A stretch of DNA of 55,223 nt from Burkholderiales bacterium (lineage in GTDB: Bacteria > Pseudomonadota > Gammaproteobacteria > Burkholderiales > Burkholderiaceae_C), in NCBI GenBank assembly GCA_025360385.1, contig JANYCG010000167.1, forward strand, positions 1 to 55,223. Direction: 5' to 3'. Positions 1-55,223 of the stretch are shown one piece after another. The first letter of the stretch is position 1. Every line of letters begins with the position of its first letter. A program made the position numbers and the translations under genes. The notes under the pieces were generated by a model. The model was not told where the DNA came from, made no database searches, and saw only the letters and a program-made list of their open reading frames with translations.

Positions 1-2
1 TT

Positions 3-87
<85 letters not shown>

Positions 88-105
88 ATCTCAGGAAAGA
101 AAGAG

Positions 106-111
106 ATTGTA
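106..111 (-). promoter_or_regulatory. Probable -10 box of the tRNA-Leu promoter
   Basis: TACAAT lies on the minus strand 18 nt before the tRNA 5' end, the right distance for a sigma-70 -10 element with a short leader. No good -35 hexamer is seen 16-18 bp further upstream, so the call rests on the -10 match and position. The box is contiguous with a partial copy of the dispersed repeat. Confidence 0.4.
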
Positions 112-135
112 TCAAAAATAATAGCCAAACCAGCG
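111..135 (-). repeat. Partial copy of the dispersed repeat at the rnr/tRNA boundary
   Basis: The minus strand reads GGCTATTATTTTTGA here. Fourteen of these bases are identical in a row to the 3' half of the repeat copy near 6.57 kb. The 5' half is degenerate. It lies between the tRNA-Leu -10 box and the TTG proposed as the rnr start. Reading across it in the rnr frame gives KNNS, the same residues the 6.57-kb copy adds to the amidase C-terminus. Confidence 0.5.
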
Positions 136-137
136 GA

Positions 138-2441
138 TTGCTGGACGAAGTTGAAGGAAGCATCCAGGGCCATCGCGATGGCCACGGATTTGTCTCGCGG
201 GATGACGGCGGGCCGGACATTTATTTGCCGCCCAATGAAATGCGCGCCGTGTTGCACAAGGACCGCGTCAAGGCGCGCATTGTGCGCAGCGACCGCAAGG
301 GCCGCCCGGAAGGGCGTGTGGTAGAAATCATCGAGCGCCCGCCCCAGCCCATCATTGGGCGCCTCTTGCAAGAAAGCGGCGTCTGGCTGGTGGCCCCCGA
401 GGACAAGCGTTATGGCCAGGACGTCCTGATCCCCAAGGGTGGCACGGGCACCGCCAAACCGGGCCAGGTGGTGGTGGTCGAGCTGATCGAGCCGCCCGCC
501 TTGTTCGGCCAGCCGGTAGGCCGTGTCAAGGAGGTGCTGGGCGAGATCGACGACCCCGGCATGGAGATCGAAATCGCCGTGCGTAAATACAGCGTGCCGC
601 ATGAGTTTTCCGACGCCTGCATCGCGTTGGCGCGTACCCTGCCCGACAAAGTGCTGCCCGCAGACAAAAAACACCGCGTTGACTTGACCGACATCCCTCT
701 GGTCACCATCGACGGTGAAGACGCGCGGGATTTCGATGATGCGGTGTATTGCGAACCCGCCACCCAGGGGCGTGGCAAAACGGCCGTGAAAGGCTGGCGG
801 CTGTTGGTTGCCATCGCCGACGTGAGCCACTACGTGGACACCGGTTCCGCGATTGACGTGGACGCCTATGACCGCGCCACCAGCGTGTATTTTCCGCGCC
901 GGGTGATCCCCATGTTGCCCGAGAAACTGTCCAATGGTCTGTGCTCTCTGAACCCTCAGGTCGAGCGGCTGTGCATGGTGTGCGACATGTTCGTCACCGT
1001 CGAGGGCGAAGTATCGGCCTACCAGTTCTACCCGGCCGTGATGTTCAGCCACGCGCGGTTCACCTATACCGAGGTGGCTGCGATCCTGGCCAACACCAAA
1101 GGCGCCGAAGCGGCCAAACGCCAAGACCGCGTGCCGGATTTGCTGAACCTGCACGACGTGTACCGGGCGCTGCTGAAGTCACGCAACCAGCGCGGCGCGG
1201 TCGATTTTGAAACCGTCGAAACCCAGATCATTTGCGACGAAAGCGGTCGCATCGAAAAAATTGTCCCGCGTATCCGCAACGACGCCCACAAGCTGATCGA
1301 AGAGGCCATGCTGGCCGCCAACGTCTGCAGTGCAGATTTCATCCTGCAAAGCAAACACCCCGGCCTGTACCGCGTGCACGAAGGCCCGACGCCGGAGAAG
1401 CAGGAGGCCTTGAAGGCCTACCTCAAGGCCACCGGTGTGGGCCTGAGCATCAGCGACGACCCCAAGCCCGGTGAATTCCAGGCCATTGCGGCGGCGACCA
1501 AAGACCGACCCGATGCGGCGCAAATCCATTCCATGCTGCTGCGCTCCATGTCGCAGGCGATTTATTCACCCTTGAATGCCGGCCACTTTGGCCTGGCGTT
1601 TGACGCTTACACCCACTTCACCAGCCCGATCCGGCGTTACCCTGACTTGTTGGTGCACCGCGTGATCAAGGCGATTCTGGCCAAGAGCAAATACCAGTTG
1701 CCGGTATTGCCCACGCCCGGCGAGGCGCACGCCAAATTGCAGCGCCGGCTTGACAAGGGCCTGGCCTCGCGGGTCGCGCAACCCGGCCAGAAGCCCAAGA
1801 AAATCAGCGCCGATAACCTGGCCTGGCAAGCGGCCGGGCTGCATTGCAGCGCCAATGAGCGGCGTGCCGACGAGGCCAGCCGTGACGTTGAGGCCTGGCT
1901 CAAATGCAAATACATGCGTGAGCACCTGGGTGAAGAATACGGCGGGGTCGTCACCTCGGCCACCAGCTTTGGCATCTTTGTCACGCTGGACGCGATGTAC
2001 GTCGAGGGCCTGGTGCACATCACTGAATTGGGTGGCGAATATTTCCGCTTTGACGAGGCGCGTCAGGAGCTGCGCGGCGAACGCACGGGCGCCCGCTATG
2101 CCATTGGCACGCGGGTGCGGGTGCAAGTCAGTCGGGTCGATCTGGATGGCCGGAAAATCGACTTTCGGCTGGTGCGCGAGGGTGAAGAACTGCTCAATCG
2201 CGCGATGAAGGACAAAGGCGGCGGGCGCGATGCGCCTGATCGCGGCACAGGGACGGGCAGGGGGGATGGCAGGGGCGGCGGACGGAGTGCGCCAGAGGGT
2301 GCGCCCTTTAATGCATCAGTCCAACGCGCCGGACGAAAAATGTCCGAGCCATTGGCGCGGGCGTCAAAATCTGCTGGCCCGTCGGTGAAGGCACCAGGGA
2401 AAAACAAGGACAAAGGCCACAAATCCCGTCGGCGAACCTGA
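138..2441 (+). CDS. rnr: Ribonuclease R (3'-5' exoribonuclease)
   Basis: Processive 3'-5' exoribonuclease that degrades structured RNA, mRNA decay intermediates and defective rRNA or tRNA. An N-terminal cold-shock-like OB domain (GHRDGHGFV) leads the protein. The RNB catalytic domain follows, with the metal-binding acidic cluster DGEDARDFDDA near residues 192-202. An S1 domain lies at about 600-680, and the low-complexity Gly/Arg/Lys tail at about 690-767 probably contacts RNA. The start is uncertain. An upstream GTG at position 60 would overlap the tRNA, and residues before 138 come from a repeat. TTG at 138 gives 767 aa but has a weak RBS. The N-terminal helix-turn-helix of E. coli RNase R appears absent. 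Confidence 0.9.
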   Translation: MLDEVEGSIQGHRDGHGFVSRDDGGPDIYLPPNEMRAVLHKDRVKARIVRSDRKGRPEGRVVEIIERPPQPIIGRLLQESGVWLVAPEDKRYGQDVLIPKGGTGTAKPGQVVVVELIEPPALFGQPVGRVKEVLGEIDDPGMEIEIAVRKYSVPHEFSDACIALARTLPDKVLPADKKHRVDLTDIPLVTIDGEDARDFDDAVYCEPATQGRGKTAVKGWRLLVAIADVSHYVDTGSAIDVDAYDRATSVYFPRRVIPMLPEKLSNGLCSLNPQVERLCMVCDMFVTVEGEVSAYQFYPAVMFSHARFTYTEVAAILANTKGAEAAKRQDRVPDLLNLHDVYRALLKSRNQRGAVDFETVETQIICDESGRIEKIVPRIRNDAHKLIEEAMLAANVCSADFILQSKHPGLYRVHEGPTPEKQEALKAYLKATGVGLSISDDPKPGEFQAIAAATKDRPDAAQIHSMLLRSMSQAIYSPLNAGHFGLAFDAYTHFTSPIRRYPDLLVHRVIKAILAKSKYQLPVLPTPGEAHAKLQRRLDKGLASRVAQPGQKPKKISADNLAWQAAGLHCSANERRADEASRDVEAWLKCKYMREHLGEEYGGVVTSATSFGIFVTLDAMYVEGLVHITELGGEYFRFDEARQELRGERTGARYAIGTRVRVQVSRVDLDGRKIDFRLVREGEELLNRAMKDKGGGRDAPDRGTGTGRGDGRGGGRSAPEGAPFNASVQRAGRKMSEPLARASKSAGPSVKAPGKNKDKGHKSRRRT

Positions 2442-2603
2442 GGAAGCGCTGAACAAGTCCCCTACGGCGTGCGATCAGCCGGGCTCGGGCGGTCTGCTGC
2501 GTTGAATTTCTTGCCAATAGCGGGGCTATTGACTGCGAAATCCGCCTTGCATCCCATCCCGATCCGGCTACCGCACATCCGCCAGGACTTGTTCAGCGCT
2601 TCC
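2442..2603. mobile_element. MITE-like element with 19-bp perfect terminal inverted repeats
   Basis: GGAAGCGCTGAACAAGTCC at 2442-2460 is repeated exactly, inverted, at 2585-2603. The element is 162 bp, encodes nothing convincing, and has an internal perfect 7-bp palindrome (CAATAGC, loop GGG, GCTATTG) at 2515-2531. It begins at the base after the rnr stop codon. The ends look like those of IS5-group insertion sequences, which is an inference from memory. No clear target-site duplication is visible. Confidence 0.7.
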
Positions 2604-2718
2604 CTAACTTTCATGCGCGCTCCCACTGCACCCCTAGCGCCTTGGGCCGTAAAGCAGCGTGGCCCAGGTGCATCGGTGACATTCAGCGACACTCTTTCAT
2701 TTTTGGAGACCTATTGAC

Positions 2719-3474
2719 ATGACACAAAATTCAAAAATCGCCATCGTGACAGGCGCCGGCACGGGCGTTGGCAAAGCGGCTGCGCTGGCGCTGCTCAAGG
2801 ATGGTTATTGCGTGGCGCTGGCAGGGCGCCGCCCTGAGCCGCTGGCTGAGGTTATCGCGCTGAGCGGCGCGAATGACCGTGCCCTGGCCGTGCCGACCGA
2901 CGTGGCCAATCCTGATTCTGTCAGAGCCCTGTTCGACGCCACAGTGGCCAAGTTTGGCCGGGTTGATGTGGTGTTCAACAACGCCGGCGTCAACGCCCCC
3001 GGAATTCCGCTGGAGGATTTGACCTTTGAGCAATGGAGGAACGTGGTGGACATCAACCTGACCGGGGTGTTTTTGTGCATCCAGAATTCGTTTCGGGTGA
3101 TGAAGGCGCAAAGCCCGCAAGGTGGGCGCATCATCAACAACGGCAGCATTTCGGCCCATACACCACGGCCCAATTCGATTGCCTACACCTCCACCAAACA
3201 CGGCGTGCAGGGCTTGACCAAGACCGCCTCGCTGGACGGGCGCAAGTACGGTATTGCAGTCGGCCAGATCGACATTGGCAATGCCGCCACCGAGATGGCC
3301 GCGCGCATGGCCAAAGGCGTGATTCAAGCGAATGGCGAAATTGCCATCGAGCCCCTGATGGACGTGAACATTGTTGGGCAGTCGGTTTTGTACATGGCCA
3401 ACTTGCCGCTGTCGGCCAACGTGATGTTCCACACGGTCATGGCCACCAACATGCCGTTTGCCGGGCGCGGCTAG
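2719..3474 (+). CDS. Short-chain dehydrogenase/reductase (SDR)
   Basis: Classical NAD(P)-dependent SDR of 251 aa; the substrate is unknown. The Rossmann nucleotide-binding motif TGAGTGVG is at residues 11-18 and NNAG at about 87-90. The catalytic Ser143, Tyr156 and Lys160 sit in GSIS and YTSTK with family-typical spacing. The ATG follows GGAGAC at a good distance. It stands alone, separated from rnr by the MITE-like element and convergent with nnr. Nothing nearby fixes its pathway. Confidence 0.85.
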
Positions 3475-3524
3475 GCTCATTCGACGGCAAACCCGCCGCA
3501 ACTAAGCCGTCAAGGGTAAAACAA

Positions 3525-3575
3525 GGCGTAAGTTCCCGTGGGATATGCATAGTTAGCTATATTACTTATAGTAAC
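3525..3575 (+). repeat. Dispersed repeat copy A (overlaps the nnr 3' end)
   Basis: It contains GTTCCCGTGGGATATGCAT, then AGTTAGCTATATTA and a TATAGTAA end, matching the family consensus along its length. It lies between the convergent SDR and nnr genes. Its last part runs into nnr, so the final two codons and the TAA stop of nnr lie inside the repeat. Confidence 0.75.
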
Positions 3576-5257
3576 TCGATCAAACGGCTGGCACTGAGTG
3601 TTTGCCTATTTTGCGGATTTTGCCTCTCGGCAAACTGCCAGGCGTCTGCACTGAACCCGTGCCAGTAAACGGCTTCACGCGCCGCGCTGAGCGCCGCCTG
3701 CTGGGCAGCTTGGGCAGTTGGCGCAGCGTTCTGCAACGGGGCCCAGTGGTTGGACAGCCGGGCGCCGATCATGCCCGCCAGCACGTCGCCCGTGCCGGCC
3801 GTGGCCAGCGCCGCATTGCCAGTTGGGTTGATGGTGGCAATGTGGCCGGACGCCGCAATCACGGTGCCGGAACCCTTGAGCGCGACGACACAATTGAAGC
3901 GATTCGCCAATTCCTGGGCAGCGGCAAGCCGGTTTTGCTGGACCACTTGCGTGCTCACATCCAGCAGGCGCGCCGCTTCAAGGGGGTGTGGCGTGAGGAT
4001 CGTCGGCCAATGGCGGCTTGCACGGGCGCGCAACAAAGCTTGGAGCTGGCTGTCAGTTGCAATTGAATTAATAGCGTCAGCGTCAATCACCACGGGGACT
4101 TTAGCGCTCAGTACCCGATGAAGGTGGTGCCAGACGACGGTGCCACCGCCACAACCGCAGACCAGGGTTTTGCCGGCCAGCTCAAGCGCGGCAATGGGCC
4201 TGAGCATCAGTTCCGGGTGGGCTGGGTCGAACGCCATCGCGCTGTCGTCCAGCAAGGCGACGAACACCCGGCCGGCGCCGAAGTGCAGCGCGCCGCTGGC
4301 CGCCAGCAGGGCCGCGCCCGTCATGCCGGTTGCGCCGCCAATCACCGCGACGTCCCCGAAGCTTCCTTTGTGCGAGGCATGGGCGCGGCGCGTCAGGGCG
4401 GGCGTTCCTGCGAGCCATGCGCTGGGCGCAGGCAAATTTGCCTCGGGCCAATTGGCGGTGTCACTTGGCGCCAGAACGGGCGCACGAATTTCCGCCTGAA
4501 TTGGTTCCGCGTTTGAGTCGAGCGTGTCCAGCCAGATATCGCCGCATGCGTCCCGCCCATGGGCCGTGAACAGGCCGGGTTTGAGGGTCAGCAAGCTGAG
4601 GGTGGCGCAGGCTCTGGCGCAGTGCAAGCCCTTTTGGCCGGTGTCTGCGTTAAGACCAGTGGGCACGTCCACCGCCAACACGAATCCAGGGCTGGTATTC
4701 ATCCGGCCAATCCACACCGCCATTTGACCGTGGATGGGGCGGGTGGCGGGCCACACAGTCAACGTCGAAGATGTCGGCGTCAATGCAATCGGGTTGGGCA
4801 TTGGGCCAACCCCCTGGCCCAGCCCCAGCAAGGCGTCTATGCACACGTCAAACACAAGGGGCGGATCACTGGCGAACGTGACGCCGGCGGCCCTGGCGCG
4901 ATGGCAGGACAAGAGGGCGTCCGGCGGCGCTGTGCGGGTGTCGCCAAGCCAGGTGACGACAGGGTTTTTGCCCCATTGCTTGAGGTAAATGGCGGCCTCC
5001 AAGCCATCGCCACCGTTGTTGCCCGCCCCGCAGGCGATCCAGACTGATTGGGCATGGGGACACAGGGCAAGCGCAAGACGGGCCACGGCCAAACCCGCAC
5101 GTTGCATCAAGGTGTGTGGCGGCAAGGCCTGCGCCCACTGGCGCTCCTGCAGGCGCGTGGCCTCTGTGTTGAACAGCGGGTGCCAAAGCCGGGCGGTCGG
5201 CGCGACACGATCGGGTGGTTCGCACCGTTGGTTTGTGAGGATCAGTTGAATGGCCAT
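3566..5257 (-). CDS. nnr: Bifunctional NAD(P)H-hydrate epimerase / ADP-dependent dehydratase
   Basis: Repairs hydrated NADH and NADPH: the N-terminal YjeF_N domain epimerises R- and S-NAD(P)HX and the C-terminal ribokinase-like domain dehydrates the S form. Protein of 563 aa. Epimerase motif GAGNNGGDG is at residues 77-85. The dehydratase domain starts near 290 (HKGSFGDVAVIGG) and carries VVIDADAIN, TPHPLEAARLL, ALKGSGTV and, near 485-496, the nucleotide-binding GTGDVLAGMIGA. It follows the dadA-like gene by 8 bp, so the two are probably cotranscribed. The last residues (LL) and stop are read from a dispersed repeat. Confidence 0.93.
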   Translation of the reverse strand: MAIQLILTNQRCEPPDRVAPTARLWHPLFNTEATRLQERQWAQALPPHTLMQRAGLAVARLALALCPHAQSVWIACGAGNNGGDGLEAAIYLKQWGKNPVVTWLGDTRTAPPDALLSCHRARAAGVTFASDPPLVFDVCIDALLGLGQGVGPMPNPIALTPTSSTLTVWPATRPIHGQMAVWIGRMNTSPGFVLAVDVPTGLNADTGQKGLHCARACATLSLLTLKPGLFTAHGRDACGDIWLDTLDSNAEPIQAEIRAPVLAPSDTANWPEANLPAPSAWLAGTPALTRRAHASHKGSFGDVAVIGGATGMTGAALLAASGALHFGAGRVFVALLDDSAMAFDPAHPELMLRPIAALELAGKTLVCGCGGGTVVWHHLHRVLSAKVPVVIDADAINSIATDSQLQALLRARASRHWPTILTPHPLEAARLLDVSTQVVQQNRLAAAQELANRFNCVVALKGSGTVIAASGHIATINPTGNAALATAGTGDVLAGMIGARLSNHWAPLQNAAPTAQAAQQAALSAAREAVYWHGFSADAWQFAERQNPQNRQTLSASRLIELL

Positions 5258-5265
5258 GAGGGCTT

Positions 5266-6516
5266 CTATCGGGGCGCGTGGGCGTCAAAACCCGTCAGAT
5301 CGATGCCTGGTTTCTTTTGGCCCATCAGGTCCGCCAACGCCCGCGCTGAGCCACAACTCAGGGCCCAGCCGCTGGAGCCGTGGCCCAGGTTGAGCCAGAG
5401 GCCTGGCACAGCGCTTTGGCCAATGAGGGGCGGGCGATGGCTGAGCATGGGCCGTGCGCCTTTCCAGATTTGCACTGCGCTGGATTGGGTGGCCGCACCT
5501 GGAAACCAGTCATGCAAGACCTTGTACAAGGTCTGGACTGACGAAGCGCGGTGCTGCGCGAGTGTGCCGCCAATTTCAGCGCTGCCGGCCACCCGAACCC
5601 GGTTGCCCAAACGGCTGATGGCCACTTTGAAACGCTCGTCCATGACGGCGCTGCGCGGCGCGTTGAGGGGTTCACGAATCGGGGCGCTCAAGGAGTAGCC
5701 GCAGACCGCCGTCATCGGCACCTGAATGCCCGTGGGGCGCAATAAATCAAGTGATGCCAGGCCGGCGCAAACAACCACTGCGTCAAAGGCTTGGATGGCT
5801 GCCTGCCCTTCAACCCTCAAGCTGGCAGCAGCGCTTGGTTCGAGCGGCGCAACCAGGGTTCCAAAGGAAAACTTCACCCCAAGGCGCTGGCATTCGTTCT
5901 TGAGCAACAAGGCAAACTGGCGGCAATTGCCGACTTCGTCCTGGGGCAGGCTCAAGGCGCCGGCAAACGGCGTGTCCGGGTTCAACGCGGGCTCCAGTGC
6001 ACGTGCCTGGGTTTCAGTCAGCTCGCTGAAAACGCTGCCGCTGTCACGCAGCAACTGCAAACCCGCCTGTGCCATTTTTCGCTCGTATTCAGAGCGAAAC
6101 AGCACCAGGTAGCCGTCGCTGCGGTCGTATTCGAGTTTCAAATCTGCCGTGACCTGGTGCAGGCGCTCGCGGCTGTAAAACGCGAGGCGCTGCAAGTGTG
6201 CGCGGTGGGCAAGGTAGGCTTCGGGCTGACAGGCCCGCAGCCAGCGCCAGATCCAGTGCAGGTCTGCCATCGACAAACTCAGCCCGAGCTTGACGGCGCT
6301 GTGACGGCCCAACATTTGCCGCAGTACTTTGCGTGGCATGCCGGGCGCGGCCCACGGCGTGACATAGCCCGGTGCGATCACACCGGCATTGGCAAAACTG
6401 GTTTCTTCGGCCGCAGCGCTGCGCCGCTCGAAGACCGTGACCTCGTGGCCGTCCACGGCCAATTCGTATGCCGTCGTGACGCCGATGATGCCCGCGCCGA
6501 TGACCGATATTTTCAT
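5266..6516 (-). CDS. D-amino-acid dehydrogenase-like FAD oxidoreductase
   Basis: A 416-aa protein of the DadA/DAO family, which oxidatively deaminates D-amino acids and passes electrons to the respiratory chain. The FAD-binding dinucleotide motif GAGIIG is at residues 7-12. Family motifs SFANAGVIAPGYVTPWAAPG and a C-terminal NLGHGSSGWALSCGSA (FAD-contacting) are present, and the length is normal. It sits between a downstream nnr and an upstream amidase, all leftward. Whether it is the catabolic D-alanine enzyme or a paralogue for another amino acid cannot be told from sequence. Confidence 0.85.
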   Translation of the reverse strand: MKISVIGAGIIGVTTAYELAVDGHEVTVFERRSAAAEETSFANAGVIAPGYVTPWAAPGMPRKVLRQMLGRHSAVKLGLSLSMADLHWIWRWLRACQPEAYLAHRAHLQRLAFYSRERLHQVTADLKLEYDRSDGYLVLFRSEYERKMAQAGLQLLRDSGSVFSELTETQARALEPALNPDTPFAGALSLPQDEVGNCRQFALLLKNECQRLGVKFSFGTLVAPLEPSAAASLRVEGQAAIQAFDAVVVCAGLASLDLLRPTGIQVPMTAVCGYSLSAPIREPLNAPRSAVMDERFKVAISRLGNRVRVAGSAEIGGTLAQHRASSVQTLYKVLHDWFPGAATQSSAVQIWKGARPMLSHRPPLIGQSAVPGLWLNLGHGSSGWALSCGSARALADLMGQKKPGIDLTGFDAHAPR

Positions 6517-6542
6517 GAAATCTCACGTTTATAAAATCTAAA

Positions 6543-6599
6543 ATCGCCAAATGTCCCTATGGAATGGGCATAGTTAGCTATTATTTTTGAAGTATATGG
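6543..6599 (+). repeat. Dispersed repeat copy B (overlaps the amidase 3' end)
   Basis: One of the best-preserved copies: a GCCAAATG lead, GTCCCTATGGAATGGGCA, TAGTTAGCTATTATTT, then a TGAAGTATATGG end. The amidase gene on the opposite strand terminates inside it: its final SIYFKNNS and TAA stop are read from the repeat in antisense. Confidence 0.85.
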
Positions 6600-7959
6600 A
6601 AAGCTGATTTTCAATTTGCTGCGCAATGTTGAGTACGGCATGGTCCTGCATCGCCACCGACCAAACCATCAACCCCACCGGTAGATCGCCAGGGGCGTGG
6701 CAGGGAATCGACAAGGCGCAGCCATCCAGCATGTTGACGACGCTGGTGTTGCGCAGCAGTTGGGCGTTGATTTTGAAAAACACGCTGTCACGTTCTGGGC
6801 CGGGGGCGACATCGGCAATCGGCGGGGCGACGATGGGTACGGTTGGTGACAAAACCGCATCAAAATCTTGTAGCGCTGCCTCCATTTTGACGATCCAGTT
6901 GCGCCGCGCTGCCAGCAGCTCGATGTAGTCGCGGGCACTTGCCTTGGCGCCCAATTGAATTCGCGCCAACACGCGCGGGTCGTATTGGTCCGCGTGGGTT
7001 TGCAGCAGTTTGAAGTGCCACGCATGGCTCTCAATGGGGGAAAAGCCGCCAATCGCGTTGATGGCAGGCAAGTCGTCGAGTTCTGGCAAGCTGATGTCCG
7101 CAATGGACGCGCCTGACTGGCGCAGGACGTCCAGGCTGTGTTGCCAGGCCCTTGCAACGCCGCTGTCCAGCCCGTCTTGCATCAAAGGCCTGGCCACCGC
7201 CAAGCGATACGCGCGCAGGGGGGACGGGCTGCGTATGACCCGTTGCCCAGACAGGATTTCATGCGCCAGCATGGCATCACGCACCGAGCGCGTCAGGGCG
7301 CAGACGGTGTCCATGGAGGTGGACAACGGCAACGCGCCATCGGTGGGCACCAGGCGGGCGGTGCTCTTGAAACCGACGATGCCGTTCAGAGCCGCTGGAA
7401 TGCGGATGGATCCACCAGTGTCTGACCCAAGGCCGATAAATGCGGCGCCGGTGGCGACTGAAACAGCCGCACCAGACGACGACCCGCCAGGAATGCGTGC
7501 AAGGGTTTGATCTGCCGCGTTGACGGGTGTGCCGAAGTGCGGGTTCACGCCCACCCCGGAAAACGCAAATTCCACCATGTTGGTGCGGGCCATCACGATG
7601 GCGCCGGCCGCCTTGAGCCGGGCAATCGCCGGGCCATCGTGGAGCGCGGGCGCGGCCTGGGCGAGCACGACGGATCCCGCCGCAGTGGTTTGGCCTTGCA
7701 GGTCAAACAGGTCTTTGCTGGATATTGCAAGACCCGCCAGCGGTAGCGCTTCGATGCCAGGCCTGGCGGCGCATGCCAACGCATGCTCAAAGTCGGTTTT
7801 GAGAAATACGTGCCGGCAGCTTGGCGACTGGGCGATTTGAATTGATTCCTGCATTTGCGCGCGCGCGCTGGATTGGCCAAGACGCAGGCGGTTACGGGTC
7901 TCCGTCAGATCAGGGCGGCGCCGCTGCGCCGGGTTCAAAATCAAGGGCGTATTGGTCAT
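6574..7959 (-). CDS. Amidase-signature family hydrolase
   Basis: 461-aa amidase-signature enzyme, hydrolysing an amide bond with a Ser-cisSer-Lys triad. The triad is readable: Lys82 in AISSKDLFD, Ser160 in the GGSSSG loop and Ser184 in DTGGSIR, with normal family spacing. The fold resembles GatA, but no gatB or gatC is adjacent, so a catabolic amidase or biuret/allophanate-type enzyme is more likely. Substrate unknown. It is divergent from rpsB and heads a leftward group with the dadA-like and nnr genes. Its last eight codons and stop come from repeat copy B. Confidence 0.85.
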   Translation of the reverse strand: MTNTPLILNPAQRRRPDLTETRNRLRLGQSSARAQMQESIQIAQSPSCRHVFLKTDFEHALACAARPGIEALPLAGLAISSKDLFDLQGQTTAAGSVVLAQAAPALHDGPAIARLKAAGAIVMARTNMVEFAFSGVGVNPHFGTPVNAADQTLARIPGGSSSGAAVSVATGAAFIGLGSDTGGSIRIPAALNGIVGFKSTARLVPTDGALPLSTSMDTVCALTRSVRDAMLAHEILSGQRVIRSPSPLRAYRLAVARPLMQDGLDSGVARAWQHSLDVLRQSGASIADISLPELDDLPAINAIGGFSPIESHAWHFKLLQTHADQYDPRVLARIQLGAKASARDYIELLAARRNWIVKMEAALQDFDAVLSPTVPIVAPPIADVAPGPERDSVFFKINAQLLRNTSVVNMLDGCALSIPCHAPGDLPVGLMVWSVAMQDHAVLNIAQQIENQLSIYFKNNS

Positions 7960-8271
7960 TTGAAAATGGTTCTGTGGTACACTCTTTGGGTTTTGCTGGC
8001 TATCTGAATTGGTGAATGAAAAGGGTGTTTACACGGGTGCTAAACCGGGAGCTAGACCGGGAGCTAGACCGGGAGCTAAACCGGATGTTAGTCCGCCCTG
8101 CTCAAACGCTCCAAAAAAAACGCCCTAAAGCTGCCAGCAGAATATACCAACCGCAAACCAGTCTCATCAAGGTGTTGGCGGCGCTCTGAACTGAATCAAA
8201 ATTCCTATTTTGGTTCAAGGCGCACCGTCGATAGCGGACTGGATTTTAGACTCAACCTTTTGGAGTATCAC
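7960..8271 (+). other. Intergenic region and leader between the amidase gene and rpsB
   Basis: This 312-bp gap between divergent genes must hold the promoters of both the amidase group and the large rpsB operon. A TGG-TACACT extended -10-like sequence lies at 7975-7983, without a clear -35. It also holds a 12-bp tandem repeat (8039-8086) and an A-rich stretch near 8110-8120. In E. coli S2 represses its own operon by binding the rpsB leader. I cannot identify the equivalent structure here. Confidence 0.5.
8039..8086 (+). repeat. 12-bp tandem repeat, four units, in the rpsB leader
   Basis: Four consecutive units of GCTARACCGGGA (R is A or G; the last unit ends in T) run from 8039 to 8086, followed by a decayed fifth unit. 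They contain CTAG and CCGG, unusual in this otherwise non-repetitive stretch, and lie about 185 bp upstream of the rpsB start. Confidence 0.85.
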
Positions 8272-9027
8272 ATGTCAGTTACCATGCGCGAAATGCTGGA
8301 AGCCGGTGTCCATTTTGGCCACCAAACCCGCTTCTGGAACCCCAAGATGGCCCCGTATATTTTCGGCCATCGGAACAAAATCCACATCATCAACCTGGAA
8401 AAATCGCTGCCGATGTTCCAGGTAGCTTCCAAATTTGTGAAGCAGCTCACCGCCCGTCGCGGCACAGTGCTGATGGTCGGAACTAAACGCCAGGCCCGTG
8501 AAACCGTGGCCCAAGAAGCCCGCCGCGCCGGCGTGCCTTTTGTCGATCAGCGCTGGCTTGGCGGCATGTTGACCAACTTTAAAACGGTCAAGACCTCGAT
8601 CAAGCGCCTGAAAGAAATGAAAATCCAGCAAGAGGCCGGGCTGGACGCCATGAGCAAGAAAGAGCAGCTCATGTTTGCCCGTGAAATTGCCAAGCTGGAA
8701 AAAGACATTGGTGGCATTCAGGACATGGCTGCCTTGCCGGATGCGATTTTTGTAATTGACGTGGGTTACCACAAGATCGCCATCGCCGAAGCCAAGAAGC
8801 TGGGTATTCCGCTCATCGGCGTGGTGGATTCCAACCATTCCCCAGAAGGCATTGATTACGTGATTCCGGGCAATGATGACTCCTCCAAGGCCGTGACGCT
8901 GTACGCGCGCGGTATTGCCGACGCCATTCTGGAAGGCCGCGCCAACGCCGTTGATGACGTGGTCAAGGCGGTTGTGGCCCACGAGGCTGGCGACGAGTTT
9001 GTTGAAGTCAGCGAAGCCGCTGCCTGA
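8272..9027 (+). CDS. rpsB: 30S ribosomal protein S2
   Basis: Small-subunit protein S2, which binds late near the S1 site on the back of the 30S head. The 251-aa sequence shows family motifs [22 protein letters not shown], the helical insertion, and the C-terminal [26 protein letters not shown] (shown in part by position 180-205). The ATG at 8272 is preceded at 6 nt by GGAG. An in-frame TTG 12 bp upstream lies on that RBS and is rejected. First gene of a long operon; a terminator-like hairpin separates it from tsf. Confidence 0.97.
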
Positions 9028-9044
9028 TATTTTCCCCTCACTGG

Positions 9045-9071
9045 AAAAGGGGCTGATTGCCCCTTTTTTTT
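9045..9071 (+). terminator. Intrinsic terminator between rpsB and tsf
   Basis: AAAAGGGGC, loop TGATT, GCCCCTTTT continuing into a run of eight T. It lies 17 bp after the rpsB stop and 60 bp before tsf. In related operons the site lets S2 be made in excess of EF-Ts by partial termination; read-through must supply the downstream genes unless a second promoter exists. Confidence 0.85.
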
Positions 9072-9130
9072 AGTTTGCGGGTAACCGGTTTGAATGTGTG
9101 ACGTTTTTTGAATAGATTGGGAGAATCAAG

Positions 9131-10054
9131 ATGGCTGCAATTACCGCTAGCATGGTCGCTGAACTGCGTGGCAAGACCGATGCGCCGATGATGGAATGCA
9201 AACGCGCCCTGACCGAGGCTGAGGGCGACATGGCCCGCGCCGAAGAGATTTTGCGGGTCAAGCTGGGCAGCAAAGCAGGCAAAGCGGCCAGCAGAATCAC
9301 CGCTGAAGGCGTGGTGACGAGTTTCATGGACGGCAATGTCGGGGCGCTGCTCGAAGTCAATTGCGAAACTGATTTCGTCACCAAAAATGACAGCTTCCTG
9401 GACCTCGCCAATGCGGCCGCTCAACTGATCGCAAAACACCAGCCCGCAGACCTACCTGCCCTGGGTGCACTGCCGTATGCACAAGACGGATTTGGCCCCA
9501 CGCTTGAAGACGTGCGCAAAGGCCTGATTGGCAAAATAGGCGAGAACATGAGTTTCCGCCGTTTCAGGAGTTTTGCCTCAGGCCAACAATTGGCCTCTTA
9601 CCTTCACGGCACCCGCATCGGCGTTGTCGTCGAGTTCGAAGGCGATGAAATTGCCGCGAAAGACGTTGCCATGCACGTCGCTGCAATGAAGCCGGTGGCG
9701 CTGTCCAGCAATGAGGTTCCGGCAGAACTGGTTGCCCGCGAGCGGTCGGTTGCAGCCGCAAAGGCTGCAGAAGACGCGGCTGTTGCAACGGCCGCCGGCA
9801 AGCCAGTCCAGTCCGCTGAAATTGTGGCCAAACGCATAGACGGCGGGGTGCAAAAATTTCTCAAGGAAGTGTCGCTGTTCAACCAGTCATTTGTGAAAAA
9901 TGACAAGCAAACTGTTGAACAAATGCTCAAGGCCGCCAACACCTCGGTCAAGTCTTTCACGCTGTTTGTGGTGGGTGAAGGCATCGAGAAAAAAGTGGAT
10001 GACTTTGCGGCAGAAGTGGCCGCGCAGGTTGCTGCTGCTCAGCAAGCGGCCTAA
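9131..10054 (+). CDS. tsf: Elongation factor Ts
   Basis: Guanine nucleotide exchange factor that recycles EF-Tu from the GDP to the GTP form. The 307-aa protein begins with the UBA-like domain ([20 protein letters not shown]), followed by the core with [10 protein letters not shown] near residue 78, which inserts into EF-Tu. The C-terminal module ends [14 protein letters not shown]. The ATG is preceded by GGGAGAATC. It lies between rpsB and pyrH as in most proteobacteria. Confidence 0.97.
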
Positions 10055-10118
10055 AGTAAATCATTGTCATTCCGCCATCCATTTGGCAAAAGAAAATTTG
10101 ACGCAAGAGGAAATCAAC

Positions 10119-10838
10119 ATGCACGCTGCTCCAGCTTACAAGCGCATTCTGCTCAAGTTGTCTGGTGAGGCGCTGATGGGGGATGACCAATTCGGCATCA
10201 ACCGGGACACCATTGTCAGAATGGTCGATGAGATTGCCGAAATCACGCGGCTCGGCGTTGAAGTTGCCGTGGTGATTGGCGGCGGCAACATATTTCGGGG
10301 TGTTGCGGGAGGGTCGGTTGGCATGGACCGTGCCACGGCCGATTACATGGGCATGCTTGCAACCGTGATGAACGCACTGGCTCTGGGCGACACCATGAAC
10401 AAGGCCGGCCTGACCGCGCGGGTCATGTCCGCCATTGCAATCGAGCAGGTGGTTGAACCCTATGTGCGGCCCAAGGCCCTGCAATACCTTGAAGAGGGAA
10501 AAGTCGTCATCTTTGCGGCGGGCACAGGCAATCCATTTTTCACCACCGACACCGCAGCGGCGCTGCGTGGCGCAGAAATCGGAGCTCAAATCGTCTTGAA
10601 GGCGACCAAGGTGGATGGGGTCTATACCGGAGACCCGAAAAAAGACCCACTGGCCACCAAGTACACCTCATTGTCTTTTGATGAAGCCATTTCAAAAAAT
10701 CTGGGAATCATGGATGCAGCCGCATTTTCCCTGTGCCGGGATCAGAAATTGCCGATCAAGGTGTTTTCAATCTTCAAGCATGGCGCCTTGAGGCGGGTGG
10801 TATTGGGTGAAGATGAGGGGACATTGGTTTACGCCTGA
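10119..10838 (+). CDS. pyrH: Uridylate kinase (UMP kinase)
   Basis: Phosphorylates UMP to UDP in pyrimidine nucleotide synthesis; the bacterial type is a hexamer of the amino-acid-kinase fold, activated by GTP and inhibited by UTP. 239 aa with KLSGEALMG near the N-terminus, [21 protein letters not shown] and the nucleotide-binding [16 protein letters not shown]. The ATG at 10119 is preceded by AGAGGA. Lies between tsf and frr. Confidence 0.97.
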
Positions 10839-10955
10839 CGGCTGCTTCGCCTGATAATTCAATGACAATGGGATGTTGTCACGCTGCTGTCGCAGGCCTG
10901 CGTATTCGACTGCGATGGGCGTTTTAAAACTGGGCATGAAGGATAGGAGCGACAG

Positions 10956-11516
10956 ATGACAATGGACGAAATCAGAGGCGCGGTCGAGGGCAAGATGGAC
11001 CTGTCGATCGGCGCCCTGAAAAATAACCTGACGAAGATTCGTACCGGTCGGGCCAATCCGGCGCTGCTGGACACGGTTCAGGTTGACTATTACGGTGCGC
11101 TTTTACCGATCAGCCAGGTGGCCAATGTGTCGCTGATTGATGCCCGCACAATTGGCATCCAACCTTGGGAAAAGGGCATGGGCGCCAAGATCGAAAAAGC
11201 CATTCGGGACAGCGATCTGGGTCTCAATCCCGCTTCGATGGGCGATTTGATCCGGGTTCCGATGCCTGCGATGACGGAAGAACGCCGTCGTGAGCTGACC
11301 AAGGTGGTGAGAGGCGAAGGCGAGAACGCAAAAATTGCTGTGCGCAACTTGCGTCGCGACGCCAACGAGGCCGCAAAAAAGCAGGTCAAGGACAAACTTG
11401 CGTCGGAGGATGAGCAAAAGCGCTCGGAAGTGGATATTCAAAAATTGACAGATCGGCATATCGTTGCCATTGACCAGTTGGTCGCGGCCAAAGAGCAGGA
11501 CTTGATGGCTGTATGA
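10956..11516 (+). CDS. frr: Ribosome recycling factor
   Basis: Splits post-termination ribosomes together with EF-G. 186 aa, full length, with family motifs [15 protein letters not shown] and the C-terminal long helix ([18 protein letters not shown]). The ATG follows AGGAG at 6 nt. The stop overlaps the uppS start (ATGA), which indicates translational coupling of recycling factor and cell-wall carrier synthesis. Confidence 0.97.
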
Positions 11517-12247
11517 CGCCCGCTGCCCAAGTGCCCCACCACATCGCAATCGTGATGGACGGCAATGGTCGATGGGCCTCAAAAAGATTCCTGCCGCGCA
11601 TCGCCGGTCATAAGAAGGGGGTCGATTCGCTGCGGCGATGTGTGAGGGCTTGTGCCCAGCGGGGCGTGCGCGTGCTGACGGTTTTTGCGTTTTCTTCAGA
11701 AAACTGGAACCGTCCAGCTGAAGAGGTTTCGAGCCTGATGGATTTAATGGCCGTGGCTATTTCACGAGAGGTGCCGAAACTTCAGGCGGATGGCGTTTCG
11801 TTGCGCTTTGTAGGTGAGCGAACCAGCTTGTCTGAAGTTGTAAGGGAGGGCCTGGAAAAAGCCGAGGCGGCGACGGCAGGCAATTCAAAATTGATTCTGA
11901 ACGTGTGTTTTAACTATGGCGGGCGTTGGGACATGGCCCAAGCGGCTGGCAAGCTGGCCGCCCGGGGTGTTCCTATCAATGAAGAAAACCTGTCGTCGGC
12001 GATGGCGTTGGCGCATGTGCCAGACCCCGACCTGCTGATTCGAACCGGTGATGAGTTGCGGCTCAGCAATTTTTTGCTTTGGCAAGCGGCCTACAGCGAG
12101 CTTTATTTCAGCGACAAACTTTGGCCGGAATTTGACGAAAAGGCCCTGGATATCGCGATCGCAGAATTCGTTCGGCGGGAACGAAGGTTTGGTAAAACGT
12201 CGGCGCAAATTTCTGCAGTTGCAGCGCACGAACCGCTGGTAGCCTGA
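11513..12247 (+). CDS. uppS: Undecaprenyl diphosphate synthase (cis-prenyltransferase)
   Basis: Condenses eight isopentenyl diphosphates onto farnesyl diphosphate to give the C55 carrier lipid of peptidoglycan and O-antigen synthesis. 244 aa. The catalytic Asp16 lies in VMDGNGRWA. The later motifs [11 protein letters not shown] and the C-terminal [15 protein letters not shown] (diphosphate-binding Arg residues) are intact. It overlaps frr by 4 bp and precedes cdsA by 9 bp. Confidence 0.96.
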
Positions 12248-12256
12248 GTTAAGCCC

Positions 12257-13114
12257 ATGTTAAAACAACGTGTCGTCACGGCAGTCCTGCTGTTGCTGAT
12301 TTTGCTGCCAGCCCTTTTTTACCGAACTGCCACACCGTTTTGCGCGGTAGCCTTGGTCTTGATCGCGGCAGGTGGGTGGGAGTGGGCGCGTTTGAATGGC
12401 TTTGAAAATGGCGTCAGCCTGGCTTGCGGGTTTTTTTGTGCGTTCGCCTGTGCGCTGTCGTGGTATTTTGGCCTGTTGAATCAGCCATTCCTCTGGCCCG
12501 AACTATGGGGGTTGGTGGGTGGGGGATGGGTGTTGGCGGGGGCTGTGATGTTACGGGGGGGGCCGATTTTTTGGACTCAAATTCCACGGTCTGTCCGCCT
12601 CATCTTCGGCGTGGCGGTGCTGTGGGCAGCTTGGCTTGCGGTTGCGCAGGCGCGGGTGGTTGGCATCAATTTTTTGATGTCGATTCTTTTGCTGGTTTGG
12701 GCGGCCGACATATTTGCCTATTTTGCCGGTCGGGCATTTGGCGGTCGTGTTGCAAAAACGAAACTGGCACCGTCCATCAGCCCGGGCAAAAGTTGGGAAG
12801 GTGTGTGGGGCGGCATGGCGGGCGTCATGGCCCTGGCCTTGGTCTGGCGTTGGGCGGATGGACTATTGGACGCCAGCGTGCCAAGTTTTTATAGCCAGAT
12901 TGGCGCCAAAAACATTTGGCCTATGGTTGTGGCCGTGCTGTTTCTGACGGGAATGAGTGTTGTCGGCGATTTGGTCGAGTCCCTGGTCAAGCGGGCTGCC
13001 GGTGCCAAAGACAGCAGTGGTTTGCTTCCGGGGCATGGTGGTGTGCTCGACCGCCTCGACGCGCTGTTGCCAACGCTGCCGCTTGCATTGATGCTCGCCT
13101 CCGTCAAATTTTGA
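12257..13114 (+). CDS. cdsA: Phosphatidate cytidylyltransferase
   Basis: Integral inner-membrane enzyme that makes CDP-diacylglycerol from phosphatidate and CTP, the precursor of all phospholipids. 285 aa with about eight hydrophobic segments. The CDP-diglyceride synthase signature is complete near the C-terminus: SLVKRAAGAKDSS followed by GHGGVLDRLD. It is separated from dxr by two bases. Confidence 0.95.
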   Translation: MLKQRVVTAVLLLLILLPALFYRTATPFCAVALVLIAAGGWEWARLNGFENGVSLACGFFCAFACALSWYFGLLNQPFLWPELWGLVGGGWVLAGAVMLRGGPIFWTQIPRSVRLIFGVAVLWAAWLAVAQARVVGINFLMSILLLVWAADIFAYFAGRAFGGRVAKTKLAPSISPGKSWEGVWGGMAGVMALALVWRWADGLLDASVPSFYSQIGAKNIWPMVVAVLFLTGMSVVGDLVESLVKRAAGAKDSSGLLPGHGGVLDRLDALLPTLPLALMLASVKF

Positions 13115-13116
13115 CC

Positions 13117-14319
13117 ATGCTTCAAGCTGTCAAATACGTGTCGATTTTGGGGTCGACTGGCTCAGTGGGAACCAGTACGCTGGACGTCATTTCTCGCCAT
13201 CCCGGATGTTTTTCTGTGTTTGCGCTCACGGCATCCACTCAAGTCGATTTGATGGTGAGCCAATGCATAAAATTTGAGCCCGCCTTTGCTGTGATGGCAC
13301 AGGAAGGGCCGGGAGTTCTGTTGCAAGACAAATGCAAGGCGCTCGGACTTTCCACTCGTGTCATGTGGGGAGCGGCCGCTATAGAGTCTGTGGCCTCCCA
13401 TGAGCAGGTTGACGTGGTGATGGCCGCGATCGTTGGCGCTGCGGGATTAGCAGCCTGCCTTGCTGCAGCTCGCGCGGGCAAACAGTTATTGCTTGCAAAC
13501 AAGGAGGCGCTGGTATTGGGCGGCCATGTGTTTCTGGACGCCGTGGCCCAGGGCGGTGCCCGCCTATTGCCAATTGACAGCGAGCACTCAGCTATTTTTC
13601 AGTCCTTGCCAGAAGACGCTTCCACGTGGCAGCTTCGGATCGACAAAATTATCCTGACAGCATCCGGTGGGCCTTTTCGCACGCGGGACCCCCTCACCCT
13701 CGGCGACGTCACACCGCAGGAGGCCTGCGCGCATCCCAATTGGGTCATGGGCCGCAAAATATCAGTGGATTCGGCGACCATGATGAACAAAGCGCTGGAA
13801 GTGATTGAAGCGAGTTTGCTGTTTGGCGTTGAGCCTGAGCGGCTAGAGGTGGTGATCCATCCTCAAAGCGTCATCCATTCGATGGTTCAATACAAAGACA
13901 ATTCGGTGGTGGCGCAACTTGGCACGCCGGATATGAGGGTGCCAATTGCCTATGGTTTGGCCTGGCCGAACCGCATGTCCAGTGGTGCCAAAGCACTTGA
14001 TTTTTCAAGCCTTGCAGACTTGAGCTTTGAGTCCGTCGACTCTGGCGACCACTCTCTGCGATTTCCGGGGCTTAAGCTGGCTTGGTCTGTCTTGAAGGCA
14101 CCCGCAGGATCGGCTGCGATTTTGAACGCTGCCAACGAAATCGCCGTGGAAGCCTTTTTGACGCAGCAAATCCGGTTTGACCAAATTCACCATGTCAATA
14201 CACAAACGCTTGAATCCATTCACGCGTCCGAGCCGAAGTCCCTGCAAGATTTGCTGGCGCTCGATGCGCAGTCCAGGTCAATGGCGGTTGGTGTGACCGC
14301 CCGCATTGGCCGCAAATAG
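13117..14319 (+). CDS. dxr: 1-deoxy-D-xylulose 5-phosphate reductoisomerase
   Basis: Second step of the MEP isoprenoid pathway: converts DXP to 2-C-methyl-D-erythritol 4-phosphate with NADPH and a divalent metal. 400 aa, full length. Motifs: GSTGSVGTSTLDV (NADPH site) at the N-terminus, LLANKEALV, the metal and substrate site IDSEHSAIFQ, and HPNWVMGRKISVDSATMMNK. The start at 13117 is chosen because the N-terminal beta strand (VSILGSTG) begins there and the upstream frame runs through cdsA. Confidence 0.96.
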   Translation: MLQAVKYVSILGSTGSVGTSTLDVISRHPGCFSVFALTASTQVDLMVSQCIKFEPAFAVMAQEGPGVLLQDKCKALGLSTRVMWGAAAIESVASHEQVDVVMAAIVGAAGLAACLAAARAGKQLLLANKEALVLGGHVFLDAVAQGGARLLPIDSEHSAIFQSLPEDASTWQLRIDKIILTASGGPFRTRDPLTLGDVTPQEACAHPNWVMGRKISVDSATMMNKALEVIEASLLFGVEPERLEVVIHPQSVIHSMVQYKDNSVVAQLGTPDMRVPIAYGLAWPNRMSSGAKALDFSSLADLSFESVDSGDHSLRFPGLKLAWSVLKAPAGSAAILNAANEIAVEAFLTQQIRFDQIHHVNTQTLESIHASEPKSLQDLLALDAQSRSMAVGVTARIGRK

Positions 14320-14334
14320 GCAGAGAGCAACAAC

Positions 14335-15696
14335 ATGCTAACCGTGCTTGCGTTTGTGCTTGCTTTGGGCCTGCTGGTCGCCGTTCATGAATATGGCCAC
14401 TACAGAATGGCCAGGGCTTGTGGCGTCAGGGTATTGCGGTTTTCCGTGGGTTTCGGAAAAACGCTATTGACCTGGAAACCCAAAGGCTCTGAGACTGAAT
14501 TTTCGCTTGGTTTGCTCCCACTGGGTGGGTACATCAAAATGTTGGACCAGCGGGAGGCGCCCGTTGCCCCCGAGGATATGGCCTTCGCCTTCAATACCCA
14601 GCCGTTGTTGTCCCGTGCGGCAATTGTGGCGGCTGGCCCTTCCGCCAATCTTGTGTTGGCATTGGCACTCTATGCCATGGTGAACTGGATTGGTGTAGAT
14701 CAACCCAAGGCTATCTTGGCCGCGCCCGTGCCTGCCTCCATTGCCCAGAAAGCCGGCCTCATGGGCGGTGAATATGTCCATTCGGCCGCCTTTGATTCGA
14801 CTGCGCAATCCGAGGTGGCATCTTTTGAAGAGCTGCGCTGGTTTCTTGCGCGCGGCGCATTGGATCGGCGAGACGTCAACTTGATGGTGAGTGACCGGCC
14901 AGCAGGCGTTCAGCGAGAAATTCGTTTGAAACTGGCTGACATCGGCGACGTCGACCTTGAAGGGCAGCTTTTTCAAATCATTGGCCTGACGGGTCCTCTG
15001 ACTAAACCACTGATTGGCCAAGTCATCGCGGGCGGTGCGGCGCAACGCTCGGGTTTGATGGAGGGTGATCTGGTGTTGGCGGTGGGTGCCCAGAAAATCC
15101 TTGACGGACAACAACTGCGCGAAGTCATACGTCATTCTGCCGATAACGCGCGCGCCAACGGGGCGCGGTGGAAAATTGAACGCAATAAAATTTTGCTGGA
15201 GATAGACGTCACGCCGGAGCCCCAGCTAGAGGGGACTAAGTGGGTTGGAAAAATTGGTGCCTATGTGGGTGCGCCGTCAGAGATGTCCACTGTGCGTTAT
15301 GGCTTTTGGCGCGGGCTCGAACTGGCGTCGGTTCGAACCTGGGAGGTGTCGTGGCTGACCGTCAAAATGATGGGAAAAATGCTGATTGGAGAGGTGTCTC
15401 TGAAGAATCTGAGCGGACCCATCACCATCGCAGACTATGCGGGCAAATCTGCCAGTCTTGGCTTGACGCAATATTTGATTTTTCTTGCGCTGATCAGTGT
15501 GAGTTTGGGCGTTTTGAACCTGTTGCCACTGCCTGTCCTGGACGGTGGGCACCTGATGTATTATCTTTGGGAAGCCGTGACCGGCAAGAGTGTCTCTGAG
15601 GTCTGGGCCGATCGACTGCAACGCGGGGGTCTTGGCCTCTTGATGATGATGATGTCTATTGCCCTGTTCAACGACCTGACTCGAATTGTGGGCTAG
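14335..15696 (+). CDS. rseP: Site-2 intramembrane metalloprotease RseP
   Basis: Inner-membrane zinc protease that cleaves anti-sigma factor RseA and so activates the sigma-E envelope stress response. 453 aa. The zinc site HEYGH has His18 and His22 in the first membrane helix; the third ligand, Asp403, is in LPVLDGGH of the last helices. Two PDZ domains lie between, the second with GGAAQRSGLMEGDLVLAV. Location just before bamA fits its role in sensing outer-membrane protein folding. Confidence 0.95.
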   Translation: MLTVLAFVLALGLLVAVHEYGHYRMARACGVRVLRFSVGFGKTLLTWKPKGSETEFSLGLLPLGGYIKMLDQREAPVAPEDMAFAFNTQPLLSRAAIVAAGPSANLVLALALYAMVNWIGVDQPKAILAAPVPASIAQKAGLMGGEYVHSAAFDSTAQSEVASFEELRWFLARGALDRRDVNLMVSDRPAGVQREIRLKLADIGDVDLEGQLFQIIGLTGPLTKPLIGQVIAGGAAQRSGLMEGDLVLAVGAQKILDGQQLREVIRHSADNARANGARWKIERNKILLEIDVTPEPQLEGTKWVGKIGAYVGAPSEMSTVRYGFWRGLELASVRTWEVSWLTVKMMGKMLIGEVSLKNLSGPITIADYAGKSASLGLTQYLIFLALISVSLGVLNLLPLPVLDGGHLMYYLWEAVTGKSVSEVWADRLQRGGLGLLMMMMSIALFNDLTRIVG

Positions 15697-15755
15697 GGCG
15701 TTGCGGTTAATTTTCTGTTTTGACCCATTCGGTCAGAGTTTCCACTATCCAAAAA

Positions 15756-18047
15756 ATGAAATTTAGTTTTTTCCTGGCGCGCGGGTTTATTGCTTTTTTT
15801 GCACTTTCAATGCTGGCTTGCGTGAGCTGGGCAGTGACGCCTTTCCAGCTCAAAGACATTCGTGTGGAGGGGTTGCAGCGGGTGGAAGCCGGGACTATTT
15901 TTGCGTCGCTGCCAATGCGGGTAGGTGATACCTATAACGACGATTTGGGTACTGCGTCCATCCGGGCGCTGTTCGCGTTGGGACTGTTCAAGGATGTCAG
16001 GCTCGAAGTCGCAGGCGACGTCTTGGTGGTGATCATTGAAGAGCGCCCCACCATTGCCGACGTGGAGTTTGTAGGTGCGAAGGAGTTCGACAAAGATGTT
16101 CTCAAGAAGGCTTTGCGGGAGGTGGGACTGAGTGATGGACGACCGTTTGACAAAGGGCTGGTAGATCGGGCTGAGCAAGAGTTGAAACGCCAGTACATCA
16201 GCCGAAGCCTCTACGGCGCTGAGGTCGAGACCACGGTCACCCCAATCGAGCGAAACCGTGTCAACCTTGTGTTCACCATGATCGAAGGGGAACCAGCGCG
16301 CATCACTGACATCCGGATCATCGGGGCCAAAGCTTTTTCCGAGTCGACGCTTCGCAACTTGTTTGATTTGGACACCGGCGGATGGCTAAGCTGGTACACC
16401 AAATCGGATCGGTATGCCAGAGCCAAGCTCAATGCTGATATTGAGTCCCTTCGCTCATATTATTTGACCCGCGGCTACCTTGAATTCAGAGTTGATTCAA
16501 TACAAGTCGCCATTTCTCCCTCCAAGAAGGAGATTGGCATCACGATCAATATTGCTGAAGGCGATCGGTTTGTCGTGTCTGGCGTGCGCCTCGAAGGCAA
16601 TTATTTGGGCAAGGAGGATGAATTCAAGTCGCTGGTCACCGTCCAGCCGGGGGAGGCGTATAACGCCAACCTCGTCACCCAGACCACGAAATCCTTCACG
16701 GACTATTTTGGAAATTTTGGCTACGCATTTGCCCGTGTCGAGGCGCGACCAGAGATTGACCGCGTCAATGGCCGGGTCAATCTGGTATTGCAGGCTGACC
16801 CATTGCGGCGGGTTTCAGTTCGGCAGGTCGTTGTCGGGGGAAACAGCAGAACCCGTGATGAGGTGATTCGACGTGAATTCCGCCAGTTTGAAGCGTCCTG
16901 GTACGACGCCGCCAGGATCAAACTGTCAAGGGATCGGGTGGATCGGCTGGGTTATTTCAAAGAAGTCAACATCGAAACCCGTGAAGTCCCCGGCACGCCA
17001 GATCAGGTCGATTTGGTCTTGTCGGTGCTGGAAAAGCCCACAGGCAGTTTAAGTTTGGGCGCCAATCTGTCGAGTGGTGACGGTTTTGGCGTTTCTTTCG
17101 GAATCAAGCAAGACAACGCTTTTGGCTCGGGCAACTCTTTGGGGATACAAGTCAACACGAGCCGTATCAACCGAACCATTGTCTTGAGCACGACAGACCC
17201 TTACTTCACGGCGGATGGCGTTTCGCGCACCTTCGACCTGTATTACCGCACCTCAAGTCCTTACCAGGATCAAAGCTACTACCAGCTCATTACATCGGGC
17301 GGCAGCATGCGGTTTGGCGTGCCATTTACAGAGGTCGATACAGTCTATTTTGGTTTAGGGCTGGAACGAATCGAAATTGTTCCGGGAACCAATTTGCCAA
17401 ACGCATACATGACCTATGCCAACCAGTTTGGTTATGTGAGCAGCGGGGTTCCCATGACCGTCGGCTGGGCGCGGGATCGTCGGGACAGCGCCTTGGCTCC
17501 TACCAGCGGCATTTTTCAGCGGGTGACGGGTGAGATGAGTGCAAGTGGTGAAGCCCAGTATTTCCGGTCAACTTACCAATTTCAACAGTACTACCCATTC
17601 ACCAAACAGTTCACGGGCGCTTTGAACATGGATATAGGAGTTGGCACCACAGTCGGTGACCGGCCGTTCCCACTGTTCAAAAATTTCTATGGCGGCGGGC
17701 TTGGTTCTGTTCGCGGGTTTGAACAGGCAAGTCTGGGCCCGAGGGATGCCGCAACGGGCATCAGCCTGGGTGGGACGAAAAAATTTAACCTCAACACTGA
17801 ATTGCTAATGCCCTTCCCGGGGGCTGGCAATGATCGCACCTTGCGTTTGTATACCTTTGTCGACATTGGTAACGTCTATGGTGCTGATGAATCGATCAAC
17901 TTTGCGGATATGCGCGTTTCTACAGGGATTGGCATCAGCTGGATATCCCCGGTTGGGCCATTGCGCCTGGCGTTGACAAAACCCCTGCGTAGCTTTGACA
18001 GCGATAGAATCCAGACAATGCAATTTCAAATTGGGACGTCCTTTTGA
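15756..18047 (+). CDS. bamA: Outer membrane protein assembly factor BamA
   Basis: Core Omp85 subunit of the BAM complex, which inserts beta-barrel proteins into the outer membrane. With the ATG at 15756 the protein has 763 aa and opens with a signal peptide (FIAFFALSMLACVSWAV). Five POTRA domains follow from FQLKDIRVEGLQRVEAGTIF to about residue 415. The 16-stranded barrel has the conserved loop-6 motif GGLGSVRGFE (VRGF) and ends in phenylalanine (IGTSF). An in-frame TTG at 15720 would add 12 residues before the signal peptide and is less likely. Confidence 0.96.
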   Translation: MKFSFFLARGFIAFFALSMLACVSWAVTPFQLKDIRVEGLQRVEAGTIFASLPMRVGDTYNDDLGTASIRALFALGLFKDVRLEVAGDVLVVIIEERPTIADVEFVGAKEFDKDVLKKALREVGLSDGRPFDKGLVDRAEQELKRQYISRSLYGAEVETTVTPIERNRVNLVFTMIEGEPARITDIRIIGAKAFSESTLRNLFDLDTGGWLSWYTKSDRYARAKLNADIESLRSYYLTRGYLEFRVDSIQVAISPSKKEIGITINIAEGDRFVVSGVRLEGNYLGKEDEFKSLVTVQPGEAYNANLVTQTTKSFTDYFGNFGYAFARVEARPEIDRVNGRVNLVLQADPLRRVSVRQVVVGGNSRTRDEVIRREFRQFEASWYDAARIKLSRDRVDRLGYFKEVNIETREVPGTPDQVDLVLSVLEKPTGSLSLGANLSSGDGFGVSFGIKQDNAFGSGNSLGIQVNTSRINRTIVLSTTDPYFTADGVSRTFDLYYRTSSPYQDQSYYQLITSGGSMRFGVPFTEVDTVYFGLGLERIEIVPGTNLPNAYMTYANQFGYVSSGVPMTVGWARDRRDSALAPTSGIFQRVTGEMSASGEAQYFRSTYQFQQYYPFTKQFTGALNMDIGVGTTVGDRPFPLFKNFYGGGLGSVRGFEQASLGPRDAATGISLGGTKKFNLNTELLMPFPGAGNDRTLRLYTFVDIGNVYGADESINFADMRVSTGIGISWISPVGPLRLALTKPLRSFDSDRIQTMQFQIGTSF

Positions 18048-18565
18048 TGAATAAATTTTCACGTTGCGCGTTGTTTGGCTTGACGCTTGGGATGGTGTTG
18101 CTGGCATCGAACGCCTATGCCCAGGATTTTCGGATTGGATTCGTCAACACTGACCGCATTTTCAAAGAGGCCAATACGGCAAAGGCCGCTCAAGCCAAAT
18201 TGGAACAAGAGTTCGCAAAGCGTGAAAAAGAGGTTCAGGAGCTTGGTGTTGCCTTAAAAACTTCGGCTGACAAACTGGAGCGTGAAGCCCCCACTTTGTC
18301 CGACAGCCAACGTGCGAGCCGGCAAAAACAACTGGTCGAAATGGACCGTGATTTCCAGCGCAAACGCAGGGAGTTTCAGGAAGATTTGACGTCACGTAAA
18401 AATGAGGAACTCCAGCAAGTGCTTGAGCGCGCCAACAAAGTTGTCAAGACGGTCGCCGAAGCGGAAAAGTACGATCTGGTTCTTCAGGAAGCGGTTTACG
18501 TCAATCCCAAGCACGATATCACCGACAAGGTGATCAAGGCGCTGAATACAACCGCTGCCCGGTAG
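18047..18565 (+). CDS. skp: Periplasmic chaperone Skp/OmpH
   Basis: Trimeric jellyfish-shaped chaperone that carries unfolded outer-membrane proteins across the periplasm to BAM. 172 aa with a signal peptide ending NAYAQD, the conserved start of the mature protein (FRIGFVNTDRIFKEA) and a long charged coiled-coil tentacle region. The ATG overlaps the bamA stop (TGATG). In bamA-skp-lpxD order, as in E. coli. Confidence 0.93.
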   Translation: MNKFSRCALFGLTLGMVLLASNAYAQDFRIGFVNTDRIFKEANTAKAAQAKLEQEFAKREKEVQELGVALKTSADKLEREAPTLSDSQRASRQKQLVEMDRDFQRKRREFQEDLTSRKNEELQQVLERANKVVKTVAEAEKYDLVLQEAVYVNPKHDITDKVIKALNTTAAR

Positions 18566-18607
18566 GCTGCCAGCGCCCGCTACAAAGCCATCACGGGACT
18601 CAAAAAG

Positions 18608-19597
18608 GTGTCTCTGCAATTGGGCACCATCCTTGAAGCGCTCGGCGGCGAGCTGGTCAATGGCGATCTGAAAATGCAAGTGCGGGCCTTGGCCTCCCTT
18701 GAAAGTGCTGGCGTCTGCGACTTGAGTTTTTTGAGCCACGCCAAATACCGTTCCCTGCTCCAGAAATCCAAAGCCGGTTGTGTGATTGTTGCGCCCGACA
18801 TGCAAAGCGCAGCCTCGCAGCGGGGCGCGTGTATCGTGGCCGCCCAGCCTTACCTTTATTTTGCCCGCCTGACCCAGCTATGGAAATTGCACCATGCCAT
18901 GCCGATTGTGCCTGGCGTCCACCCGTCTGCCGTCGTCGCCGACGATGCATTTGTTGACCCCCAGGCCAGTGTCGGGCCTTTTTGTGTGATCGAATCAGGC
19001 GCTCGAATTGGTGCCTTTTCCGTACTCAAGTCTCGGGTGACCGTCGGTGAAAATTGCCGAGTTGGTGAGCGGTGCGTTCTGTACCCCGGAGTGGTCATTG
19101 GTGCCGACGGATTTGGTTTCGCCCCGAATGACGGGCACTGGGAAAAAATCGAACAGCTCGGAGCCGTCTCGATTGGCAACGACGTCGAAATCGGCGCGAA
19201 TACCTGCATTGACCGCGGTGCCTTGCAAGATACTGTCATTGAAGACGGCGTCAAGCTCGACAATTTGATCCAGATTGGGCACAACGTGCGCGTCGGGGCA
19301 CACACGGCAATGGCCGCTTGTGTGGGCGTTGCAGGCAGCGCCGTCATTGGTGCCCATTGCACGGTAGGTGGCGGGGCGGTGGTGCTGGGGCATCTGCACA
19401 TCGCGGACCATGTCAATATTTCAGCGGCCACCGTGGTCACTAGGTCTATTTTGAAGCCAGGCCTTTACACCGGCATATTTCCCATCGACGACAATGCCAG
19501 CTGGGAAAAAAATGCGGCGACGGTCAAGCAGGCGCACAATCTGCGCGACAGAATCCGCCTGCTTGAAAACAAGCACAAAACACCAGAAATACCATGA
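18608..19597 (+). CDS. lpxD: UDP-3-O-acylglucosamine N-acyltransferase
   Basis: Third step of lipid A synthesis: transfers a hydroxyacyl chain from ACP to the 2-amino group of UDP-3-O-acyl-glucosamine. 329 aa with an N-terminal uridine-binding domain ([15 protein letters not shown]) and a left-handed beta helix of hexapeptide repeats; the putative catalytic His is in [10 protein letters not shown]. Initiation is at GTG. The stop overlaps the fabZ start. Confidence 0.94.
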
Positions 19598-20034
19598 TGG
19601 ACATCCACCAAATCCTCAAGCAGCTTCCGCATCGTTATCCTTTCTTGCTGGTGGATCGGGTGCTCGAACTGGAAAAAGGCAAGCGCATCAAGGCCCTGAA
19701 AAACGTCACCATGAATGAGCCTTTTTTTACCGGCCATTTCCCGCATCGGCCGGTGATGCCGGGTGTGTTGATGCTTGAAGCCATGGCCCAGGCAGCAGCT
19801 TTGTTGGCCTTTGACACCTTGGGCCTTGTGCCGGACGACAAGACGGTCTACTATTTTGCCGGCATTGACGGCGCCCGGTTCAAGCGGCCCGTTGAGCCGG
19901 GTGACCAGCTCATCATGGACGTCAGCCTGGACCGCATGAAATCCGGCATTTTTAAATTCAAAGGCGTCGCCAGAGTCGATGGCAATGTGGCCTGTGAGGC
20001 TGAGCTGATGTGCACCATGCGCACGATCGCGTGA
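19594..20034 (+). CDS. fabZ: 3-hydroxyacyl-ACP dehydratase FabZ
   Basis: Dehydrates beta-hydroxyacyl-ACP in fatty acid elongation. Its activity competes with LpxA for hydroxyacyl-ACP, which makes its place inside the lpx genes meaningful. 146 aa, hot-dog fold; catalytic His48 and Glu62 lie in [11 protein letters not shown] and LMLEAMAQ with the family spacing of 14. Two consecutive ATG codons start the gene, the first overlapping the lpxD stop. Confidence 0.96.
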
Positions 20035-20053
20035 GCCGGTCGGGGCCTGCATT

Positions 20054-20848
20054 TTGACCAAGGTTCACGCCACTGCAATCGTCGACCCAGGTGCCCAATT
20101 GGACAGCTCGGTCAGTGTTGGGCCCTACACGGTGATTGGTCCGCATGTCCGTGTGGGCGCGGGCACCACAATTGGCCCGCATTGCGTGATTGAAGGCCAC
20201 ACTACCATCGGGCAAAACAACCAGATTTTCCAGTTCAATTCTCTGGGGGCGATTCCGCAGGATAAAAAATATGCCGGTGAGCCGTGTGAGCTGGTGATTG
20301 GCGACGGCAATACCATCCGTGAGTTTTGCACCTTCAATATTGGTTCCCCGGGCGACGCAGGGGTGACCCGTGTCGGCAATGACAATTGGCTCATGGCCTA
20401 TGTTCACCTTGCGCATGACTGCGAGGTGGGCAACCACACCATCTTTGCCAATAATTCACAACTGGCGGGTCATGTTCACGTGGATGACTGGGTGATTCTT
20501 GGCGGTTTTACAGTCATTCATCAATTTGTCCGGCTGGGGGCGCACAGCATGACGGCCATGTGCTCCTTACTGTTTGCCGATTTGCCGCCCTTTGTCATGT
20601 GCCAGGGCCAGCCCGCAGGGGCGCGCTCCATGAATTTTGAAGGGCTGCGCCGCCGGGGGTTTTCGTCCGAGCGCATTGCAGCTGTCAAGGCCATGCACAA
20701 GGCTTTGTACCGAGATGACCTCACGCTGGAGCAGGCGCGTGGGCGAATCGAAGCGCTGTCACAGCGGTCGCCCGACAGTGCACCGGATGTGCAAATGATG
20801 CTCGAATTTTTAGCTGCCTGCTCGCCCCAGCGCGGCATTGTTCGGTAG
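20054..20848 (+). CDS. lpxA: UDP-N-acetylglucosamine O-acyltransferase
   Basis: First committed step of lipid A synthesis: 3-O-acylation of UDP-GlcNAc from hydroxyacyl-ACP. 264 aa, hexapeptide-repeat beta helix with the catalytic His in [11 protein letters not shown] and the C-terminal helical domain ([19 protein letters not shown]). It uses a TTG start after TGCAT, with no strong RBS, which suggests translation limited by coupling to fabZ. Confidence 0.95.
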
Positions 20849-20854
20849 GCTTCC

Positions 20855-22021
20855 ATGACGGGAGCGGGGGCATTCGCGGGGAAAACACCCAAGCAGGCGG
20901 CCATGGTTGCGGGCGAGGCTTCCGGCGATTTGTTGGCGTCGCTGCTGTTGGCAGGCATGGCGCAACGTTGGCCCCAGATGCAATCGGTCGGCATCGGCGG
21001 ACCCCACATGGCGGCGCGCGGTTTTGAGGCCTGGTGGCCCAGTGAAAAGTTGGCGGTGCGTGGCTATGTGGAGGTGCTGCGGCACTACCGCGAAATCGTC
21101 GGCATTCGTGAGCAGCTTAAAACCCGTCTGCTGCGCGATCCACCTGATGTGTTCATCGCTGTTGATGCGCCAGACTTCAACCTAGCGCTTGAGCATGGCC
21201 TCAAATCCAGCGGCATCAAGACGGTTCATTTCATCTGCCCGTCCATCTGGGCCTGGCGGCCACAGCGGATTGAGAAAATACGTGCAAGCGTTGATCACGT
21301 TCTTTGCATTTTCCCGTTTGAGGTGGACCTGTTGAACCGCCACGGCATCGCCGCCACGTATGTAGGGCATCCGCTGGCCAGCGTGATTCCCATGCAGGCG
21401 GACAAACAAGCGGCGCGCAACCAGCTTGGTTTGCAGGCCAGCGACACGGTGGTTGCCGTCATGCCAGGAAGCCGTCAATCTGAAATTCAATACCTCGCAC
21501 CGAGGTTCTTTGAGGCTGTAGTCCTCATGAAACATGCAAACAATGCTATTAAATTCATAGTTCCGTCAATTCCAGCCTTGGCCGCCCAGGTTGAAAAGGC
21601 GGCGCGGCAAGCGGGGGTGTCTGGTGACGTGCAAATTCTTGCCGGGCAGTCACATGCCGCATTGGCCGCCTGTGACGTCACCTTGATCGCCAGTGGCACA
21701 GCGACCCTGGAAGCCGCTCTGTTCAAACGCCCGATGGTGATTGCCTACAACATGAACTGGGTTTCGTGGCAAATCATGCGCCGCAAAAAACTGCAGGCCT
21801 GGGTGGGTTTGCCCAATATTTTGTGCCGTGAATTTGTAGTGCCCGAATTTTTACAGGACGAGGCGACACCCGAGGCCTTGTCCGCTGCCGTGCTGGACTG
21901 GCTGGCCTCGCCTGCCAGAATGATGGCCTTGCAGGACAAATTTACAGCCTTGCATGCTGACCTGACGCGTGACACCGCAAAGATTGCAACGGATGCGATT
22001 GAAAAAATCCTTCAAAACTGA
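20855..22021 (+). CDS. lpxB: Lipid-A-disaccharide synthase
   Basis: GT-B type glycosyltransferase joining UDP-2,3-diacylglucosamine and lipid X into the tetraacyl disaccharide. 388 aa. Motifs: [14 protein letters not shown] at the N-terminus, APSIWAW-like [24 protein letters not shown] in the nucleotide-binding half, and [11 protein letters not shown] stretch at 21521-21562 (encoding about [16 protein letters not shown]) resembles the dispersed repeat in DNA sequence, but the encoded residues fit the family, so the match may be chance. Confidence 0.95.
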
Positions 22022-22634
22022 ACAGATCACCCTGACTTGGGATGGCCCCGGTTTGATGGCCGGGGTGGATGAGGCCGGCCGTGGGCCCTTGGCTGGCCCG
22101 GTGGTCGCGGCCGCCGTGATTCTGGACGCCGACAACCCGATCAAGGGCCTGGACGATTCCAAAAAGCTGACGGCTGCGCGGCGCGAAAACCTGTTTGATG
22201 AAATCCGCGCCAAGGCCTTGTGCTGTTCGATTGCAGAGGCCAGCGTTGAAGAAATTGACCAGATCAACATCTTGCAAGCGACGCTGCTGGCAATGCGCCG
22301 CGCGGTGCTGGGTTTGCGCCTTAAGCCCCATAAGGTTCTGGTGGATGGCAACCGCCTGCCGGTGCTGGACGTTCTGGCTGAAGCCATCGTGCGGGGGGAC
22401 TCCCTGGTGCCCGCTATTTCTGCCGCGTCCATTTTGGCGAAAGTCCACCGTGACCGCTGGTGCGCCCAGCTGGATCAAAAATATCCACAGTATGGATTTG
22501 CGGCACACAAGGGGTATGGCACCGCCCAGCACCTGGCAGCCTTGCGGCAATTCGGTGCCTGTCCGGAACATCGCAAAACCTTTCGGCCCGTGAGCGATTT
22601 GGCAGGCATCGTCAAATTTCTGGATGTGGCATGA
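21993..22634 (+). CDS. rnhB: Ribonuclease HII
   Basis: Removes ribonucleotides misincorporated in DNA and RNA of hybrids. 213 aa. Catalytic acidic residues: Asp26 and Glu27 in [14 protein letters not shown], then VLVDGNRLP and a later Asp in [11 protein letters not shown]. The chosen ATG overlaps lpxB by 29 bp and gives a short N-terminal extension ([13 protein letters not shown]); earlier starts would lengthen the overlap. The stop overlaps the next gene (ATGA). Confidence 0.93.
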
Positions 22635-23464
22635 AGACGCATGCCCATGCCCAGGATGTGATCCACGACGCCCGACCGCCAATGGCGCTCACGACGCCCG
22701 ATCGGGTCTATATCAGCTCGCGCGACAACCCCTGGCTCAAAGACTTGCGCCGTCTCACCCAGGACAGCGCGGCTTACCGTAAGCAGGGCCGGGTCTGGAT
22801 CGAGGGCGACCATTTGTGCCGGGCTGTTCTGGCGCGGGGTCAAAAACCTGCCTTTGCCATTGTGTGCGAGTCAAATGTGCCTCTTGTCCCTGTGGAATGG
22901 GAACAGTTAGCTATTAAAACAATAGTTATGAAAGACGCACTTTTTGCCGGCATCAGTTCTCTGGAGTCACCCTCCACCCTGGCTTTCGTGATGGAGTTGC
23001 CCAAGCAGCCAGCGGTTTTGCCGAAGGCGCAGACGGTTGTGCTAGACCGGGTTCAGGACGCCGGCAATGTGGGCTCCATCTTGCGAAGCGCGGCGGCGTT
23101 TGGTGCCTTGCAAGTGCTGGCGCTCAAAGGCACGGCTGCGTTGTGGTCGCCCAAAGTGCTGCGGGCCGGCATGGGAGCCCACTTTGGCTTGCACTTGTGC
23201 GAAGGCCTTGATGTTGCTGATTTGGCGCAGATCGGGCTTCCACTGCTTGTCACCAGCTCCCATGTTGGCGATCTGCTGCAAAACCAGCGTCTGCCGCATC
23301 CTTGCACCTGGGTCATGGGCCATGAAGGGCAGGGGGTTTGCAGCGAGTTGCTGGCTATGGCCGCCTTGTCCGTGCGCATTGGCCAGCCAGGCGGAGAAGA
23401 GTCGCTGAATGTCGCGGCGGCGGCGGCCATTTGCCTTCATGCAAGCGCAGTCCAACCGCTATAA
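22631..23464 (+). CDS. SpoU/TrmH-family RNA 2'-O-methyltransferase
   Basis: SAM-dependent methyltransferase of the knotted SPOUT superfamily, acting on rRNA or tRNA ribose; the target nucleotide is not predictable. 277 aa. An N-terminal substrate-binding domain ([22 protein letters not shown]) precedes the knot motifs: [22 protein letters not shown] and [18 protein letters not shown] overlap with rnhB. A dispersed-repeat copy sits in frame at about residues 82-100, in the linker between domains. Its 3' end contains a promoter for carA. Confidence 0.9.
22875..22928 (+). repeat. Dispersed repeat copy C, in frame inside the RNA methyltransferase gene
   Basis: TGTCCCTGTGGAATGGGA followed by ACAGTTAGCTATTAAAAC and ATAGTTATG is nearly identical to copy B over its first 30 bases. 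It is read in frame as the segment around [17 protein letters not shown], without a stop codon, in the linker between the N-terminal domain and the methyltransferase knot. Confidence 0.85.
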
Positions 23465-23465
23465 T
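23436..23465 (+). promoter_or_regulatory. Probable sigma-70 promoter of carAB
   Basis: A perfect TATAAT (23460-23465) overlaps the stop codon of the RNA methyltransferase gene. A weak -35, TTCATG, lies 18 bp upstream. Transcription would start near 23472, leaving a leader of about 185 nt before carA. The leader includes GGGGC-N8-GCCCC (near 23538-23556), a potential hairpin without a T-run. No ArgR or pyrimidine-control element could be recognised. Confidence 0.55.
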
Positions 23466-23657
23466 CAGAGGCTTTTCAAAACCCAGGCCTGCCCAAGCCA
23501 GTTTCAGCGCAGATTCAGCCAACTTTCATGCTTTTTTGGGGCGCAATACGGCCCCTAAGCGCGATAGTTTGTTCGTTCACGTTAAGACCCAAACCAAAAA
23601 GCAAAGCAAAACTCAGCTGTCACGCTTGGGCGAACCGTATTCAACTCGGAGAACCCA

Positions 23658-24853
23658 GTGCTTTTGTCTCTCAAGGGAAACCTCCCGCACGCCATTCTGG
23701 CGCTTGCAGACGGCACGGTCTACACGGGCAATTCAATCGGAGCTTCGGGCTCCACGGTGGGCGAAGTCGTTTTCAATACCGCCATGACGGGGTATCAGGA
23801 AATTTTGACCGACCCCAGTTATTGCCAGCAGATCGTCACGCTCACCTACCCGCACATTGGCAACTATGGCGTGAACCGCCAGGATATTGAAGCCAGCCGA
23901 GTTCATGCCGCCGGTTTGGTCATCCGCGATTTGCCCCTGCTGGCGTCCAATTTTCGGCAAACCATGCCGCTTGGCGATTACCTGGCGCAAGAAAACACGG
24001 TCGCCATTGCCAATATCGACACACGCCAGCTCACGCGCCAATTGCGCAGCCAGGGTGCCCAAAACGGCTGCATTCTGGCGCTGCCTGCCGGCGTCGATTT
24101 AAGGCCGACAGATATCGACAAGGCCGTTGCAGCCGCCAAAACGGCGCCCAATATGTCGGGGCTTGACCTGGCCCGGGTTGTCAGTGCTGCGGCACCCTAC
24201 GAATGGACGCAGAGCGAGTGGCAATTGTCCAACGCCGGCTTGAACGGCCAGCCCGGTTTTGGCTCGCAAATGGCACCCAAATTCCACGTCGTCGCGTTTG
24301 ATTTCGGTGTGAAGTTCAACATTCTGCGCATGCTGGCGCAACGCGGCTGCAAGGTGACGGTCGTGCCGGCGCAAACTTCGGCCGCAGACGTGTTGAAGTA
24401 CCAACCTGACGGCGTTTTTCTGTCCAACGGCCCAGGCGACCCCGGCCCGTGCGACTACGCCATTGCGGCTGCCCGCGAGCTCATCGAGTCGGGCGTGCCA
24501 ACCTTCGGCATTTGCCTTGGCCACCAGATCATGGCACTGGCCAGCGGGGCGAAAACATTCAAAATGAAGTTTGGCCACCATGGTGCCAACCACCCGGTCA
24601 AAGACCTTGATTCTGGCCGCGTCAGCATCACCAGCCAGAACCACGGCTTCGCGGTGGATGCTGCGACGCTGCCTGCGAACATGAGGGCAACCCATGTCAG
24701 CCTTTTCGATGGCACCTTGCAAGGCCTGATGCGGACCGACAAACCTGCGTTTTGTTTTCAAGGCCACCCTGAAGCCTCGCCTGGCCCTCACGACATCAGT
24801 TATCTGTTTGACCGCTTCATCGGTTGGATGGAAAAAGCCGGGGAAAAACAATA

Positions 24854-24854
<1 letters not shown>
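23658..24854 (+). CDS. carA: Carbamoyl-phosphate synthase small (glutaminase) subunit
   Basis: Hydrolyses glutamine and channels ammonia to CarB; carbamoyl phosphate feeds arginine and pyrimidine synthesis. 398 aa. The N-terminal CPSase domain ([20 protein letters not shown]) is followed by a class I amidotransferase domain with the nucleophile Cys in [13 protein letters not shown] and the His/Glu pair in [15 protein letters not shown] start preceded by CGGAGA. The stop overlaps the carB ATG (TAATG). Confidence 0.96.
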
Positions 24855-28135
<3,281 letters not shown>

Positions 28136-28253
28136 AAGCCGGGGTCTGGCCGCCACCCCAAAACTCTTGGCATAATCCGTCTCACCCTGGGGACAGACCA
28201 ACGCATCCGCGTTGCTCTGTCCTTGCTATTTTTGACTTCAATTTCCGACTCCC

Positions 28254-28730
28254 ATGGCCACCATTCCCATCACAAAACGCGGCTCAGAAAAACTCAAGGC
28301 TGAACTGCACAAACTGAAAACAGTCGACCGCCCCTGGGTCATCAACGCCATCGCAGAGGCGCGAGCCCAAGGCGACTTGAGCGAAAACGCGGAATACGAG
28401 GTGGCCAAAGACCGTCAGGGCTTTATCGAGGGCCGAATTCAAGAAGTCGAAGGCAAGTTGTCGGCCTGCCAGATCATTGACCCGGCCAGCTTGGACGCTG
28501 AAGGCAAAGTGGTGTTTGGCTCCACCGTTGAGCTCGAAGACGAAGACACATCGAAACGCGTGACCTACCAAATTGTGGGTGAAGACGAGGCCGACCTCAA
28601 GCTGGGCTTGGTCAACATCGGCTCTCCCATCGCCCGGGCGCTGATTGGCAAAGAAGAGGGTGATTCTGTTGAGGTGCAGGCACCGGGCGGCCTCAAGCAT
28701 TTTGAAATCATTTCGGTGCGTTACGTTTAA
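28254..28730 (+). CDS. greA: Transcription elongation factor GreA
   Basis: Rescues backtracked RNA polymerase by stimulating cleavage of the 3' RNA end through the secondary channel. 158 aa: N-terminal coiled coil with the acidic tip (ARAQGDLSENAEYEVAKD) and a C-terminal FKBP-like domain (VFGSTVELEDEDT, IGKEEGDSVEVQAPGG). It follows carB by 118 bp, with a CATAAT sequence at about 28169 as a possible -10. Confidence 0.96.
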   Translation: MATIPITKRGSEKLKAELHKLKTVDRPWVINAIAEARAQGDLSENAEYEVAKDRQGFIEGRIQEVEGKLSACQIIDPASLDAEGKVVFGSTVELEDEDTSKRVTYQIVGEDEADLKLGLVNIGSPIARALIGKEEGDSVEVQAPGGLKHFEIISVRYV

Positions 28731-28742
28731 ACCCCACTCGGC

Positions 28743-29174
28743 ATGAGGCGGCTTTCAGTTTGGATTGGCGCCCTTTGGTGGGGCAGCTTGGCCACGCTGG
28801 CTTGCCTGGTGGTGCCCCTGCTTTTTGCGCACCTGCCGACGCCTGCCATGGCCGGCCACCTGGCCGCGAAACTGTTCACGGCACAGACTTGGGTGTCGGT
28901 GGCCTGCGCACTGCTGCTGTTGTTGATTTCAACACGAAAAGAGCTGGATGTCCTTGACGAGTATGCCTATTCAGCTATTATTTATATAGTAGGCGGCATG
29001 TTGCTGGCGCTGTTGTCCGAGTTTGCAGTGGCGCCAAAAATCGTCGCCCGGGAGAACTTGAAGTTGTGGCACAGCGTGGGCAGCGTGATGTACCTTGTGC
29101 AATGGCTGTGTGCTGGCATGACATTCTGGAAACTGCTTTCATACCATCAGGCCAGCCACCACGGCCACGGTTGA
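28743..29174 (+). CDS. DUF4149 integral membrane protein
   Basis: 143-aa protein with four hydrophobic segments, of the DUF4149 (TMEM205-like) family, function unknown. Conserved-looking features: WWGSLATLACLVVPLLFAHL at the N-terminus, AGHLAAKLFTAQTW, and the final helix around HSVGSVMYLVQWL. It follows greA by 12 bp, a common place for this family in betaproteobacteria. The middle segment (about residues 70-84, DVLDEYAYSAIIYIV) is encoded by a copy of the dispersed repeat and links helices 2 and 3. Confidence 0.8.
   Translation: MRRLSVWIGALWWGSLATLACLVVPLLFAHLPTPAMAGHLAAKLFTAQTWVSVACALLLLLISTRKELDVLDEYAYSAIIYIVGGMLLALLSEFAVAPKIVARENLKLWHSVGSVMYLVQWLCAGMTFWKLLSYHQASHHGHG
28949..28992 (+). 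repeat. Dispersed repeat copy E, in frame inside the DUF4149 gene
   Basis: It begins TGTCCTTGACGAGTATGCC and continues to TCAGCTATTATTTATATAGT, matching the family over both halves. Reading frame is kept with no stop; it encodes LDEYAYSAIIYIV. It lies in a loop between membrane segments, where extra residues are most easily tolerated. Confidence 0.75.
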
Positions 29175-29187
29175 CGCCCTGTTTACT

Positions 29188-29664
29188 TCAGCCCTGGCTG
29201 CGTTTCTTGATGCTGACCTGCTTGGGTTTGGCGCGTTTCACTTCACCGCCCGCGGTCAAGCGCTGGTTGCCCAGCACCCTCAAAGTTTTGACCTCGGGAC
29301 GCTGGCCGCCTCGTTTGCTGTATTTCAGCACTTTGATGTCGCGCGGGCCAGGCTTGCGGCCTTCGTCAGGTTCGCCCGCTTCTTTGGCGGGCAGGGGTCG
29401 CCACAACACCAGCAATTTGCCAATGTGCTGAATGGGGGCAGCGTTGAGTTCGTCGGCCAGTGTCGCAAACATTGCTTCACGGGCGGCACGGTCGTCCGAG
29501 AACACCCTTACCTTGATCAAGCCATGGGCGTTCAGTGCCAGATGGATCTCTTTTTTGACGGCGTCAGTCAATCCGTCGCCGCCAATCATCACGACTGGGT
29601 CGAGGTGGTGCGCTTGCGCACGTTGGTCTTTTCGTTGTTTGGGGTCAAGTTGGATAAGGGGCAT
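29188..29664 (-). CDS. yhbY: YhbY-family RNA-binding (CRM domain) protein
   Basis: CRM-domain protein; E. coli YhbY associates with pre-50S ribosomes. 158 aa: the CRM domain is residues 1-95, with VVMIGGDGLTDAVKKEI (GxxG-type RNA-binding loop) and HGLIKVRV. A basic Arg/Lys-rich tail follows. It is divergent from rlmE with 19 bp between start codons, the usual betaproteobacterial arrangement, and convergent with the DUF4149 gene. Confidence 0.9.
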   Translation of the reverse strand: MPLIQLDPKQRKDQRAQAHHLDPVVMIGGDGLTDAVKKEIHLALNAHGLIKVRVFSDDRAAREAMFATLADELNAAPIQHIGKLLVLWRPLPAKEAGEPDEGRKPGPRDIKVLKYSKRGGQRPEVKTLRVLGNQRLTAGGEVKRAKPKQVSIKKRSQG

Positions 29665-29683
29665 GCCGCTATTATCGGTGTTG

Positions 29684-30397
29684 ATGGCAAATGCTCAAAC
29701 TAAACCCCAGGTCAAGACCCAGGCCAAGGCCAATGGCAGCAAAGTCAACCGGGCCTGGATCAATGACCACGTCAACGACCCGTTTGTCAAACTTGCCAAG
29801 CGTGAGGGCTATCGTGCGCGCGCCGCCTACAAACTCAAGGAAATTGACGAAAACTTCAAACTGGTCAAGCCTGGCCAGTTGGTGGTGGACCTGGGCTCCA
29901 CGCCTGGCGCATGGAGCCAGTATTTGCGGCGCAAGATGGTCAGCAAACCCCCGGCGGCGGGCAGCACAGCCCTTGGGGATTTGCATGGCAGCATCATTGC
30001 GCTCGACATTTTGCCCATGGATCCGGTAGATGGCGTGGTCTTCTTGCTGGGCGATATCCGCGAATCCGAGGTGTTGGAGCGTCTCAGTGCCGAAATGGCC
30101 GGACGGCTTGCCGATGTGGTGGTGTCTGACATGGCCCCCAATTTGTCTGGCATTCATTCGGCTGACGCTGCCAGGGTGCAGCACCTGATTGAACTGGCGA
30201 TTGACTTTGCACGGGCCCACATGAAACCCCAGGGCACCGTGGTGGCCAAGGTGTTTCACGGAACCGGCTACAACGACCTGGTCAAAATGTTCAAACAAAA
30301 TTTCCAGGTGGTCAAACCCGTCAAACCCAAGGCCTCCCGGGACAAGTCCACAGAGACTTTTTTGATTGGCATGGGTCTGAAAGCACCCATCGGGTGA
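29684..30397 (+). CDS. rlmE: 23S rRNA 2'-O-methyltransferase RlmE (FtsJ/RrmJ)
   Basis: Methylates U2552 in the A-loop of 23S rRNA on the assembled 50S subunit; heat-shock inducible in E. coli. 237 aa. The catalytic K-D-K-E tetrad is visible: Lys in RAAYKLKEID, Asp in VVSDMAPN, Lys in TVVAKVFHG and Glu in KSTETFLIG; SAM motif VVDLGSTPGAWSQ. ATG at 29684; the N-terminal 25 residues are Lys/Gln-rich and unstructured. Upstream of ftsH as in E. coli. Confidence 0.95.
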   Translation: MANAQTKPQVKTQAKANGSKVNRAWINDHVNDPFVKLAKREGYRARAAYKLKEIDENFKLVKPGQLVVDLGSTPGAWSQYLRRKMVSKPPAAGSTALGDLHGSIIALDILPMDPVDGVVFLLGDIRESEVLERLSAEMAGRLADVVVSDMAPNLSGIHSADAARVQHLIELAIDFARAHMKPQGTVVAKVFHGTGYNDLVKMFKQNFQVVKPVKPKASRDKSTETFLIGMGLKAPIG

Positions 30398-30445
30398 CAG
30401 GCATTGTCCTGAGACTGCAAAAACCCGTGAAATAGTGTGTCTTGC

Positions 30446-30474
30446 TTGGCCGCAAGCCTTGAAACACCTAAAAT
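30446..30474 (+). promoter_or_regulatory. Probable ftsH promoter
   Basis: TTGGCC (30446-30451), a 17-bp spacer and TAAAAT (30469-30474) form a good sigma-70-type promoter in the 143-bp gap before ftsH. A small palindrome CTTGC-TTGGCC-GCAAG overlaps the -35. A sigma-32 site would be expected from E. coli, but no CCCCAT-type -10 follows the nearby CTTGAA. Confidence 0.5.
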
Positions 30475-30540
30475 GGGGCGCAAGTAGCCAGAGTTAGCCA
30501 AGGCCTTATTTTTTTCTATGCGTTCGCACTGGAGTCTCGT

Positions 30541-32472
<1,932 letters not shown>

Positions 32473-32535
32473 ATGGTGGCTGCGGCGGCCCCACTGCCGC
32501 ATTTGCCGGGGCTGGCAGTCTATTTGGCCAGGCCT

Positions 32536-32592
32536 TCATTCTTCAAAAAATAGAGCAAACTATGTAGCTCTCATAAGGACATTCGGCTTTTT
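32536..32592 (-). repeat. Dispersed repeat copy F (intergenic, ftsH-folP)
   Basis: On the minus strand: AAAAGCCGAATGTCCTTATG, then CATAGTTTGCTCTATTTTTT and GAAGAATGAAGG. It aligns end to end with copy B. It fills much of the 148-bp gap between ftsH and folP. Confidence 0.8.
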
Positions 32593-32620
32593 AGGTCATG
32601 ATTAGCCACTTTTCCTGTCC

Positions 32621-33562
32621 ATGAACTGGCAAACCTCTCGCTTTTCAATTGACCTTGCCAGCCCCAAGGTGATGGGCATTGTCAACGTCACGCCGGATTC
32701 GTTTTCGGACGGTGGCCACCATGACTCCACCGTGGCGGCGCTGCGCCATTGCGAGAACCTTCTCAAAGCCGGCGCGGACATTCTGGACATTGGCGGCGAG
32801 TCGTCGCGGCCCGGTGCCCAGCCATTGCCCTTGCAAGCTGAGCTGGACCGTGTCGTTCCCCTGGTGGCCGAGGCGGTCAAGTTGGGCGTTCCGATTTCGG
32901 TGGACACCTACAAACCCGCAGTCATGCAGGCGGTGCTGGATTTAGGCGCTGACATCATCAATGACATTCGGGCCCTGCACGCGAATGCACCGCTGTTGCA
33001 AGACAGCCGGGTTACACCGCAGCAGTTGGGCAGAGGCGACGCCAACCAGGACCTTGCGCCAGCGCTTGCGGCTCTGGGCGTGGTCGGCGCCCACCCCAAC
33101 TGCGGCATCTGCCTGATGCACATGCACCGGGACCCCCAGACCATGCAGCTGCAGACCATGCAGGGTGATGTTGTGCCACAGATACTATTATTTTGGAAGC
33201 AAGCTATTGAGCAAGCAAGGGGACAAGGGGTCGATTTGTCTCGCATCGTGCTGGACCCGGGCATTGGATTCGGCAAAACCGTGCTGCAGAATTTTGAATT
33301 GCTGGCAAGGCAGGCTGAACTGCTGGAGGCAGGCCTGCCGCTCATGGTGGGCTGGTCCAGAAAATCGTCATTGGCCGTTGCCGTCAGCACCTCGCTGGCC
33401 ACCGTGGCGACGCTGGACGTGCGCGACCGCATGGTGCCCAGCGTGGCCGCCGCCGTGCTTGCGGTCGAACGCGGCGCCAGCATTGTGCGGGTGCATGATG
33501 TGCGTGAGACCGTCCAGGCCTTGAGAGTGCTCAAAACCTGCCAACAAGCTGGCAGAAAATAG
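32621..33562 (+). CDS. folP: Dihydropteroate synthase
   Basis: Condenses hydroxymethyl-dihydropterin diphosphate with p-aminobenzoate in folate synthesis; the sulfonamide target. 313 aa, TIM barrel. Motifs: [64 protein letters not shown] and RVHDV. It is about 30 residues longer than typical because of extra sequence after NDIRAL (about residues 121-147, [20 protein letters not shown] and on). A reverse dispersed-repeat copy lies near residues 187-202. In the conserved ftsH-folP-glmM order. Confidence 0.93.
33181..33226 (-). repeat. Dispersed repeat copy G, in frame inside folP (reverse orientation)
   Basis: The minus strand shows TTGTCCCCTTGCTTGCTC, then AATAGCTTGCTTCC and AAAATAATAGTATC. 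It aligns without gaps to copy I at the TCCC, AATAG, TTGCT and ATAG.AT blocks, but is more diverged than the others. It is translated as [15 protein letters not shown], in a helix whose length is normal for the family, so a chance origin cannot be excluded. Confidence 0.5.
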
Positions 33563-33575
33563 CGTTTTTGCCAGC
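33548..33575 (+). other. Hairpin at the folP stop codon
   Basis: GCTGGCA and TGCCAGC pair around a loop that can extend the stem with AAAA/TTTT, enclosing the folP TAG stop. There is no T-run after it, so it is more likely an mRNA-stabilising or coupling structure than a terminator. glmM starts 28 bp downstream. Confidence 0.4.
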
Positions 33576-33603
33576 CACACACCAAAGAAGGAAACCCAAG
33601 CCA

Positions 33604-34959
33604 ATGTCCAGAACGTTTTTCGGCACCGATGGAATTCGCGGCAAAGTCGGCGTCATGCCGATCACACCTGATTTTGTGCTGCGCCTGGCCCATGCGGTCG
33701 GGCGCGTGCTCAAGCGGACTGAGGCTCGGCCTACCGTCCTGATTGGCAAAGACACCCGGATATCAGGCTATATGCTGGAGAGTGCGCTGGAGTCCGGCTT
33801 CAATTCGGCGGGTGTCGATGTGGTGTTGCTGGGGCCAATCCCGACGCCGGCCGTGGCCTATCTCACGCGGGCCCAGCGCGCGTCCCTGGGCGTGGTGATC
33901 AGTGCCAGCCACAACCCCTTTGAAGACAATGGCATCAAATTTTTCAGCGCCCAGGGCACCAAATTGCCCGATGCCTGGGAGATCGACGTCGAAGCGGCGA
34001 TGCAGGAGCCGCCCACCTGGGCTGAATCTGCGGCTTTGGGCAAAACGCGCCGGCTTGACGATGCAGCAGGGCGCTACATCGAGTTTTGCAAAAGCACGTT
34101 TGCCAATGACTTGACGCTCAAAGGCCTCAAAATTGTGGTCGATGGCGCGCACGGCGCGGCCTACCAGGTGGCACCCAAGGTGTTTCATGAACTGGGGGCG
34201 GAGGTGATTGCCATTGGCTGTGCGCCCGACGGCTTGAACATCAACCTGGACGTCGGTGCCACGCATCCTGAAGCGCTGGTGGCGGCCGTCAAAGCCCACC
34301 ATGCCGACTATGGCATCGCGATGGATGGCGATGCCGACCGCCTACAGCTGGTGGACGCCTGCGGGCGCCTGTTCAATGGCGACGAAATTCTTTACCTGAT
34401 GGTTAAGGAGCGGCTCCTGCGCGGCGGGCAAATCCGCTCCAAGCGCGCCAGCGAAGCGGTGCAGGGTGTGGTTGGCACCCTGATGACCAACATGGCCGTT
34501 GAACTGGCGCTCAAGGCCGAGAACGTTGAGTTGGTGCGGGCAAAAGTGGGTGACCGTTATGTGCTCGAAGAACTTGAAGCCCGTGGCTGGCTGCTGGGGG
34601 GTGAAGGTTCTGGCCACCTGCTGGCGCTGGACAAACACACCACGGGCGACGGCATTGTCTCGGCCTTGCAGGTTTTGCAGGCCTGTATCCGCAGCCGACA
34701 AAGCCTGGCGCAATTGCTGCACGGCGTGACACTGTTCCCGCAAGTGCTGATCAACGTGCGGGTTCAACCCGGGCAAGACTGGCGCATCAACAGCGCCCTG
34801 GCCGACGCCACCAAAGCGGTTGAAGCAGAACTTGGCGAGACGGGCCGTGTCCTGATCCGCGCCAGCGGCACCGAGCCGCTGGTTCGGGTGATGGTCGAAA
34901 CGCAGGACCTTGCCCAGGCGCAGCGTTGTGCCCAGCGCCTTGCGGACTGCCTGGCCTGA
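33604..34959 (+). CDS. glmM: Phosphoglucosamine mutase
   Basis: Interconverts glucosamine 6-phosphate and glucosamine 1-phosphate, feeding UDP-GlcNAc for peptidoglycan and lipid A. 451 aa, alpha-D-phosphohexomutase fold. The phosphorylated Ser102 is in [13 protein letters not shown], the metal loop DGDADR and the C-terminal phosphate site [12 protein letters not shown]. The ATG at 33604 begins the family-typical [13 protein letters not shown]. Confidence 0.96.
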
Positions 34960-34977
34960 ATCACGGCCTTGACCTCA

Positions 34978-35499
34978 ATGAGCATGACCATAACGTCGGT
35001 TGACACGCTTCAAAGCGGCCTGCGGGTCTGCCAGGCCAACTACGCCGATGCAAGCCACGCGCGGGCGTTGTCGCACCTGCTGAACCTGTATGCGCAGGAC
35101 GTGATGGGCGGCGGCCACGCTTTGAGCCAGTTTGCGTTGGACAATTTGGCCCCTGAACTGGCCCGGCGCCCGCAGGCCTTCAGTGTTCTGGCGTTTGTGC
35201 AAGGGGAGGCGGCCGGCTTGGTCAATTGCATGGAGGGGTTTTCCACGTTTGCGTGTAAACCCCTCGTCAATGTGCATGACCTGGCGGTGCATCCCAAATT
35301 CAGGCGGCGTGGCATTGCCCGTCAAATGATGGGCCTGGCCGAGCGGATTGCGCTAAGCCGTGGTGCGTGCAAGCTGACGCTGGAGGTGTTGCAAGGCAAT
35401 GCAAGCGCCATCCAGCTGTACCGGGAGATCGGGTTTTTAAATTACCAGCTTGACCCGGCCATGGGCCAGGCCGTGTTTTTGCAAAAGTTGCTTGAATGA
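34978..35499 (+). CDS. GNAT-family N-acetyltransferase
   Basis: 173-aa acetyl-CoA-dependent acetyltransferase; substrate unknown. The GNAT fold is seen from VHDLAVHPKFRRRGIARQMM, containing the acetyl-CoA pyrophosphate loop RRRGIA, to LEVLQGNASAIQLYREIGF. ATG codons at 34978 and 34984 and a TTG at 34969 are possible starts; none has a clear RBS. The stop overlaps the MFS transporter start (ATGA), so the two are cotranscribed. Confidence 0.8.
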   Translation: MSMTITSVDTLQSGLRVCQANYADASHARALSHLLNLYAQDVMGGGHALSQFALDNLAPELARRPQAFSVLAFVQGEAAGLVNCMEGFSTFACKPLVNVHDLAVHPKFRRRGIARQMMGLAERIALSRGACKLTLEVLQGNASAIQLYREIGFLNYQLDPAMGQAVFLQKLLE

Positions 35500-37109
35500 G
35501 CGAGTCCAAGCCCGCTTCCCCGACGCCAGCCGCTTCGTCCGCGTCGATCTGGCACACGCTTCGGCATAAACAGTTTCGGGCGTTGTGGGCCAGTGGCGGT
35601 GTTTATTTCATCGGCAACGCCATGCAAACCATGGCCGCCAGCTGGATGATGGTGCAAATCTCCGGCTCGGCGTTTTTGGTGGCGCTGGTGCAAACGGCAG
35701 TGTTTCTGCCGATGTTCATCCTCTCGCTGCCAGCGGGCGTGTGGGCCGACATCACAGACCGGCGCAAATTGATTCTGGCGGCCCTGATTGTGCAAACCGT
35801 CAACGGCATTTTGCTCACCGTGTTAATGCTGACCAAGGTGGGCGGCCCAGGTGTGTTGTTGTTCATGATCTTCGTCAGCGGCAGCTGCACCGCCTTGATG
35901 TCGCCCGCCTGGAACTCCACCATCATTGATTCCGTGCCGCGTGAAGAGTTGCCCCCTGCCATCAACATCGTCTCTATTGCGTACAACGCCGCACGCGCCT
36001 TGGGGCCAGCCCTGGCCGGCCTGGTGTTCACGCTATTTGGCGGTGCCTGGAATTTCGCCCTGGCCGTGGCCAGCACGGTCACCATGGCGCTGGCGATGCG
36101 GCGCAACCCGCCCATGGCCCACCCGCCGAGCCGCCTGCCGCCCGAGCGCCTGTGGGGTGGCATGGTCAGTGCGCTGCGTTTTGCGCGGCATTCTCAAACG
36201 GTGCTGGCCCAACTGGTGCGCACGGTGGCGTTCAGTGCAGCGGGTTGCGCCTTATGGGCGTTGTTGCCGGCCATTGGCAAACAGCAGCTTGAATTGGAGG
36301 CGGCGGGCTTTGGCCTTTTGATGGGGTGCCTGGGCGGCGGCGCGGTGGGCATCGGTTTTTTCATAGGCCGCTTGCGCAGCCGGTTTGGTTTGGAGCGGGT
36401 CGTCAAAACGGCCTGTGTGGCCTATGCGCTGATGATGCTGGTGGCCGCGTATTCAAGCTGGGACCCGCCGGTTTACGCGGCATTGGTCGTCGCGGGCGCA
36501 TCCTGGATGGCGGCCATGTCCACCTTCAATACCGCCACGCAGACCAGCGTGCCGCCCTGGGTGCGGGCCCGCGCGGTGGCCATGCACACGGTCAGCGCTC
36601 TGGGGTCTTTTGCCATCGGCTCGGCCTTTTGGGGTGCCCTGGCAGATCTGGCAAGTTTGCCGTCGGCCCTGGGTTTGGCTGCGTTGGCGATGTTGGCAGG
36701 CTTGCTGTTGGCAAAGCCGTTTCCCTTGCGCATGGGTGAGGCGCAGGAGGTGACGCAAGCCAACGCCTGGCAAGAGTTGTTCATCACCCATGAACCCTCG
36801 CCCGAAAAAGGCCCCATCGCGGTCGAAACCATTTACCGCATTGAAGAGCACGATGCCAAGGCGTTTCTGGATGCCATCAGTGAATTGCGCGCTGTGCGCC
36901 GCCGCGACGGCGCGACCCTGTGGCGCGTCTACAGCGACCTGGCCAACGCCAACCGGTTTGTCGAACGCTTCATGGTCACCTCATGGGCCGACTACCTGCA
37001 CCAGCGCTCTCGTTTGACATTGGCCGACCAAGAGCTTGAAGCCAGGGTGCGGGCCTTCCAACTCGAAGGCGTTCCAGTCGTCATGCAGCACTTTTTGGCC
37101 GAGAGTTGA
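35496..37109 (+). CDS. MFS_3-family exporter with C-terminal soluble domain
   Basis: 537-aa major facilitator of the MFS_3 type, the family of enterobactin exporter EntS. Ten to twelve hydrophobic segments lie in residues 20-415, with MFS signature-like DITDRRKLILAAL after helix 2. A soluble C-terminal region (about 425-537: EKGPIAVETIYRIEEHDAKA and on, with RRRDGATLWRVYSD and RFMVTSWADYLHQ) looks like an antibiotic-biosynthesis-monooxygenase-type ferredoxin-like domain. This fusion is known in the family; its role is unclear. Substrate unknown. Confidence 0.8.
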   Translation: MSESKPASPTPAASSASIWHTLRHKQFRALWASGGVYFIGNAMQTMAASWMMVQISGSAFLVALVQTAVFLPMFILSLPAGVWADITDRRKLILAALIVQTVNGILLTVLMLTKVGGPGVLLFMIFVSGSCTALMSPAWNSTIIDSVPREELPPAINIVSIAYNAARALGPALAGLVFTLFGGAWNFALAVASTVTMALAMRRNPPMAHPPSRLPPERLWGGMVSALRFARHSQTVLAQLVRTVAFSAAGCALWALLPAIGKQQLELEAAGFGLLMGCLGGGAVGIGFFIGRLRSRFGLERVVKTACVAYALMMLVAAYSSWDPPVYAALVVAGASWMAAMSTFNTATQTSVPPWVRARAVAMHTVSALGSFAIGSAFWGALADLASLPSALGLAALAMLAGLLLAKPFPLRMGEAQEVTQANAWQELFITHEPSPEKGPIAVETIYRIEEHDAKAFLDAISELRAVRRRDGATLWRVYSDLANANRFVERFMVTSWADYLHQRSRLTLADQELEARVRAFQLEGVPVVMQHFLAES

Positions 37110-37116
37110 GGAGAAA

Positions 37117-37171
37117 TAGCCGATATGTTCCCGTGAATAGGGCATAGTTTGCTATTTTATTTGAAGCATTC
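37117..37171 (+). repeat. Dispersed repeat copy H (intergenic)
   Basis: GCCGATATGTTCCCGTGAAT, then AGGGCATAGTTTGCTATTTT and ATTTGAAGCATTC. It lies just after the MFS transporter stop, in the 143-bp gap before the convergent gloB. Confidence 0.85.
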
Positions 37172-37252
37172 GATAATTTTCAAGTGAATGGGCCGAACCC
37201 TTGCGCCATTCGGGCCAGGCCGTGCGTCAAAGTCCGCAGGCGCAGGGCAAGG

Positions 37253-38044
37253 CTACCAGCTGTTGCGCAACTCCCGCAGTTTCATGAACACCGTTTTCGC
37301 GTCCGGTTGCTTCGGCAAGTCGGAAAATTTTTCGCGAAGCTGGTCGATGATCAGGGCGTTGTCCAGCCGAAAGAACGTGTTGAACAGTTTCTCCTGCGCC
37401 AGCGTCGTCACGACCGCGCTAGCGGCATCGTGCCCTGTTACTGATGGCAACAGCGCTGCCGCCGCCACATTGTCTGGCTCGCGCGCCAGGGTGAACTTCA
37501 AATTGTTTTCAATGTAGTCATGGCCGGGGTAGACCCGCGTGTTGTCGGGCAGTTTGGCCAATTGCTCAGAAAACGTGGCGTACATGGCGTGTACGTCGCC
37601 GCCGTTGTGGACATTGCCGGCCCCGGCATTGAACAAGGTGTCACCGGAGAACAGCGCGGGCTGCTCGGTGTGGGCGAACAGGCAGATGTGGCACAACGTG
37701 TGGCCGGGCGTGTCCAGGCATTCGAGTTCGACGGTTTTGCCAACCCTGATCACGTCGCCCGCCATCACGCCACGATCCATGCCCGCAATTTTGCCGCCTG
37801 CCTTGTGGTGCGCAATGACCTTGGCCCCGGTGGCTGCCACGACCGCCGCATTGCCGCCGGTGTGGTCGTGGTGTTCATGCGTGTTGAGAATTTGCGTGAT
37901 CTGCCAGCCTTTGACACGGGCTGTGTTCAGGGTTTTTTCAGAGTCCAGCGGGTCGATCGCCAAAGCTTCTCCGGTCTCGGGGCAAGCAATCAGGTAGTTG
38001 AAATTACGGTAGGCGTTGGCGGTCCAGATGCGTTCGACGATCAT
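37253..38044 (-). CDS. gloB: Hydroxyacylglutathione hydrolase (glyoxalase II)
   Basis: Hydrolyses S-D-lactoylglutathione to D-lactate and glutathione, completing methylglyoxal detoxification. 263 aa, metallo-beta-lactamase fold: binuclear metal site THEHHDH at residues 55-61, then TPGHT, SGDTLFNAG and a YPGHDY motif, followed by the glyoxalase II C-terminal domain. The ATG at 38044 begins the natural N-terminus (IVERIWTANAYRNFNYLI). An open frame extends upstream through tandem repeats and is not believed to be translated. Confidence 0.92.
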   Translation of the reverse strand: MIVERIWTANAYRNFNYLIACPETGEALAIDPLDSEKTLNTARVKGWQITQILNTHEHHDHTGGNAAVVAATGAKVIAHHKAGGKIAGMDRGVMAGDVIRVGKTVELECLDTPGHTLCHICLFAHTEQPALFSGDTLFNAGAGNVHNGGDVHAMYATFSEQLAKLPDNTRVYPGHDYIENNLKFTLAREPDNVAAAALLPSVTGHDAASAVVTTLAQEKLFNTFFRLDNALIIDQLREKFSDLPKQPDAKTVFMKLRELRNSW

Positions 38045-38076
38045 GATGTGCAGCTTGCAATAATGTAAAAGGACTT

Positions 38077-38124
38077 GTGAAGGGATGTGTGAAGGGACGT
38101 GTGAATGCAATTGTGAAAACAATC
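38077..38124 (-). repeat. 12-bp tandem repeat upstream of gloB
   Basis: Four 12-bp units beginning GTGAA on the plus strand: GTGAAGGGATGT, GTGAAGGGACGT, GTGAATGCAATT, GTGAAAACAATC. The first two are near-identical, the last two decayed. They lie in the 293-bp gap between gloB and the divergent TonB receptor gene. The rest of that gap holds nothing I can identify: no Fur box or cobalamin riboswitch. Confidence 0.7.
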
Positions 38125-38337
38125 CTCACGGCAGTCCGGTTTGTCAGGGCACCTGCCATTGCACTGGGGAGATTTTCGCACCGGTCAGCGTCATTTGCGC
38201 ACTGGCTTGCGAGCGGGCCTATTTTTCGCTGTCGAGACGATATTCTCAATATGTCACAGGTGAAAACCCTCGCCTCAAATTTATCGGCGGGGCCGTGTGT
38301 TTGAATGCGAAAAATCATTTGAGTAAGACACGCCCCC

Positions 38338-40512
38338 ATGAAAAATATCGTGACCCAAGTCGCTCCCAAGGCCTTGGCGGACAGGCAAATCAAGACCGCG
38401 ATCGCGCTGGCCGTGGCGGGCCTGGCCACTTGCGCGGTCAGCGCGCAAACCCTCCAGGATGTCGTGGTGTCGGCGTCACGGGCTGCGCAAAAAAGCTTTG
38501 ATGCGCCGGCCGCCGTTCAGTTGATTGACCGCGACACGATAGAAAACGCCGGGCCGCAGGTGAACCTGTCCGAGTCGCTGAACCGCGTGCCGGGGCTGAC
38601 CATCTTGAACCGGCAAAATTACGCGCAGGACTTGCAGTTGTCGATCCGCGGCTTTGGCGCGCGCTCGGCATTTGGCATTCGCGGCATTCGCCTGTTGGTG
38701 GACGGCATCCCGGCCACCACGCCCGACGGACAAGGCCAGGGCTCGTCGATCAGCCTGACATCCACGGACCGCATCGAGGTGTTGCGTGGCCCTTTGGCTT
38801 TGTTGTACGGCAATTCATCGGGCGGCGTGGTTCAGGCCTTCACGCGGGATGCACCGCCCGAGCCTGAGTTTGATGCCCAATACTTCACCGGGTCTTATGG
38901 CCTGCGCCGCTCAGACTGGCAATATGCCGGCACATTGGGGGCCGACAAAGACGGCAAAGGCGGCGTGGGGCTGGTGGCCGATTACAGCGCCTTCAGCACC
39001 GATGGTTTCCGCGACAACAGCCGCACCGAGCGCAAACAGTTCAACGGCAAATTGAGCTTTGGCCCGAGCGAGAAAACCCGTGTCAACTTGGTGTTCAACC
39101 AGTTCGACATGCCGCTTGCGCAAGACCCGCTGGGTCTGACGGCGGCGCAGCTGGCCGCCATTCCAAGCCAGGCGGGCACCAACGCCATTGCCCGTAGCGT
39201 GCGCAAAATTGTGCTGCAAAACCAGTTCGGCGGCTCGCTGCTGCACATGATCGATGCCGACAGTTCGGTGACTGCCCGGGCCTATTACGGCACCCGCGAC
39301 AACACCCAGTTCCAGGTTGGCGGCAACACGATTCCAGTCGCGCCGACGCTCAACGGTGCCTGGGTGGGATTGAACCGTGCGTATTACGGCATCGGCTTGC
39401 AATACAACGCCGAATCCAAGCTGGCCGGAACACCCGTGAAATGGGCCGCCGGTTATGAGTTTGACCGCTCCCGCGAAACCCGGCAGGCCGGTGGCGCGGC
39501 GGGTGGGCAGAAAACTGCCACGCTGCTGCGCAATGAAGACAACCAGGCTGAAAACAGCGACTTGTTTGCCCAAGGCACTTTCTTAGTGTCTGAAAAAATA
39601 TCCCTGATCGCTGGCCTGCGGTCCAGCACTGTGCGTTTGGGCAGCGATGACAACTTTTTGACCGATGGCGACGGTTCCGGCTCCAAAAGTTACCAGGCTA
39701 CCAGCCCCGTGCTGGGCATCACCTGGCATGCCAGCGACAGCTTGAACCTGTATGCCAACTACGGCAAAGGTTTTGAGAGCCCCACCCTGGCGGAAGTGGC
39801 CTACACCGGCAGCGTGGCACCCTTGACGCCAGCATTCAATACGGCCTTGAATGCCTCGCAAAGCCAGCACCTTGAGCTGGGTGCCAAGTGGCAGGCAAGT
39901 TCGCAATCGCGGCTGGACTTCACTGTCTACCAGATTGACACGAGCGATGAAATTGTCACCTTGCTCAGCAGTGGCGGCAATTCATCGTTCAAGAACGCGC
40001 CGGGCACGCGGCGCAGCGGTTGGGAGCTCTCAGGCAGCAGCTTGTTTTCGCCCAACTGGCGCGGCACGGTCTCGGCGTCGCAAATCGATGCGAGTTATTC
40101 GCAGGCGTTCACCAGCGGCACCACCCTTGTGGCGGCCGGCAACAAGCTTCCTGGCATTCCGCAAACATTTTTATTCTCTGAACTGGTGTGGACTGAGCAA
40201 GCCGCGAGCCTGACGCGCAAACGCGCGGCGCCGCAAGGCTTGCAGGCCGGGCTGGAATTCACCCAGGCGGGACGCCTGTTCGCCAATGACGGCAACACCG
40301 CCTCGGCCGATGGCTACGCCACGCTGAATGCCAAAGTAAGCAAGGGCTGGATGGTGGGTGCCGGCAGCCTGACCGTGTTTGCGCGGGTCGACAACCTGAC
40401 CGACGAGCGTTACGTCGGCTCGGTCATCGTCAACCAGGCCGCATCGCAGTTTTTTGAACCTGCGCCAGGGCGCAACTGGACCTTGGGTCTGAAGCTGGTG
40501 GTGCCGCTTTAA
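38338..40512 (+). CDS. TonB-dependent outer-membrane receptor, PqqU/YncD-like
   Basis: 724-aa TonB-dependent transporter: signal peptide (to about AVSAQ, residue 37), TonB box-like DVVVSAS, plug domain and 22-stranded barrel ending LGLKLVVPL. The plug block NLSESLNRVPGLTILNRQNY plus QDLQLSIRGFGARS and DGIPATTPDGQGQ, and the C-terminal DERYVGSVIVN, closely resemble E. coli YncD (PqqU), which takes up pyrroloquinoline quinone. PQQ uptake is therefore an inference. No PQQ synthesis gene or dehydrogenase is adjacent. Other substrates such as siderophores are possible. Confidence 0.8.
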   Translation: MKNIVTQVAPKALADRQIKTAIALAVAGLATCAVSAQTLQDVVVSASRAAQKSFDAPAAVQLIDRDTIENAGPQVNLSESLNRVPGLTILNRQNYAQDLQLSIRGFGARSAFGIRGIRLLVDGIPATTPDGQGQGSSISLTSTDRIEVLRGPLALLYGNSSGGVVQAFTRDAPPEPEFDAQYFTGSYGLRRSDWQYAGTLGADKDGKGGVGLVADYSAFSTDGFRDNSRTERKQFNGKLSFGPSEKTRVNLVFNQFDMPLAQDPLGLTAAQLAAIPSQAGTNAIARSVRKIVLQNQFGGSLLHMIDADSSVTARAYYGTRDNTQFQVGGNTIPVAPTLNGAWVGLNRAYYGIGLQYNAESKLAGTPVKWAAGYEFDRSRETRQAGGAAGGQKTATLLRNEDNQAENSDLFAQGTFLVSEKISLIAGLRSSTVRLGSDDNFLTDGDGSGSKSYQATSPVLGITWHASDSLNLYANYGKGFESPTLAEVAYTGSVAPLTPAFNTALNASQSQHLELGAKWQASSQSRLDFTVYQIDTSDEIVTLLSSGGNSSFKNAPGTRRSGWELSGSSLFSPNWRGTVSASQIDASYSQAFTSGTTLVAAGNKLPGIPQTFLFSELVWTEQAASLTRKRAAPQGLQAGLEFTQAGRLFANDGNTASADGYATLNAKVSKGWMVGAGSLTVFARVDNLTDERYVGSVIVNQAASQFFEPAPGRNWTLGLKLVVPL

Positions 40513-40610
40513 CGAGAACGCTTCATCATGAAAGCGTCAATATAAAAATTAAGCAGGCACAAGGAGTGGGTTGACGCACACCGCGCCAACCCAGGGCATG
40601 ACCTGAATGC

Positions 40611-41900
40611 TTAACCCGGAATGCGCACCGGCAAGTGTGTGATGCCACGCACAAAAGTGGACAAGGTGCGCTTGGGTTCACCCAGCACTTCGATGGTCTC
40701 GAAACGCTTCAAAATCTCTTCCCACAAAATCTTGATTTGCATCTCCGCCAGGCGGTTGCCCACGCAGCGGTGGATGCCAAACCCGAACGACAAATGCTGG
40801 CGCGGACGGGCCCGGTCAATGATGAAGTCATTGGGGCGGTCAATCGCCTCTTCATCGCGGTTGCCGGACAAGTACCACATGATGACCTTGTCGCCTTTTT
40901 TGATCTGCTTGCCACCCAGTTCGGCGTCCGCCAGCGCGGTGCGGCGCATCATGGGCAGTGGGGTTTGCCAGCGGATGATCTCGGGCACCATGCTGTCCAC
41001 CAGTTTGGGATTGGCCCGCAGTTTGGCCCACTCTTCAGGGTAGCGGCTCATGGCCAGCAGGCCGCCAGACATGGAGTTGCGGGTGGTGTCGTTGCCGCCG
41101 ACGATCAGCAGTATGAGGTTGCCCATGAACTCCCGCGGGCCCATGTCGCGCGTGGCGGGGTTGTGCGCCAGCATTGAAATCAGATCCGTTTTGGGCGGTG
41201 CGTTGACGCGTTCGTTCCACAATTTTGTGAAGTAGGCCAGCATCTTGCCCAGCTCCTGCATCCGCGCTTCCTGTGACTCAACAATTTTGTCCAGCTCTGG
41301 CACCGAGGTCGCCACGTCAGACCACCAGGTCAAAAGTTTGCGGTCCTCAAACGGGAAATCAAACAACGTGGCCAGCATCATCGTGGTCAGTTCGACGGAG
41401 ACTTTCTCGACCCAGTTGAACTCTTGATTGCGCGGCAGCGAGTCCAGAACTTTGCAGGTGCGTTCGCGGATGGAGGCTTCCATGTTGGCCAAGTTGCCCG
41501 GCGCCACAATGGGGCTGACGGTTTTGCGCTGCTCGTCGTGTTTGGGCTGGTCCATGGCGATGAACATCTGGAGGCGCTCGCCCATGGGGGCGTCAAAAAT
41601 GGCGATGCCGCCTTGCGACCAGTCGCTCGAATAAACGCCGTGGCTGGTGTCCACCTGCATGATGTCCTTGTATTTGGTGACGGACCAAAACCCGCCGTAG
41701 CGCTCGTTACGGGTGTAATGCACCGGGTCGTCGCGGCGCAGGCGCTCGAAGAAATGTTCAATCGTGTCGTTTTGAAACCAATAGGGGTTGCTGACGTCAA
41801 TCTCGTCGATCGGAAGGGAAAACGCCTCGGCGCGGCCGAAGTCGCGCTTGGGCATGAATATCTGCGTGTTGGCCTCGGTGGCGGTGATCAGCTCGGACAT
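40611..41900 (-). CDS. Cytochrome P450, CYP153 family (alkane/fatty acid terminal hydroxylase)
   Basis: 429-aa soluble class I P450. The heme-thiolate Cys379 is in SFGFGIHRCVGNRLAE, the oxygen-activating I helix is GGNDTTRNS (268-276) and the K-helix ExxR is Glu307-Arg310. Wording such as RKTVSPIVAP, LPRNQEFNWVEKVSVELTT and RARPRQHLSFGFGIHRC is characteristic of CYP153A enzymes, which hydroxylate the terminal carbon of medium-chain alkanes or fatty acids. Electrons probably come from the ferredoxin encoded 12 bp upstream; SD AAGGA lies in that gap. No ferredoxin reductase is present nearby. Confidence 0.9.
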   Translation of the reverse strand: MSELITATEANTQIFMPKRDFGRAEAFSLPIDEIDVSNPYWFQNDTIEHFFERLRRDDPVHYTRNERYGGFWSVTKYKDIMQVDTSHGVYSSDWSQGGIAIFDAPMGERLQMFIAMDQPKHDEQRKTVSPIVAPGNLANMEASIRERTCKVLDSLPRNQEFNWVEKVSVELTTMMLATLFDFPFEDRKLLTWWSDVATSVPELDKIVESQEARMQELGKMLAYFTKLWNERVNAPPKTDLISMLAHNPATRDMGPREFMGNLILLIVGGNDTTRNSMSGGLLAMSRYPEEWAKLRANPKLVDSMVPEIIRWQTPLPMMRRTALADAELGGKQIKKGDKVIMWYLSGNRDEEAIDRPNDFIIDRARPRQHLSFGFGIHRCVGNRLAEMQIKILWEEILKRFETIEVLGEPKRTLSTFVRGITHLPVRIPG

Positions 41901-41912
41901 GGCGATGTTCCT

Positions 41913-42233
41913 TCAATGTTGCCCGTTGGGCATGGTGACGACCAGGCCGTCCAGTGCGTCCGATACCTCAATCTGGCAGGCCAGCCGTGAGTTGGGTTTG
42001 GTTTCCGCCGCAAAGTCGAGCATGTCTTCTTCCATTTTTGACTGCTCCCCCAGCTTGCTTTGCCATTCGGGCGTGATGTACACGTGGCAGGTGGCGCAGG
42101 CACAACTTCCGCCGCAGTCGGCGTCAATGCCGGGCACGTTGTTGTCGATGGCGGCGCGCATGAGCGACAGGCCGTTGGTGGCAGGCACAGTGTGGGCGGT
42201 GCCGTCGAATTCAATGAAGGTAACTTGGGTCAT
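41913..42233 (-). CDS. 2Fe-2S ferredoxin (adrenodoxin type), P450 redox partner
   Basis: 106-aa ferredoxin. Cluster ligands Cys40, Cys46, Cys49 and Cys86 fit the vertebrate-type pattern C-x5-C-x2-C-x36-C (DADCGGSCACATCH, RLACQI). Encoded directly before the CYP153 gene in the same operon, it is the likely electron donor. The reductase that would reduce it from NAD(P)H is not in this window. Confidence 0.93.
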   Translation of the reverse strand: MTQVTFIEFDGTAHTVPATNGLSLMRAAIDNNVPGIDADCGGSCACATCHVYITPEWQSKLGEQSKMEEDMLDFAAETKPNSRLACQIEVSDALDGLVVTMPNGQH

Positions 42234-42310
42234 GCTTATTAAAAAGTAGAGCGTTATGCGCTTTGTTGGTGGGGATTTCGAGGGGTTTTATCGGAAAAAA
42301 AATAAGGATT

Positions 42311-42598
42311 TCACACACCTTGTGCCATGAAGACGTGCGAACGGGTGGCGCGGATCCGCAGGGCCAGTAGCGGCGCGTATTCCGGCGAGTCGTACCAGGC
42401 CTTGAGCTGTTCCAAGCTGGGAAACTCCAGCAGCACCGTGCGTTTGGGCAAATTGTTGCCTTCGAGCTGGACACTTGCGCCACCGCGCACCAAAAACTTG
42501 CCGCCATATTGTGCGATGGTGGCCGGAACCCCTTTGCGGTACTCGTCGTACAGGGCTGCGTCCAGCACTTCAATATCACCGATCAAATACGCTGCCAT
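42311..42598 (-). CDS. DUF1330 protein
   Basis: 95-aa protein of the DUF1330 family (dimeric alpha/beta ferredoxin-like barrel), function unknown. Family features: DAALYDEYRKGVPATIAQYG, GKFLVRGG and the C-terminal EFPSLEQLKAWYDSPEYAPL. The ATG is preceded by GGAGAAA. It lies 77 bp upstream of the ferredoxin in the same orientation, so it may be the first gene of the P450 operon; a part in that pathway is only suggested by position. Confidence 0.85.
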   Translation of the reverse strand: MAAYLIGDIEVLDAALYDEYRKGVPATIAQYGGKFLVRGGASVQLEGNNLPKRTVLLEFPSLEQLKAWYDSPEYAPLLALRIRATRSHVFMAQGV

Positions 42599-42715
42599 AT
42601 CAATTTCTCCGGTTGTGTGGAAAAAACATTGTAAGGATTTGATGCTGCTTTTGGATGGAACCTGAGCGACGCCGGACTGAACAATGGCAGCGCCACGCAG
42701 GCCGGTTCAAAGGCG

Positions 42716-43477
42716 TCAGCCTTTGCCCACTGCGGCCGCCGACAACGCGGCACGGACATCACGCTCCAGCAGGCCATACATGTCGGCAAACTCTCCGGGT
42801 GTCTTGCCGCTGGCCGCAAAAGCGCTGACCAGCGCATCGCGCTTGGCCTGCCTGCGGCCATGTTCAGCCAATGCCGCCTCCAGCGGCGCATTGCCCTGCG
42901 CCAGGTTGGCAGGCAGTCGGGCAAGATAGTCCGCAGCGTTTAGCCCAGAGGCCTCAATGGCAGTCAGCAAACGCGTGTACAACTCGCCACCCAAATCAGC
43001 GCGCGAGCGGGTTTGCTTGCGGCGAAACAATTCGACAATGGACAGAAAAACGTGCTCGGGTGCCACCGCCTCGACGGGTTTGCCGTCCAGGCCGTGGCGC
43101 AAGTTGCCAGCCGCCACGCTTTGCAGGTAACGCGCCGAACGGGTGTGCAGACCCAAGGCGGCTTTGAGGCTGTCGCGGCTGAAGTCAGCGGGGTGTTTGG
43201 CCAGCAGATCCTGGAAAACACCGAGTTTGAGCGGCAAAAAATGAGCGCCAAACAGCGCGGGATAGAGTTCAAACAGTTTTTCCAGAACGGCTTGGACCGA
43301 GGGCTGTACGGCAGGTTTTTGCGGCTGGGGCGGCGTCGCGGCGGCAGTTTCTGGCAGGGAAGTTTCTGGGGTTGGCGCTGCCGTAGAGCTGGCATCGCTC
43401 TCAGGCATTTTGGCCGATAAGCTTGTGTCGTCGAAGGTCTCGGCAAGGGCGAATTCGCAAAGCGTGGCAGTGGTCAT
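42716..43477 (-). CDS. ProQ/FinO-domain RNA chaperone
   Basis: 253-aa protein. The FinO domain is at about residues 62-165 (VQAVLEKLFELYPALFGAHF, PLKLGVFQDLLAKHP, LGLHTRSARYLQSVAAG, HGLDGKPV), with the basic surface expected for binding sRNA 3' stem-loops. It is flanked by a Pro/Ala/Ser-rich disordered N-terminus of about 60 residues and an Ala-rich C-terminal region. It probably acts as a global RNA-binding post-transcriptional regulator. ATG at 43477; an upstream in-frame TTG at 43486 is less likely. Confidence 0.82.
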   Translation of the reverse strand: MTTATLCEFALAETFDDTSLSAKMPESDASSTAAPTPETSLPETAAATPPQPQKPAVQPSVQAVLEKLFELYPALFGAHFLPLKLGVFQDLLAKHPADFSRDSLKAALGLHTRSARYLQSVAAGNLRHGLDGKPVEAVAPEHVFLSIVELFRRKQTRSRADLGGELYTRLLTAIEASGLNAADYLARLPANLAQGNAPLEAALAEHGRRQAKRDALVSAFAASGKTPGEFADMYGLLERDVRAALSAAAVGKG

Positions 43478-43538
43478 GTGAGTCAATGGCTTGGGGAGCG
43501 GTGGGCAGGGGAAAATTGGAGGCGTGAAAGTTGTGTCA

Positions 43539-44087
43539 TCAACCCATGCGACTCGATAGCGCTGCCAGCTTGTTGGACAGCTCGCGCACCGCCTCGGTCA
43601 GGTCCAGCAGTTCACGTTCTTTCATCAAGTCGATTTTCTCATGCAACAGCTCAATCTCAAGCTCGGCCTTGACGTTGATTTCATAGTCGTTTTCGGCATG
43701 TCGCCGGTCCAGTTCGGATTGGCGGTTCTGGCTCATCATGATGGCCGGCGCCGTGTAGGCGGCCTGAAAGGACAGCAGCAGGTTGAGCAAAATGAAAGGG
43801 TAAGGGTCCCAGGCGCTGCTGCCTGAAAGGACGTTGCCCGTGATCCAGACCAGGATGGCCGTGCTTTGAATCAGGATGAAACGCCAGGAGCCAATGGTGC
43901 GGGCCACGGCGTCGGCGAGGCGTTGGCCCTGGGTTGGTGGCACCAGCGCAAGGGTCTCTGGCGCAGCCAGTGGCCGCAAGGGCTGCTTTTGCCGGTGCAG
44001 GCGGCGATGGGTGCGCAGAAGTCTGAGCTGGCTTTGCTCCTCTGGGAGAACAGCAGGCGTGGACGGCGGGGGTTTGCTTGGGGTCAT
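43539..44087 (-). CDS. DUF1003 membrane protein
   Basis: 182-aa DUF1003 protein, function unknown. Two membrane segments (SWRFILIQSTAILVWITGNV and the helix around YPFILLNLLLSFQAAYTAP) are followed by the family motif IMMSQNRQSELDRRHAENDY. A charged coiled coil (LEIELLHEKIDLMKERELL) runs to the C-terminus. The N-terminal 60 residues are basic and Pro/Gln-rich. It follows arsC by 18 bp in the same direction. Confidence 0.85.
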   Translation of the reverse strand: MTPSKPPPSTPAVLPEEQSQLRLLRTHRRLHRQKQPLRPLAAPETLALVPPTQGQRLADAVARTIGSWRFILIQSTAILVWITGNVLSGSSAWDPYPFILLNLLLSFQAAYTAPAIMMSQNRQSELDRRHAENDYEINVKAELEIELLHEKIDLMKERELLDLTEAVRELSNKLAALSSRMG

Positions 44088-44105
44088 GCCCCATTTTCGG
44101 TGAAT

Positions 44106-44471
44106 TTAGCCCAGCATTTGCAGCACCGTGTCGGACGGGCGGCACAGGCGCGTGCCCTGGGGGCCAACCACCACCGGGCGGTTCATCAAAATGGGGTGCG
44201 CCAGCATGGCGTCCAGCAAGTCCGCATCGGTCCGGGCCGGGTGGTCCAGGTTCAACGCCGCGTTCAGCTCGTCGTAGGCCGCGCCCTTGCGTCGCAGCAG
44301 CTCGCGCACGCTGATGCCCATGGCGGCCATCAGCGCGACGAGCTTGGTGCGGCCCGGCGGGTTTTTCAGGTACTCGATGACGGTCGGCTCAATGCCAGCC
44401 GCACGGATATGCGCCAGCACCTTGCGGGAGGTGCCGCAGTCGGGGTTGTGGTAGATCGTGAAGGCGCTCAT
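44106..44471 (-). CDS. arsC: Arsenate reductase (glutaredoxin-dependent), ArsC family
   Basis: 121-aa thioredoxin-fold protein. The catalytic Cys12 is in YHNPDCGTSRKVL, and the arginines that bind arsenate are visible: RRK near residue 60, Arg in LMNRPVVVG and Arg in GTRLCRP. It would reduce arsenate to arsenite with glutathione and glutaredoxin. No arsB, acr3 or arsR lies nearby, so it may serve as a general defence gene. ATG at 44471 gives the standard N-terminus; 44477 is also possible. Confidence 0.87.
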   Translation of the reverse strand: MSAFTIYHNPDCGTSRKVLAHIRAAGIEPTVIEYLKNPPGRTKLVALMAAMGISVRELLRRKGAAYDELNAALNLDHPARTDADLLDAMLAHPILMNRPVVVGPQGTRLCRPSDTVLQMLG

Positions 44472-44519
44472 GGTCATCAAAGGCAAAAAACAAGCCGGGT
44501 TCAAAGTTTGAGAGTGAAA

Positions 44520-44577
44520 AGTTCCGTATGTTCCCGTAGGGACTTAATAGTTTGCTATTTATTATATAGCATATTCG
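44520..44577 (+). repeat. Dispersed repeat copy I (intergenic)
   Basis: GTTCCGTATGTTCCCGTAGG, then GACTTAATAGTTTGCTATTT and ATTATATAGCATATTCGG. The 3' part is a clear inverted repeat, GCTAT-N7-ATAGC. It lies in the 262-bp gap between the ppx stop and arsC. The rest of the gap (44578-44733) holds no recognisable feature. Confidence 0.85.
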
Positions 44578-44733
44578 GTTCGAACCGGGTCAAGCCGCGT
44601 CGCTAGCCTGGCACCAATGCCGCCGCCCAAACATTGCGTCGGCACAAGACCCCCGCTGCTTTGTGGCGCGATGCTGGCGAAACTGGCGCTGAACCGGCTG
44701 GCACCGGTGCTGCGGCTTCCTGTTGCAAAAGGC

Positions 44734-45696
44734 TCAGAGCAGCGTCCCGTTCACCGACACAGGCGACAAATTGACCTCTTCCCCCGCCGCGTCCATCAGC
44801 TCACAAATGAGGCCGTGGCGCAGGCCGCCGCTGGCGTGGTGGAGTTGGTCGATCCCAAGCACATCAAACACCGCCCGCAATATCGCCAAGCCGCCACCAA
44901 TGACGGGACGGCGCGCGGCCTGAATGCCTGGCAACGCCAGATGGTCGATATCTTTGGCCTGCAACAGGGCCTGCAGCAACCAGTCCAGCCCATTGCGGCT
45001 CACGTGGGACGAGGGCCATCCGGCGGCGGCCAGCACCTCGCTCACGGCCGCGACGGTGCCGGCTGACCCATAGGCCGCCTCCCACGACGGCTTGCGATAG
45101 CTCAGGGTTGCGACGTCCAGCATCGCCCGTGCGGCGAGTTCTGCCGCGTCGAAGGCCGCCTGGGTGAACTGGCCTTGCGGGAAATACAACTGCGACCACA
45201 CAATGCTGCCCACTTGGAAAGAGTCCAGGGCCGTGGCTTCAAACCCCTGGCCCAAAACAAACTCGGTGGAACGCCCGCCAATGTCAACCACCAGGCGGCG
45301 CTCGCCTGACGAGGCAAGCAAATGGGCGACCCCCTGGAACGTCAGGCGCGCCTCGTCGCGGCCAGAAATCACGCGAACGGGGAAGCCCAGTGCCTGGTTG
45401 GCAAGCGCCAAAAATTGGTTTCTGTTGCGTGCGTCACGCAAGGTTTGGGTTGCGACGGCGTTCACCAGGGCCGGATTGAATCCAGCGAGGTGGCCGCCGA
45501 ACCGCGCCAGGCAGTCTAAGCCGCGCTGCATCGCTTCAGCAGACAGGTTCCGGTTGTCGTCCAGGCCATTGCCTTGGCGCACGGTTTCTTTCAGGTAGTC
45601 GGTGCGGAAGTACTGGCCGCGGTCAATGCGCCCAATCTCCAGGCGAAAGCTGTTGGATCCCAGATCAACAGCGGCAAGGCGGGTTCCGTCAAGCAT
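44734..45696 (-). CDS. ppx: Exopolyphosphatase / guanosine pentaphosphatase (short Ppx/GppA)
   Basis: Hydrolyses polyphosphate or pppGpp. 320 aa, covering the two actin-like (ASKHA) subdomains: AAVDLGSNSFRLEIGRI, ISGRDEARLTFQG, VVDIGGRSTEFVLG and the C-terminal GGLRHGLICEL. E. coli Ppx and GppA carry an additional C-terminal HD-like region (about 500 aa in all) that is absent here. It may be a natural short form or a truncation. It stands divergently beside the PHO-box-controlled pst operon, fitting a phosphate-storage role. Confidence 0.87.
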   Translation of the reverse strand: MLDGTRLAAVDLGSNSFRLEIGRIDRGQYFRTDYLKETVRQGNGLDDNRNLSAEAMQRGLDCLARFGGHLAGFNPALVNAVATQTLRDARNRNQFLALANQALGFPVRVISGRDEARLTFQGVAHLLASSGERRLVVDIGGRSTEFVLGQGFEATALDSFQVGSIVWSQLYFPQGQFTQAAFDAAELAARAMLDVATLSYRKPSWEAAYGSAGTVAAVSEVLAAAGWPSSHVSRNGLDWLLQALLQAKDIDHLALPGIQAARRPVIGGGLAILRAVFDVLGIDQLHHASGGLRHGLICELMDAAGEEVNLSPVSVNGTLL

Positions 45697-45709
45697 GGTT
45701 CACAACAAA

Positions 45710-45766
45710 AAGTGCCGAAAGTTCCCGCTGTATATGCGTAGGTAGCTTCAAAATATATAGCATTCA
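45710..45766 (+). repeat. Dispersed repeat copy J (between ppx and pstS)
   Basis: AAAGTGCCGAAAGTTCCCGC, then TGTATATGCGTAGGTAGCTT and a palindromic end ATATATAGCATTC. It begins 14 bp from the ppx start and lies 93 bp upstream of the pstS PHO box. Confidence 0.8.
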
Positions 45767-45858
45767 AAAAAACAAGGGTTTGGCGCTCCCCAAGGGTTGG
45801 TACCGAAAGCCTATGACACCTGAATAACAAATTTTTAACCGGCCAGCCAGCCGATCCT

Positions 45859-45892
45859 GTGTCACATCACTGTCACAAAAGCTTCGTAAAGT
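45859..45892 (+). promoter_or_regulatory. PHO box and -10 of the pst-pho operon
   Basis: Two 7-bp PhoB half-sites, GTGTCAC and CTGTCAC, are separated by ATCA (45859-45876). This is the 7-4-7 arrangement of the PHO box. A -10 hexamer TAAAGT (45887-45892) follows exactly 10 bp later, the spacing of PhoB-activated promoters that lack a -35. Transcription would begin near 45899, about 42 nt before pstS. Binding is predicted, not shown. Confidence 0.85.
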
Positions 45893-45940
45893 CCTCCCAT
45901 CTGCTGATTATCCCTTGCTGTTTAACTCGAAAGGCGTTCC

Positions 45941-46984
45941 ATGAATCCAAGCTTCAAACCTGCTGCGATGCAAGTTGCCATTGCACTTGCCATCACGGCA
46001 TGCTCTCTGGCCAATGCCCAGGAGATCACGGGCGCAGGTGCCACCTTTCCCGCGCCGGTCTATTCAAAATGGGCGGCTGAATACAACAAGGCCACCGGTG
46101 TCAAAGTCAATTATCAATCCGTTGGCTCCGGTGCCGGCATCAAGCAAATTGACTCCAAAACCGTCGATTTTGGGGCCTCCGACATGCCGCAAACCGATGA
46201 TGTTTTGAAGGGCAAAGGCCAAATCCAGTTTCCGACGGTGATTGGCGGCACCGTGCCCGTCATCAACGTCAAGGGCATTGCACCCGGCCAAATGAAACTC
46301 GATGGCCAGGTGCTGGGCGACATTTTTCTGGGCAAAATCACCCAATGGAACGACGCAGCCATCAAGGCACTGAACCCTGGCCTGCCATTGCCGGATGCGG
46401 CCATCGCGCCAGTGCGCCGGGCCGATGGTTCTGGCACCACCTTCAATTTCACCAACTACCTGAGTCGCGTGCACGCTGAATGGAAAAGCAAAGTCGGCGA
46501 AGGCACTGCGGTGAACTGGCCGGTTGGCGCGGGTGGCAAAGGCAATGAAGGTGTGGCGGCTTTTGTCAACCGCCTGCCCAATTCGATTGGTTACGTCGAA
46601 TACTCCTACGTCAAGCAAAACAAGATGACTTACACCTTGTTAAAAAATCGCGATGGCGTCTTTGTGGCCCCCAATGAAGAGGCCTTCAAGGCCGCTGCTG
46701 CCGGGGCAGACTGGAACAAATCGTTCTATCAGTTGATCACCGACCAGCCGGGCAAAAATGCCTGGCCGATTTCCACCGCCACCTTCATCCTGATGAACCT
46801 CAAGCAGGACAAGCCGGTCAATGCCACGGAAACCTTTAAATTCTTCTCCTGGGCCTACAAGAACGGCGACCAAATCGCGCTGGATCTGGACTATGTGCCG
46901 CTGCCGGACAACGTGATGGCCGCCGTGCAAAAAGTCTGGGGCCAGGTCACTGACACGGCTGGCAAGCCAGTTGCCCTGAAATAA
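45941..46984 (+). CDS. pstS: Phosphate ABC transporter substrate-binding protein
   Basis: High-affinity periplasmic phosphate-binding protein. 347 aa: signal peptide (cleavage near SLANAQ), then the family start EITGAGATFPAPVYSKWA, the phosphate-binding loop FGASDMPQTDDVL, RADGSGTTFNFTNYLS and KGNEGVAAFV. First gene of pstSCAB-phoU-phoBR, directly behind the PHO box. Induction under phosphate starvation is inferred. Confidence 0.95.
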   Translation: MNPSFKPAAMQVAIALAITACSLANAQEITGAGATFPAPVYSKWAAEYNKATGVKVNYQSVGSGAGIKQIDSKTVDFGASDMPQTDDVLKGKGQIQFPTVIGGTVPVINVKGIAPGQMKLDGQVLGDIFLGKITQWNDAAIKALNPGLPLPDAAIAPVRRADGSGTTFNFTNYLSRVHAEWKSKVGEGTAVNWPVGAGGKGNEGVAAFVNRLPNSIGYVEYSYVKQNKMTYTLLKNRDGVFVAPNEEAFKAAAAGADWNKSFYQLITDQPGKNAWPISTATFILMNLKQDKPVNATETFKFFSWAYKNGDQIALDLDYVPLPDNVMAAVQKVWGQVTDTAGKPVALK

Positions 46985-47006
46985 GCCCGTCACTGTTTTC
47001 GATTGA

Positions 47007-47032
47007 AGTTTCAGAACAAAGTTTCAGAACAA
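47007..47032 (+). repeat. 13-bp tandem duplication downstream of pstS
   Basis: AGTTTCAGAACAA occurs twice in direct succession between pstS and pstC. It looks like replication slippage. No function is evident. Confidence 0.85.
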
Positions 47033-47053
47033 CACGACCCAGGTGGCCAACAC

Positions 47054-48094
47054 GTGTCCTCTACACTTGCACAGAGTGGCCTGCCGGGCAACGCGCTTGA
47101 CCGGTCTGCCCAGAGTCCCCAAGCTTTCATGACCCAACACACGCACTTCAAAGCCGCCCGTTCTGGGCCGGTGGTTGACCGCCTTTTTGGCTGGCTTGCC
47201 AAGGGCGCGGCTTTGCTGACGCTGGCGATTTTGCTGGCCATTTTGGCGTCCCTCACCCTCAGCGCCTGGCCTGCCATCAGCCAATACGGGTTTGGTTTTT
47301 TGACCAGCACGACCTGGGACCCGGTCAAGGGGGAATTCGGCGGCCTCGTGATGATTTACGGCACGCTGATGACCTCGTTCATCGCCTTGTTGATTGCGGT
47401 GCCCGTCAGCTTCGGCATTGCCTTGTTCTTGACCGAGATGTCCCCGGCCTGGCTCAAGCGCCCGCTGGGCACTGCCATCGAGCTGCTGGCGGCCGTGCCG
47501 TCCATCGTGTATGGCATGTGGGGCTTGCTGGTGTTCAGCCCGGTGTTGTCAACCTGGGTGCAGCAGCCCTTGCAGGCCTGGTTCAAGGGCGTGCCGTATG
47601 TGGGCGCACTGTTCTCTGGGCCGCCGGTGGGCATCGGCATTTTGTCAGCGGGCATCATTCTGGCGATCATGGTGATTCCGTTCATTGCAGCGGTGATGCG
47701 CGACGTGTTTGAGGTGACGCCTGCGCTGCTCAAAGAGTCGGCTTACGGGCTGGGTGCCACCACCTGGGAGGTCGTGTCCAAGGTGGTGCTGCCTTACACC
47801 AAGGCCGGTGTGGTGGGCGGCATCATGCTGGGGCTGGGGCGGGCCATTGGCGAGACCATGGCCGTCACCTTCGTCATCGGCAATTTCAACAGGCTTGATT
47901 CACTGAGCCTTTTTCAGGCCGCCAACAGCATCACGTCGGCGCTGGCCAATGAATTTGCCGAAGCCGGCGAGGGCCTGCACCAAGGCGCGTTGATGTACTT
48001 GGGCCTGGTTTTGTTTTTCATCACCTTTGTCATCCTGGCCTTGTCAAAAATGTTGTTGGCGCAATTGAACAAACAAGAAGGGCTGAAGTCATGA
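47054..48094 (+). CDS. pstC: Phosphate ABC transporter permease PstC
   Basis: Inner-membrane permease subunit of the Pst importer. The membrane part shows [20 protein letters not shown], the permease loop [22 protein letters not shown] (given by residues about 220-241) and [15 protein letters not shown]. The start is debatable: GTG at 47054 has AGGTGG 7 nt upstream and gives 346 aa, while ATG at 47129 gives 321 aa with no RBS. The stop overlaps the pstA start. Confidence 0.9.
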
Positions 48095-48975
48095 ACACCG
48101 GCAACCGCCTGCTGGACGCGCGGGCGCTGGAAAAAACCAGGCAAACCCGTTACGACGAACGCAAGTTTGTCAACCGCGTCGCGCTGACCTTGTCGCTGCT
48201 GGCGATGGCCTTTGGCCTGTTTTGGCTGTTCTGGATTCTGTTTGAAACCGTGCGTTTGGGCCTGGGCGGCCTGACGTTTGCCACCCTGACCCAGATGACG
48301 CCGCCGCCCAACGACGAAGGTGGCCTGGCCAATGCCATTTACGGCTCGTTTCTGATGGTGATGCTGGCCACTTTTGTGGGCACGCCAGTGGGCGTGATGG
48401 CCGGCATTTACCTGGCTGAATACGACAGCAAAGGCTGGCTGGCCACCGTCACGCGTTTCGTCAATGACATTCTGTTGTCGGCCCCCAGCATTGTGATTGG
48501 CCTGTTTGTCTATGCCGTGGTGGTGTCGCGCTTCAAGCATTTTTCGGGTTGGGCTGGTGTTCTGGCGCTGGCCTTGATTGTGATTCCGGTGGTCATCCGC
48601 ACCACCGAGAACATGCTGCAACTGGTGCCCAGCGGACTGCGCGAAGCCGCCTATGCGCTCGGTGCACCCAAATGGAAGGTGATTTTGAGCATCACCCTGA
48701 AGGCGGCCCGCGCCGGTGTGGTGACGGGTGTGATGCTGGCCATTGCCCGCATTGCGGGAGAGACTGCGCCACTGTTGTTCACCGCCTTGAGCAACCAGTT
48801 CTGGACTTCGTCCCTGAACCAGCCCATGGCGAGTTTGCCGGTCACCATTTTCAAGTTCGCCATGAGCCCTTATGAGAACTGGCAAAAACTGGCCTGGGCC
48901 GGGGTTTTCCTGATCACCGCCGCCGTTTTGGGCTTGAACATTCTGGCGCGTGTGTTGACGCGCAACAAACTTTAA
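48091..48975 (+). CDS. pstA: Phosphate ABC transporter permease PstA
   Basis: Second permease of the Pst importer, 294 aa, six membrane helices. Motifs: [37 protein letters not shown], the ATPase-contacting loop [16 protein letters not shown] and [19 protein letters not shown] overlap with pstC; 9 bp before pstB. Confidence 0.95.
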
Positions 48976-48984
48976 ATACGTACT

Positions 48985-49764
48985 ATGCCCACCCATGCCC
49001 TGCACGTTGATGCTTCGAAAATTTCAGTCAAAGACTTGAATTTTTATTACGGCAAATACCATGCCCTCAAAAATATCAGCCTGGAGATTCCAGAGAAGAA
49101 AGTGACAGCCTTCATTGGCCCGTCGGGTTGCGGCAAGTCGACGCTGTTGAGGGTCTTCAACCGCATGTTCGAGTTGTACCCGGACCAGCGTGCGCAGGGT
49201 CAGGTGATGCTGGACGGCGAGAACCTGCTCACCAGCAAGCAAGACGTGGCCTTGCTGCGTGCCAAGGTCGGCATGGTGTTCCAGAAACCCACGCCGTTTC
49301 CGATGTCGATTTACGACAACATCACGTTCGGCGTGCGCCTGTTTGAAAATCTGAATGCCTCGGACATGGATGACCGGGTGGAGTGGGCGCTGCGCAAAGC
49401 GGCGCTGTGGGACGAGGTGAAGAACAAGCTCAGGCAAAGCGGCGCGGGCCTGTCGGGCGGGCAGCAGCAACGTTTGTGCATTGCGCGCGGCATCGCCATC
49501 AAACCCGAGGTCTTGCTGCTGGACGAACCCTGCTCGGCGCTGGACCCGATCTCGACTGCCAAAATTGAAGAGTTGATTGGCGAATTGAAGAAAGACTACA
49601 CCGTCGTGATCGTGACCCACAACATGCAGCAGGCGGCGCGTTGCAGCGATTGCACGGCCTACATGTACCTGGGCGACCTGATTGAGTTCGGCGCGACTGA
49701 ACAGATATTTTTCAAGCCCTCGCGCAAAGAAACCGAAGACTACATCACAGGGCGTTTTGGCTGA
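48985..49764 (+). CDS. pstB: Phosphate ABC transporter ATP-binding protein
   Basis: ATPase of the Pst importer, also needed for phosphate signalling to PhoR. 259 aa. Walker [14 protein letters not shown]-loop [15 protein letters not shown], signature [16 protein letters not shown], Walker [12 protein letters not shown] and the H-loop [10 protein letters not shown] are all intact. Confidence 0.97.
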
Positions 49765-49816
49765 TATTTCGCCGCCACTTTGACATTGACGCCCCCCAAC
49801 ATGCCAGGAGAAATTT

Positions 49817-50518
49817 GTGCCCGAAAAACATTTATCCACCCAGTTTGACGGCGAACTCAGCGCCGTCTCCAGCCGCGTGATGGCGTTGGGCGGGCTGGTG
49901 GAGTCGCAAATCCGCCGCGCCATTGATGCCTTGGCGCAGTTCGACGTGGCCTTGGCGCAGCAAGTCACCGAGACCGAAGAGCGTGTGAACGCCATGGAGG
50001 TTGAAATTGACCGCGACCTGTCCAACATCATCGCCAGGCGCCAACCCACGGCGCGTGATTTGCGCCTGCTGATTGCCATCTCAAAAACCACCGCCAACCT
50101 GGAGCGTGTGGGTGACGAGGCTGAAAAAATCGCCCGCATGGTGCGCTCCATTGTGAGCAGCGGCGCGGCGCGCGCGTTGCCGTCGCTGGAGCTGCGGGTG
50201 GCGGCCGATCTGGCATCGGGCCTTCTGAACAAGGCGCTGGATGCCTTTGCCCGGCTGGATACGGCGCAGGCCGTGGCCATTCTCAAGGAAGACGACCAGA
50301 TCGACGCCGAGTTCAATGGTTTTGTGCGCAAACTCATCACCTACATGATGGAAGACCCGCGCATGATTTCCCCCAGCCTGGACTTGCTGTTTCTGGCCAA
50401 GGCCATCGAGCGCATTGGTGACCACGCCAAGAACATTGCCGAGTTCATCATTTATGTGGTCAAGGGTGAAGATGTACGGCACACGTCCATGGCGCAGATC
50501 GAGTCGGTTGTGAAATGA
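49817..50518 (+). CDS. phoU: Phosphate signalling regulator PhoU
   Basis: Peripheral protein that links Pst transport to PhoR and holds the Pho response off when phosphate is abundant. 233 aa of two three-helix bundles, with the metal-binding motif ERVGDEAEKIAR and its counterpart ERIGDHAKNIAEFI. GTG start preceded by AGGAG at 6 nt; seven bp before phoB. Confidence 0.95.
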   Translation: MPEKHLSTQFDGELSAVSSRVMALGGLVESQIRRAIDALAQFDVALAQQVTETEERVNAMEVEIDRDLSNIIARRQPTARDLRLLIAISKTTANLERVGDEAEKIARMVRSIVSSGAARALPSLELRVAADLASGLLNKALDAFARLDTAQAVAILKEDDQIDAEFNGFVRKLITYMMEDPRMISPSLDLLFLAKAIERIGDHAKNIAEFIIYVVKGEDVRHTSMAQIESVVK

Positions 50519-50525
50519 GGCGGCC

Positions 50526-51260
50526 ATGAAACGCCAGGCGGGTGTGTTGGTGGTGGAAGACGAGCCGGCCATCGCCGAGCTGATTGCCGTCAACCTGCGC
50601 CACAACGGTTTTGCGCCGACACTGGCGCAGGACGGCGCTGCCGCCCAACGTGCGCTTGACGCGGTGTTGCCCGATGTGATTTTGCTGGACTGGATGCTGC
50701 CGGGTGAGAGCGGTTTGTCGCTGGCCCGGCGTTGGCGCGGTGCAGCGCGCACCAAGGCCGTGCCCATCATCATGCTCACTGCGCGCAGTGACGAGGCCGA
50801 CCGCGTGGCGGGCCTGGATGCGGGGGCAGACGACTACATTTCAAAACCGTTTTCAACCAAAGAAATGTTGGCCCGGATCCGCGCCGTGTTGCGCCGCCGT
50901 GCGCCCGAGCAGGCCGACCAGACGGTGCAACTGGCCAACTTGCTGCTCGACTCTGCCACGCACCGGGTGGCGTTCAACGAACAGATGCTGAAACTTGGGC
51001 CGACCGAGTTCAAATTGCTGCAGTTTTTGATGAACCACCCGGAGCGCGTACACAGCCGTTCCCAATTGCTCGACAGGGTATGGGGCGATCATGTGTACTT
51101 GGAAGAACGCACGGTAGACGTGCACATCAAACGTCTGCGTGAGACCCTGGGCGAGGCCGCTTCCATGATCGAGACAGTTCGCGGTGCGGGTTACCGTGCC
51201 ACGGCAAAACCCGCCAGCACAACAGGCGCGACATGGTCTGGCGATTTCTCTCCTACCTGA
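50526..51260 (+). CDS. phoB: Phosphate regulon response regulator PhoB
   Basis: OmpR-family transcription activator that binds PHO boxes. 244 aa. The receiver domain has Glu11-Asp12, phosphoacceptor Asp55 in LLDWMLPGESG, and Lys in ISKPFSTKE. The winged-helix DNA-binding domain follows (LGPTEFKLLQFLMNHPERV, RTVDVHIKRLRETL, ETVRGAGYRA). A short extra C-terminal tail overlaps the phoR start by 28 bp. Confidence 0.95.
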   Translation: MKRQAGVLVVEDEPAIAELIAVNLRHNGFAPTLAQDGAAAQRALDAVLPDVILLDWMLPGESGLSLARRWRGAARTKAVPIIMLTARSDEADRVAGLDAGADDYISKPFSTKEMLARIRAVLRRRAPEQADQTVQLANLLLDSATHRVAFNEQMLKLGPTEFKLLQFLMNHPERVHSRSQLLDRVWGDHVYLEERTVDVHIKRLRETLGEAASMIETVRGAGYRATAKPASTTGATWSGDFSPT

Positions 51261-52615
51261 GTTTTCTGCTGGCTGGCGGCGTGGCAGGCTGGTTTGCCAG
51301 CCCATGGTTTGCTGCCCTTCAACTGCTGGCGGATGCCAGTATTCCGGCTCAGGCGGGCGCACTGACAGGCGTCCTCGCGGGGGCCTTGCTGGCGGGTGCT
51401 GTCTGGCTGGTCCGGGATTTGGCGCTGGGGCACGAGTTGCTGGACCGGGTGAAAAATTCACAGCTTGACTTGTCTGCGGGCTCGGGGGGCATTTGGGGTG
51501 AGTTGTCAGACCGGATCCGGCGCCAATTGCGCCTGCGCGACCAGCAAATTGCCGCCAGCGACAACCGTTTGCAGGATTTTCTCGCGGCCCTGCAAGCCTC
51601 CCCCAACGGCATCATCATGCTGGACCCAGCGAGCCGCATTGAATGGTTCAACCAGACGGCGGCCGCCCAGTTTGGCCTGGATGTGACGCGTGACTTATTG
51701 CAACACATTGGCAACCTGGTGCGTGACCCGGTGTTTGCAGCCTACCTGGAGGGGCGTGATTACCAGGCGGCTGTCGTCATGCAGGGCCACAGCGGCTCCA
51801 ACGCGCAGGGTGTCAAGCTGGAAGTTCAGCTTCACCCCTACAGCGACGGGCACCATTTGCTGCTGGCCCGCGACATCACCGCGATTGAGTTGGCCGACGT
51901 GATGCGACGTGATTTTGTCGCCAATGTCTCGCATGAAATCCGCACACCGCTGACGGTGTTGACCGGCTTTGTGGAAACCCTGCAATCCCTGCCGTTGGAA
52001 GAGTCGCAGCGCAACCGCTACCTCGAACTGATGGCGCAACAGGCCGAACGCATGCAAACCCTGGTCAGTGATTTGCTGACCCTGTCAAAACTGGAAGGCA
52101 GCCCGCCCGTCAGTGCGACCGATTGGTTCAATGTGTCCTGGCTGATGCAGGCCGTGGAGGTGGAAGCCCGCGCCCTGGCTGACATCCTCAGACCTCCGGG
52201 GGGCGTGGCACTTCAAATCCGGTTCGACTGTGCGCCGAATTGTCAAATTGCCGGCTCGCAAGCAGAGCTTTTGAGTGCCATGACCAACCTGGCCTGCAAC
52301 GCCGTTCGCTACACCCCGCCAGGGGGCGTGGTGGCCGTGGTATGGCAACGCCTGTCAGAGGGGCAGGGCGAATTTGCAGTGCAAGACAACGGGCCGGGCA
52401 TTGCCGCAGAGCACCTGCCGCGCCTGACGGAGCGTTTTTACCGTGTCGACCATAGCCGCTCCCGCGACACCGGCGGCACGGGCCTGGGGCTGGCCATCGT
52501 CAAACACGTGGTACAGCGGCACGGGGCGCAGTTGGGCATAGAAAGCGCGCCGGGCCGAGGCTCACGCTTTAGCATGGTGTTCCCGGCAGGGCGGGTGGCC
52601 CGCTTGCCGCATTGA
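51233..52615 (+). CDS. phoR: Phosphate regulon sensor histidine kinase PhoR
   Basis: 460-aa inner-membrane sensor kinase, partner of PhoB. Two N-terminal membrane helices (about residues 5-24 and 40-62), a charged linker, a PAS domain (FLAALQASPNGIIMLD near 115), the dimerisation domain with His234 in NVSHEIRTPLTVLTGFVETL, and the ATPase domain with N box NLACNAVRYTPPGG, G1 DNGPGI and G2 GGTGLGLAI. The overlap with phoB indicates translational coupling. Confidence 0.95.
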   Translation: MVWRFLSYLSFLLAGGVAGWFASPWFAALQLLADASIPAQAGALTGVLAGALLAGAVWLVRDLALGHELLDRVKNSQLDLSAGSGGIWGELSDRIRRQLRLRDQQIAASDNRLQDFLAALQASPNGIIMLDPASRIEWFNQTAAAQFGLDVTRDLLQHIGNLVRDPVFAAYLEGRDYQAAVVMQGHSGSNAQGVKLEVQLHPYSDGHHLLLARDITAIELADVMRRDFVANVSHEIRTPLTVLTGFVETLQSLPLEESQRNRYLELMAQQAERMQTLVSDLLTLSKLEGSPPVSATDWFNVSWLMQAVEVEARALADILRPPGGVALQIRFDCAPNCQIAGSQAELLSAMTNLACNAVRYTPPGGVVAVVWQRLSEGQGEFAVQDNGPGIAAEHLPRLTERFYRVDHSRSRDTGGTGLGLAIVKHVVQRHGAQLGIESAPGRGSRFSMVFPAGRVARLPH

Positions 52616-52661
52616 CAGCCCAATTCGCCAAACTCTGAAACTTTTGATAGGATCAGAGGCA

Positions 52662-52718
52662 AAAGTGCCAAAAATCCCTATGCATGCTAAATAGTGTGCT
52701 ACTAAATATGTAGTATCC
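52662..52718 (+). repeat. Dispersed repeat copy K (overlaps the crcB 3' end)
   Basis: AAAGTGCCAAAAATCCCTAT, then GCATGCTAAATAGTGTGCTA and AATATGTAGTATCC. It sits between convergent phoR and crcB. The crcB C-terminus (WILHI) and its TAG stop are read from the reverse strand of the repeat. Confidence 0.8.
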
Positions 52719-53091
52719 AATTGGCAGACTTGATGCCGGCCAGGGTCAAAATCAGCGAACCCGCCAAGTGCAAGGCTGCGGTTCCCAGCGCCAGGGCATA
52801 ACGCGACTGCTGCAACATGGCGACGACTTCTGCGGAGAAACTCGAGAAGGTTGTCAGCGCGCCCAAAAAGCCCGTCACCAAAGTCAGCCGCCAGACCGGG
52901 TCAAGTTGCGGCATGGCCTGGAACACCGCCACACACACGCCGATCAGGTAACCGCCAATCAGGTTGGCCGCGAGCGTGCCCAGGGGAATCGCAAGTGAAA
53001 CAGCGGCCGCCGGGTTGAGCCACAAGCCCAGCCACCAGCGGGCCAAAGCGCCAACACTGGCGCCGATGCAAATGGCAAAGACAGAGACCAT
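52702..53091 (-). CDS. crcB: Fluoride exporter CrcB/Fluc
   Basis: Small dual-topology membrane channel that expels fluoride. 129 aa, four hydrophobic helices, with conserved GALARWWLGL, GTLAANLIGGYLIG (pore Asn) and TGFLGALTTFSSFSAE (the Phe-box and sodium site region). The ATG at 53091 has GGAGAAG upstream, inside the end of dctM; the genes are separated by 2 bp, so it is read from the TRAP operon. No fluoride riboswitch is adjacent. Its last five residues and stop lie in repeat copy K. Confidence 0.92.
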   Translation of the reverse strand: MVSVFAICIGASVGALARWWLGLWLNPAAAVSLAIPLGTLAANLIGGYLIGVCVAVFQAMPQLDPVWRLTLVTGFLGALTTFSSFSAEVVAMLQQSRYALALGTAALHLAGSLILTLAGIKSANWILHI

Positions 53092-53093
53092 GC

Positions 53094-54404
53094 TTACTTC
53101 TCCTTGCCCATCACCAGGTCCGGCAAGATGGTCACGATCTGCGGGAAGACGGTTATCAGCACAATACACACCACCAGGCAGCCAAAGAAAGGGATGGCCG
53201 CCCGGGCGATGGTGTTGCTGTCCTTGCCGGTCATGTTTTGCAATACAAACAGATTGAAGCCTACCGGCGGCGTCACCTCGGCAATTTCGACCAGCAACAC
53301 GATGAAGATGCCAAACCAGATCAGGTCAAAACCGGCTTTTTGGATCATGGGCAGCACCACGGCGCTGGTCAGCACGATCATGCTGATGCCGTCCAGTGCG
53401 GTGCCCAGAATCAGGTAGACCACCGTGAGCACCGCAATCAAGGCGAAGGGCGACAGGTGAAGGGCGTTGACGGCTTCGGCCAATTCACGCGGGATGCCGG
53501 TGAAAGCCATGGTTTTGGTCAAGAAGGATGCGCCGGCCAGAATGAACATGATCATGCAACTGGTGCGCGTGGTGCCCATCAGGCCTTCGCAAAAATTGGT
53601 CCAGGTAAGCGAGCGGCTCCATAGCGCCAAACCCAGTGAGCCAAACACGCCATAGGCCGCACATTCGGTGGCCGTGGCATAACCCGCGATCAGCACCCAG
53701 CAGACAAAAATGATCAACACGCCGCAAGGAATCAGGTTGCCAGAAAGGCGAATTTTTTCAATGAAGGTGGTGGGCGGGTCAGCGGGCGGCACCTGCTCGG
53801 GGTGACGCAGGCTCCACCAGATGATGTAGCCCGAGAACAGGGCCATCAAGAGGAAGCCCGGCAAAAAGCCGGCCAAGAAAATTCGGATGATGGACGCGTC
53901 GGCCGCCACGGCATACACCACCATGGTGATGGACGGCGGAATCAGAATGCCCAGAGTGCCGGCTGTGGCCAGCGAACCCAAAGCGATTTTTTCGCTGTAG
54001 CCGCGTTTGAGCAACTCCGGCAGGGCCACCTTGCTGATGGTGGCGCAGGTGGCCGCTGAAGAACCCGACACCGAACCGAAGATGCCGCAGCCCAGAATGG
54101 TGACGTGCATCAGACGCCCCGGCACGTTGTTAAGCCACGGGCGCAGGCCGTCAAACATTTCTTCACTGAGTTTGGTGCGAAACAAAATTTCGCCCATCCA
54201 GATGAACAGCGGCAGGGCGGCCAGCTCCCAACTGGCATTACTTTCCCAGAAGGCGGAAAACAGGTTGTTGCCAGGGGACGTGGTGGTGAAAAACGCCTGG
54301 CCGACCCAACCGCAAATGGCCAGTGTCATCGCGATCCAGACACCGCCCGAGAGCAGCAGCAGCATGATGAAAAGCAGCAAGCCGCCAATGAGCAATATGT
54401 CCAT
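53094..54404 (-). CDS. dctM: TRAP transporter large permease (DctM)
   Basis: 436-aa multi-helix membrane subunit of a tripartite ATP-independent periplasmic transporter, using the sodium or proton gradient. Typical DctM stretches: FGSVSGSSAATCATISKVALPEL (residue range about 113-135), GTLGILIPPSI, ILGTALDGISMIVLTSAVVLP and EIAEVTPPVGFNLFVLQ. It is preceded by dctQ with a 74-bp spacer holding short GGCGTG repeats. The substrate, commonly an organic acid, cannot be inferred. Confidence 0.93.
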   Translation of the reverse strand: MDILLIGGLLLFIMLLLLSGGVWIAMTLAICGWVGQAFFTTTSPGNNLFSAFWESNASWELAALPLFIWMGEILFRTKLSEEMFDGLRPWLNNVPGRLMHVTILGCGIFGSVSGSSAATCATISKVALPELLKRGYSEKIALGSLATAGTLGILIPPSITMVVYAVAADASIIRIFLAGFLPGFLLMALFSGYIIWWSLRHPEQVPPADPPTTFIEKIRLSGNLIPCGVLIIFVCWVLIAGYATATECAAYGVFGSLGLALWSRSLTWTNFCEGLMGTTRTSCMIMFILAGASFLTKTMAFTGIPRELAEAVNALHLSPFALIAVLTVVYLILGTALDGISMIVLTSAVVLPMIQKAGFDLIWFGIFIVLLVEIAEVTPPVGFNLFVLQNMTGKDSNTIARAAIPFFGCLVVCIVLITVFPQIVTILPDLVMGKEK

Positions 54405-54478
54405 TTGATATTTTTTTGAGAGTTGGCGTTGACGTTAAAGTGGGCGTGGGCGTGGGCCGTGTCGCGTTTGCGCTGGAT

Positions 54479-55012
54479 TCAAACGTCGGATGAAAAGTCG
54501 CCCCTGGCATGCCGTTCTTCAACGGCCGCCACATAGCTGGGCTTGCCGCCGCGCAGGACAATGATGAGCTCGTCAAGCACGGCGACGAGCAGCAAAATGG
54601 ATCCCAGCGCGAAACTGAGCTGCGGAATCCAGATCGGGATCGGGAGCAGGCCCTGTGCCATTTCATTGAACACATAACTGTCATAGGTGAATTTGTTGGC
54701 CCAGAAGGCCAGGTACGCGACGCTCACCGTGCCAATGCAGAGGCTGGCAATTTCGAGTACCCGTCGCTGGCCTGCCGACAGGTGCTCCAGCAGCAGCGTG
54801 ACGCGTACAAAGTCGCCATGCTTGAACGCATGGGCCATGGCAAAGAACGAGGCGGCGGCGCAGAACCAGGCTACCAGATCATTGACGGCACCAGTGCGCA
54901 CGCCGAACTCGCGCAGCACGCTTTGGGCGATCATCAATGCGCAAATCAATGCGATGAAGGCCGCACCGATGCCACCGGAGATGAGGTACAGGCGATCCAG
55001 GAAACGGCGCAT
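54479..55012 (-). CDS. dctQ: TRAP transporter small permease (DctQ)
   Basis: 177-aa protein with four hydrophobic segments (LISGGIGAAFIALICALMIA first). Motifs FGVRTGAVNDLVAWFCAAASF, HAFKHGDFVRVTLLLEHL and PIPIWIPQLSFALGSILL are typical of DctQ subunits, which bridge DctP and DctM. It begins 3 bp after the dctP stop. Confidence 0.9.
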   Translation of the reverse strand: MRRFLDRLYLISGGIGAAFIALICALMIAQSVLREFGVRTGAVNDLVAWFCAAASFFAMAHAFKHGDFVRVTLLLEHLSAGQRRVLEIASLCIGTVSVAYLAFWANKFTYDSYVFNEMAQGLLPIPIWIPQLSFALGSILLLVAVLDELIIVLRGGKPSYVAAVEERHARGDFSSDV

Positions 55013-55015
55013 GGC

Positions 55016-55223
55016 CTATTTCTTGGCGCTGGCAGGCTTGGCCGATTTTGCGTAGGCCGACACGATGGATTCACCATCAGCACCGGCCTTCTTTTGCCAG
55101 TCGGCCAGCATGATGGTGCCCACCTGCTTCATGTCGGCAGTGAGTTTGGCACTGGGTTGCAGGATCTTCATGCCTTTGTCGGCCAAGGCCTTTTTGTACC
55201 ACTCGTTTTTTTCTTCACTGACC
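55016..55223 (-). CDS. dctP: TRAP transporter substrate-binding protein (DctP), C-terminal fragment
   Basis: Only the last 68 codons are inside the window; the gene continues beyond the edge. The translation ends with EWYKKALADKGMKIL, MLADWQKKAGADGESIV and AKSAKPASAKK before TAG. This is a typical DctP C-terminal helix that wraps over the domain. Upstream of dctQ and dctM in one leftward operon. Confidence 0.85.
   Translation of the reverse strand, partial: VSEEKNEWYKKALADKGMKILQPSAKLTADMKQVGTIMLADWQKKAGADGESIVSAYAKSAKPASAKK

Follow-up and report, generated by a model that had tools for sequence, protein, structure and literature searches.

A dispersed repeat has one of its copies, copy C, inside a gene for an RNA methyltransferase, and this locus therefore raises the question of how a repeat comes to be read as protein and what keeps it similar to its relatives elsewhere in the genome. 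The stretch of DNA that was analysed, hereafter the window, comprises 55,223 nucleotides (contig JANYCG010000167.1 of assembly GCA_025360385.1) from a Burkholderiales bacterium with a genome of 4.1 Mb, whose relatives are Comamonadaceae.

Coding and dispersed copies of the repeat in the window

Copy C occupies positions 22876-22927 of the forward strand and, as an earlier note on this DNA had proposed, is read in frame without a stop, in an open reading frame at 22460-23464 with an ATG at 22631. The gene (22631..23464, +) encodes a SpoU/TrmH-family RNA 2'-O-methyltransferase with a YsgA/RlmR-like fold (PF00588, 1.2e-27; top Foldseek matches 7qiu and 9h1k), of which copy C covers residues about 82-99. 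The right arm of the copy, at 22910..22925 (+), matches the pattern GCTAT-N7-ATAG exactly, and its codons GCT ATT AAA ACA ATA are read as A I K T I. The near-identity reported between copy C and copy B, which lies at 6543..6594 (+) outside the genes called by a crude gene caller and scores 52.8 bits, was also found, with 27 of 30 bases in agreement and 31 of 42 over a longer stretch. A chance resemblance of copy C to the repeat is ruled out: a PWM trained on 38 copies from the same genome, all of them outside the window, assigns it 53.3 bits, the third highest score in the window, against a top score of 17.1 bits in 40 simulated windows. Genome-wide, 134 places match a 24-letter element pattern with at most three mismatches (control, 0), and there are 69 exact GCTAT-N7-ATAGC right arms.

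Copy C is not the element's lone coding case, since two other genes in the window hold copies in the same frame. The first of these is lpxB (20855..22021, +; PF02684, TIGR00215), encoding lipid-A-disaccharide synthase, with a copy at 21511..21562 (+) that reads A I K F I V and scores 30.4 bits; its rare codons are kept in 78 orthologues. The other encodes a DUF4149 protein (28743-29174; PF13664) and carries a sense copy at 28940..28991 (+), reading A I I Y I V and scoring 44.9 bits; we note that this gene comes just after a 158-residue open reading frame at 28254-28730. Dispersed copies lie on the forward strand at 3522..3573 (54.6 bits), 37117..37168 (46.9 bits), 44520..44571 (57.6 bits, the highest score in the window), 45711..45762 (46.2 bits) and 52664..52715 (46.2 bits), and on the reverse strand at 32539..32590 (41.7 bits). 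A weak copy at 33183-33234 (-; 24.7 bits) is antisense within a gene for a pterin-binding enzyme (32621-33562).

Two other features of the window are recorded here in passing: a tandem 12-bp repeat at 8034-8093 (about CGGGAGCTAGAC), present as four overlapping 24-nucleotide copies, and a tRNA gene at 6-87 (-), at the extreme edge.

The methyltransferase site carries no added length

One account of copy C would be a recent in-frame insertion into the methyltransferase gene, and the earlier note had accordingly predicted a lineage-specific segment of about 16-18 residues. Precedent exists in the Rickettsia palindromic elements, which are found in intergenic DNA as well as in frame inside genes and add residues by insertion; the situation here is similar in that a single genome has copies in the lpxB, methyltransferase and DUF4149 genes as well as outside called genes. 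The open frame and the identity of copy C to another copy at 27 of 30 bases also fit an insertion. Alignment of the orthologues argues strongly against it. The 22-residue segment has an identical length in all 110 aligned rows (its own and 109 family orthologue rows, best-matching loci and no random draw, representing 102 distinct proteins), two orthologue rows having six additional residues right before it, and no orthologue examined is without it. Nor are the 27 outgroup loci, which belong to other Burkholderiales families and are the best-scoring of 112 matching outside the family, shorter by some 18 residues: the stretch equivalent to residues 76-106 is of the same length in one, three residues shorter in one and two to nine residues longer in 25, with residues in the segment largely unrelated to those of the window's protein. 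E. coli LpxB aligns at the lpxB coding site with no gap, and solved methyltransferase homologues differ in length by about four residues. These comparisons show that the coding site is native to the gene and has gained no length, and that the coding copies, unlike those of the Rickettsia elements, are not insertions relative to orthologues. The 48-54 bp length that was credited with keeping the frame upon insertion preserves nothing, because nothing was added, and we regard a recent insertion as scarcely credible.

The segment had also been described as the linker between the substrate-binding domain and the SPOUT knot. A Pfam match to the MRM3-like substrate-binding domain (21.9 bits, under its cut-off of 27) spans residues 33-116, however, and in a predicted model residues 80-100 form a helix (80-85), a second helix (88-93) and a strand (96-100), with a mean pLDDT of 84.6. 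The Pfam range and the model thus reject the linker location: the segment is part of the substrate-binding domain itself, in which it makes these short helices and the strand.

Rare codons are conserved at the coding sites

If the sequence is native, its resemblance to the repeat might reflect the protein, a conserved peptide motif happening to back-translate to repeat-like DNA. The peptide P-L-A-P-x-x-x-A-Q-A-A-I-K-x-I-V is indeed widespread in the family. Its codons, however, are unusual. Among 80 named orthologue loci, residue 94 is encoded by GCT in 65 and residue 98 by ATA in 54, compared with backgrounds of about 12% of alanine codons and about 6% of isoleucine codons in four genes, and the two occur together in 66 of 102 distinct segments. 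In the window's own methyltransferase gene the sole ATA (residue 98) and the sole TTA (residue 93) both fall within the segment. A scan for codon constraint places its top window in the methyltransferase gene at this segment and its top window in lpxB, 1.3 kb upstream, at codons 221-237, which share the frame and the AIKxIV ending of the methyltransferase segment. These rare codons stay while the residues between them vary, the amino acids track the local repeat variant (see below), and chance is excluded by the PWM score, so that conservation at the protein level, or coincidence, is a very improbable explanation. The earlier note had looked to distant genera for the same amino acids written in different codons; most sampled orthologues instead keep the same rare codons, and element-poor genomes are mostly without them.

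Codon constraint is even higher at the N-terminal ends of rnhB (34-79 rows) and carA (69 rows; window position 23658 onward), where it probably reflects start-region effects and gene overlap, the start of rnhB overlapping the end of lpxB.

The protein nonetheless sets limits. In the frame of the gene a stop is present in 116 of 260 dispersed copies from 20 genomes and in none of 161 coding sites. Of the 41 copies from the window's genome, 32 would end translation at codon -2, which is CAG in the methyltransferase gene. Protein selection is thus resisting element sequence at the coding sites.

Element-likeness of the coding sites follows element density

Element density was taken as the count of GCTAT-N7-ATAGC in 299 genomes of the family, which ranges from 0 to 317 exact right arms per genome (control, 0 to 7). 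The two coding sites were scored, to a maximum of 12, in 97 genomes: the window's genome, 80 drawn from a match list ordered by similarity to its methyltransferase, and 16 chosen deliberately later, including sparse members of dense genera. Element-likeness correlates with density at the methyltransferase site (rho 0.75, n=97) and at the lpxB site (rho 0.59, n=96). With genomes classed as dense at 5 or more per Mb and as sparse under 2.5 per Mb, five intermediate genomes being excluded, the methyltransferase site scores at least 9 in 60 of 64 dense and 2 of 28 sparse genomes, and the lpxB site in 58 of 64 and 2 of 27, respectively.

This coupling is seen within lineages as well as among them. 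In genera g15, g72, g121, g89 and g128 the sparse members have methyltransferase scores below those of the densest members; for lpxB, g128 runs in the opposite direction and g89 is mixed. Phylogenetic independent contrasts for 96 genomes, on a three-gene tree with the sites masked, give r of 0.74 (methyltransferase) and 0.66 (lpxB), and in the largest fifth of density contrasts the signs agree in 19 of 19 and 18 of 19 cases. Among 772 codon-aligned windows in lpxB, rnhB and the methyltransferase gene (81 genomes), the largest dense-minus-sparse contrast falls at the two coding sites. Base composition was considered as a cause and rejected, as density and GC3 are uncorrelated (rho 0.03) and partial correlations are unchanged in the 81 genomes without the 16 later additions. 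There are exceptions: G190 is dense (170 copies) yet scores 7 and 5, the methyltransferase site is lost in G048 (71 copies) and the lpxB site in G021 and G231 (235 and 196 copies), and the sparse genomes G218 and G288 (7 and 6 copies) retain lpxB sites scoring 11-12.

Coding sites resemble the repeat variant of their own genome

The element is common in Comamonadaceae and occurs in lineage-specific 'dialects', a distinct variant preceding GCTAT in every genome tested. Visual inspection of 13 genomes first suggested this pattern, and a test followed on 20 genomes, of which seven had played no part in the inspection. G073, with two copies, was left out; the remaining 19 contributed 5 to 44 copies each, taken from stretches that omit the methyltransferase-lpxB region, and both coding sites of the window were masked. 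When sites from the same genus are excluded, the methyltransferase site ranks first in nearness to its own genome's variant in 11 of 19 genomes and among the top three in 14, and it ranks first in four of the six new genomes; the lpxB site ranks first in six of 19. Permutation gives p 5e-5 at each coding site, which is the floor of 20,000 shuffles; these assume independent genomes, whereas the set contains four same-genus pairs. In a sliding version of the test across 786 windows in three genes, residuals reach 19.5 bits at methyltransferase codon 83 and 12.7 bits at lpxB codon 220, and at most 4.9 bits in the 746 control windows outside both coding regions. Since the control windows share the same ancestry and base composition, neither alone explains the match.

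Individual genomes illustrate the point. Both coding sites of G032 hold that genome's unusual repeat block AGCCGGC, and both in G157, a member of the same genus, have the local GT ahead of GCTAT. The match is weak for the methyltransferase site in G089, G254, G141, G071 and G086, which rank 6th to 13th for their own variant, and for lpxB in G125, G231, G021 and G089, which rank 13th to 19th and in which the lpxB site has decayed. The lpxB site is thus shown to behave as the methyltransferase site does, more weakly. The proposal that the element can become protein fails in respect of insertion and stands in another sense, in that the amino acids follow each genome's own repeat variant.

Placement of the dispersed copies

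In 400 kb of genome G120, with crude gene calls, copies lie at a median of 12 nucleotides from a gene 3' end. Those in gaps between co-oriented genes are on the same strand as the genes in 17 cases and on the opposite strand in 18, and those within genes are sense in six and antisense in five. The lack of a strand preference relative to genes speaks for a role at the DNA level. A function at the RNA level is not favoured, given the random strand in this one genome with its crude calls and an Rfam search at gathering score, covering the window and four of the twenty G120 loci, that gave no match over an element copy. We note a match to RF02278, a Betaproteobacteria toxic small RNA, at L199 6918-6980 (-), clear of any element copy.

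Many positions are shared between related genomes. For each of the nine G040 copies in the stretch compared, G242 has a copy at the orthologous position. G157 has 13 copies, of which 10 could be mapped to G032, and seven of these have a partner, one displaced by about 200 nucleotides. In the reverse direction 5 of 14 copies in G242 and 10 of 17 in G032 are without a partner, some of them outside the aligned stretch. Orthologous copies are also somewhat more alike in their left part than non-orthologous ones (identities of 0.68 and 0.60 in one pair, 0.66 and 0.53 in the other).

Short repeats in large numbers, with a palindromic right arm, a position near gene 3' ends and some copies without an orthologous partner, would suit a REP- or MITE-like mobile element, and REP-like elements of this kind are common. 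Each lineage would then owe its new variant to spread by a transposase, and its coding copies would be old insertions now under protein selection. Yet the coding sites have no added length, many positions are shared between the two members of each genus pair, and a mobile element leaves the match of the coding sites to the local variant unexplained. The candidate driver, a RAYT transposase, is rejected: Y1_Tnp (PF01797) occurs in 222 of 299 genomes without tracking the element, being present in the element-free G081, G114 and G259 and absent from the element-rich G021, G141, G231 and G255. We therefore consider a mobile element of this type improbable. As a separate matter, the fourteen Y1_Tnp matches in G016, several equal in score, suggest a recently active insertion sequence.

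What keeps the copies alike

Two features of the element bear on how its copies are kept similar. The spacing of the right arm is strict, with 49 strand matches in 400 kb of G120 for a spacer of seven and 0-2 for spacers of 3-6 and 8-11; the spacer-6 pattern, used as a control, occurs 0-6 times per genome. The left part looks palindromic in some consensus sequences, but a structured left hairpin is not borne out, as pairing between left arms within genomes is no better than in shuffled arms (p>0.05) in 11 of 12 genomes, the other being G141 (p 0.026, five copies). Secondly, in six genomes the correlation between neighbouring positions of the copies is 0.04-0.23 and that between distant positions -0.02 to 0.07, as if each copy in a genome had been drawn independently about a consensus.

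The reading that we favour, with about even confidence, is that copy C represents, in the methyltransferase gene, a dispersed element of about 50 bp that operates at the level of DNA, that has lineage dialects and whose coding members are kept in step with the others, in a manner resembling DNA uptake sequences (DUS). A putative sequence-specific agent would recognise the element in its DNA form, and every tolerable site, coding sites included, would stay near the current dialect through selection or through biased recombination; uptake specificity is proposed to act likewise on DNA uptake sequences. Were the agent lost, dispersed and coding sites would be expected to decay together. Protein selection would oppose this at the coding sites, where most copies of the window's genome would bring a stop at the gene's CAG. 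A recognising agent explains both the independence of positions within copies and the sharing of orthologous positions. What counts against a recognised signal is the length and information content of the element, which exceed the needs of a single protein site: 43-54 bits are specified in seven genomes (19-21 of these in the right arm, which was used for selecting copies), compared with 12-15 bits needed to locate the sites, a rough estimate that takes the copies as four times the exact count.

This excess also speaks for the main rival, in which ectopic gene conversion or short single-strand annealing between dispersed copies and coding sites overwrites one with another, so that each new variant spreads over old copies and the coding sites are passive recipients that tolerate the element. 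Such templated overwriting accounts for how long and how detailed the shared dialect sequence is, including the long dialect-specific stretches in G032, G065 and G157, which exceed what one protein site needs, and the presence of the same unusual block at both G032 coding sites. It accords poorly with copies that resemble independent draws and with the locus memory that orthologous copies retain to some degree, and the homology is short for recombination. We judge it unlikely, although it is a good deal more plausible than a mobile element.

A broader claim is possible but doubtful, namely that non-coding repeats continually rewrite short segments of LpxB and the rRNA methyltransferase, with the dominant repeat variant, and not the descent of the enzyme, setting the residues, edited only against stops and misfolding.

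Relation to known repeats

By analogy, the nearest parallel in behaviour is the DUS dialects of Neisseriaceae, described in the available sections of the source as a dispersed DNA-level signal with lineage dialects, found inside and outside genes, with inverted pairs at terminators, a stop codon in one frame that limits placement, and absence from some genera of the family (PMC3630211). The element has a lineage variant shared across the genome, coding sites included (19 genomes, with exceptions); like DUS it lies in and out of genes, forms inverted pairs at terminators, has a stop in one frame and is missing in some genera. The two differ in scale. DUS is a 10-mer with about a thousand or more copies and a known receptor, according to the same sections (PMC3630211), and an origin of DUS by recombination is put forward in the part available of a second source (PMC2397512); the element, in contrast, is of about 50 bp and rarer, with at most 317 exact right arms per genome among 299 genomes, and a role in uptake would rest on analogy. 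The ComEC domain (PF03772) does not discriminate, as it is present in 287 of 299 genomes at any element density, and G043, which is 100% complete, is without a ComEC match yet keeps the methyltransferase site.

The repeat itself has been glimpsed before. The accessible portion of one study lists two spaced sequences as a 'potential novel motif', GCTTAT(N)5AAGCG in Acidovorax ebreus (114 copies) and ATAGCT(N)22CAAAAG in Polaromonas naphthalenivorans (125 copies), both mostly intergenic, near gene ends and sometimes in genes, with no assigned function (PMC5217627). Judged by eye, the former resembles the left half of the G120-type element and the latter contains the reverse complement of AGCTAT; that portion treats the motifs as separate and mentions no dialects, coding-site conservation or family-wide view (PMC5217627). 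BRE, a short Betaproteobacteria repeat found in Comamonadaceae among others, may be a further sighting. The available text gives it as usually intergenic with some copies wholly inside coding sequences, with a full-length form of 75-91 bp, a GC content of 69% in Bordetella, and tandem copies that vary in number, and it was compared with the element by description (PMC3110155). Among titles and abstract openings in the open-access literature, we found no description of coding sites that follow a repeat dialect in this family.

At this locus a DNA signal found throughout the genome is in conflict with protein sequence, and the conflict is legible at set positions in core genes of a whole bacterial family. 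A common and unexplained Comamonadaceae repeat thereby becomes open to functional tests, the coding sites being fixed orthologous positions at which the evolution of the repeat can be followed. The locus also carries the warning that some lineage-specific residues in LpxB and the methyltransferase may hold no information on enzyme function.

Element copies are also found within lnt and anmK of G120, at L193 (263396-263462) and L197 (342617-342683), in two different frames. The AnmK protein with its element copy matches the Pfam model over nearly its full length, which hints at further in-place coding sites.
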